From Lysobacteraceae bacterium (GTDB lineage: Bacteria > Pseudomonadota > Gammaproteobacteria > Xanthomonadales > Rhodanobacteraceae), in the NCBI GenBank assembly GCA_028866435.1, contig JAGWIC010000021.1:1-38959 (forward strand): a DNA stretch of 38,959 nucleotides, written 5' to 3'. Under the pieces are notes generated by a model. That model was not told the DNA's origin. It was given only the letters and a program-made list of their open reading frames with translations, and made no database searches. Below are positions 1 through 38,959 of the stretch, in pieces (position 1 is the first letter of the stretch; every line of letters starts with the position of its first letter). The position numbers and the translations under genes were made by a program.

Positions 1-1792
1 CGACGACGACCGGGCCGTGCGCGGCGCGCTGGCCACCACCCTGCTCGGCGCCACGCTGGAACAGTTCCACGACTGGCAGGCCCGGCCCGCCGCGTTCGAG
101 CGCGAGCTGGAACGCTTCGAGGCATTGCGCGCGCTGGTGCGCAGCCGCGGCGTGCTGTCCCTGGTCGGCGAACTGCTGGCCGCGCGCGCCACCGCCCTGC
201 TGGCGCCGCCCGAAGGCGAGCGCGTGCTCACCGACCTGCGCCACCTCGGCGAACTGCTCGCCGCGGAGGAAGGCGAACGGCAAGGCCTGGATGGCCTGTA
301 CGCCTGGCTGCAGGAGATGCGCCGGGAAGGCGGCGACGGCGATGCCGAGGCGGCCGACGAGCGCCAGCTGCGCATCGAGAGCGACGCCCGCCGCGTGCAG
401 CTGCTGACCATCCACGCCAGCAAGGGGCTGGAATTCCCCATCGTGTTCCTGCCGCTGCCGTGGCGCATCCGCAGCCAGAGCGGCAGCTATGCGCCGAAGC
501 TGCTGCGCTACCACGACGACGCCGGCCGGCGCTGCGTGGACCTGGGCTCGATGCATTTCATCGAGCACCGCGCCCGCCACTTCCGCGAAGAGCAGGAGGA
601 ACGCCTGCGCCTGCTCTACGTGGCGCTGACCCGCGCCGTGCATGCGGTGCACGTGTACTGGGTGGATCGCGGCGTACCCACCCAGGATGATCAACTGGCC
701 TGGAACGTGGCGGCGATCGACCTGCTGCTGCGGCAGGCACAGCAACGGCTGCAGCTGGCCGAGGGCGAAGCCTCGCTGCCGGCGATGGTCGCCGCGCTCG
801 ACGGCATGGCGCTGTCGGCACCGTTCACCCAGGCGCCGCTGCATTATCGGGCCACGGCCACCACCCCCGCGGCGCGCGCCACCCAGGAACCATTGCCGTC
901 AGTGCGAGCGTTCCAGTGGCTGCACAGCTTCAGCGGCCTGACCCGCCATGCGGCAAGCGCCACGGCACTGGATGACGGCGGCGCCACGGACGAGGCCGCC
1001 GCGGTGGAGGTCGTCGACGGCGAGGCCGCCAGCGAAGCCGAAGACCCGCGCCTGCTCGCGCTCTATCCCCTGCGCGGCCCGCGTTTCGGCGACGCCGTGC
1101 ACCAGGTGCTCGAACTGGCCCAGCCAGGCCCGGTCTGGCCTGGCCAGCGCAGCCTGCTGCAAAGCCGGCTCGCGGCGCAGGCGATCGCGCCGGGCAAGCT
1201 CGCCGAGGACGAGGTGCTGGAACGGGTCGGCCGGATGATCGACCGTACCCGCCAGGCAGATCTCGGGGCCGGCCTGCGCCTGGTCGACATCGACGCCAGC
1301 CAGCGCGTCGTCGAGTTCGAATTCCAGTTCCCGGTGCAACGCGTCTCGCTGGCGCGGCTGCGACGGCTGTGCACGCGGCACGGCCAGGCCACGGCGATCC
1401 CGGCAAGCCTCGGGCAGACTACGCTCAACGGCATGCTGACCGGCTTCGCCGACCTGATCGTGCGCCAGGACGACCGCTTCCACGTGCTCGACTACAAGAC
1501 CAACTGGCTCGGCGCCCGGCTCGACGACTATCGCGGCGATTCGCTCGACGCCGCCATGGCCGAACATCACTACCCCTTGCAGGCGCTGCTCTACACCGTG
1601 GCCCTGCACCGCTACCTGCGTCAGCGCATGGACGGCTATACGGCCGAACAGCACCTGGGCGACAGCTGCTACCTGTTCGTGCGTGCCGTGGGGATGGCGC
1701 CAGGGCTGGGCGTCTGGCGGCGGCGCTGGCCGGCGGCCCTGATCGCGGCGCTGGACGATGCCTTCGCCGGCGTACCCGAGGACAGCGCATGA
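1..1792 (+). CDS. recB: RecB, exonuclease V beta subunit (C-terminal part; 5' end outside window)
   Basis: This is the C-terminal half of the RecBCD 3'-5' helicase/nuclease subunit; the frame is open from base 2, so the true start lies upstream of the window. Helicase motif V (LLTIHASKGLEF, about 400-435) and motif VI (LRLLYVALTRA, about 607-640) are intact. The RecB-type nuclease domain follows: GDAVHQVLE with the metal-binding His (about 1088-1115), GFADLIVRQD with a metal-binding Asp (about 1441-1470), LDYKTNWLG with the catalytic Asp and Lys (about 1487-1513), and the QALLYTVALHRYL helix (about 1579-1617). The stop codon overlaps the recD start as ATGA, so the two are translationally coupled. 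RecB works with RecC and RecD in double-strand-break resection and Chi-dependent loading of RecA. The subfamily call is firm because recD follows directly. Confidence 0.96.
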   Translation, partial: DDDRAVRGALATTLLGATLEQFHDWQARPAAFERELERFEALRALVRSRGVLSLVGELLAARATALLAPPEGERVLTDLRHLGELLAAEEGERQGLDGLYAWLQEMRREGGDGDAEAADERQLRIESDARRVQLLTIHASKGLEFPIVFLPLPWRIRSQSGSYAPKLLRYHDDAGRRCVDLGSMHFIEHRARHFREEQEERLRLLYVALTRAVHAVHVYWVDRGVPTQDDQLAWNVAAIDLLLRQAQQRLQLAEGEASLPAMVAALDGMALSAPFTQAPLHYRATATTPAARATQEPLPSVRAFQWLHSFSGLTRHAASATALDDGGATDEAAAVEVVDGEAASEAEDPRLLALYPLRGPRFGDAVHQVLELAQPGPVWPGQRSLLQSRLAAQAIAPGKLAEDEVLERVGRMIDRTRQADLGAGLRLVDIDASQRVVEFEFQFPVQRVSLARLRRLCTRHGQATAIPASLGQTTLNGMLTGFADLIVRQDDRFHVLDYKTNWLGARLDDYRGDSLDAAMAEHHYPLQALLYTVALHRYLRQRMDGYTAEQHLGDSCYLFVRAVGMAPGLGVWRRRWPAALIAALDDAFAGVPEDSA

Positions 1793-3678
1793 ACCGCCCC
1801 GTGAGCGAACGGCCCGACCGCAGCGAGCGCGCCATCGACCAGGGCCTGGCGCAATGGGTGCTCCAGCGCACCGGCTCGCCCCTGCTCGCCGCCGCCGCGG
1901 CCGCGGCCAGTCGCGCGGAAGGACAAGGCCATGCCTGCGCCCCGCTGAATGATCCGGACACGCAACCGGGTTTCGACGCGGCGGCGCTGCAGGCGTTGCG
2001 CCAGCACGACTGGGTCGGCGACGGCTCCCGCTTCACCCCCTTCGTGCTGGATGCGCGGCAGCGCTTCTATCTCTGGCGCAACTGGCAGCATGAGCTGAAG
2101 CTGGCTGCCGCCGTCCTGCAACGCTGCGCGCAGCGACACCTGCCGCTGCCGGAAGACGTGCTGGCCGCCGACCTGGCGATGCTGTTCGCGGGCATGCCGG
2201 CCGGCCCCACGGCCTGGCAACAGGCCGCGGTGGCGGCCGTCGCCGGCGCGCGCCTGTTCGTGCTCACCGGCGGCCCCGGCACCGGCAAGACCACCACCGT
2301 GCTGCGCATGCTGCTGATGCTGCTGCGCCATGCCGAGGCCTGCGGCCTGCCCCGGCACCCTTCCATCGCACTGGCCGCCCCCACCGGAAAGGCCGCCCAG
2401 CGACTGGCCCAGGCGATCGGCGAAGGCAAGGCGCAGCTGCAGAACGGCCTCAATCCGGTAGGAGCGCACCCTGTGCGCGATGCTCTTGATGTACATCAGC
2501 AAGACCTTCGCGCACAGAGTGCGCTCCTACGGTGCATCCCCCATGCCGAGGCAAGCACCCTGCACCGCCTGCTAGGCTACCTGCCGCGCGAGAACCGCTT
2601 CAGCCGCGGCCCCCTGCAGCCATTGGCGCAGGACATCGTGGTGGTCGACGAGGCATCGATGGTCGACCTCGCGACGATGCGCCACCTGCTCGATGCCCTG
2701 CGGCCGGCGTCGGTGCTGATCCTGCTGGGCGATCCGGGACAACTGGCCTCGGTGGAGGCCGGCTCGGTACTCGCCGACATGGTCGCCAGCAGCACCCGGA
2801 ACGCGCTGCCGTCGGAGCTGCACCGGCTGCTGGCACCCTTGCTGCCATCGATGCCGCCGCCCGCGCCAGCCCCGGCACCGCTCGCCGGCCAGGTCGTCAC
2901 CCTCACCCACACCTGGCGGGCCGGCAGCGGCCTGCAGCGCGGCATCGAGGCGCTGCGCGGCGCTGCGGCGCCAGGGTGGCTCGATACGCTGCTGCACGAT
3001 CGCGCCGATGGCGACCTGCACCTGCGCCGCTGCGCCGAGCCGCAGCAGTTGCGGCTCGGCGTGGATCACTGGATCGAACGCCATGCCGATCTGTTCCGGT
3101 GCCTGCTCGTGGCGGGCGCCGACCCCGCCGCCGCGCTGGGCCACCTGCGCCAGATGCAGCTGCTGTGCGCGCTGCGCGATGGCCCGTTCGGCGCGCAGGG
3201 AATGAACGCGCTGGTCAGCCGGCGGCTCGCCGCCCGCTTCGGCATCGACGCCAGCCAGGCCTGGCATCACGGCCGCCCGGTGATCATCACCCGCAACGAC
3301 TACGCCCGCGGCCTGTACAACGGCGACGTCGGCATCGCGTTGGCCGGCAGCGAAGGCCTGCGGGTGTGGTTCGAGGGCAGCGACCGCGAGGGTCGGGCAG
3401 GCCTGCGCAGCTTTTCCCCTCGCGCCCTGCCCGCGCACGAAAGCGCGTGGGCCATCACCATCCATCGCAGCCAGGGATCGGAATACCGCGACGTCGCCGT
3501 GGTGCTGCCGCCCGACGACGACCAGCGCATCCTCACCCGCGAGCTGGTCTACACCGCCATCTCGCGTGCCCGCAGCCATGCCGAGATCTGGTGCACCGAC
3601 GACTCGCTTCGCGCCGCCCTGACGCGCACGGTCAGCCGGCAGGGCGGGCTGCGTGAACGCTTACAGCAACCGGGCTGA
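1789..3678 (+). CDS. recD: RecD, exonuclease V alpha subunit
   Basis: This is the 5'-3' SF1B helicase subunit of RecBCD, 629 aa. Visible motifs are Walker A GGPGTGKTTT (residues 161-170), AAPTGKAAQRLAQ (motif Ia), Walker B VVVDEASMVDL (about 285-295), LLGDPGQLASVEAG (motif III), AITIHRSQGSEYRDV (motif V) and VYTAISRAR (motif VI). The start is the ATG overlapping the recB stop (ATGA); an upstream in-frame ATG at 1369 lies deep inside recB and is not used. The striking oddity is a 73-bp imperfect palindrome at 2458-2530, inside the frame and encoding roughly residues 224-248. It falls between the motif Ia helix and the conserved ASTLHRLLG segment. The reading frame survives it, so the protein is probably functional with a loop insertion. 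The gene is convergent with the pilus operon. Confidence 0.96.
   Translation: MNRPVSERPDRSERAIDQGLAQWVLQRTGSPLLAAAAAAASRAEGQGHACAPLNDPDTQPGFDAAALQALRQHDWVGDGSRFTPFVLDARQRFYLWRNWQHELKLAAAVLQRCAQRHLPLPEDVLAADLAMLFAGMPAGPTAWQQAAVAAVAGARLFVLTGGPGTGKTTTVLRMLLMLLRHAEACGLPRHPSIALAAPTGKAAQRLAQAIGEGKAQLQNGLNPVGAHPVRDALDVHQQDLRAQSALLRCIPHAEASTLHRLLGYLPRENRFSRGPLQPLAQDIVVVDEASMVDLATMRHLLDALRPASVLILLGDPGQLASVEAGSVLADMVASSTRNALPSELHRLLAPLLPSMPPPAPAPAPLAGQVVTLTHTWRAGSGLQRGIEALRGAAAPGWLDTLLHDRADGDLHLRRCAEPQQLRLGVDHWIERHADLFRCLLVAGADPAAALGHLRQMQLLCALRDGPFGAQGMNALVSRRLAARFGIDASQAWHHGRPVIITRNDYARGLYNGDVGIALAGSEGLRVWFEGSDREGRAGLRSFSPRALPAHESAWAITIHRSQGSEYRDVAVVLPPDDDQRILTRELVYTAISRARSHAEIWCTDDSLRAALTRTVSRQGGLRERLQQPG
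2458..2530. repeat. 73-bp palindromic REP-like element, type A, inside recD
   Basis: The left arm begins GTAGGAGCGCACCCTGTGCG and the right arm is close to its reverse complement, ending in CGCACAGAGTGCGCTCCTAC. The loop is unrelated to the arms. Two further copies of exactly 73 bp are at 12873-12945 and 33048-33120, both between genes. This copy alone is translated, in frame, as part of RecD. Confidence 0.93.
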
Positions 3679-3725
3679 TCGCGGCATCCCCGTTCCGGCC
3701 GCGCCGGATGCGATCGGAGGTCACG

Positions 3726-3742
3726 CCGGATCGATGATCCGG
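3726..3742. terminator. Short hairpin between convergent recD and pilE (possible bidirectional terminator)
   Basis: CCGGATC-GAT-GATCCGG forms a perfect 7-bp stem with a 3-nt loop in the 86-bp gap between the recD and pilE stop codons. No T tract follows on either strand, so a termination role rests on position alone. Nothing else is visible in this gap. Confidence 0.3.
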
Positions 3743-3764
3743 TCGAGCCCTCGCGGCTGCCGCC

Positions 3765-4226
3765 CTACCAGCACTGATCCACGCTGCCCGAGCCGCCCAC
3801 CGTGCGCGTGCCCTTCTGGTCCAGGCTGAGCGCGCCGCACAGGGTGTCCCTGGTCAATTGCGCGTTGATCGGAGTCGCCACCAAGGTGTAGCTGGTAGCG
3901 GTCGGGGCCGGCAAGGTGTACTGGTAGTTGGCCCCGGTCTGCTGGGGAGTGCCGCAATCGATCTGCGGCAAGCTATTGGCCACGGTGGTGACCGGGTTCT
4001 TGTCGTAGCGCAGGTTGGTGGTGTAGTAGCGCTCCATGTAATTGGCGTATTCCGACAGGCAGCCCTCGGCCGCCACGCGATGGGTCTTGGTGATGTAGCT
4101 GGTGTACGCCGGATAGGCGATCGCCACCAGCACGGCGATGATCGCCACCACGATCATCAGTTCGATCAGGCTGAAGCCGCGGCTTGCGCGACGCGGGTAC
4201 TGCTGATCAGTCAGTTCACATTTCAT
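3765..4226 (-). CDS. pilE: Type IV minor pilin PilE
   Basis: A type IV prepilin of 153 aa. The leader ends PRRASRG, with cleavage after Gly17, and the mature N-terminus FSLIELMIVVAIIAVLVAIAYP has Phe1 and Glu5 and forms the hydrophobic alpha-1 helix that packs in the pilus core. The globular part has four cysteines (EGCL, IDCG, TLCG, DQCW); the last two can form the usual C-terminal disulphide loop. It is the last gene of the minor-pilin operon, matching the position of pilE in the Pseudomonas fimU-pilVWXY1Y2E cluster. It lies 158 bp after pilY1 and has a GGAG about 11 nt before the ATG. That gap holds an interrupted hairpin (CCTCG...CGAGG outside, GCCTG...CAGGC inside, about 4272-4304), which may be a processing or regulatory element. 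No pilY2 is present. PilE together with the other minor pilins is expected to prime pilus assembly. Confidence 0.93.
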   Translation of the reverse strand: MKCELTDQQYPRRASRGFSLIELMIVVAIIAVLVAIAYPAYTSYITKTHRVAAEGCLSEYANYMERYYTTNLRYDKNPVTTVANSLPQIDCGTPQQTGANYQYTLPAPTATSYTLVATPINAQLTRDTLCGALSLDQKGTRTVGGSGSVDQCW

Positions 4227-4384
4227 ACGTGGTTTCGCTCCTACGCCGCAACGGTTCCAACGGGAGACTCCTCGCCTCTTGCCTGGAGGCAGGCCGAGGT
4301 CATCTCCAACGACTGCCTGCCATCGGCACCGCAGGGAATTGGCTCTTCCCCCTCCCTGCGGCTGACGTCACAAACATCCTCGGC

Positions 4385-7300
4385 TCAGTTCGTAAGCTCT
4401 TTCCAGGATACGCGTGAAGCATTGACACTGATGGGCGGATTCACCCTGCTCAGCGCTGCGCTGCCCTTCACCGTCTGTGTTATCAGGTAGGTCTGGCCTC
4501 CGGATGTCACTGCGGTGGGCGTGCCTACGGCATTGAGCTGGATGCCGCTGACGGTCGAAGTGCCTGTGCCGAAGGACCCGTCAGCACCGGGGAAGAACCC
4601 CTCCTTCAAGCCGCCGCCGGAAGCCGGGTCGAAGGCCATGGTCCAGCCAGACTGCAGGCCCGGGTTGCATTGCAGCGCCGAAATGACCGGTGGAATGGCC
4701 GTATTCACCACCACGGCGCCGTCGATCAGCGTCGGGCTGTAGATGATTTGCTCCCCCGACGCCGGCAGATCGAAATACCACCCATACTGGGTATTGCCCG
4801 AGGTACAGGTCGAACTGCCCTGCCAGCAAACCTGCTGGGTGTTGCTCAACGAGCGGGTTCCCAACACCTGCCCATTGGAAGTGGTCGTGGTTGAGGACGT
4901 CACCGTCTGTTGCAACAGGTTTGACCTTGCTATTGCCTGCGTGCCGGTCAGGCTCCCGTACTGGGCGCTTGCGACGGCGACCTTGTTCCAGGCCGCCATG
5001 TTCCAGTCCCAGATGCCATAGAAGGTCTGCGTGCCAGTGGCGTACGTATCGCCACTGGTGCCGGTGAAGGACGTTTTTTTACCGGTGCCGAACAGCACCA
5101 TCGCCCGATTGACCGAACCGGTCGCCACGGCGGCAACCGTGACGGCGGTGGTGATGGGCTGGCGATTGCCGCTGGCGTCCTTTGCCACGAAGAGTGGTGT
5201 CGCCGCGTTATTGCCAAACTTCGACACATACCACTTGCTGGGACTCTTGTCGGTGACGTCGAACCGCCAGACGTTGCCCTGCGTGTCGCCCGCGTAGAGA
5301 TAGTCGGCGATGTCGTCGCCGTCCAGATCCACCGAAGACACGTAGGCAATGCCGTCAGGACTGGAAGCGGAGCCGACCTTGGTATCCAGGAACTGGAAGC
5401 TGCCGACCTGACCGGTCGTCGAATCGACCAGGCCGATATAGATACCTGCGCTCGAGGTGCCACCAAGGCCGTTGCCGAAAATGACTGCCCATTGCCCGTT
5501 GTGCAGGCGCGCGATGATCGGCGTACCCACCGTATTCGCCAGATGGGACAAGCCGGTGGTCGCATTGGTCCAATCGCCCATGACCAGCGACGAGGCATTG
5601 GCCTCGGTGAAGCTGCCCGGATCGGTGATGTCGAGCGCGTAGATCTCCGAACCACTGCTGCCGACACCGCCGACCAGCCAGGTATGCCATGTGTTGCCGT
5701 AAAAGAGGTCACTGGCCGTGGGGGTCGCGTCCACGTAGTAATTGTGGGCGTAGGTGGGGCTTGTCAGCTGGACGATCGAGCCACTCAGCACCTGCGATGG
5801 CATGAAACCGATCACTTCCTTGCCATCGTTGGTCGTCGAATTGTAGGTGCCGTCGGTGTTGAAGGAGCCCGCTTCGAAGCCATGCAGATAGCCGTCGTTG
5901 CTGCCGACATAGACGACGTTGGTACGGGTAGCCTTGGCCGCCACGAAGGCGCTGTACATCGTCGCGCCACTGTTGTTCTCGGGATTCGAGGCGGAAGTGC
6001 CGACGAAAAGATCGTTGAACGAGTCGGGGTAGACACCGGGAGAAGGCGCACCGACCCAGGTCGGGCTGGAATCGATGATGTCGCCCAGTACCGCGACACG
6101 GTTCCTCAGCGTGCCCGTCGGGCTGATCAACTGCTCGTTGCTGCGACCGCCGCGAAGCCAGTCCAGCCGCTGCTGACCGAGATTGTCGCTGCTGTTGAGC
6201 GTGGCCTGTTGCGTTGAGGACAGCGATGTCCACTCGAACGCCTTGCCCATCTTGCTGCCGGTATCTGACGTGAGCAGTACGCGGGACGCAGGCGCCTCCA
6301 CCGTGGTGCTGATGGGATTGCCCGAGGCATCGGTGCCCAACGCGGCGCACGTGCCACCGGTCAGCACGCACTTGGCATCCCAGTTGGCGATCGACGAAAC
6401 GCTCAGCACGCCGCCGGTCGTCACCAGCGGAGCCGATACCAGCGAACCCCACCAGTTGTCGGCGCTATAGGAGGCCAGGTAGATCTGCGTCCCGGTCTTG
6501 ACCTCGCCGGACTGCACCGTATTCGCGCCGGCACTGCTGTTGGACTGCAGCGGCGATGCCTGGAAACAGGTGATCTCGTGGACATTGTCGCTGCCGCCGG
6601 TACCCGCCGAAAACCCGAAGCGGAACGAAGACGGCACCGCCGGATTGTTCTGCGTGATCAAGCGATTGACCAGGACGGGCTGGAACGCGCCGTTGTTGTA
6701 GCTGTAGGCGAAATTGAGCAACCCCGTCGGCGACAGGGTGAGCTTGTAGGTGATCGGCCAGGCCTGGCTGCGGGTCGAGGCGCCCTCGTCGGCAATCGGC
6801 TGGGTGTTGGGCAGCACGCGATAGCCACCGGGGATGACGTTGTAGTCGTAGACGAGCGGGATGCCGGTCTGCCCGTCGGACCCGATATACATACCGCTCT
6901 TGCATGCCGCCTGCACTTTCGCCGCATTGGGCGTAGTTTCGCTGTAGTACGAGGGATTGAGCGCCTGCAACGCCGCCCACGTCACATTACCCGCACCGCG
7001 CAAACCGATGCGCATCGGCTGGTAAAACGGGCCGGTGCCTCCCCCCGAGCCACCGGTGACGTTGTTGCTCCATGTATTGCTGCCGTACGCCGTGGTGCCG
7101 TATGCACTGTTGCTGTTGTAAATACCGGTACTGGTGTTGTCGCCGCTGTTCAGGAAGTTGCCGAATTCGTCAACGCCCAACCCCAGATAGGCGTTGGCCA
7201 GACCCTCGTATTTGCCGTTGGCGTTGGAGCAGCTGTAACCCATGCTGCCGCCCGACCCGCCTGCGGTGGTGGCTACCGGCTGAGCGCCATCGGTCAGGAA

Positions 7301-7669
7301 AAACGAGATGCCGTCGGCGCCATCCCTGGCCGTGCCACCACTGTCTCCACCGTAGGTATAGGTGGTGAAGGTGACCTGCATGCCCTGGTTGGACGGAAAG
7401 GTGAAGTTCGACAGGATCGCACCCGTCGAGAAGTACGCCGCCGGCGTGAGCCGCAGCGCCCCACTTCCCGCCGCGTCATTGGGCGTCGCGCACGCCGGAA
7501 TGGTTCCGGTACCGTTGCCTGCGGTGAGGCAGGCATAATCGAGCGCCTTCCAGTTCAGACTGGCCGTCGCGCCGGAAAAGTTGTCGGTATAGGTAACGGC
7601 CGCACTGGCCGAGACGGAAACGAAAGCGGCAGCGATGGCGTAAGCCATTCTGATCCATTTGGAGTACAT
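4385..7669 (-). CDS. pilY1: PilY1-type pilus tip adhesin with N-terminal L-type lectin-like domain
   Basis: A 1094-aa secreted protein with a signal peptide (about residues 1-23, ending SVSASA). The C-terminal half is the PilC/PilY1 beta-propeller (about 500-1000). It includes the EF-hand-like calcium loop DLDGDDIADYLYAGD (about 780-794), which in Pseudomonas PilY1 controls pilus extension and retraction. The N-terminal region (about 25-370) is not a von Willebrand A domain: no DxSxS metal site is seen. It resembles a bacterial legume (L-type) lectin fold, with RDGADGISFFLTDG followed by GYSC...YLGLGVDEFGNFLNSGDN, the usual Asp-containing carbohydrate and calcium loops. AGGA precedes the ATG at suitable spacing. 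The gene is 140 bp downstream of pilX. It is visibly less GC-rich than the flanking housekeeping genes. The likely role is a tip adhesin binding glycans; the sugar specificity cannot be inferred. Confidence 0.93.
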   Translation of the reverse strand: MYSKWIRMAYAIAAAFVSVSASAAVTYTDNFSGATASLNWKALDYACLTAGNGTGTIPACATPNDAAGSGALRLTPAAYFSTGAILSNFTFPSNQGMQVTFTTYTYGGDSGGTARDGADGISFFLTDGAQPVATTAGGSGGSMGYSCSNANGKYEGLANAYLGLGVDEFGNFLNSGDNTSTGIYNSNSAYGTTAYGSNTWSNNVTGGSGGGTGPFYQPMRIGLRGAGNVTWAALQALNPSYYSETTPNAAKVQAACKSGMYIGSDGQTGIPLVYDYNVIPGGYRVLPNTQPIADEGASTRSQAWPITYKLTLSPTGLLNFAYSYNNGAFQPVLVNRLITQNNPAVPSSFRFGFSAGTGGSDNVHEITCFQASPLQSNSSAGANTVQSGEVKTGTQIYLASYSADNWWGSLVSAPLVTTGGVLSVSSIANWDAKCVLTGGTCAALGTDASGNPISTTVEAPASRVLLTSDTGSKMGKAFEWTSLSSTQQATLNSSDNLGQQRLDWLRGGRSNEQLISPTGTLRNRVAVLGDIIDSSPTWVGAPSPGVYPDSFNDLFVGTSASNPENNSGATMYSAFVAAKATRTNVVYVGSNDGYLHGFEAGSFNTDGTYNSTTNDGKEVIGFMPSQVLSGSIVQLTSPTYAHNYYVDATPTASDLFYGNTWHTWLVGGVGSSGSEIYALDITDPGSFTEANASSLVMGDWTNATTGLSHLANTVGTPIIARLHNGQWAVIFGNGLGGTSSAGIYIGLVDSTTGQVGSFQFLDTKVGSASSPDGIAYVSSVDLDGDDIADYLYAGDTQGNVWRFDVTDKSPSKWYVSKFGNNAATPLFVAKDASGNRQPITTAVTVAAVATGSVNRAMVLFGTGKKTSFTGTSGDTYATGTQTFYGIWDWNMAAWNKVAVASAQYGSLTGTQAIARSNLLQQTVTSSTTTTSNGQVLGTRSLSNTQQVCWQGSSTCTSGNTQYGWYFDLPASGEQIIYSPTLIDGAVVVNTAIPPVISALQCNPGLQSGWTMAFDPASGGGLKEGFFPGADGSFGTGTSTVSGIQLNAVGTPTAVTSGGQTYLITQTVKGSAALSRVNPPISVNASRVSWKELTN

Positions 7670-7809
7670 GGTGTTTCCTCGCTACTCGAGATGATTTCAG
7701 GCCGATGTCGAACCCGGATTTACCTGCCCGGATCCGGCGCGGCTTCTCAACCATGTGCGCGGCCCTTGCCCATGAAGGAGCGGTCGCATGCTCGGCCCGG
7801 CACCCATCG

Positions 7810-8463
7810 CTACTGTTTCTGGTAGACCGACTGAAGAACCACCGACGCGCGATCCTGCACGTCGGCCGGGCCACTACGGGCCGTAATGCGATAAAAATCC
7901 GCCGTCAATGTCCTCCCGCATGGTGCGTAACCCGAGCAATTGGAGAGCTGCGTGACTTTGGACTTCGGCAGGGCGAAATTCCCCAGGTATTCGACGACGT
8001 ACTGGGGGCTTCCGACCGCCAGCGCACCAGGATTGAAAGATGCCGCAGACACCGTCACCAGGTCGGCCGCAGGCACATTCGTATCGGTCAGCGCATTGGA
8101 AAGACAGAGGTTGCCGCCAGTCGGCGAGCAATCGTAGAAAACCGACGGTGAGGCCGCTGCCTGCACGGCCATCTCCCCTTGGCGCAGCGCCGCCTCGGCC
8201 AACTGGAATGCGAGTTGCCGGTCATAGAAGTTGGACGTCATCTTCTGCTGCATCAACGTCCCGCGTACCGCAGCGAGACCCACCAGGGTGATCACCACCA
8301 GCAGGATCAGCGCCACCAGCAGCGCAATGCCGCGCTGCTGATGGCGTCGAAAACGCGGGACACGAACATGCCGGCGCGCCCGGCCGGCTGGCGGCGTCGC
8401 CGACCCACCGAGCGCCGGAAGGAAGGGGCGTCGCAGGGGCTTGCCTGGAAAAGTGCCGTTCAT
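7810..8463 (-). CDS. pilX: Type IV minor pilin PilX
   Basis: A 217-aa prepilin-like protein. The hydrophobic helix starts after a basic stretch ending RRHQQRG (Gly45) and reads IALLVALILLVVITLVGLAA. Position 5 of the predicted mature protein is Val, not the usual Glu; absence of Glu5 is also typical of GspK-type tip pseudopilins. The segment MTSNFYDRQLAFQLAEAALR is characteristic of PilX proteins. The start lies one base after the pilW stop (TGAGATG), so it is coupled to pilW. The 45-residue leader is much longer than usual for prepilins; no closer in-frame ATG exists before the helix. It is expected to join PilV, PilW and the FimT-like protein in the tip complex that carries PilY1. Confidence 0.88.
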   Translation of the reverse strand: MNGTFPGKPLRRPFLPALGGSATPPAGRARRHVRVPRFRRHQQRGIALLVALILLVVITLVGLAAVRGTLMQQKMTSNFYDRQLAFQLAEAALRQGEMAVQAAASPSVFYDCSPTGGNLCLSNALTDTNVPAADLVTVSAASFNPGALAVGSPQYVVEYLGNFALPKSKVTQLSNCSGYAPCGRTLTADFYRITARSGPADVQDRASVVLQSVYQKQ

Positions 8464-8464
8464 C

Positions 8465-9544
8465 TCATTTCACCCGGTTGCGCACGGTAGTGGTGGCCAC
8501 GAACGTGCGCAGGAGCGGCTTCACATCGGTGCCCGCGCGCTGGTCGCTGCTTTGCACATTCAAGGTGACACGTACCGCATCGACAGTGCTCCAATCGGTG
8601 ACCAGGGCGGCTCCGACAAAGCTGGTCGCGGAAGACTGGTGGTACAGGATGCTCATGCCGGAAACGTTGCGCACCATCTCCTGTGCCGTCGCGGTCGGTG
8701 TGCCGCCGATATTGGCCAGGCTCAGCCGATACAGCGACGTACCCTTCGCTCCGCTACTGCTGTCGACGTAGTTGCCGATATACCAGTCGTCAGCGGCCAG
8801 CCTGGCAATCTGCGAATTGGCGCCAAAGCTGTAGGTGTTGCCAACAGCGGTGCAGATAGGGGGATAGCCCAGGCCCTTGGTGCAATTTCCGGAGTGTGAA
8901 CCGCTGCTCTGATCGTGATTGATCTGGACGTTGCTGGAACTGGTACCCGTGATCTGGAAAATGGCGGTGTGATCGGGGTCGCACGCGATCATCACATCCC
9001 CTATGCTCAGATCGGTCGTTATGGCGTTGATCTTGAAGCCGGCGGACGGTTCCGGATCCTTAGCCACCGACAGTCCCGAATCGGCGGCACCGATCAGCTG
9101 GATCGAATCGGTGTTTGCCACCTGGTTGGTCGCACCCGTTCCCACCGTCAGCGCGGGGTCGGTGGCCGTGCTGGTCGCCGTATAGCCGCGTACCGCATTG
9201 CCGAAGTCGGCCCACCAGGATGAGCCTCCGTTGACCGGGGCTGCGAGCAGCACGTTGGACACCCTGCCGTTGTTGGTGCAGCCCGTGAGCCCGGCACCGC
9301 GGATGTCGCGCGCCATCATCTCGAAAGCGATGCGCGACCCGTCCTGCACGTCGCCCAGCGCAACATTGGTGCGATAGGACTGCTGACCTGCCAGAAACAC
9401 GCTGACCACGCCTGAAATCACGATCAGGCCCAGCAGCATGGCGATCATCAATTCGATCAGGGCGAAACCGCTTGCGCCACGCGCCTTGCATCGACACCAG
9501 GCGCCTGATGCTCTCGGTCGCGACATCCTTTTCCCGGTCGTCAT
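8465..9544 (-). CDS. pilW: Type IV minor pilin PilW
   Basis: A 359-aa prepilin. The leader ends CKARGASG (cleavage after Gly26) and the mature helix begins FALIELMIAMLLGLIVISGVVS, with Phe1 and Glu5. The segment SYRTNVALGDVQDGSRIAFEMMARDIRGAG is the typical PilW/GspJ signature, and the size fits PilW. The chosen ATG overlaps the pilV stop as TGATG; a second in-frame ATG at 9526 would give a 20-residue leader. The large C-terminal region (residues about 70-350) is the variable head. It acts with PilV and PilX in initiating pilus assembly at the inner membrane. Confidence 0.9.
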   Translation of the reverse strand: MTTGKRMSRPRASGAWCRCKARGASGFALIELMIAMLLGLIVISGVVSVFLAGQQSYRTNVALGDVQDGSRIAFEMMARDIRGAGLTGCTNNGRVSNVLLAAPVNGGSSWWADFGNAVRGYTATSTATDPALTVGTGATNQVANTDSIQLIGAADSGLSVAKDPEPSAGFKINAITTDLSIGDVMIACDPDHTAIFQITGTSSSNVQINHDQSSGSHSGNCTKGLGYPPICTAVGNTYSFGANSQIARLAADDWYIGNYVDSSSGAKGTSLYRLSLANIGGTPTATAQEMVRNVSGMSILYHQSSATSFVGAALVTDWSTVDAVRVTLNVQSSDQRAGTDVKPLLRTFVATTTVRNRVK

Positions 9545-10140
9545 CACAGCATGCCCTCGGTAACGACCTGCTGGGCATTGCTGCCGCCGACGCCGGAGCG
9601 GCTGTCGTCGAATGTGATGGTTACGGTGCAGTCTCCGGTGTTGCTGCACTTGATGGCACCGGTAGTGCTCGCAGCCGCACCAAGCCGGTTACCCAGTTCC
9701 GCGCACCATTGATTGAGTTGCCAGGTGGCCAGCGTGGTACCCGCCGCCGGGCACGCATTGGCCTTGATCGGGGTCGTGCCGGTGTTGTAGGACCCGGCCC
9801 GGGCATTGGCGATGTCCGCCCGCATGGCGTCCTGGATCGAGTAGCTGGCGATGACCGCCATGCTGCGCGCCATCGCGCTGTTGTTGGTGGACAGCGACAC
9901 CACCTGCAACGCGGCGACGCCCAGAAAACCGATCGACAGCACCAGCACCGCCACCATCACCTCGATGAGGCCGACGCCGGATTGTGTCCTGCGAAGACCG
10001 CAGGATAGGCACTTCGACGGATCGGACACCTCGCCGGCGTACCAGGGAAACCCCGCGGGCACCTGTTCGGCGAGCCCGTGCGCCACCCTGCTCCCGCTCG
10101 TCGATACGCGGGAAACGGCATGAATGAGCATATCGCTCAT
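9544..10140 (-). CDS. pilV: Type IV minor pilin PilV
   Basis: A 198-aa prepilin whose hydrophobic helix begins VGLIEVMVAVLVLSIGFLGVAALQ after RRTQSG; Glu5 is present. This GxxLIEVMVAxxxLxxGxLG pattern, and SMAVIASYSIQDAMRADI after it, are diagnostic for PilV/GspI-type pilins. The ATG overlaps the stop of the upstream gene (ATGA), which supports this start. It gives a 55-residue leader containing two cysteines, far longer than the 6-30 residues usual in the family. No closer in-frame ATG precedes the helix; a GTG at the codon for Val38 is an alternative but has no convincing ribosome-binding site. Confidence 0.87.
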   Translation of the reverse strand: MSDMLIHAVSRVSTSGSRVAHGLAEQVPAGFPWYAGEVSDPSKCLSCGLRRTQSGVGLIEVMVAVLVLSIGFLGVAALQVVSLSTNNSAMARSMAVIASYSIQDAMRADIANARAGSYNTGTTPIKANACPAAGTTLATWQLNQWCAELGNRLGAAASTTGAIKCSNTGDCTVTITFDDSRSGVGGSNAQQVVTEGML

Positions 10141-10805
10141 GGGCACGCTCCTGTCGTGGTGGTGGTGACCAGGATGGAGCCGGCAGTCATGTTGATCAGG
10201 CGATGGTTGTTGGTGCTGATCGAACTGGTGCAGATGTCGGCAACCAGACCGGCATAAGGCGTCGTGGTGCCGGCGGCCTGCGCCAGCCCCTGCCCGCTGT
10301 AGCGCAACGCCTGCATGCTGCCGTTGAGCTTCAGCGGGGCGACGATGCCGACAACGGCAGTCCGCACCTGGTGGGCCGTGGGCGTAGTGCCGCCGATCAG
10401 CACGTACACCGCTCCGGGCTGGGTACTGGTATTGCATGCCGTACCCAGCGTATCGCTCGTATTGCTTGCCGCCGAGTCGCTGCACAGCTGGCTGGCCGCA
10501 TTGCGCTGGATGGCCTCCATCCGCGCGAGATTGATCGCGCCGACCATGTCATTGGCGACCGTGGTGAGCTTGTTGGAGAGGGTCATGGTCTTGAAGCTGG
10601 GCACGGCGATCATGACCAGCACCAGCGCCACCGTCATGGTGATCATCAGCTCGACCAAGGTGAAGCCGCTTCGACGACACCCCGCAGCCACCGCCCCGGA
10701 TCGCGGCATGAGCATGCCAGCGCGACCCGACGACCGATGGCACATACCTTCGGACGCCTGCGCTTCCATCCGCGAAACGCATGGCCGGCACGACAAGACT
10801 TGCAT
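10137..10805 (-). CDS. fimT: FimT/FimU (GspH)-type minor pilin
   Basis: The first gene of the pilus tip operon encodes a GspH-class minor pilin of 222 aa. The cleavage site is RRSG|FTLVELMITMTVALVLVMIAVPSF with Phe1 and Glu5, followed by the GspH-like segment TTVANDMVGAINLARMEAIQRNA. The chosen ATG has a strong GGGGGGA Shine-Dalgarno 5-6 nt upstream; it gives a 47-residue leader. Internal ATGs at 10745, 10715 and 10709 would give leaders of 27, 17 and 15 residues but have weaker or no ribosome-binding sites. FimT and FimU cannot be separated by eye; by operon position it corresponds to fimU of Pseudomonas. FimT homologues can bind DNA during natural transformation, but that role is not shown here. 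Confidence 0.85.
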   Translation of the reverse strand: MQVLSCRPCVSRMEAQASEGMCHRSSGRAGMLMPRSGAVAAGCRRSGFTLVELMITMTVALVLVMIAVPSFKTMTLSNKLTTVANDMVGAINLARMEAIQRNAASQLCSDSAASNTSDTLGTACNTSTQPGAVYVLIGGTTPTAHQVRTAVVGIVAPLKLNGSMQALRYSGQGLAQAAGTTTPYAGLVADICTSSISTNNHRLINMTAGSILVTTTTTGACP

Positions 10806-10833
10806 GGAATTCCCCCCGATATTCCAGAGTCGC

Positions 10834-10902
10834 ACTGTAACCATTTCGTACCCCGCCCACCAGCTTCCAGCCGACAAGCGGTAGCATTTGTCCGACAAGC
10901 GG
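10834..10902 (-). promoter_or_regulatory. Paired direct repeats and -10-like box upstream of the minor pilin operon
   Basis: Read on the minus strand, CCGCTTGTCGG occurs twice (10892-10902 and 10871-10881), perfectly conserved and exactly 21 bp apart, that is two helical turns on the same face. The nearer copy is 66 bp before the first gene. A -10-like TACAGT lies at 10834-10839. The spacing is typical of sites for LytTR-type response regulators, and the core resembles the published AlgR consensus CCGTTCGTC. AlgR activates the equivalent Pseudomonas operon. The repeats are seen directly; the regulator is inferred. The rest of the gap between the first pilin gene and the tRNA terminator (10806-11060) shows no other convincing element. 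Confidence 0.55.
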
Positions 10903-11060
10903 CCCATGCACGCCCACAAAACGTGATCGTGGTCGCCCTTCGCACCGGGGAATGTCCGCCAGGCGATCATGCGGCCCTGGCGACATCAGCCGGATACGGC
11001 TCGCGCAACAGCGGCAGCCATGGCGCCGCAGGACAGGCAGCGGTCCAAAACCGGGGCCCT

Positions 11061-11096
11061 AAAAAGGAAAAGGCCCGACTTCGAGAGTCGGGCCTT
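11061..11096 (-). terminator. Rho-independent terminator of tRNA-Thr
   Basis: AAGGCCCGACT pairs perfectly with AGTCGGGCCTT around a 5-nt loop (11070-11096). On the minus strand the T-rich run TTCCTTTTT follows (11069-11061). It starts 18 bp downstream of the tRNA 3' end. Confidence 0.92.
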
Positions 11097-11114
11097 GCGC
11101 CAAGCGCTTGAATT

Positions 11115-11190
11115 TGGTGCCGGAAATAGGAATCGAACCTACGACCTACGCATTACGAATGCGCCGCTCTACCAACTGAGCTATTCCGGC
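11115..11190 (-). tRNA. tRNA-Thr (anticodon CGT)
   Basis: A full cloverleaf of 76 nt with encoded CCA. The acceptor stem is GCCGGAA/TTCCGGC. The D arm contains GCTCAGTTGGTAGAGC, and the anticodon arm is GCGCA-TTCGTAA-TGCGT with anticodon CGT, which reads ACG (threonine). The T arm contains GGTTCGATTCC. It is a single-gene transcription unit with its own promoter and terminator. No integrated element borders it, although tRNA genes are common integration sites. Confidence 0.97.
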
Positions 11191-11203
11191 TAAAGAGCCG
11201 CGG

Positions 11204-11233
11204 ATTTTACGGTGCCGAAGGCTTTTGGCGCAA
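11204..11233 (-). promoter_or_regulatory. Sigma70-type promoter of tRNA-Thr
   Basis: On the minus strand TTGCGC (11228-11233) and TAAAAT (11204-11209) are separated by 18 bp. The -10 box ends 13 nt before the mature tRNA 5' end, leaving a leader of a few bases. It sits immediately after the ispH stop codon. Confidence 0.6.
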
Positions 11234-11238
11234 GCGCT

Positions 11239-12201
11239 TCAAAGGCTGGCCGAGGTGTTGCTGCCGTCGAGACGAAGCTCCTTGGGCAGGGCGAAGGTGA
11301 TGTTTTCCGGTTCGCCATCGAGTTCGCGCACCGCGCCCGCGCCCCAGGACTGCAGGCGCGCGATCACCTCGCGCACCAGCTTTTCCGGGGCGGAGGCGCC
11401 GGCGGTGAGGCCGATGCGGGTGACGCCGTCGAGCCAGCTGCGTTCGATATGCTCGGCACCGTCGATCAGGAACGAACGGACGCCCTGCTTTTGCGCCAGT
11501 TCCCGCAGGCGATTGGAGTTCGAGCTGTTGACCGAACCCACCACCAGCATCAGGTCGACGGCGTCGGCGAGGCGGCGTACCGCATCCTGCCGGTTCTGGG
11601 TGGCGTAGCAGATATCGTCCTTGCGCGGCCCTTCGATGTCCGGAAACTTGTCGCGCAGGCCCTGGATGATGGCCTTGGTGTCGTCCACCGACAGCGTCGT
11701 CTGCGTCACGTAGGACAACTGCCGCGGAAACCTTGGCCGCAGGCTGTCGACCGACTCCAGCGATTCGACCAGCAGGATCTCGCCGACGTTATCGGCATTC
11801 CACTGCCCCATGGTGCCTTCGACTTCCGGATGGCCGGCGTGGCCGATCAGCACCACGCTGCGACCGATACGGCCGAGTCGAGCCACCTCCATATGCACCT
11901 TGGTGACCAGCGGACAGGTGGCGTCGAACACCTTGAGATGGCGTTGTTCGGCCTCCTCGCGCACCGCCTGCGACACGCCGTGGGCGCTGAAGATCACCGT
12001 GGCGCCGTCGGGCACTTCGTGCAGCTCCTCGACGAACACCGCGCCGTCGGCACGCAGCTTGTCGACCACATAGCGATTGTGCACCACCTCGTGGCGCACG
12101 TAGATCGGCGCCCCGTAGGACTCCAGCGCACGCTCGACGATCGCGATCGCGCGATCGACGCCGGCACAGAACCCGCGGGGGTTGGCGAGCAGGATGTCCA
12201 A
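11239..12201 (-). CDS. ispH: IspH, 4-hydroxy-3-methylbut-2-enyl diphosphate reductase
   Basis: The last enzyme of the MEP isoprenoid pathway; it reduces HMBPP to IPP and DMAPP using a [4Fe-4S] cluster. At 320 aa it is of normal length. The three cluster cysteines are at residues 12 (RGFCAGV), 96 (DATCPLV) and 198 ([11 protein letters not shown]). The substrate-binding residues His41, His74, His124 and Glu126 ([10 protein letters not shown]) match the E. coli positions. The N-terminus [19 protein letters not shown] starts exactly as in the family. It is the last gene of the murJ-ribF-ileS-lspA-ispH block. In E. coli fkpB sits between lspA and ispH; here only a palindromic repeat does. Confidence 0.97.
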
Positions 12202-12223
12202 ACTGACCTCGACTCAGAATCCC

Positions 12224-12300
12224 GTAGGAGCCCGCTTGCGGGCGATGCTTTCTCTTTGCGGCCTGCAGGGCAAGAGCATCGCCCGCGAGCGGGCTCCTAC
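12224..12300. repeat. 77-bp palindromic REP-like element, type B, between lspA and ispH
   Basis: The left arm begins GTAGGAGCCCGCTTGCGGGC and the right arm GCCCGCGAGCGGGCTCCTAC closes the hairpin; the interior also pairs (GATGCTTT with AAGAGCATC, imperfectly). Related copies are at 19088-19157 and 24539-24638. It fills most of the 116-bp gap upstream of ispH. Confidence 0.92.
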
Positions 12301-12317
12301 GCACAGTAGGGCTGCGA

Positions 12318-12818
12318 TTATCGCACGCCGTCACCGGGCTTGCCGGCGAACAGGCCAAACACGATCAGCATCACCGCGCCCACGGTAATGCCGCTGTCGG
12401 CGACGTTGAAGACGGCGAAGCTCCACTGCCGGAAATAGAACTGGATGAAATCGGTCACATACGCGGCATGCAGGCGATCGATCAGGTTGCCCAGGGCGCC
12501 GCCGATGATCAGCGCCAGCGGCATCGCGGTACGCCAGTCGCTTCGTGGCGTGCGCGCCAACCACGTCGCCAGCACCGCGCTGACCAGCACGGCCAGCCCG
12601 ACGAAGAACCAGCGCTGCCAGCCGTCGCTGCCGGCCAGGAAGCTGAAGGCGGCGCCGCTGTTGAAGGTCAGCGTCCAGTTCAGCAGGCCGGGGATCACCG
12701 CATGCGGCAAGCCCGCCGGCTGCAGCGCGTGGACCGCCAGCCACTTGCTGAGCTGGTCCAGCGCGATGACCACGGCGGAAAGCCACAGCCAGCGGGTTGC
12801 ATTGGATTTGGATGTCAT
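12318..12818 (-). CDS. lspA: LspA, prolipoprotein signal peptidase
   Basis: An inner-membrane aspartyl protease (signal peptidase II) that removes signal peptides from diacylglyceryl-modified prolipoproteins. It has 166 aa and four hydrophobic segments. Family motifs are DQLSKW (residues 21-26), FNSGAAFSF (52-60), GGALGNLIDR (106-115), VTDFI with catalytic Asp123, and FNVADSGI with catalytic Asp141. Gene order with ileS upstream matches E. coli and most Proteobacteria. It is separated from ileS by a type A palindrome. Confidence 0.96.
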   Translation of the reverse strand: MTSKSNATRWLWLSAVVIALDQLSKWLAVHALQPAGLPHAVIPGLLNWTLTFNSGAAFSFLAGSDGWQRWFFVGLAVLVSAVLATWLARTPRSDWRTAMPLALIIGGALGNLIDRLHAAYVTDFIQFYFRQWSFAVFNVADSGITVGAVMLIVFGLFAGKPGDGVR

Positions 12819-12872
12819 GGGAGGTGGATTACCCGATGGTTTGCTTGAATGCCGATGGATAATGGATCACCG

Positions 12873-12945
12873 GTAGAAGCGCACCCTGTGCGCGATTGCT
12901 GTGGCTATGCGATGAAGGGCAATCGCGCACAGAGTGCGCTCCTAC
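12873..12945. repeat. 73-bp palindromic REP-like element, type A, between ileS and lspA
   Basis: It has the same outer arms as the copies in recD and before kynU (GTAGAAGCGCACCCTGTGCG; one base differs from the usual GTAGGAGC). The right arm is CGCACAGAGTGCGCTCCTAC. Its length equals the other type A copies. It takes up almost the whole gap between the ileS stop and lspA start, so the polycistronic mRNA would carry a stable hairpin here. Confidence 0.92.
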
Positions 12946-12955
12946 ACGGGCTAGG

Positions 12956-15817
12956 TCAGAACCAGCGGCGGTCCTCGCCCGGACCCTCGACGTTGCCGAC
13001 GCACCGCCCGCACAGTTCGGGATGCTCCGGGTGGCTGCCGACATCGTCGCGGCGATGCCAGCAACGCACGCATTTCGCCGCCTCGTTGACGCTGGCCGAA
13101 ACCCACGCATCGGCGCCTTCGACCTCGGTCAGCACGGCGTTCTCCGGCTGCCCGCCGGCCAGGTCCAGTCGCAGTTCGGAGGTGATGAAGAAGAAGCGCA
13201 GCTCGTCCGCCATTGGCGCATAGCGCTCGACCATGGCCTGGTCGGCATGAATCACCAGCTTCGCTTCCAGCGCCGCGCCGATCTGCTCGGCCTTGCGCAT
13301 GCCTTCGAGCACGCGCGAGGCGCTGTCGCGCATCACCAGCAGGTCGGCCCAGTAGCGGCGCTGCGCGGGCGAACCCTGGGTGGCGGCCAGGCCGTCGTAC
13401 CAGGTCTCGAACAGCACGCTCTCGCCGCGCTGGCCCGGCAGCGCCTGCCAGATCTCCTCGGCGGTGAAGCTCAGCACCGGCGCCAGCCAGCGCGTGAGCG
13501 CCTCGGCGATGCGGTACATCGCGCTCTGCGCGCTGCGGCGGCCGCGACTCTCGGTCGGCATGGTGTAGAGCCGGTCCTTGGTGATATCCAGATACAGGGC
13601 GCCCAGCTCGTTGGTGCAGAAGTTCTGCACCCGCGACACCACTTCGGGAAAATCGTAGCGCTCGTACGCGGCCAGCACCGCCTGCTGCACGTCGTGGGCC
13701 TGCTGCACCGCCCACTGGTCCAGCAGCAGGCTGTCCGCGACCGGCAGCAGGTGTCGCGCCGGATCGAAGCCGTCCAGGTTGCCGAGCAGGAACTTGGCCG
13801 TGTTGCGGATGCGCCGGTAGGTGTCGGACACGCGCTTGAGGATCTCGTCGGAAACGGTCATCTCGTTGCGATAGTCGGCCGAGGCCACCCACAGCCGCAG
13901 CACGTCGGCACCCAGGGTATCCATCACCTTCTGCGGCGCCACCACATTGCCGAGCGACTTGGACATCTTGCGGCCGTTCGCGTCCACCGCGAAGCCGTGG
14001 GTGAGCACTTCGCGGTAGGGCGCACGGGCGAAGATCGCCGACGAGGTCAGCAGCGACGACTGGAACCAGCCGCGATGCTGGTCGGAGCCCTCCAGGTACA
14101 TCACCTTGTAGTGCGCGGCGTGCCCCTGCTGCAACTCGGGTCGCTCGCCGATCACCGCGAAATGCGTCACCCCCGAATCGAACCAGACATCCAGCACGTC
14201 GGTGACTTTTTCGTAATCGCCCGCCTCCCCGCCCAGCAGCTCGGCGGGATCGAGCGAAAACCAGGCATCGACGCCGCCCTGCTCCACTTTCAGCGCGACC
14301 TGCTCCAGCAGCTCGACCGAGTGCGGATGCGGCTCCTGCGTGGCCTTGTGCACGAACAGCGCGATCGGCACGCCCCAGGTGCGTTGGCGCGAGATGCACC
14401 AGTCCGGCCGCCCGGCGATCATGCCGGCGATGCGCTCCTCGCCCCAGCTCGGCACCCAGCGCACGCCCTTGATCGCGGTGAGCGCGGTCTCGCGCAGGTC
14501 CGCCTGCTCCATCGAGATGAACCACTGCGGGGTGGTGCGGTAGATCACCGGCGTCTTGTGCCGCCAGCAGTTGGGGTAGCTGTGCTCGATCCTGGCAAAG
14601 GCCAGCAGCACGCCGCGCTGGCGCAGCACGTCGACGACCGCCTCGTTGGCCTTCCAGATGTGCATGCCAGCGAGCTCGACGCCATCGGCCGACGGCGTGT
14701 CCGGGCGATAGGTACCGCGCGGCTCGACATAGTTGAGCAGGCCGATGCCGTATTCGCGCGATACCAGGAAATCCTCGACGCCATGGTCGGGCGAGGTGTG
14801 CACGGCACCGGTACCGTCGTCGGCCGAGACGTGTTCGCCGAGGATCACCGGCACGTCGCGCGCATAGAACGGATGGCGCAGCATCATGCCCTCCATCGCC
14901 TGCCCCAGCGCATGGCCGAGCACGCTGACGTGCTCCAGGCCATAACGCTGCGTCGCCTTCTCCACCAGCGCACTGGCGATCACCAGCAGCACCCGCCTGC
15001 CCGCGCGCGGCGGACCCTCGACCAGGGCATATTCCAGGTCGGCACCGAGCGACACCGCCTGGCTCTCCGGCAGGGTCCATGGCGTGGTGGTCCAGATCGG
15101 GATGGCCACCAGCGCCCCCTTCGCCTGCACCCCGAACTTCGCCGCCAGCTCGTCGCCATCCAGCGCGTCATAGGCCACGTCGACGGCCGGCGAGACCTTG
15201 TCGCCGTATTCGATCTCGGCTTCGGCCAGCGCCGAGGCACAGTCGAAGCACCAGTACACCGGCTTGGCGCCGCGCACGACATGACCGTTCGAGACGATCC
15301 GCGCCAGCGCACGCAACATGTCGGCCTCGTAGCTGAAATCCATCGTGCGGTACGGCCGCTGCCAGTCGCCGAGCACGCCCAGCCGCTTGAAGTCGCGGCG
15401 CTGCGCATCGACCTGCTCGGCGGCGTACTCGCGGCATTTCTGCCGGAACGCGGCGGCGTCGAGCTTGTCGCCCGGCTTGCCGAATTTCTTCTCGACCGCG
15501 ATCTCGATCGGCAGGCCGTGGCAATCCCAGCCGGGCACGTAGGGCGCGCGCTGGCCGGACAGCAGCTTGGACTTGACCACCATGTCCTTGAGGATCTTGT
15601 TCACCGCATGACCGATATGGATCGAGCCGTTCGCATACGGCGGACCGTCATGCAGCACGAACACGCTGTCGCGATCGGCGGTCATCCGCTGGATCTGCGC
15701 GTAGCGGTCGACCCGCTCCCACTCGGCCAGCCATAGCGGCTCACGCTTCGGCAAATCGCCGCGCATCGGGAATGCCGTCTGCGGCAGGTTGATCGTGCTC
15801 TTGTAGTCCTGGGTCAT
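12956..15817 (-). CDS. ileS: IleS, isoleucyl-tRNA synthetase
   Basis: A class I aminoacyl-tRNA synthetase of 953 aa that charges tRNA-Ile, with an editing domain against valine. Motifs are [11 protein letters not shown] (HIGH at 67-70), [12 protein letters not shown], the CP1 editing domain (about 200-400), [22 protein letters not shown] and KMSKS (617-621). The C-terminal zinc-binding region has CVRCWH and CGRCVG, the bacterial type 1 arrangement. It is of complete, normal length. It is followed by lspA and preceded by ribF, as in E. coli. A long open frame on the opposite strand is a shadow of its codon pattern. Confidence 0.98.
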
Positions 15818-15909
15818 TGCCTGAGTGCCATCAATGAAATGTTGCCGTCCGCCGGTGGGCGGACAAAGGATTCAACGGTAAACGATACGGCCATGGACCG
15901 GAATACGTC

Positions 15910-16863
15910 TCACGGCTCGGCCAGTCGCGGATTCATGCCCAGCAGCTCGCGCGCCAGGCGGGAATCCTGCGCCATCTGCGCCTTCAGCGGCTCCAGCCCA
16001 TCGAATTTCTGCTCGTCGCGCAGCTTGGCCACGAACTCGACCCCCATCCGCCGGCCATAGAGATCGCCTTCGAAATCGAACAAATGCACTTCCAGCAGGG
16101 GCTGGCTCACCTGGTTGACGGTCGGGCGCACACCCAGGCTGGCGACACCCGGCCAGCTGCACTCGCTCTCGCCCAAGCCGACGCGAACGGCGAAGATGCC
16201 GCGCAGCGGGCTGACCCGCTGCGGCAGGTGGATGTTGGCGGTGGGGTATCCCAGGGTCCGGCCGAGCTGGTTGCCGTATTCGACCTTGCCCTCGATCACG
16301 AACGGTCGCCCCAGCAGGGGCTCGGCACCGGCAAACTCGCCGGCTGCCAGCAGGGCGCGCACCCGGCTGGCGGAGACCCGCGCACCGTCGATCTGCACCA
16401 CCGGCATCGTGCAGGCGGCAAAACCCGACGACGCGCCCAGGCGCTCCAGCATCGCCACGTCGCCCGCGCGCCGGTGGCCGAAACGGAAATCCGCCCCCAC
16501 CCACACTTCGCGCGCCGCCAATCGCTCGACCAGCACGCGCTGCACGAAGGTCTCCGCCGACATCCCGGTCAACGCCGCATTGAAACGCAACAGCAGGGTA
16601 TGCTCCATTCCCGCCGCCGCAAAGCCTTTCAATTTCTCGCGGATGCTGGACAGCCGCGGCAGCGGCTCGGCCGAGAAAAAAGCCCGCGGCAGCGGCTCGA
16701 AGCTGACCACGACAGGGCTGCAGCCCAACACCTGCGCGCGCTCGCGCACGCGGGCCAGCAAGGCCTGGTGCCCTCGATGCAGCCCGTCAAATGCGCCTAC
16801 CGCGATCACGCTGCCGCGCGGCGCCAGGCACGGGCCCGCGACATCCCTGGAAAGTCTCATCAT
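15910..16863 (-). CDS. ribF: RibF, bifunctional riboflavin kinase/FAD synthetase
   Basis: It converts riboflavin to FMN and FAD. The N-terminal FMN adenylyltransferase domain shows VGAFDGLHRGHQALL (nucleotidyltransferase HxGH-like motif) and VGADFRFGHRRAGD with SRVRALLAAGEF. The C-terminal riboflavin kinase domain shows GKVEYGNQLGRTLGYPTANI and GVEFVAKLRDEQKFDG. The protein is 317 aa from the first of two adjacent ATG codons. No Shine-Dalgarno precedes either ATG. A TATACT box ends 6 bases before the first ATG, so the message may begin at the start codon. It lies between murJ and ileS, as expected. Confidence 0.94.
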   Translation of the reverse strand: MMRLSRDVAGPCLAPRGSVIAVGAFDGLHRGHQALLARVRERAQVLGCSPVVVSFEPLPRAFFSAEPLPRLSSIREKLKGFAAAGMEHTLLLRFNAALTGMSAETFVQRVLVERLAAREVWVGADFRFGHRRAGDVAMLERLGASSGFAACTMPVVQIDGARVSASRVRALLAAGEFAGAEPLLGRPFVIEGKVEYGNQLGRTLGYPTANIHLPQRVSPLRGIFAVRVGLGESECSWPGVASLGVRPTVNQVSQPLLEVHLFDFEGDLYGRRMGVEFVAKLRDEQKFDGLEPLKAQMAQDSRLARELLGMNPRLAEP

Positions 16864-16869
16864 GGCGTG

Positions 16870-16896
16870 AGTATAACGGTCAGGCACTGCCTGCAA
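16870..16896 (-). promoter_or_regulatory. Candidate promoter giving a leaderless ribF message
   Basis: On the minus strand TTGCAG (16891-16896) and TATACT (16870-16875) are separated by 15 bp, slightly short of ideal. The seventh base after the -10 box is the A of the ribF ATG. It would allow ribF-ileS-lspA-ispH to be expressed apart from murJ. Confidence 0.4.
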
Positions 16897-16923
16897 CGCC
16901 CTCGGGCCGGCCACCGCGAGCCG

Positions 16924-18531
16924 TCACGCCGCGCGCAGATCGCGCAGGCGAAAGCCGCCCGCGAACAGCATGCCGAGGTAACTCGCGCCGCCCGCCACCA
17001 CCAGCACCGCCAGGTGCCAGATGCGGGTGTGCACCGCCACCTGCGACCACTCCGGCCACCACCAGCGTCCCACCAGCAGCACCAGCGCCATCACCGCGCA
17101 GGCCGGCAACAACCGCAGCCAGTGGCGCGCCCAGCCGGGCTGGTGCCGGTACACGCCGGCCTGCTTCAGCCAATGCCACAACAGCAGAAAGTTCAGGTAG
17201 CTGGACAAGCTGCTGGCCACCGCCAGCGCCACGTGCAGACCCGGCACCCGGGCGATTCCCTCCAGCCAGCCCAACCGGTGCAACGCCGGCGGCGCCCACA
17301 GCTCGAACAGCAGCACGATGAACAGGAAGTTGAAAAGCATGTTGGCGACCAGTGCCGCGACCCCCGCCCGCACCGGCGTGCGCGTGTCCTGCCGCGCGTA
17401 AAACGCCGGCAACAGGATCTTCACCAGCGCATACGCCGGCAGGCCGGCGCTGAGCGCCATCGTGGACAGCGTCGTCATGTGCGCATCGAACGCGGTGTAA
17501 TGGCCGTTCTGGAACAGCGTGGTCACCAGCGGCTCGGCCAGCAACAGGAGCGCCAGCATGGCCGGCAGCGAGATCAACAGGGTCAGCCGCAAGCCCCAGT
17601 CCATCGCCCGGGAAAAGCCTTCCCGGTCGGTACCCACGTGATGCCGCGAAAGCGCCGGCAGGATCACCGTGCCCAAGGCCACGCCGAACACGCCCAGCGG
17701 CAGTTCCAGAAACCGCGTCGACTGCCACAGCCAGGTTTGCGAACCGGTGATCAGTAGTGAGATCACCGCGGTGTCGAGCAGCATGTTGAGCTGGGCTACC
17801 GATGAACCGAACAGGGTTGGCACCATCAGCTTCATGATCCGCCGGACCCCGGGATGGCTCCAGCCCCAGCGCGGCATGCCGAGCAGGTCGATGGCGCGCA
17901 ACGACGGCAACAGGAACAGCAGTTGCACGATGCCAGCCAGCAGCACCGCCCAGCCCATCGCCATGATCGGCGTATGCAGCCGTGGCGCCACCCACAGGGC
18001 GGCCACGATCATGCATACGTTGAGGATCACCGGTGCCAGCGCCGGCAAGGCAAAGCGGTGAAAACTGTTCAGCGCCCCGCCGGCCAGCGCGGTCAGCGAC
18101 ACGAACAGGATGAACGGGAACGTCAGCCGGGTCAGCGCGCTGGTGAGTTCGAACTTGTACGGCTGGTCGAGTGCGCCGGGCGCGAAGGTGGCGGCGACCT
18201 GCGGCGCGAAGATCAACCCCAGTGCCACCACCACCAGCAGGATGCCGCCCAGGGTGCCCGACACGCGCGCCATCAGCTCCTTCAGCTGCGCATGGGTCCC
18301 GGTTTCCTTCACCTCGGTGAATACCGGCACGAAGGCAGTGGAGAACGACCCCTCGGCGAACAGCCGGCGCATGAAATTGGGAATCCGAAACGCGATCACG
18401 AAGGCGTCGGTGGCTGCGCTGGCGCCGAAGACGTGGCTCATCGAGATGTCACGCAGCAATCCCAGGACACGCGAGACCATGGTCATGCTGCTGAACGAGA
18501 GCAGGCCGCGGAGCATGCTGGGGGACTTCAT
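16924..18531 (-). CDS. murJ: MurJ, lipid II flippase
   Basis: A polytopic inner-membrane protein of the MVF/MATE-like family that flips lipid II for peptidoglycan synthesis. It is 535 aa with about 14 hydrophobic segments. The N-terminus MKSPSMLRGLLSFSSMTMVS, followed by RVLGLLRD, and DAFVIAFRIPNFMRRLFAEGSFSTAFVPVF are family hallmarks, including the essential Arg residues in these segments. The start is the ATG with the MKSP terminus; a longer frame upstream has no family similarity. It is divergent from rpsT across a 227-bp gap. That gap has a good rpsT promoter but no obvious murJ promoter. It was formerly called mviN. Confidence 0.95.
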   Translation of the reverse strand: MKSPSMLRGLLSFSSMTMVSRVLGLLRDISMSHVFGASAATDAFVIAFRIPNFMRRLFAEGSFSTAFVPVFTEVKETGTHAQLKELMARVSGTLGGILLVVVALGLIFAPQVAATFAPGALDQPYKFELTSALTRLTFPFILFVSLTALAGGALNSFHRFALPALAPVILNVCMIVAALWVAPRLHTPIMAMGWAVLLAGIVQLLFLLPSLRAIDLLGMPRWGWSHPGVRRIMKLMVPTLFGSSVAQLNMLLDTAVISLLITGSQTWLWQSTRFLELPLGVFGVALGTVILPALSRHHVGTDREGFSRAMDWGLRLTLLISLPAMLALLLLAEPLVTTLFQNGHYTAFDAHMTTLSTMALSAGLPAYALVKILLPAFYARQDTRTPVRAGVAALVANMLFNFLFIVLLFELWAPPALHRLGWLEGIARVPGLHVALAVASSLSSYLNFLLLWHWLKQAGVYRHQPGWARHWLRLLPACAVMALVLLVGRWWWPEWSQVAVHTRIWHLAVLVVAGGASYLGMLFAGGFRLRDLRAA

Positions 18532-18685
18532 CGGGCTGTCATGACCTTCTGCGGCTGCCGGGCGGTGGCGTAGTTTGACAGCCGGCGCAGGCAAGATGAC
18601 AGCCCGTTTTATGGCAGAATGCAGCCCGTGCCGGCGGCACAGCGCCCCGATGCCCGCCGCGGGCCGTGTTCCAGCGGCCAAATGA

Positions 18686-18714
18686 TTGACGCAGCGGAGA
18701 TTCAACCGCATAAT
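18686..18714 (+). promoter_or_regulatory. Sigma70 promoter of rpsT
   Basis: TTGACG (18686-18691) and CATAAT (18709-18714) are separated by exactly 17 bp, close to the consensus. Transcription would start near 18721, leaving a leader of about 38 nt that contains the rpsT ribosome-binding site GGAG at 18748-18751. Confidence 0.75.
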
Positions 18715-18758
18715 TGCCGTCTTTTTCCACCCTTAACACTGCATCCCGGAGTTCTACC

Positions 18759-19022
18759 TTGGCCAACATCAAGTCCGCGAAGAAGCGCGCGCGCCAGTCC
18801 GAACAGCGCCGCCTGCGCAACATCAGCGCTCGTTCCATGGTCCGTACCGCCCTGAAGAAGGTCGTCAAGGCCATCGAGGCCAAGGACAAGGCGGGCGCCA
18901 TCGCCGCGTTCACCGTCGCCCAGCCGGTGATGGACCGCTACGCCGCCCGCGGCCTGATCCATAAGAACAAGGCCGCCCGTCACAAGAGCCGCCTCAACGC
19001 GAAGATCCGCGAACTGGCGTAA
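18759..19022 (+). CDS. rpsT: 30S ribosomal protein S20
   Basis: A primary 16S rRNA-binding protein of 87 aa. The start is a TTG codon: [20 protein letters not shown] is the conserved N-terminus, no ATG gives it, and GGAG stands 7 nt before the TTG. E. coli rpsT also starts with a rare TTG, which is tied to its translational autoregulation, so the codon choice is probably conserved and functional. The promoter is at 18686-18714 and the terminator at 19052-19074, a monocistronic unit. It is divergent from murJ. Confidence 0.97.
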
Positions 19023-19051
19023 GCCGGCGCCGCGATTCGGGTTGACGGGGA

Positions 19052-19074
19052 AGCCGGCGCAAGCCGGCTTTTTC
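19052..19074 (+). terminator. Rho-independent terminator of rpsT
   Basis: AAGCCGGC and GCCGGCTT form a perfect 8-bp stem around the loop GCAA, followed by a run of five T. It lies 30 bp after the rpsT stop codon. Confidence 0.93.
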
Positions 19075-19087
19075 GTGGGTGATTCTT

Positions 19088-19157
19088 GTAGGAGCCCGCT
19101 GGCGGGCGATGCTTTTCGTCATGTAACGAAGAGCATCGCCCGCGAGCGGGCTCCTAC
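19088..19157. repeat. 70-bp palindromic REP-like element, type B, after rpsT
   Basis: The left arm GTAGGAGCCCGCTGGCGGGC continues with GATGCTTTTCG and pairs with CGAAGAGCATC followed by GCCCGCGAGCGGGCTCCTAC. It is the most symmetrical of the type B copies. It separates the convergent rpsT terminator and the end of the feo operon. Confidence 0.92.
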
Positions 19158-19179
19158 GGGGAGCGCCGCATGCCTGGCG

Positions 19180-19488
19180 TCACTCGCCGCGCCGCGGCCG
19201 GAACTCCAGCGGCGTCGGCTCACCTGTCCGTGCCGCCGCCGGTCGCTTCGGGCCGCAGGCACCGCAGGTGCTGCAGCCATCGCTGCAATCCCCGGTCGCT
19301 TCCTTTGGCTGCAGCTGCCGGGCGAAGGCCCGTACCCATGCGCTGCGCCCGGGCCGGCCGTAGCGGATCGATGTAGCGGCCAGCCAGCGGTTGGTCAGCT
19401 TCGGCGCCAGCTTGCGCAACACGATCAGCACGCTGGCCAGCACCACCAGTCCGACGATCACGTACTGCAGCAGCAGGCCCGCACTCAT
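19180..19488 (-). CDS. Small Cys-rich membrane protein of the feo operon (possibly DUF6587-like)
   Basis: A 102-aa protein with one N-terminal transmembrane segment (about residues 5-25, LLLQYVIVGLVVLASVLIVL), a basic middle region and a Cys-rich tail (GDCSDGCSTCGACG, five cysteines within 14 residues). Its ATG overlaps the feoB stop codon as ATGA, so it is co-translated with FeoB and takes the place of feoC. No winged-helix FeoC features are seen. Small Cys-rich proteins encoded after feoB in other bacteria are proposed to assist FeoB or bind iron or a cluster; the exact function is unknown. The DUF assignment is from memory and tentative. Confidence 0.8.
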   Translation of the reverse strand: MSAGLLLQYVIVGLVVLASVLIVLRKLAPKLTNRWLAATSIRYGRPGRSAWVRAFARQLQPKEATGDCSDGCSTCGACGPKRPAAARTGEPTPLEFRPRRGE

Positions 19489-21320
19489 GACAGCAACCTC
19501 GCCAGCTGATAGACGATGAAGGACGCCGCATAGGCCAGCACGAACATGTAGCTGAACGAGATCGCCACGTTGCGCCACGAGTTGGTCTCGCGGCGAATCA
19601 AGGCCAGGGTCGACATGCACTGCGGCGCATAGGCAAACCACACCAGCAGCGACAGCGCGCTGGCCAGCGAAATCTGGCCGGCCAGCGCATGTTCCAGGCC
19701 GCCGGGGCTCTGTCCGCCCACCAGGTAGACGGTGGCCAGCGCCGCCACCGCCGTCTCGCGCGCGGCGAAGGCGGGGATCAGCGCCAGGCTGATCTCCCAG
19801 TTGAAGCCGATCGGCGCAAAGATGAATTGCAGGCCACGGCCGATATAGCCGGCAAAGCTGTAATTGATGGCCGGACCGGTGGCACCCACCGGCGGTCCCG
19901 GGAAGGTCGAGATGAACCACATCAGCACGGTCAGCCCGAGGATCACGCCGGTGAGGCGCCTCATGAAAATCGCGCCGCGCTCGTACAGGCCGATCGCCAC
20001 ATCGCGCAGCTTGGGCATCCGGTACGAGGGCAGCTCCATCAACAAGGCATGCTCGCTCTTGTCGCGACGGAGCCGTTTCATCACCCAGCCGACCGCCATC
20101 GCGCCCAGGATGCCGGCCAGGTACAACGCGAACAGCACGATCCCCTGCAGGTTGAACAACCCCACCTTGCGCGCCGGGATGAAGGCGCCGATCAGCAGTG
20201 CATACACCGGCAACCGGGCCGAACAGGTCATCAGCGGCGCGATCAGGATGGTGGCGAGGCGATCGCGCGGGTCCTGAATGCTGCGCGTGCCCATGATGCC
20301 GGGGATGGCACAGGCGAAACTCGACAGCAACGGAATGAACGAACGCCCGGTCAGCCCCACCGACAGCATCAGCCGATCGAGCAGGAAGGCCGCGCGCGGC
20401 AGGTAGCCCGACTCCTCCAGGGTGAGGATGAACAGGAACAGCACCAGGATCACCGGCAGGAAGCCGATCACCGTGCCCAGCCCGCCGAACAGGCCGTTGA
20501 CCACCAGGCTCTGCAGCGGCCCGGCCGGCATCGCCACCGCCACGTGCTCGCCCAGCCAGCCGAACGCGCCACCGATCAGGTCGCTCATCGGCTTGCCGGC
20601 GGCATAGACCGCCTGGAACACCAGGAACATGACCACGGCCAGGATGGCCAGGCCGAATACCGGGTGCAGCGCCCAGCGATCCAGCGCATCGTCCAGCGCC
20701 GCGGTGGCGCGCGGCATGCGCACCGTCGCCGCCAGCAGCTCGCGTACCTGCGCGTGCAGGTCGGCGCGACTGGCCGCGTCATCCGGCTGCACTGGCGCCG
20801 CCGGCGGCACCTCGCCATCCACCCGCGCGATCAGCGCCCGTGCGCCACCTCGCTTGACGGCCACGGTCTCCACCACCGGCAGGCCGAGCCGGCGCTGCAG
20901 CTCGGGCACGTCGATGACGATGCCGCGCGCCCGCGCGGTATCCATCATGTTCAACGCCAGCACTACCGGTCGGCCCAGGCGCCTGACCTCCAGCACGAAG
21001 CGCAGGTGCAGGCGCAGGTTGGTGGCGTCGGCCACGCACACGATCAGGTCCGGCGGCAGCTCGCCCGGGTAGTTGCCGGCGCAGACGTCGCGGGTGATCT
21101 GCTCGTCCGGGCTGTTCGCCTCGAGGCTGTAGGTGCCCGGCAGGTCGAGGATATGCAGCACCCGCCCCGATGGCGCGGTGAAGCGGCCCTCCTTGCGTTC
21201 CACCGTGACGCCGGCGTAGTTGGCGACTTTTTGCCGGCCGCCGGTAAGCTGGTTGAACAGCGCCGTCTTGCCGCAGTTCGGGTTGCCGACAAGGGCGATG
21301 CGCAGGGTCGACGCGCTCAT
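19485..21320 (-). CDS. feoB: FeoB, ferrous iron transporter
   Basis: An inner-membrane Fe(II) transporter of 611 aa with an N-terminal G-protein domain. Its motifs are GNPNCGKT (residues 12-19), VTVERKEG (switch I), DLPGTYSL (G3) and NMMD (G4). A helical spacer and the FeoB_C membrane region follow, with the Cys-containing gate motifs SSFACAIPGIMGTR and LMTCSARLPVYALLI. It is shorter than E. coli FeoB (773 aa), which is common in this order. The start overlaps the feoA stop as ATGA, and the stop overlaps the small Cys-rich gene. Expression is probably iron-repressed through the Fur-like site upstream of feoA. Confidence 0.96.
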   Translation of the reverse strand: MSASTLRIALVGNPNCGKTALFNQLTGGRQKVANYAGVTVERKEGRFTAPSGRVLHILDLPGTYSLEANSPDEQITRDVCAGNYPGELPPDLIVCVADATNLRLHLRFVLEVRRLGRPVVLALNMMDTARARGIVIDVPELQRRLGLPVVETVAVKRGGARALIARVDGEVPPAAPVQPDDAASRADLHAQVRELLAATVRMPRATAALDDALDRWALHPVFGLAILAVVMFLVFQAVYAAGKPMSDLIGGAFGWLGEHVAVAMPAGPLQSLVVNGLFGGLGTVIGFLPVILVLFLFILTLEESGYLPRAAFLLDRLMLSVGLTGRSFIPLLSSFACAIPGIMGTRSIQDPRDRLATILIAPLMTCSARLPVYALLIGAFIPARKVGLFNLQGIVLFALYLAGILGAMAVGWVMKRLRRDKSEHALLMELPSYRMPKLRDVAIGLYERGAIFMRRLTGVILGLTVLMWFISTFPGPPVGATGPAINYSFAGYIGRGLQFIFAPIGFNWEISLALIPAFAARETAVAALATVYLVGGQSPGGLEHALAGQISLASALSLLVWFAYAPQCMSTLALIRRETNSWRNVAISFSYMFVLAYAASFIVYQLARLLS

Positions 21321-21562
21321 GCCGCCGCCTCGCTGCGCACGCCGACCCGGGCCGCCTCGGCACGACGCAGGGCGAACCGGGTGAAGCCGATCTGGATCAG
21401 CAGCGGATCGCCGCCCATCGGCCCCACCGCCACCACCCGCACCGGCTCGCCTGCGACAAAGCCCAGGTCGCGCAGGCGCTGGGCGATCGGATCGGCCGCA
21501 TGCGCGTCGTCCACGCGGTCGACCACGGCGGGGGCACCCTTGGGCAAATCGGACAGACGCAC
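21317..21562 (-). CDS. feoA: FeoA, ferrous iron transport accessory protein
   Basis: A small SH3-like cytosolic partner of FeoB. The conserved features are LRDLGFVAGEPVRVVAVGPMGGDPLLIQIG and the C-terminal FALRRAEAARV. I chose the GTG at 21562 (MRLSDLPKGAP, 81 aa), because the next upstream start, a TTG at 21577, touches the Fur-box-like site and has no ribosome-binding sequence. The stop overlaps the feoB start. FeoA is thought to stimulate FeoB or its GTPase cycle. Confidence 0.9.
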   Translation of the reverse strand: MRLSDLPKGAPAVVDRVDDAHAADPIAQRLRDLGFVAGEPVRVVAVGPMGGDPLLIQIGFTRFALRRAEAARVGVRSEAAA

Positions 21563-21576
21563 GGGCTGGATTCTCA

Positions 21577-21595
21577 AATAAGAATAGTTCGCATT
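21577..21595 (-). promoter_or_regulatory. Fur-box-like operator of feoAB
   Basis: On the minus strand AATGCGAACTATTCTTATT matches 15 of 19 positions of the palindrome AATGAGAATAATTCTCATT used by many proteobacterial Fur proteins. A -10-like TACAAT overlaps its edge (21593-21598), so binding would block transcription of feoA. I compared it by eye; no matrix scan was possible. Confidence 0.6.
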
Positions 21596-21629
21596 GTAGA
21601 CCTTCGCCCGCTTCGCTGCATCACGCCAA

Positions 21630-21656
21630 TTGCCGCACCCCCGGTGCGTTTATCAT
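21630..21656 (+). promoter_or_regulatory. Weak candidate promoter of liuC
   Basis: TTGCCG (21630-21635) and TATCAT (21651-21656) are 15 bp apart, with the small palindrome GCACC-CCC-GGTGC between them. The spacing is short, so this is tentative. Confidence 0.3.
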
Positions 21657-21683
21657 CGCGTTATTTGCCGCCCCGGATCCACG

Positions 21684-22478
21684 ATGACCGACTCCATCCT
21701 CAGCGAGCGCCGCGGCTCGACCGCCTGGCTCACCCTGAACCGCCCGCAGATCCACAACGCGTTCGACGATGCGCTGATCGCGGCGCTCACCGACGCGCTG
21801 GCCGCCGCCGACGCCGACCCGGCCGTGCGCACGGTGGTGCTTACCGGCAACGGCAGCTGCTTCTCCGCCGGCGCCGACCTCAACTGGATGCGCGGCATGG
21901 CCGCCGCCAGCGAGCAGGAGAACCGCGAGGACTCGCTGCGCCTGGCGCGGCTGATGCGCACCTTGCAGTTCCTGTCCAAGCCCACCCTCGCCCGCGTCAA
22001 CGGCGCCGCCTATGGTGGCGGCGTGGGCCTGGTCGCCTGCTGCGACATCGCCATCGGCGTGGACAGCGCCAAGTTCGCGCTGTCGGAAGTGAAGCTGGGC
22101 CTGGTGCCGGCGGTGATCTCGCCCTACGTGATCGCCGCGATCGGCCTGCGCGAGGCGCGCCGGCTGTTCGTCACCGGCGAGGTGTTCGACGCCATCGAGG
22201 CGCAGCGCATCGGCCTGCTGCACGCGACGGTATCCACCGGCGAACTGGATGAGGCGATCGAGCGCCAGCTGTACCTGCTGGCCAAGGCCGGTCCGCTGGC
22301 CCAGCGCGAAGCGAAGCAGCTGGCGCTGCGCATCGGCGGCGCCGACCCGGCGCGGGCCGAGCGCATCGACAGCGAAAACGCCGAGCTGATCGCCCGCCTG
22401 CGCGTGTCGCCGGAAGGCCAGCACGGCCTGGGCGCCTTCCTCGACAAGCGCGCGCCGGCGTGGGTCGGCCAGCCGTAG
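21684..22478 (+). CDS. liuC: Enoyl-CoA hydratase family, probable methylglutaconyl-CoA hydratase
   Basis: A crotonase-fold enzyme of 264 aa. The oxyanion-hole segments are GSCFSAGADLNWM and NGAAYGGGVGLVACCDIAIG, followed by FALSEVKLGLVPAVISPYV, which is typical of AUH/LiuC-type hydratases. The pathway role, hydration of 3-methylglutaconyl-CoA to HMG-CoA in leucine breakdown, is inferred from the two downstream genes: a methylcrotonyl-CoA carboxylase subunit and HMG-CoA lyase. The start has GGA about 8 nt upstream. The TAG stop codon lies inside a GTAGGAGCACC sequence that looks like half of a type A palindrome. It is divergent from feoA. Confidence 0.87.
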   Translation: MTDSILSERRGSTAWLTLNRPQIHNAFDDALIAALTDALAAADADPAVRTVVLTGNGSCFSAGADLNWMRGMAAASEQENREDSLRLARLMRTLQFLSKPTLARVNGAAYGGGVGLVACCDIAIGVDSAKFALSEVKLGLVPAVISPYVIAAIGLREARRLFVTGEVFDAIEAQRIGLLHATVSTGELDEAIERQLYLLAKAGPLAQREAKQLALRIGGADPARAERIDSENAELIARLRVSPEGQHGLGAFLDKRAPAWVGQP

Positions 22479-22494
22479 GAGCACCCCGTGCGAT
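22475..22494 (+). repeat. Half of a type A palindrome at the end of liuC
   Basis: GTAGGAGCACCCCGTGCGAT resembles the left arm of the type A elements, but no right arm follows. It supplies the liuC stop codon. It is probably a decayed or single-arm copy. Confidence 0.5.
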
Positions 22495-22546
22495 CTGCTA
22501 GCTTTAGACGATTTGCATCGCCACCCAACGGCTCCAGGAATCCCGC

Positions 22547-24535
<1,989 letters not shown>

Positions 24536-24538
24536 CCC

Positions 24539-24638
24539 GTAGGAGCCCGCTTGCGGGCGATGCTCTTGGCTCTTGCGAATCCCAAATCCCGAATCCCGAA
24601 TCCCGCACCAAGAGCATCGCCCGCAAGCGGGCTCCTAC
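24539..24638. repeat. 100-bp palindromic REP-like element, type B, between liuD and liuE
   Basis: The arms match the other type B copies: GTAGGAGCCCGCTTGCGGGC with GATGCTCTTG, and CAAGAGCATC with GCCCGCAAGCGGGCTCCTAC. The loop is longer and contains four copies of the heptamer-like unit AATCCCG/AATCCCA, the same unit that builds the inverted repeat at 28464-28566. It begins 4 bp after the liuD stop. Confidence 0.92.
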
Positions 24639-24659
24639 ACGTCGACACCGGAGTTCTCC

Positions 24660-25562
24660 ATGAACGCTTCCAACCACGTCCGCATCGTCGAAGTCGGCGC
24701 CCGCGACGGCCTGCAGAACGAGAAGACCCTGCTGCCGGCCGGGGTGAAGATCGCGCTGATCGACCGGCTCTCCGCCACCGGCCTGCGGACGATCGAGGCG
24801 ACCAGCTTCGTCAGCCCGAAATGGGTGCCGCAACTGGCCGATGCAGCCGAGGTATTCACCCGCATCCGCAAGGTGCCGGGCGTGAGCTACCCGGTGCTGG
24901 TGCCGAACCTGCAGGGCTACCAGCGCGCACGCGAGGTCGGCGCGCGTGAGGTCGCGGTGTTCACCGCCGCCTCGGAGGCTTTCAACCGCAAGAACATCAA
25001 CGCCTCGATCGACGCGTCGATCGAGCGCTTCATCCCGGTCATCGAGCAGGCCCGGGCCGACGGGGTGACGGTGCGCGGCTACGTCTCCACCGTGCTCGGC
25101 TGCCCGTACCAGGGCGAGGTGCCGGTGGCCGACGTGGTGCGCGTGGCGCAGCGCATGTACGAGCTGGGCTGCGGCGAAATCTCGCTGGGCGACACCATCG
25201 GCGTCGGCACGCCGGCGAAGGCGCGCGCGATGCTGCGCGCGGTGGCGCAGGAAGTGCCGATGAGCGCGCTGGCGGTGCATTTCCACGACACCTACGGCCA
25301 GGCGCTGGCCAACATCCTGGCCTGCCTGGAGGAAGGCGTGCGCGTGGTCGACAGCGCCGTCTCCGGCACCGGCGGCTGCCCGTATGCCAAGGGCGCCACC
25401 GGCAACGTGGCCAGCGAGGACGTGATCTACATGCTGCATGGCCTGGGGCTGGAGACCGGCATCGACCTCGACCTGCTGGTCGCCACCGGCGCCTGGCTCG
25501 CCGCCCAGCTGCACAAGGAAACCGCCAGCCGGGTCACCCGCGCGCGCACCGCCGCAGCCTGA
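24660..25562 (+). CDS. liuE: Hydroxymethylglutaryl-CoA lyase
   Basis: It cleaves HMG-CoA to acetoacetate and acetyl-CoA, the last step of leucine catabolism. It has 300 aa and a TIM-barrel fold. Seen are VEVGARDGLQNE (Arg15, Asp16), metal-binding VHFHDTYGQ (His207, His209) and the signature SGTGGCPYAKGATGN with catalytic Cys240. The start is the ATG after GGAGTTCTCC; an upstream in-frame ATG at 24573 lies within the palindromic repeat and is rejected. It is also called mvaB. Isovaleryl-CoA dehydrogenase, LiuB and the LiuR regulator are absent here. Confidence 0.95.
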   Translation: MNASNHVRIVEVGARDGLQNEKTLLPAGVKIALIDRLSATGLRTIEATSFVSPKWVPQLADAAEVFTRIRKVPGVSYPVLVPNLQGYQRAREVGAREVAVFTAASEAFNRKNINASIDASIERFIPVIEQARADGVTVRGYVSTVLGCPYQGEVPVADVVRVAQRMYELGCGEISLGDTIGVGTPAKARAMLRAVAQEVPMSALAVHFHDTYGQALANILACLEEGVRVVDSAVSGTGGCPYAKGATGNVASEDVIYMLHGLGLETGIDLDLLVATGAWLAAQLHKETASRVTRARTAAA

Positions 25563-25591
25563 TCGTCCACCCACCCTCACGAAGCCAGCCC

Positions 25592-26080
25592 ATGTCCGAG
25601 ACCTTGCGCATCCGCCCGATCGAGCCACGCGACGACGCGACAATGGCCGCCATCATTCGCCGGGTGATGCCCGAATTCGGGGCCGACGGCCCGGGTTTCG
25701 CGATCCACGACACGGAAGTGGACAGCATGTCCGACGCCTACGCGCAACCGCGTTGCAGCTACTTCGTGGTGGAGCACCGGGGCGTCGTGGTCGGTGGCGC
25801 CGGCGTGGCGCCGCTGGCGCACGGGGCGGCCGACGTCTGCGAGCTGCGCAAGATGTACTTCCTGCCCGAGGCAAGGGGGATCGGCGCCGGCAGCGCCATG
25901 ATCCAACGCTGCCTGGAAGCGGCGCGGCAGCATGGCTTCAAGCGCTGCTACCTGGAAACGCTCACCGGCATGGATGCCGCGCAGGCGCTGTACGCCCGCA
26001 GCGGCTTCCACGCGCTGTGCAGCCCGATGGGCGGCACCGGCCATCACGGCTGCGACCGTTTCTACCTGCGCGATCTGTGA
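25592..26080 (+). CDS. GNAT family N-acetyltransferase
   Basis: A single GNAT domain of 162 aa. The acetyl-CoA pyrophosphate-binding motif A is MYFLPEARGIGAGSAMIQRC (about residues 89-108), preceded by the beta-4 strand ADVCELRK. The C-terminal region KRCYLETLTGMDAAQALYARSGF is typical of motif B. The substrate is unknown. It starts 29 bp after the liuE stop, possibly co-transcribed, but no functional link to leucine breakdown is evident. Confidence 0.85.
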   Translation: MSETLRIRPIEPRDDATMAAIIRRVMPEFGADGPGFAIHDTEVDSMSDAYAQPRCSYFVVEHRGVVVGGAGVAPLAHGAADVCELRKMYFLPEARGIGAGSAMIQRCLEAARQHGFKRCYLETLTGMDAAQALYARSGFHALCSPMGGTGHHGCDRFYLRDL

Positions 26081-26088
26081 GCAGGGCC

Positions 26089-26271
26089 ATGGCCACCCGC
26101 GAACCCGAGGTCGACGCCGGCATCGCCCGCTGCGCCGCCCCCGCGCAACCGCTCCTCGCCCATCTGCGCGAATGGCTGCCTGCCGCGGAGGAAGGACCTG
26201 GAGGAGCGGCTGGCGGCCGGCAAGCGACGAAACCGGAAATACCAGCCATGCCGAAGGGGCGTGAACCATGA
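26089..26271 (+). pseudogene. Decayed DUF1801/YdeI-like gene (internal deletion)
   Basis: The open frame has 60 codons. Its first 33 residues (MATREPEVDAGIARCAAPAQ, then PLLAHLREW) match the N-terminus of DUF1801 proteins, which normally run to about 200 aa. About 12 codons later, another frame reads KDLEERLAAGKRRNRKYQPC. This resembles the C-terminal EWLAEGKxRNWKYxxC ending of the two-domain DUF1801/YdeI proteins. The two ends of an intact gene are thus joined by a large deletion with a frame change. The remnant's stop overlaps the next gene's ATG. The family comparison is from memory. Confidence 0.6.
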
Positions 26272-26858
26272 TACGTGTCGCAGGCAGCGAGGATGCCCAG
26301 GCCATCCATGCGATCTACTGTCCCAGCGTGATCCACGGCGCGGCCACCTTCGAGACGCTGGTACCGACCGTGGAAGACATGCGCGAGCGTCTTCGCACAC
26401 GGCTGCAGCACTATCCGTGGCTGGTCTGGGACGAGGGCGGCACGGTGCTGGCCTATGCCTACGCCGGGCGCTTCCGCGAGCGCGCCGCCTACGACTGGAT
26501 CGCCGAAACCTCGATCTATGTGCACCCCGACGCCCAGCGCCGCGGCATTGCACGGCGGCTGTATGGCTGCCTGCTGGAGGCGATGCGCCTGCAGGGCATC
26601 ACCCAGGCCGTGGGCGTGATCACCCTGCCCGGCGAGGTCAGCGTGGCGCTGCACCAGGGCATGGGATTCAGTCCCGCCGGCGTCTGGCGGCAGTGCGGGT
26701 ACAAGCAGGGCCGCTGGTGGGACGTGGGCGTGTGGCAGAAGACCCTGCAGCCCGCGGCGGCCTCGCCTTCGCCGCCTGTCCCGTTTCCGCAACTGCGCCA
26801 CTCGGCCCGCCTGCAGCAGCTGCTCGATGACCCTGCCTCGGCCACCGGCAGGCCGTAA
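26268..26858 (+). CDS. GNAT acetyltransferase, phosphinothricin/methionine-sulfone N-acetyltransferase type
   Basis: A GNAT enzyme of 196 aa resembling the Pat/Bar/MnaT group. Features are AIHAIYCPSVIHGAATFE at the N-terminus, LAYAYAGRFRERAAYDWIAETSIYV, motif A HPDAQRRGIARRLYGCLL, GVITLPGEVSVALHQGMGF and WRQCGYKQGRWWDVGVWQK near the end. The family acetylates the amino group of phosphinothricin or methionine sulfone and sulfoximine, probably as detoxification of amino acid analogues. The last 35 residues are a Pro- and Ala-rich extension beyond the domain. The ATG overlaps the stop of the preceding remnant. Confidence 0.87.
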   Translation: MIRVAGSEDAQAIHAIYCPSVIHGAATFETLVPTVEDMRERLRTRLQHYPWLVWDEGGTVLAYAYAGRFRERAAYDWIAETSIYVHPDAQRRGIARRLYGCLLEAMRLQGITQAVGVITLPGEVSVALHQGMGFSPAGVWRQCGYKQGRWWDVGVWQKTLQPAAASPSPPVPFPQLRHSARLQQLLDDPASATGRP

Positions 26859-26873
26859 CCCGCGCCGCCCGCG

Positions 26874-26902
26874 AAAAAAAGCACCGCGGTGACGGCGGGG
26901 CC
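26874..26902 (-). terminator. Probable terminator of the RcnB-like gene
   Basis: On the minus strand the GC-rich segment CCCCGC-CGTCACC-GCGGTG can fold into a short stem (one mismatch) and is followed directly by a run of seven T after GC. It lies 29 bp past the stop codon. Confidence 0.5.
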
Positions 26903-26930
26903 TTTTCCTGGCAACGTTCGCCGCGCCGCC

Positions 26931-27461
26931 TCAGTGATGCAGCAGCAGGTCCGCGATGATGCCGCTGGTGATGGCCACCAGCAGGAAGTCGCCGTTGTCG
27001 CTGCGCACCCAGCGATATCCACGCGGCGGTTCGCGCAGGTGATCCCTGCGCCAGTCCTCGACCACGTAGGGCCCGCCGCGATACTCGACCGGCATGTAAC
27101 CACCCCGGCGATACCAGCCTTCGTCGCGACCGCGCTCATACATGCCGTGGCGCCCATGATCGCGATCATGGCCATAGGCATAAGCGTGGCCATTGCCGTG
27201 GCCATTCCAGCGGCCGTTTCCATGGCCGTTTCCGTGGTCGTTTCCATGGCCATTCCAGTGGCCGCGCTCGTCGTCGTTACGTTCGTCGCGCCGCTCGTCG
27301 CGCCGGTCGTTCCGGTGGTCGTGGCGGCCGTCCTGCTGACCGTCCTGGTAACCATTGTCCTGGCCCCGGTAGTCCTGCCCCACCGGCTGTGCCACCGCCA
27401 CCGCACCACATGACAGCAGCAGCGTGCCGCCGATCAACCATGCACCCCATGACTTCTTCAT
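26931..27461 (-). CDS. RcnB-family-like periplasmic protein with HGNG repeats
   Basis: A 176-aa exported protein. A signal peptide (MKKSWGAWLIGGTLLLSCGAVAVAQ, about 25 residues) is followed by an Arg/Asp/His-rich segment. Next come short repeats of HGNG and WNGHGN (about residues 70-95) encoded by near-identical 12-18-bp units at 27190-27270. The C-terminal part has YMPVEYRGGPYVVEDWRRDHLREPPRGYRWVRSDNGDFLLVAITSGIIADLLL. This matches the RcnB/DUF2502-like ending (PPxGYxWVRxxxDxxLVAIxTGxI). E. coli RcnB takes part in nickel/cobalt homeostasis, but most relatives are uncharacterised. The His-rich repeats could bind metal; this is inference. The ATG at the MKKSW start was chosen because the signal peptide begins there. 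Confidence 0.8.
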   Translation of the reverse strand: MKKSWGAWLIGGTLLLSCGAVAVAQPVGQDYRGQDNGYQDGQQDGRHDHRNDRRDERRDERNDDERGHWNGHGNDHGNGHGNGRWNGHGNGHAYAYGHDRDHGRHGMYERGRDEGWYRRGGYMPVEYRGGPYVVEDWRRDHLREPPRGYRWVRSDNGDFLLVAITSGIIADLLLHH

Positions 27462-27694
27462 ATGCAAGCACACCCCTCTGTTTGTGATGGCAAAAACTTC
27501 GTGGCAGTCCGGCGAAACCCCTTCGCCCGGCATCGCCGCATTATCGCTGTCCATGAGCGGTTGCACCATCGCGAGCGGCGGGCGAACGCGACGTGAACAG
27601 GCTTGCCGCCGCCGTATCCCCGTTCACCTGGCAGCCATTTCGCCGGCGCCCCGCCGCTGGGCTACCATGCTCCTTTTTTGGCAGGCACATCACG

Positions 27695-28462
27695 ATGCAG
27701 CTCAATCAGGTCAAGGCGATCATCACCGGCGGCGCCTCCGGTCTCGGTCACGCGGTGGCGCAGCACGTCGTCGCCAATGGCGGCAAGGTGGCGTTGTTCG
27801 ACGTCAACGAGGACAAGGGGCACGCAGCGGCGAAGGCGCTGGGTGAGGCCGCCCGCTTCTTCCGCACCGACGTGACGTCGGAAGACGGCGTTGCCACCAA
27901 CGTCGCGGCCGCGCACCATGCGATGGGCGGCCTGAACGTGGTGATCAACTGCGCCGGCATCCTCGGCGCCGGCCGCGTGCTGGGCAAGGAGGGCGCGATG
28001 CCGCTGGCCAATTTCGCCACCACGGTGATGGTCAACCTGGTCGGCAGCTTCAACGTCGCCAAGGCCGGCGCCGCGCTGATGCAAAACAATGCGGCCGGCG
28101 AGGACGGCGAGCGTGGCGTCATCATCAACACCGCCAGCGTCGCCGCCTACGAAGGCCAGATCGGCCAGGCCGCGTATTCCGCCTCCAAGGGCGGCGTGGT
28201 GGGCATGACCCTGCCGATGGCGCGCGAGCTGGCCCGTTTCGGCATCCGGGTGGCGACCATTGCCCCGGGCATCTTCTGGACCCCGATGGTCGACGGCATG
28301 CCCGAGGCGGTGCAGCAGTCGCTGGCCGCCTCGATCCCGTTCCCCTCGCGCCTGGGCCAGCCGGGCGAATACGCCGACACCGTCGCCTTCATTCTCGGCA
28401 ACCGCTACATCAATGGCGAAACGATCCGCCTCGACGGCGCGGTGCGGCTGGCCGCAAAATAG
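27695..28462 (+). CDS. SDR-family 3-hydroxyacyl-CoA dehydrogenase, type II (HSD17B10-like)
   Basis: An NAD-dependent short-chain dehydrogenase of 255 aa. The cofactor motif is TGGASGLG (11-18), the substrate/NAD segment is [16 protein letters not shown], and the catalytic triad is Ser148, Tyr161 and Lys165 in [34 protein letters not shown] and [17 protein letters not shown] are typical of HSD10-type 3-hydroxy-2-methylbutyryl-CoA dehydrogenases, which act in isoleucine and fatty-acid breakdown. The start was chosen at the ATG with an AGG 9 nt upstream; frames further upstream lack similarity. It is divergent from the RcnB-like gene across 233 bp. Confidence 0.88.
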
Positions 28463-28463
28463 C

Positions 28464-28566
28464 CGGGATCCGGGATTGGGGATTCGGGATTGGTACAACC
28501 CGCATCGCGCAAACCCGGACGCCCTCAGCTCAACAACGAATCTCCAATCCCAATCCCGAATCCCGA
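28464..28566. repeat. Inverted repeat of GGGATTC-type units between the SDR gene and efpL
   Basis: The left arm (about 28464-28493) consists of repeated CGGGATT units and the right arm (about 28543-28566) of the complementary AATCCCG units, around a loop of about 50 nt. The same unit occurs in the loop of the element at 24539-24638. The arm abuts the efpL start codon, so it forms the efpL 5' leader. Confidence 0.8.
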
Positions 28567-28571
28567 CAAAA

Positions 28572-29135
28572 ATGAAAGCTTCCGACGTCAAGAAAGGCAA
28601 CGTGGTCGAACACGACGGCACCGTCTACCAGGTGCGCGACATCGAGCGCAGCTCGCCCAGCGCGCGTGGTGGCAACGTCACCTTCCGCTTCACCCTCTAC
28701 TCGATCCCCGGCGGGCGCAAGTTCGACCTCAGCCTGCGCGCCGACGATGAACTGCGCGAAATGGACCTGATCCGCCGCGCCGCGAACTTCTCCTACATGG
28801 ACGACGGTGCGTTCGTGTTCATGGATGCGGAGGACTACACCCAGTACCTGCTCTCGCCCGAGCTGGTCGGCGACAGCGCCGGCTACATCGTGGAAGGCAT
28901 CGAGGGCTACTACGTGCAGCTGATCGACGAGGCGCCGGTCGGCCTGCAGGTGCCGAGCAGCGTGATCCTGACCGTGGTGGACACCGCCCCCGAAATGAAG
29001 GGCTCCAGCGCGACCAAGCGCAACAAGCCGGCCAGGCTCAACACCGGCATCGAAGTGCAGGTGCCCGAGTACATCAGCAACGACGAAAAGGTCTGGGTCA
29101 ACACCATTACCGGTGAGTTTGCCGGCAGGGCGTGA
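28572..29135 (+). CDS. efpL: EF-P-like protein EfpL (YeiP)
   Basis: A paralogue of elongation factor P of 187 aa with three beta-barrel domains. The N-domain ([20 protein letters not shown]) has the tip loop SPSARGGN with Arg32 in place of the modified Lys of EF-P, as in the YeiP/EfpL group. The middle [20 protein letters not shown] and C-terminal [20 protein letters not shown] are family hallmarks. Such proteins relieve ribosome stalling at certain proline-containing and other motifs. No Shine-Dalgarno is visible: CCCGACAAAA precedes the ATG, directly after the inverted repeat. Canonical efp must lie elsewhere. Confidence 0.93.
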
Positions 29136-29150
29136 AAGCGGGAGTGAGGG

Positions 29151-29309
29151 CAGGAGTGAGTGCGCAGGAGTGAGCAGTGAGAGAAGAGCCGTGACCCGGG
29201 CAAGCCTACCGTGCCAGCCGATCCGGCGCGCCATGCCTGCGTGGGACGAGAAGCAGGGCAACCGTGAGCTGCTTTTCTCTCACTGCTCACTCCTGCGCAC
29301 TCACTCCTG
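29151..29309. repeat. Perfect 35-bp inverted repeat between efpL and the FUSC gene
   Basis: The left arm, 29151-29185, starts CAGGAGTGAGTGCGCAGGAG; the right arm, 29275-29309, ends in its exact complement, CTCCTGCGCACTCACTCCTG. The two arms are perfectly complementary over 35 bp, with an 89-nt loop, and imperfect pairing continues inwards. The arms are built from GAGTGAG/GAGCAGTGAG units. The element fills nearly all of the 182-bp gap. Confidence 0.92.
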
Positions 29310-29317
29310 ACCACCCC

Positions 29318-31402
29318 ATGCCCTCCACCGGCTATTCGCTGCGCCACCACGCGATCGAAAGCCTGACCGCCATCAAGCGGCCGGACGTGCCGTTGCAGGT
29401 GGTGCTCCGCAACGCCGCCGCCGTGATCCTGCCGCTGGGCATCGGCATCGCCAGCGGGCATGTGCAGGTCGGGCTGGGCGTGGCGGCGGGCGCACTGAAC
29501 ACCATGTTTTCCGACCAGCCGGGGCCGTACCGCCAGCGCATGCACCAGTTGCTGCTGGCGTCATTGGTGGCCGGACTGGCGTCCCTGGTCGGCCTTCTCG
29601 TCGGCGGCGAGCTGCCGCTGATGCTGCTCGCCACCGCCGCATGCGGCTTCTTCGGCGGGCTGCTGGTGGTGTTCGGCGTCGACACGGCGCGGGTGGGCAT
29701 GACCAGCATGATCCTGCTGGTGGTCACCGCATCCACCCCCACCTCGCCCGCCGCCGCGCTGGGCGGCGCCGCGCTCATCTTTGCCGGCGGCCTGCTGCTC
29801 ACCACGTTTTCGCTGGCGGGATGGCCGCTGCAGCGCTACTGGCCCGAGCGCCAGGCCGTGGCCAAGGTCTACGAAGGCCTATCCGCCATGGCCCTGCCGC
29901 AGGCGCGCGACGAGGCGGCTGTGCCCGCGCTGACCGAGGCCATGACCAGCCTCCAGTACACCTTGCTGGGTCGCCATCGGGCGCACGGTCGCGCCATGGA
30001 GGCGTTCGGCGTCCTGCTCGAACTGGCCGAGCGGATCCGGCTTGAGCTGATGGCGATGGACGAACTCGCCGACGATACCGCCACGTACCGCGGGTTCCGT
30101 CACGAGGCCTCGCGCGTGCTCGCCGCGATTGCCGAGGCCTTGCACCATGGCGATGCGCCCGAGCAGGCCAACGACGACCTGCGGACGCTGCGCGCCAGCG
30201 AACAGGCGCTGTTCGACGGCGACGGCAACCCCCATGGCCTGGCGGCACATGTCCATGCGCTGGCCGGCCAGCTCGCCGCCGCAGCACGCAATGCGGATTG
30301 GGCAGGCAGCCGCGGCGAACTCCGCGCGATGGCGGCCGAAACCCGCCTGCCCGAGTCGCTGCGCAGCAACTCGGCATGGGCCACGTTGCGCGCCGCGATG
30401 ACGCCCCATTCGGTTGCGTTTCGCCATGCCGTTCGCATGGCCGTATGCCTCAGCGCCGCGCTGTGGCTGTCGCGACTGTTGCAGTTGCCGCACGGTTACT
30501 GGCTGCCGATGACCGCCGCCATCGTGCTGCGACCGGATTTTGCCGCCACCTTCAAGTTCGGCCTGCTGCGCGTGCTGGGCACCGTGTTCGGCCTGGTCAT
30601 CACCACCGTGCTGTTGCACATCACCCCATACGACCCGTGGGCGCACCTGTTGCTGATGGCCCTGCTTTGCATGGCGTTCCGATACCTGGCCACTGCCCAC
30701 TACGGCATTGCCGTCGCCGCGCTGACCGGCACCGTGGTGATCCTGCTCTCGTTCGATGGCGTCAACCCCGGCGAAGCGGTGATCGCCCGCGTCATCAATA
30801 CGGCCTTCGGTTGCGGCATGGCGTTGCTGGCCTATGTCGCCTGGCCCACCTGGGAGCGTGGCCGCGCACGTGCTGCGCTGGCCGCGATGCTGGAAGCCTA
30901 TGCCAGTTACCTGCGGTCGCTGGCGCGGCCGGACCAGCGCCGCGGGCGGCATGAGGCGCGCTCCGCCGCACGCACTGCGCGCATCAATGCGCAAGCCTCC
31001 ATCGAACGCATGCGCGCCGAACCCGGCACGCCCGCGGAACTGCTGGCCACGGCCCACGCGCTGTTCGCCAACGGCAACCGCCTCGCGCGCAGCGCGATGA
31101 CCCTCGAGGCGCTGCTCGACGACCTGTCCACGCTGCCTGGACAAGCCGAGATAAGACTGTTCATCGACACCCTCGCCGGCAGGGTGCAAACCGTCGCCGA
31201 AACGCTGCGCGGAAAATCCGCCCACCGCGATCTACCCGACCTGCGCCGCCTGCAGCGCCACCTGCTGCTGCAGCTCGACCAGCCCGACCGGCGCCCGGCA
31301 GCCGAACTGCTGGAGCGCGTCAGCGACCGCCTGGTCGACAATGTGAACACCCTCGTCCATGTCATGGAGCGGCCACCGGCGCTTGCTGCGCCCGCCGGTT
31401 GA
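29318..31402 (+). CDS. FUSC-family inner-membrane protein (YccS/YhfK-like)
   Basis: A 694-aa protein with two membrane halves. The N-terminal half has about six hydrophobic segments between residues 25 and 175, followed by a soluble helical region (about 175-365). A second FUSC membrane domain then spans about 370-515, including YWLPMTAAIVLRPDFAATFKFGLLRVLGTVFGLV, the conserved FUSC segment, and a helical C-terminal domain completes it. The family includes putative aromatic-acid and antimicrobial exporters such as AaeB and FusC, but most members have no known substrate. The start ATG follows a long inverted repeat; no clear ribosome-binding site is seen (CTGACCACCCC before it). The function here is unknown. 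Confidence 0.85.
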   Translation: MPSTGYSLRHHAIESLTAIKRPDVPLQVVLRNAAAVILPLGIGIASGHVQVGLGVAAGALNTMFSDQPGPYRQRMHQLLLASLVAGLASLVGLLVGGELPLMLLATAACGFFGGLLVVFGVDTARVGMTSMILLVVTASTPTSPAAALGGAALIFAGGLLLTTFSLAGWPLQRYWPERQAVAKVYEGLSAMALPQARDEAAVPALTEAMTSLQYTLLGRHRAHGRAMEAFGVLLELAERIRLELMAMDELADDTATYRGFRHEASRVLAAIAEALHHGDAPEQANDDLRTLRASEQALFDGDGNPHGLAAHVHALAGQLAAAARNADWAGSRGELRAMAAETRLPESLRSNSAWATLRAAMTPHSVAFRHAVRMAVCLSAALWLSRLLQLPHGYWLPMTAAIVLRPDFAATFKFGLLRVLGTVFGLVITTVLLHITPYDPWAHLLLMALLCMAFRYLATAHYGIAVAALTGTVVILLSFDGVNPGEAVIARVINTAFGCGMALLAYVAWPTWERGRARAALAAMLEAYASYLRSLARPDQRRGRHEARSAARTARINAQASIERMRAEPGTPAELLATAHALFANGNRLARSAMTLEALLDDLSTLPGQAEIRLFIDTLAGRVQTVAETLRGKSAHRDLPDLRRLQRHLLLQLDQPDRRPAAELLERVSDRLVDNVNTLVHVMERPPALAAPAG

Positions 31403-31475
31403 TACCGCCCAGGCAGCCATCGCGCGTGTGCGCTTGCAACGCGACGGGGCGGGCGGGAGGTTTTACACTCGGGAG

Positions 31476-32498
31476 ATGCTGAAGATCGATTCCCACGCAC
31501 ACATCCTGCCCCGCGACTGGCCGAATCTGGCGGCCAAGTTCGGCGATGACCGCTTCCCGGTGATGACGCATACCGACGGCAGGCATCGCATCTACAAGGA
31601 CAGCAGGTTCTTCCGCGAGGTGTGGGACTCGGCGTTCGACCCGCAGATGCGCATCGACGATTACGCCCGTTTCGGCGTCGACGTGCAGGTGATTTCCACC
31701 GTGCCGGTGCTGTTCTCCTACTGGGCGCCCGGCCACCAGGCGCTGGAGCTGCACCGCCACCTGAACAACCACATGGCCGAGCTGTGTCGCGACCACCCGC
31801 GCCATTACGCCGGCATCGGCACGGTGCCGCTGCAGGCGCCGAGCCTGGCGATACGCGAGCTGGAACGCTGCATCGACGAGCTCGGCCTGCAGGGCGTGCA
31901 GATCGGCTCGCACTGCGGCGACTGGAACCTCGACGCGCCCGAGCTGTTCCCCTTCTTCGACGCCGCCGCCGATCTCGGCGCGGCGGTGCTGGTGCACCCC
32001 TGGGACATGATGGGCGCGGCCAGCATGCCGAAATACTGGATGCCATGGCTGGTCGGCATGCCGGCCGAGCAGGCGCGCGCCGCCTGCTGCCTGGCCTTTG
32101 GCGGCGTGGTCGAGCGGCTGCCGAAGCTGCGCGTGATGCTGGCCCACGGCGGCGGCAGTTTCCCGGCCACCATCGGCCGCATCGAGCACGGCTTCAAGAT
32201 GCGCCCGGACCTGGTCGCCACCGACAACCCGCGCAACCCGCGCGAGTATCTCAAGCGCTTCTACTTCGACTCCTGCGTGCATGACGACCGCGCGCTGCGG
32301 TACCTGCTGGATGTGACGAGCAGCAGCCAAGTCATGCTCGGCACCGACTATCCTTTCCCGCTGGGCGAGCAAGAGCCCGGCAGCGGCATCGAGGCACTGG
32401 GCCTGAGCGAAACCGACCGCGCCAGGCTGTTCCACGGCACCGCGCTCGAATGGCTGGGGTTGCCTCTTCATCGTTTTGTCCCCGACATCATCTCCTGA
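31476..32498 (+). CDS. 2-Amino-3-carboxymuconate-6-semialdehyde decarboxylase (ACMSD)
   Basis: A zinc-dependent amidohydrolase-superfamily decarboxylase of 340 aa. It converts ACMS from the kynurenine/3-hydroxyanthranilate route to 2-aminomuconate semialdehyde, diverting carbon away from quinolinate and NAD. Metal ligands are His7 and His9 (DSHAHI), His174 (VHPWDMMG) and Asp291 (GTDYPFPLG), close to the human enzyme's positions. It begins at the ATG after TCGGGAG; upstream frame sequence has no similarity. A kynureninase gene lies 650 bp downstream on the same strand, which strengthens the call. The genes for tryptophan dioxygenase, kynurenine monooxygenase and 3-hydroxyanthranilate dioxygenase are not in the window. 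Confidence 0.93.
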   Translation: MLKIDSHAHILPRDWPNLAAKFGDDRFPVMTHTDGRHRIYKDSRFFREVWDSAFDPQMRIDDYARFGVDVQVISTVPVLFSYWAPGHQALELHRHLNNHMAELCRDHPRHYAGIGTVPLQAPSLAIRELERCIDELGLQGVQIGSHCGDWNLDAPELFPFFDAAADLGAAVLVHPWDMMGAASMPKYWMPWLVGMPAEQARAACCLAFGGVVERLPKLRVMLAHGGGSFPATIGRIEHGFKMRPDLVATDNPRNPREYLKRFYFDSCVHDDRALRYLLDVTSSSQVMLGTDYPFPLGEQEPGSGIEALGLSETDRARLFHGTALEWLGLPLHRFVPDIIS

Positions 32499-32507
32499 GG
32501 AATCAGC

Positions 32508-33032
32508 ATGAGCTTCCCGCGCAACTCCACCTTGCTGGCGATGACCCTGGCCACGACCCTGCTGCTGGGCGGCACCGTCCATGCCGGCGAGGTCAGCATG
32601 GCCGGCGGCAGCGTCACCTTCCATACCCCGGACAACTGGCTGACCATCCTGCAAACCGAGGGGGACCCGGAAGCGCAGGTGTTTCAGGTGCCCGACCCCT
32701 CGCCTACCGGCAAGACCAGTCTCGCCCGCATCACGGTGACGGTGAAGCACGTACCGGACATCAGCAGCTTCCATCAATTCAGGGCCGAGGCCGATGCCAG
32801 GGCGATGGCCCTGCCCGGCTACAAGGTGGTCGCGGCAGCACCCGTGCCGGACAGCAACTTTTACACGGCGCGGGAGACTGGCACAGATTTCAGCTATGTC
32901 GAGCACTACTGGTTGAAGAACGGCCACGCGATCCAGCTGCGCTGCGTTCGACCCAGCAAGAGCCTCGCGGGCGCCACCTGGATGGCCAACTTCGACAAGG
33001 GTTGCGCCGCGATCGCCGCGCAACTGAAATAA
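32508..33032 (+). CDS. Small secreted protein of unknown function
   Basis: A 174-aa protein with a clear signal peptide (MSFPRNSTLLAMTLATTLLLGG then TVHA, cleavage near residue 26). The mature part (GEVSMAGGSVTFHTPDNWLTI onward) has predicted beta-strands and two cysteines (LRCVRP and KGCAAI), which could form a disulphide. No catalytic motif is recognised. GAGGA precedes the ATG by 7 nt, and the gene begins 9 bp after the ACMSD stop, so the two are probably co-transcribed. A link to tryptophan catabolism is unproven. Confidence 0.83.
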   Translation: MSFPRNSTLLAMTLATTLLLGGTVHAGEVSMAGGSVTFHTPDNWLTILQTEGDPEAQVFQVPDPSPTGKTSLARITVTVKHVPDISSFHQFRAEADARAMALPGYKVVAAAPVPDSNFYTARETGTDFSYVEHYWLKNGHAIQLRCVRPSKSLAGATWMANFDKGCAAIAAQLK

Positions 33033-33047
33033 CCCTCCGCACATCCC

Positions 33048-33120
33048 GTAGGAGCGCACCCTGTGCGCGATTGCCTTTGCTGTACGAAGAAGGGCCATCG
33101 CGCACAGGGTGCGCCCCCAC
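33048..33120. repeat. 73-bp palindromic REP-like element, type A, before kynU
   Basis: GTAGGAGCGCACCCTGTGCG on the left pairs with CGCACAGGGTGCGCCCCCAC on the right; the loop differs from the other copies. The length is again 73 bp. It stands between the secreted-protein gene and kynureninase, with its right arm 24 bp before the chosen kynU start. Confidence 0.92.
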
Positions 33121-33144
33121 ACGGAAGCCATGCAGGACACCACC

Positions 33145-34422
33145 ATGCTCGACTACCAGGCCACCCCCGACTGGGCCCATGCCAGCGACGCCGCCGATAC
33201 GCTGCGCGCGTTCCGCGGCGAGTTCCTGATCCCGCCGCACGAAGGCCGCGACAGCGTGTATTTCTGCGGCAACTCGCTCGGCCTGCAACCGCGCGCCGTC
33301 CGCGAGGCGGTCAACGCGGAACTGGACTACTGGGGCGAACTCGGCGTGGAAGGCCACTTCAAGGGCCGCCTGCCATGGATGGACTACCACGAATTCGTGC
33401 GTGACGACCTTGCCACCCTCGTCGGTGCGCGGCCGTCGGAAGTCGTGGCGATGAATACGCTCGGGGTCAACCTGCACCTGATGATGGTGAGTTTCTACCG
33501 TCCCACCGTCGAGCGTCCCGCCATCCTGATCGAGGCCGGCGCGTTTCCCACCGACCGCTACGCGGTGGAGTCGCAGATCCGCTTCCACGGCTTCGACCCG
33601 GCCACCGCGCTGATCGAGCTGGAGGCCGACGAAGCCAACGGCCTGATCTCCACCGCCGCGATCGAACGCGTGCTGGCCGAACACGGCGCGCGCATCGCGC
33701 TGGTGATGCTGCCCGGCGTGCAATACCGCAACGGCCAGGCGTTCGACCTCAAGGCCATTGCCGAACTCGGTCACCGGCATGGCTGCATGGTCGGCTTCGA
33801 CCTCGCCCACGCGGTCGGCAACCTGCCGCTGCAGCTGCACGACAGCGGCGCCGATTTCGCCATCTGGTGCAGCTACAAATACCTGAACAGCGGCCCCGGC
33901 GCCGTCGGCGGCACCTTCGTGCACGAACGCCACGGCAGCAGCACGCTGCCGCGCTTCGCCGGCTGGTGGGGGCATGACAAGTCGACCCGCTTCCAGATGG
34001 GCCCGCAGTTCGTGCCCACGCCGGGCGCCGACGGCTGGCAGTTGTCCAACCCGCCGATCCTGGCACTGGCACCGCTGCGCGTATCGCTGGACATCTTCCG
34101 CCGCGCGGGGATGGCGCGCCTGCGCGAAAAATCCGTGCAGCTCACCGGCTACCTCGACCATCTGGTGCGCACCGAGCTGGCCGGCATGCTGGAGGTCGTC
34201 ACCCCGGCGGAGGCGTCGCGCCGCGGTGCCCAGTTGTCGATTCGCGTGGTCGGCGGCCGTGCGCAGGGCCGCGCCCTGTTCGAGTACCTGATGCTCCAGG
34301 GCATCATCGGTGACTGGCGCGAGCCGGACGTGATCCGCATCTCGCCGGCGCCGCTGTACAACCGCTTTGCCGACTGCCTCGCCTTCTGCCGGGCGGTGCA
34401 GGCATGGCATCGCACGCGCTGA
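33145..34422 (+). CDS. kynU: Kynureninase
   Basis: A PLP-dependent hydrolase of 425 aa that cleaves kynurenine or 3-hydroxykynurenine to anthranilate or 3-hydroxyanthranilate plus alanine. Motifs are FCGNSLGLQPRAV near the N-terminus, FDLAHAVGNLPLQLHD (cofactor Asp), WCSYKYLNSGPG with PLP-binding Lys245, and GGTFVHERHG. The C-terminal DVIRISPAPLYNRFADCLAF is also typical. I chose the ATG at 33145 because AGGA lies 7 nt upstream; the ATG at 33130 is possible (430 aa). With ACMSD upstream it points to 3-hydroxyanthranilate-type tryptophan breakdown. Confidence 0.95.
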   Translation: MLDYQATPDWAHASDAADTLRAFRGEFLIPPHEGRDSVYFCGNSLGLQPRAVREAVNAELDYWGELGVEGHFKGRLPWMDYHEFVRDDLATLVGARPSEVVAMNTLGVNLHLMMVSFYRPTVERPAILIEAGAFPTDRYAVESQIRFHGFDPATALIELEADEANGLISTAAIERVLAEHGARIALVMLPGVQYRNGQAFDLKAIAELGHRHGCMVGFDLAHAVGNLPLQLHDSGADFAIWCSYKYLNSGPGAVGGTFVHERHGSSTLPRFAGWWGHDKSTRFQMGPQFVPTPGADGWQLSNPPILALAPLRVSLDIFRRAGMARLREKSVQLTGYLDHLVRTELAGMLEVVTPAEASRRGAQLSIRVVGGRAQGRALFEYLMLQGIIGDWREPDVIRISPAPLYNRFADCLAFCRAVQAWHRTR

Positions 34423-34463
34423 GCCGGTGATGCCGGCGCGAGGCACTGCCTCACGCCGCGCGC

Positions 34464-35459
34464 TCAGTCCGAGAGGGCGAGCACGCAGGCATCCGCGCCG
34501 AAACTGCGGCAACACACCGGCAGTATCGACAGCGACCCGGAGGCAACGGCCGGCCCCAGCAGGCCGGTCAGATAGCCACTGAAAAAGCTGCAGCCCGAAT
34601 GATCGTGCCCGGCGCACAGGGGACTGTGGCGAATGTGCAACTGCTCGCCCTTCTGCTCCACCTCGACCAGGTCGCGCAGCGCGGGCACGCCTATTTTCTC
34701 GATCGCCTCGTGCAGACTCCCGGGCGCCACCGCGGCATAGCTCCGCGCGAACACCCACGCCCCGGTACGCTGGCCGGCCAGCGCAAGCGACGACTCGCGT
34801 GCGCCCGCGGCCACGGCACCATCCAGTGCCAGCAGTCGCGGCACGATCTGCGGATAGACCCGCTCCAGCGGGCGCAGCGCCTCGTCGACGGCGTCGAGGT
34901 CGGGGTCCAGCGCGACCAGTTCGACGAATGCGGCCTCGCTCACCGGCGCGGCAGCGACTGGCCGGCGCGGTTCCGGCAGGATGAAGTCGAAATCGGGCTC
35001 CGGCGTCCGCGTCGGCTCGGCCGTCTCGGCATCGGCATCGGCCGCAGGCGCGGCGGACGGTACCGCGACGCCGTGGCACGCGGGCACGGTCGGGCAGAAA
35101 TCCGCCGGCGTGGCGCTCGCTGCCACCTGCGCCACCGGTGCGGGAATCGTCGCCACGGGCGCCGCCGCCGGCCGTGGCCACGCATACGTGCGTGCGGCCG
35201 CGAAGTGCGGCTTGACCTCGCCCTCCACGAAGTCGGACAGCTCATAGCTGATGACGCGTTCGTGGGCCTCCAGCGAGGACGCCAGCGCACGCTGTTTCCG
35301 TGCCGCTCCCCGCACCACCATGCTCAACAGCGCGCCATTGGCGTCCAGCGTCACCCGCTGGCGCTGCAGGGTGAACCCGTTCGAGGTGGCGCAGCGGCCG
35401 ATCTCGATCAGCAGGCCTTCGCGCTTTTCCGACAGCACCTGGATTTCCAGATCGATCAT
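34464..35459 (-). CDS. Two-domain protein with ACT-like N-terminus and V4R-like C-terminus
   Basis: A 331-aa protein I do not recognise as a named family. Residues 1-75 look like an ACT fold (LEIQVLSEKREGLLIEIGRC...LSMVVRG). A Pro/Ala/acidic linker follows (about 90-170), then a helical stretch (LERVYPQIVPRLLALD). The last 100 residues resemble a V4R (4-vinyl reductase) domain, with FARSYAAVAP, CSFFSGYLTGLLGPAV and the Cys-rich ending PVCCRSFGADACVLAL. V4R domains are small-ligand and possibly metal-binding sensor domains. A regulatory or sensor role is likely but not shown. The start is ATG with the adjacent gap (35460-35678) holding no gene; nothing decisive is seen in it. Confidence 0.7.
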   Translation of the reverse strand: MIDLEIQVLSEKREGLLIEIGRCATSNGFTLQRQRVTLDANGALLSMVVRGAARKQRALASSLEAHERVISYELSDFVEGEVKPHFAAARTYAWPRPAAAPVATIPAPVAQVAASATPADFCPTVPACHGVAVPSAAPAADADAETAEPTRTPEPDFDFILPEPRRPVAAAPVSEAAFVELVALDPDLDAVDEALRPLERVYPQIVPRLLALDGAVAAGARESSLALAGQRTGAWVFARSYAAVAPGSLHEAIEKIGVPALRDLVEVEQKGEQLHIRHSPLCAGHDHSGCSFFSGYLTGLLGPAVASGSLSILPVCCRSFGADACVLALSD

Positions 35460-35678
35460 TCATTCCACCGCGTTCGAAAGCTTACGGGCATCGCCGGAAA
35501 GAGGAATGTAACGGGCCTGCCGGGTCCGGAACAATATCGGCGCCCCGGAAAAGGCAGGCGCCCGGCTTGCCTGAAACCCGCGCACCTCGCCCCTGGCGGG
35601 CAGCCTCGCCATCCGCGCGCATCCCCTCCCGCCGATACCGGCGTCAAGCCGTGCGAGGCCGCGGCCCGTGCGTTTGGA

Positions 35679-36479
35679 TCAGGTCGATAGGCGACGCCTC
35701 TCGGCGCGGACACGATCACGCAGCAACGCCAGCGGCAACGACTGGTCCGCCATCTTCAGGCTGGTCTCCAGCAGACGAAGATCCTGCAGCCGCCCCAACG
35801 CGTTCGACTGTTTGCGCAAGGCCCGGATCGAGGCATGCCCCTTGCCGGCCGCCAGCTCGTCCAGTGTCGGCGCAGACCCTGCTGCGTCCTGGATCGCCTG
35901 CAGCTGCATGCGCAGGCGACGCAGGCGCCGTCGCCAGCGGTGCCGACGGGCGTGGCTGGGAGCCAGTTCGCTGGCCTGCCGCGCCCTGGCGACGCGATGA
36001 CGGCTGCGCGCGATGCCCTCGCGCAAATGATGCATGGCGAGCCTGTCCCACGGCAGGGCCAGGACGGCCTTCGCCAGCAGGTCCAGTCGCGACCGCCGCC
36101 TTCTGAAGTCAGGGTCCGCGGCCAGCGACGCCCCGAGCAGGCGCTCGCGGCGGTCTTCGAGCCAGGCGGCCGCCGTGCGCCAAAGATCGTCGTCATCCGC
36201 GCTGGCCAGATCGCGGGCCGTGACCGCCGCGACATGGGCGTCGCGCAAGCCCGACAGGCTGCGCGCCAGCCGCTTGCAGCTGCGATCGATGCCCGCGACC
36301 TCAGGACCGAGGGCATCCTCGCAAAGGCACAGGATGCTGCGCAGCCGGCGAATCGCCTTGCGCGCGGCATGCACGGCGAGGTGCCGGTTTCTTCGCCGCG
36401 CCAGGGAGCGGGCCGCGCTGTCGGCTTGCGCCGCGGCCAGCGCCGCAAATATCGGTCCGAAGGAAGCTTCCGCGATCAT
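35679..36479 (-). CDS. CHAD domain protein
   Basis: A 266-aa protein that is almost entirely one CHAD domain: conserved His and basic residues in HLAVHAARKAIRRLRSILCL, RLARSLSGLRDAHVAA, HHLREGIARSRHRVARARQ and HRWRRRLRRLRMQLQAIQ. The very Arg-rich helices fit the family's known binding of polyphosphate. There is no accompanying CYTH (triphosphatase) domain or gene, so this is a stand-alone CHAD. GGAGG lies 10 nt before the ATG; longer frames upstream are not family-like. It sits between proA and the ACT/V4R-like gene on the same strand, 104 bp after proA ends. Confidence 0.87.
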   Translation of the reverse strand: MIAEASFGPIFAALAAAQADSAARSLARRRNRHLAVHAARKAIRRLRSILCLCEDALGPEVAGIDRSCKRLARSLSGLRDAHVAAVTARDLASADDDDLWRTAAAWLEDRRERLLGASLAADPDFRRRRSRLDLLAKAVLALPWDRLAMHHLREGIARSRHRVARARQASELAPSHARRHRWRRRLRRLRMQLQAIQDAAGSAPTLDELAAGKGHASIRALRKQSNALGRLQDLRLLETSLKMADQSLPLALLRDRVRAERRRLST

Positions 36480-36583
36480 GGTGGCCGGTCCTCCAGGGCA
36501 GGTGCGCGATTGTAGCCAGCAAGCGAGCCCGCCCGGCAACAACCGGCCGCGCCACAGGCGACCAGCACGGCCATGCCGCGGCC

Positions 36584-37845
<1,262 letters not shown>

Positions 37846-37849
<4 letters not shown>

Positions 37850-38959
37850 GGGGTGACTCCGTTGTCGAGGGTGGCCAGGTCGTCGCGATGCACCACTTCC
37901 GCGCCATGGCTGTAGCCGAGCACGGTGTCGATCTCGCGGCTGTGCCGGCCGGCGAGCCGGCGTACCTCGGCGACGGCGTACTGGCTCAGGCCGCGCGCCA
38001 CCGGGCGCTCGGCCGCATCCAGGATTTCCACCAGGTCGCCGCGCTGGAACTCGCCGTCCGCGCCGAGGATGCCGCCGGGCAGCAGCGAGGCGCGGCCGCC
38101 AGCCAGCGCCTGCGCCGCGCCGTGGTCGATGCGGATGCGGCCGCTCGCGGGCGGCGCGTGGCGCAGCCAGTATTTGCGTGCCTGCATGCGGCCGCCGGGG
38201 GCGCAGATCAGGGTGCCGTGCAGGCGGCCGCATGCCAGCGCCTGCACCGTCGCGTCGTCGCGTCCGTTGAACAGCACGGTGGGGATGCCCGCCGCCGCGG
38301 CCTTGGTCGCCGCCTCCAGCTTGGTGCGCATGCCGCCGGTGCCGACGCTGCTGCCGCTGCCGCCGGCCATCGCCATCACTTCCGGCGAGATCGCCTCCAC
38401 CCGCGCGATCGGCACGGCCAGCGGATCGCGGCGCGGGTCGGCGCTGTACAGCGCCTCGACGTCGGAGGCGATCAGCAGCAGGTCGGCATCGACCAGCGCG
38501 GCCACGATCGCGGCCAGGTTGTCGTTGTCGCCCAGCTTCAGCTCGTCCACCGCCACGGTGTCGTTTTCGTTGACCACCGGCAACACGTCCAGCGTCAGCA
38601 GGCCGCGCAGGGTGGCGCGCGCGTTGAGGTAGCGACGGCGGTTGCGCAGGTCGTCGTGGGTCAGCAGCACCTGCGCCACCGGCCGCGCCGACAGCGCCTG
38701 CCACAGCGCGATCATCGGCGTCTGGCCCAGCGCCGCCAGCGCCTGGCGCGCCGCGATGTCGCGGCCGACGGTCGAACGCTCGCGCAGCAGCGCGCGGCCA
38801 GCCGCCACCGCGCCGGAGGACACCAGCACCACCTGCCGCCCGTCGGCGTGGCTGGCGGCGACGAAGGCGGCCAGCGCCTCGGCATAACGCGGCGTGAGGC
38901 CGCCGCCGTCCGCCGCCAGCAGGTTGCTGCCGACCTTGAGCACGGCGCGCCGCCAGGGC
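37846..38959 (-). CDS. proB: ProB, glutamate 5-kinase (5' end outside window)
   Basis: An ATP-dependent kinase making gamma-glutamyl phosphate, the first step of proline synthesis and the usual feedback-controlled point. The visible part starts with [15 protein letters not shown], so the true start lies just beyond the right edge; the GTG at 38943 is the internal Val codon and not a start. Kinase motifs are [53 protein letters not shown]-terminal PUA domain follows (about the last 85 residues). It is normal length apart from the missing first few residues. Confidence 0.97.

Follow-up and report, generated by a model that had tools for sequence, protein, structure and literature searches.

The window analysed here, 38,959 nucleotides long, is contig C7 of the assembly G000, which comprises 128 contigs (3.08 Mb) at a completeness of 89.4%. 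The window contains the gene recD, Table 1. Its product passes the NCBIfam recD equivalog model TIGR01447 with 424 bits, against a cut-off of 310, and a search with RecD finds this single match in the assembly. Inside the frame sits a doublet of two REP sequences of a family that we call A. This palindrome is a near-perfect inverted repeat, predicted to fold into a single hairpin of -32.9 kcal/mol as DNA (z = -10.3), and 0 out of 200 shuffled sequences fold as well.

Table 1. The recD element and related features. Positions refer to the window unless a contig is named.
Feature	Position	Strand	Remarks
recD	1789..3678	+	629 aa, frame intact across the insert
Codons of AAPTGKAAQRL, presumably motif Ia (residues 196-206)	2374..2406	+	left border of the linker
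Family-A REP doublet (REPIN) VGAHPVRDALDVHQQDLRAQSALLR	2458..2530	+	73 bp, codes residues 224-248
Left REP arm GTAGGAGCGCACCCTGTGCGCGA	2458..2480	+	0 mismatches to the family-A pattern
Loop of the recD element	2481..2507		27 nt; nearest within G000 is the loop of C80:1068-1142
Right REP arm	2508..2530	-	1 mismatch to the family-A consensus
Codons of TLHRLLG (residues 257-263)	2557..2577	+	right border of the linker
Sibling family-A doublet	12873..12945		73 bp; no frame common to both flanks
Sibling family-A doublet	33048..33120		73 bp; no frame common to both flanks
polA doublet	G000:C85:54696-54771
hrpA doublet	G000:C112:9767-9839

A first-pass annotation had reported a 73-bp palindrome translated within recD, and both its coordinates and the uninterrupted frame were verified, the translation crossing codons 224-248 without a stop. 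The two further 73-bp copies that it had listed are also present, with 80% and 81% identity to the recD copy (the siblings in Table 1, in that order). Two details hold only in part. The insert was said to lie between helicase motifs Ia and II; it does follow AAPTGKAAQRL, which we take to be motif Ia, but it precedes TLHRLLG, well upstream of what we likewise take to be motif II. It was also said to add about 25 residues. Indeed 25 residues are REP-coded, but the net gain of the linker is only 17 aa (150 nt here against 99 nt, or 33 aa, in the shortest common form without insert among the congeners), so that about 22 nt of native linker are missing.

According to a phmmer alignment, residues 30-217 and 250-622 correspond to residues 32-223 and 233-601 of E. 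coli RecD, i.e. 32 residues here stand for nine of the E. coli protein. The AlphaFold2 model of RecD, obtained from 18 sequences, is of middling confidence (mean pLDDT 73), and its best structural match is the RecD of RecBCD (5ld2_D, E 5e-38). In the model, residues 224-231 have a pLDDT below 50 and lie between the helices 200-221 and 233-247, the latter taking in REP-coded residues.

Family A in the genome and its RAYT

The first-pass annotation had proposed a genome-wide count of coding and other copies. With up to three mismatches, the family-A arm pattern has 97 matches in the whole assembly, compared with 0 for the reversed control. We characterised 49 units from the window and 35 further stretches. 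Of these, 38 are doublets of 62-78 bp; the latter number is a lower bound, as about 10 of the 97 arm matches lie outside the sample (contigs C30, C32, C43, C50, C102 and C121). Six out of the 38 doublets were judged translated by a codon-score test, whose training had one segment out of frame (about 3% of the training DNA), together with inspection, and the other 32 are not individually proved intergenic.

Three of the six are found in recD, polA (DNA polymerase I, 860 bits) and hrpA (886 bits). The remaining three lie on contig C80 in two neighbouring frames and are only putatively translated. They are less sure because these frames match no NCBIfam family and resemble at best weak TPR models; the copy at 19518 is on the score threshold and was counted since it is inside the same 766-aa frame.

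Each arm is a short palindromic REP with GTAG at its outer end. As in REPINs, the two inverted REPs form one hairpin, the copies are dispersed in high number, and there is a cognate RAYT gene flanked by the same REPs. In G000 this gene is on C80, where it was located with the G036 protein as a probe; it matches the equivalog NF047646 with 125.5 bits (cut-off 80) and adjoins a family-A doublet, seen on one side. The homologous RAYT has family-A REPs on both sides in G036, G013, G034, G037 and G023. In G036 the TAG stop of the RAYT frame comes from the GTAG of the REP just after it (L134, G036:C115). Abundance of the family needs no close RAYT today, as G021 (500 family-A matches, most of all) and G011 (113) are rich in family A and have a RAYT match of only 28% identity.

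A gene on C55, suggested by the Pfam Y1_Tnp profile, was rejected as the family-A transposase: by eye there is no family-A arm within 3.2 kb. Around the Y1-type transposase gene of locus L008 (G000:C55:20847-24023) the string GATAATGTCTCTGACCC is repeated, and by eye a small gene pair resembling a toxin-antitoxin module lies beside it.

Other repeats are found in the window. A second REP family forms doublets at 12224-12300, 19088-19157 and 24539-24638, with arms GTAGGAGCCCGCTTGCGGGCGATGC. An inverted repeat of unrelated sequence has 42-nt arms at 29148-29189 and 29271-29312, 95% complementary and 81 nt apart, and positions 27172-27279 consist of 12-bp tandem units whose shifted copies are about 60-70% alike. 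Rfam models over the window report one tRNA and nothing else.

REP inserts in the RecD linker of related genomes

The RecD search gave a match in 44 out of 45 genomes of the genus, some of them too weak for RecD. We compared 30 loci, 26 close orthologues (identity of at least 68%) and four divergent ones, the other 14 matched genomes being outside the sample. Between AAPTGKAAQRL and TLHRLLG, 14 of the 26 close orthologues contain a REP insert and 12 have none. The four divergent loci are insert-free. The same is true in other genera of the family for all 40 readable loci (47 were taken and 7 are unreadable by the motifs), with linkers of 27-36 aa. Linkers without insert in the genus look like these and unlike remnants.

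The inserts belong to three REP families. Family A is found in G000, G037, G021, G036, G013 and G008, the last with a family-B element too. Family B (GTAGGGCGGGCACTGCCCGCC) is present in G020, and in G011 twice in tandem; a decayed family-B half remains in G007, G029 and G010. Family C (GTGGGAGCGACTTCAGTCGCGA) occupies the linker in G040, G026 and G032. These classes were assigned by eye; in G026 and G032 the C copies, like the decayed B halves, are only partial. At L033 (G011, two B elements in tandem) and L032 (G008, one B and one A), short direct repeats seen by eye flank the units, as if from tandem duplication.

The analysis bears out the reading of the first-pass annotation that a dispersed palindrome has been inserted into recD in frame and is apparently translated. 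It has non-coding siblings, and many relatives lack it. The insertion had also been called notable, no case being known in RecD from this order, but it does not stand alone: more than half of the close congeners hold some REP there, and polA and hrpA of G000 carry one too. It had been stated that presence in all close relatives would make the segment ancestral. The alignment gives a divided picture, as five other genomes of the genus have family A at this place, 12 of 26 are without insert, and other genera have 0 out of 40.

That the segment is a chance palindrome, ancestral coding sequence or an assembly artefact is barely credible. The arm count against its control and the shuffled folds speak against chance, and orthologues without insert exist. 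Similar inserts occur in the apparent isolate genomes G013, G011 and G040, which excludes an artefact of metagenome assembly.

All 26 close linkers, including the 14 with inserts, are in frame and stop-free; the RecD match of G020 has one TAG, outside the linker. The RNA hairpin of the G000 element is very stable (-51.4 kcal/mol), which might suit removal of the insert at the RNA level or skipping by the ribosome. We consider such a bypass very improbable, as an open frame throughout would be unneeded in a segment that is skipped. Elements of this kind occur at the same RecD position in several related species, in some cases flipped, which suggests that the protein tolerates REP inserts in this linker.

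The class of insert in RecD usually seems to be the family abundant in that genome. The median number of matches per genome with and without the insert is 240 vs 8.5 for family A (p 0.0005), 55.5 vs 1 for family B (p 0.002) and 187 vs 1 for family C (p 0.002), in one-sided Mann-Whitney tests over the 26 genomes that ignore kinship. The exceptions are G043 (122 B matches) and G011 (rich in A, see above), without that class in RecD.

On a tree of RecB and RecD (29 rows, 3 open forks among 26 inner branches) at least 11 changes of class are needed, and at least 8 between insert and none. Counted alone, the classes need at least four (A), five (B) and three (C) changes. The tree of RecD only gives 11 and 9 changes, with 9 open forks. 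There would have been no fewer than three separate insertion events (one for each family), perhaps about eleven.

The family-A inserts share their junctions, 15 nt from CTGCAR in five out of six and 5 nt before ATHCC in all six, so several apparent insertions may be one that was moved by recombination. The chance is slightly below even that family A entered RecD once, early, and spread by descent or between-species recombination, the spot then being no repeat target for A. Besides the junctions, this agrees with likely exchange between species: G000 and G037 differ at 9 of 137 fourfold sites near the HrpA insert (L169 vs L237) and at 47 of 134 in RecD, a contrast that reflects either recent between-species exchange or mixing in an incomplete assembly. 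The number of changes for A on the RecB and RecD tree and the linkers that do not look like remnants argue against a single entry, and families B and C require their own events regardless. Across the genus, the RecD linker looks like a repeat target for REPs, which is new as far as the literature was searched.

Loop orientation and arm conservation in RecD, HrpA and PolA

The two arms are mutual reverse complements, and an element can therefore invert in place while its arms and frame remain unchanged; the flipped form would stay open in 21 out of 23 elements. We compared the loops pairwise in direct and inverted orientation by score. Among the 15 pairs of RecD loops, 11 are without clear orientation. 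The G036 loop is inverted relative to that of G021 (1.0 direct, 19.0 inverted, 23/27 matches) and that of G037 (6.0 direct, 17.0 inverted, 22/27), and G021 and G037 agree directly (17.0 direct, 0.0 inverted), as do G013 and G008. Both junction positions and the element length are identical between G036 and G021/G037. G037 and G021 also show opposite orientations of an element roughly 0.6 kb downstream of recD (-6.0 direct, 11.0 inverted).

Nine genomes carry family A in HrpA, at almost the same position (L169, L234-L241). These copies are by-catch of a REP-peptide search in which insert-free genomes are uncounted; 8 of its 20 stretches are HrpA, and the other 12 have no clear gene around the element, 4 with stops inside. 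Of the 36 loop pairs, 18 are inverted, 14 direct and 4 unclear, which gives two orientation groups: G000, G014, G030, G036 and G032 on one side, G037, G019, G039 and G043 on the other (G043 less sure). For G000 and G037 the loop score is 6.5 direct and 22.0 inverted; their elements have identical junction positions, and the flanks agree to 95.6% and 97.6% over 250 bp. The loops of the apparent isolates G014 and G043 score 5.5 direct and 15.0 inverted. A tree of the nine rows leaves 4 out of 6 inner branches open and requires three or more orientation changes, and its supported sisters G014 and G043 (100/99) have opposite orientation and left junctions three bases apart.

The PolA linker before the 3'-5' exonuclease segment FDTETT holds repetitive inserts of several families, as judged by eye in 25 readable loci out of 30 (L159 and L204-L233). 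Family A is found in G000, G011, G012, G001, G034, G036, G019 and G021, C-like peptides in G006, G040 and G022, and other repetitive peptides in G014, G033, G005 and G008. Among the 28 PolA loop pairs 23 are unclear, 3 are direct and 2 were flagged as inverted. We do not rely on these two (G000-G001 and G011-G012), where the margins are small (4.5 score units each). A further comparison, in which the flanking DNA of elements was considered as well, gave 14 pairs whose two flanks align: 5 of them are inverted, 3 are direct and 6 unclear. Rows are shared, so that the pairs are non-independent.

A segment is thus seen in both orientations within the inverted repeats of one gene between species only, in RecD (G036 vs G021/G037) and in HrpA (G000 vs G037). 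As read from these alignments, the arms stay constant and the loop is inverted, by which the frame is kept and the predicted internal peptide swapped.

The loop of the G000 recD element is closest to that of the ectopic copy C80:1068-1142 (14.5), and the RecD-site loops of relatives score at most 5.5 (best G008). Compared with shuffled sequences, it has no clear relation in either orientation to the loops at the RecD site in G021, G036 and G037, so that a flip of G000's own copy is not indicated; it resembles those of G008 and G013 somewhat, with neither orientation preferred. In the G000 lineage, insertion of the element, or exchange of its loop, was probably an event apart from that in the G021/G036/G037 group.

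This nearness to an ectopic copy would also be expected if the loops of relatives differed through exchange with other genomic copies (ectopic conversion) and not through inversion, and so would arms that stay near the family consensus at fourfold columns in RecD, PolA and HrpA. We hold this to be unlikely: of 37 doublets in 672,537 bases of G036, about one fifth of the genome, none has a loop similar to the one in RecD (best 1.5), but the reverse complement of this RecD loop fits the corresponding site in G021 and G037.

Opposite loops could also arise without a flip in place, if like elements had inserted separately in the two orientations. The RecD site does take separate elements of different families, the HrpA junctions of the sisters G014 and G043 differ, and the loops of the family share an inner stem, making unrelated copies somewhat alike both ways. 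The common junctions and length in RecD (G036 and G021/G037) and the common junctions and near-identical flanks in HrpA (G000 and G037) make separate insertions rather improbable, and we prefer inversion in place.

The arms vary less than their flanks at fourfold sites. Pairwise differences in flanks and arms are 490/1970 and 10/163 in RecD, 785/2920 and 19/293 in PolA, and 1091/4415 and 8/432 in HrpA, the pairs being non-independent. Variable fourfold columns in flanks vs arms number 54/97 vs 2/10 in RecD (Fisher p 0.045), 45/74 vs 1/8 in PolA (p 0.019) and 58/100 vs 1/12 in HrpA (p 0.001). Because the PolA and HrpA rows were picked by a peptide pattern that only nearly intact arms can match, the conservation of the arms at silent sites is only suggestive.

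Selection might keep the insert, through a hairpin or peptide that alters RecBCD activity or recD expression, in line with the mutator idea of the 2013 paper. The low silent-site variation in three genes is in its favour, together with the recurrence in repair and RNA enzymes (RecD, PolA, HrpA) and in the part of the 2013 survey that concerns such genes (PMC3733652). However, the silent-site result is biased by the choice of copies, and translated doublets in G000 are no better conserved than the others (3 mismatches in 6 vs 36 in 32, p = 0.21). Three unrelated families at one site, and close orthologues without any insert, fit poorly with it as well. We therefore think it improbable that selection maintains the element.

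Origin of the insert and comparison with known systems

The insert is very probably a translated REPIN, an element of a RAYT family that survives in frame in a tolerant surface loop of RecD and can flip by means of its own arms. It would be a non-autonomous unit of two GTAG-type REPs head to head, presumably moved by the RAYT encoded on C80. A copy would have landed in the exposed tip between two RecD helices and replaced the missing part of the native linker. It would have persisted because the junction keeps the frame, both arms read without a stop and the loop tolerates the extra residues, so that RecD is presumably made and working. Once inserted, an element could flip in place, presumably by template switching at the hairpin or by recombination between the arms, and only the loop peptide would be altered.

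More speculatively, translated REPINs may act as invertible cassettes in tolerant loops of RecD, HrpA or similar proteins, the arms, which vary little even at silent sites, letting the segment flip repeatedly and toggle an internal peptide in frame; we regard this as rather unlikely. If true, DNA-repair and RNA enzymes would have a source of variation that is seeded by a transposase and needs no invertase. The one RecD loop offers a natural insertion series, with none, one or two elements, three families and two orientations. With it one could test if REP decoration alters repair enzymes or is simply tolerated by them, and also if REPINs invert where they sit.

The source organism belongs to the same order as Xanthomonas. 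Intragenic GTAG REPs have been described as giving "REP-decorated proteins", many of them in replication and repair genes, with 20-30 residues coded (PMC3733652). The recBCD proteins and DNA polymerase I are named among them, and in recB of two Xanthomonas species the REPs lie at about one common site; tolerance of loops is weighed there against altered repair (PMC3733652). Translated REPs in repair genes including recBCD were thus published in 2013, and an element of this kind was already known (PMC3733652). The string "recD" is absent from the main text of that paper, and its supplement may hold a recD entry. In the open-access literature we found no report of an intragenic REP in recD, none on REP sequences in Rhodanobacter, and, among the best matches judged by title, none of REPIN inversion.

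The G000 insert resembles the REP-decorated cases, as set out in the main text of PMC3733652, in having a GTAG-tagged REP dimer in an open frame of a repair gene. The difference is that one RecD loop receives three families across the genus, that these track abundance and that loops at one site are inverted between relatives. The element is ordinary in kind; less ordinary are the three REP families in one RecD loop and the flipped loops that recode part of a repair or RNA helicase in frame.

REPINs consist of two inverted REPs with conserved ends and a less conserved spacer, forming one hairpin in which compensatory changes are common; the P. fluorescens type is about 71 bp long and has a linked RAYT (PMC3116915). 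The inverted pair, the single hairpin and the linked RAYT are all found here. The passages of PMC3116915 that describe REPINs have them as extragenic, whereas some copies here appear to be translated.

The first-pass annotation had compared the insert to the palindromic elements of Rickettsia (RPE), which are about 150 bp long, code a conserved peptide and lie in frame inside genes (PMC10969869). The likeness holds for behaviour, palindromic repeats being in frame within genes in both, but the arms and the linked transposase make this element a GTAG REP doublet. RPEs are of unrelated sequence, and the sections of PMC10969869 that describe them mention no RAYT link, against 73 bp and a RAYT here. 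Length and RAYT link, and not a comparison of sequences, argue against the recD element being an RPE.

In intragenic invertons, reportedly described by Chanin et al. 2024, the DNA between short inverted repeats within a gene is flipped, and the protein is thereby recoded. The recD and hrpA elements are similar, with inverted repeats inside a gene and a segment whose orientation recodes the protein. They differ in that the flip is seen between species only, that no invertase is implicated, and that arms of a mobile element serve as the repeats.
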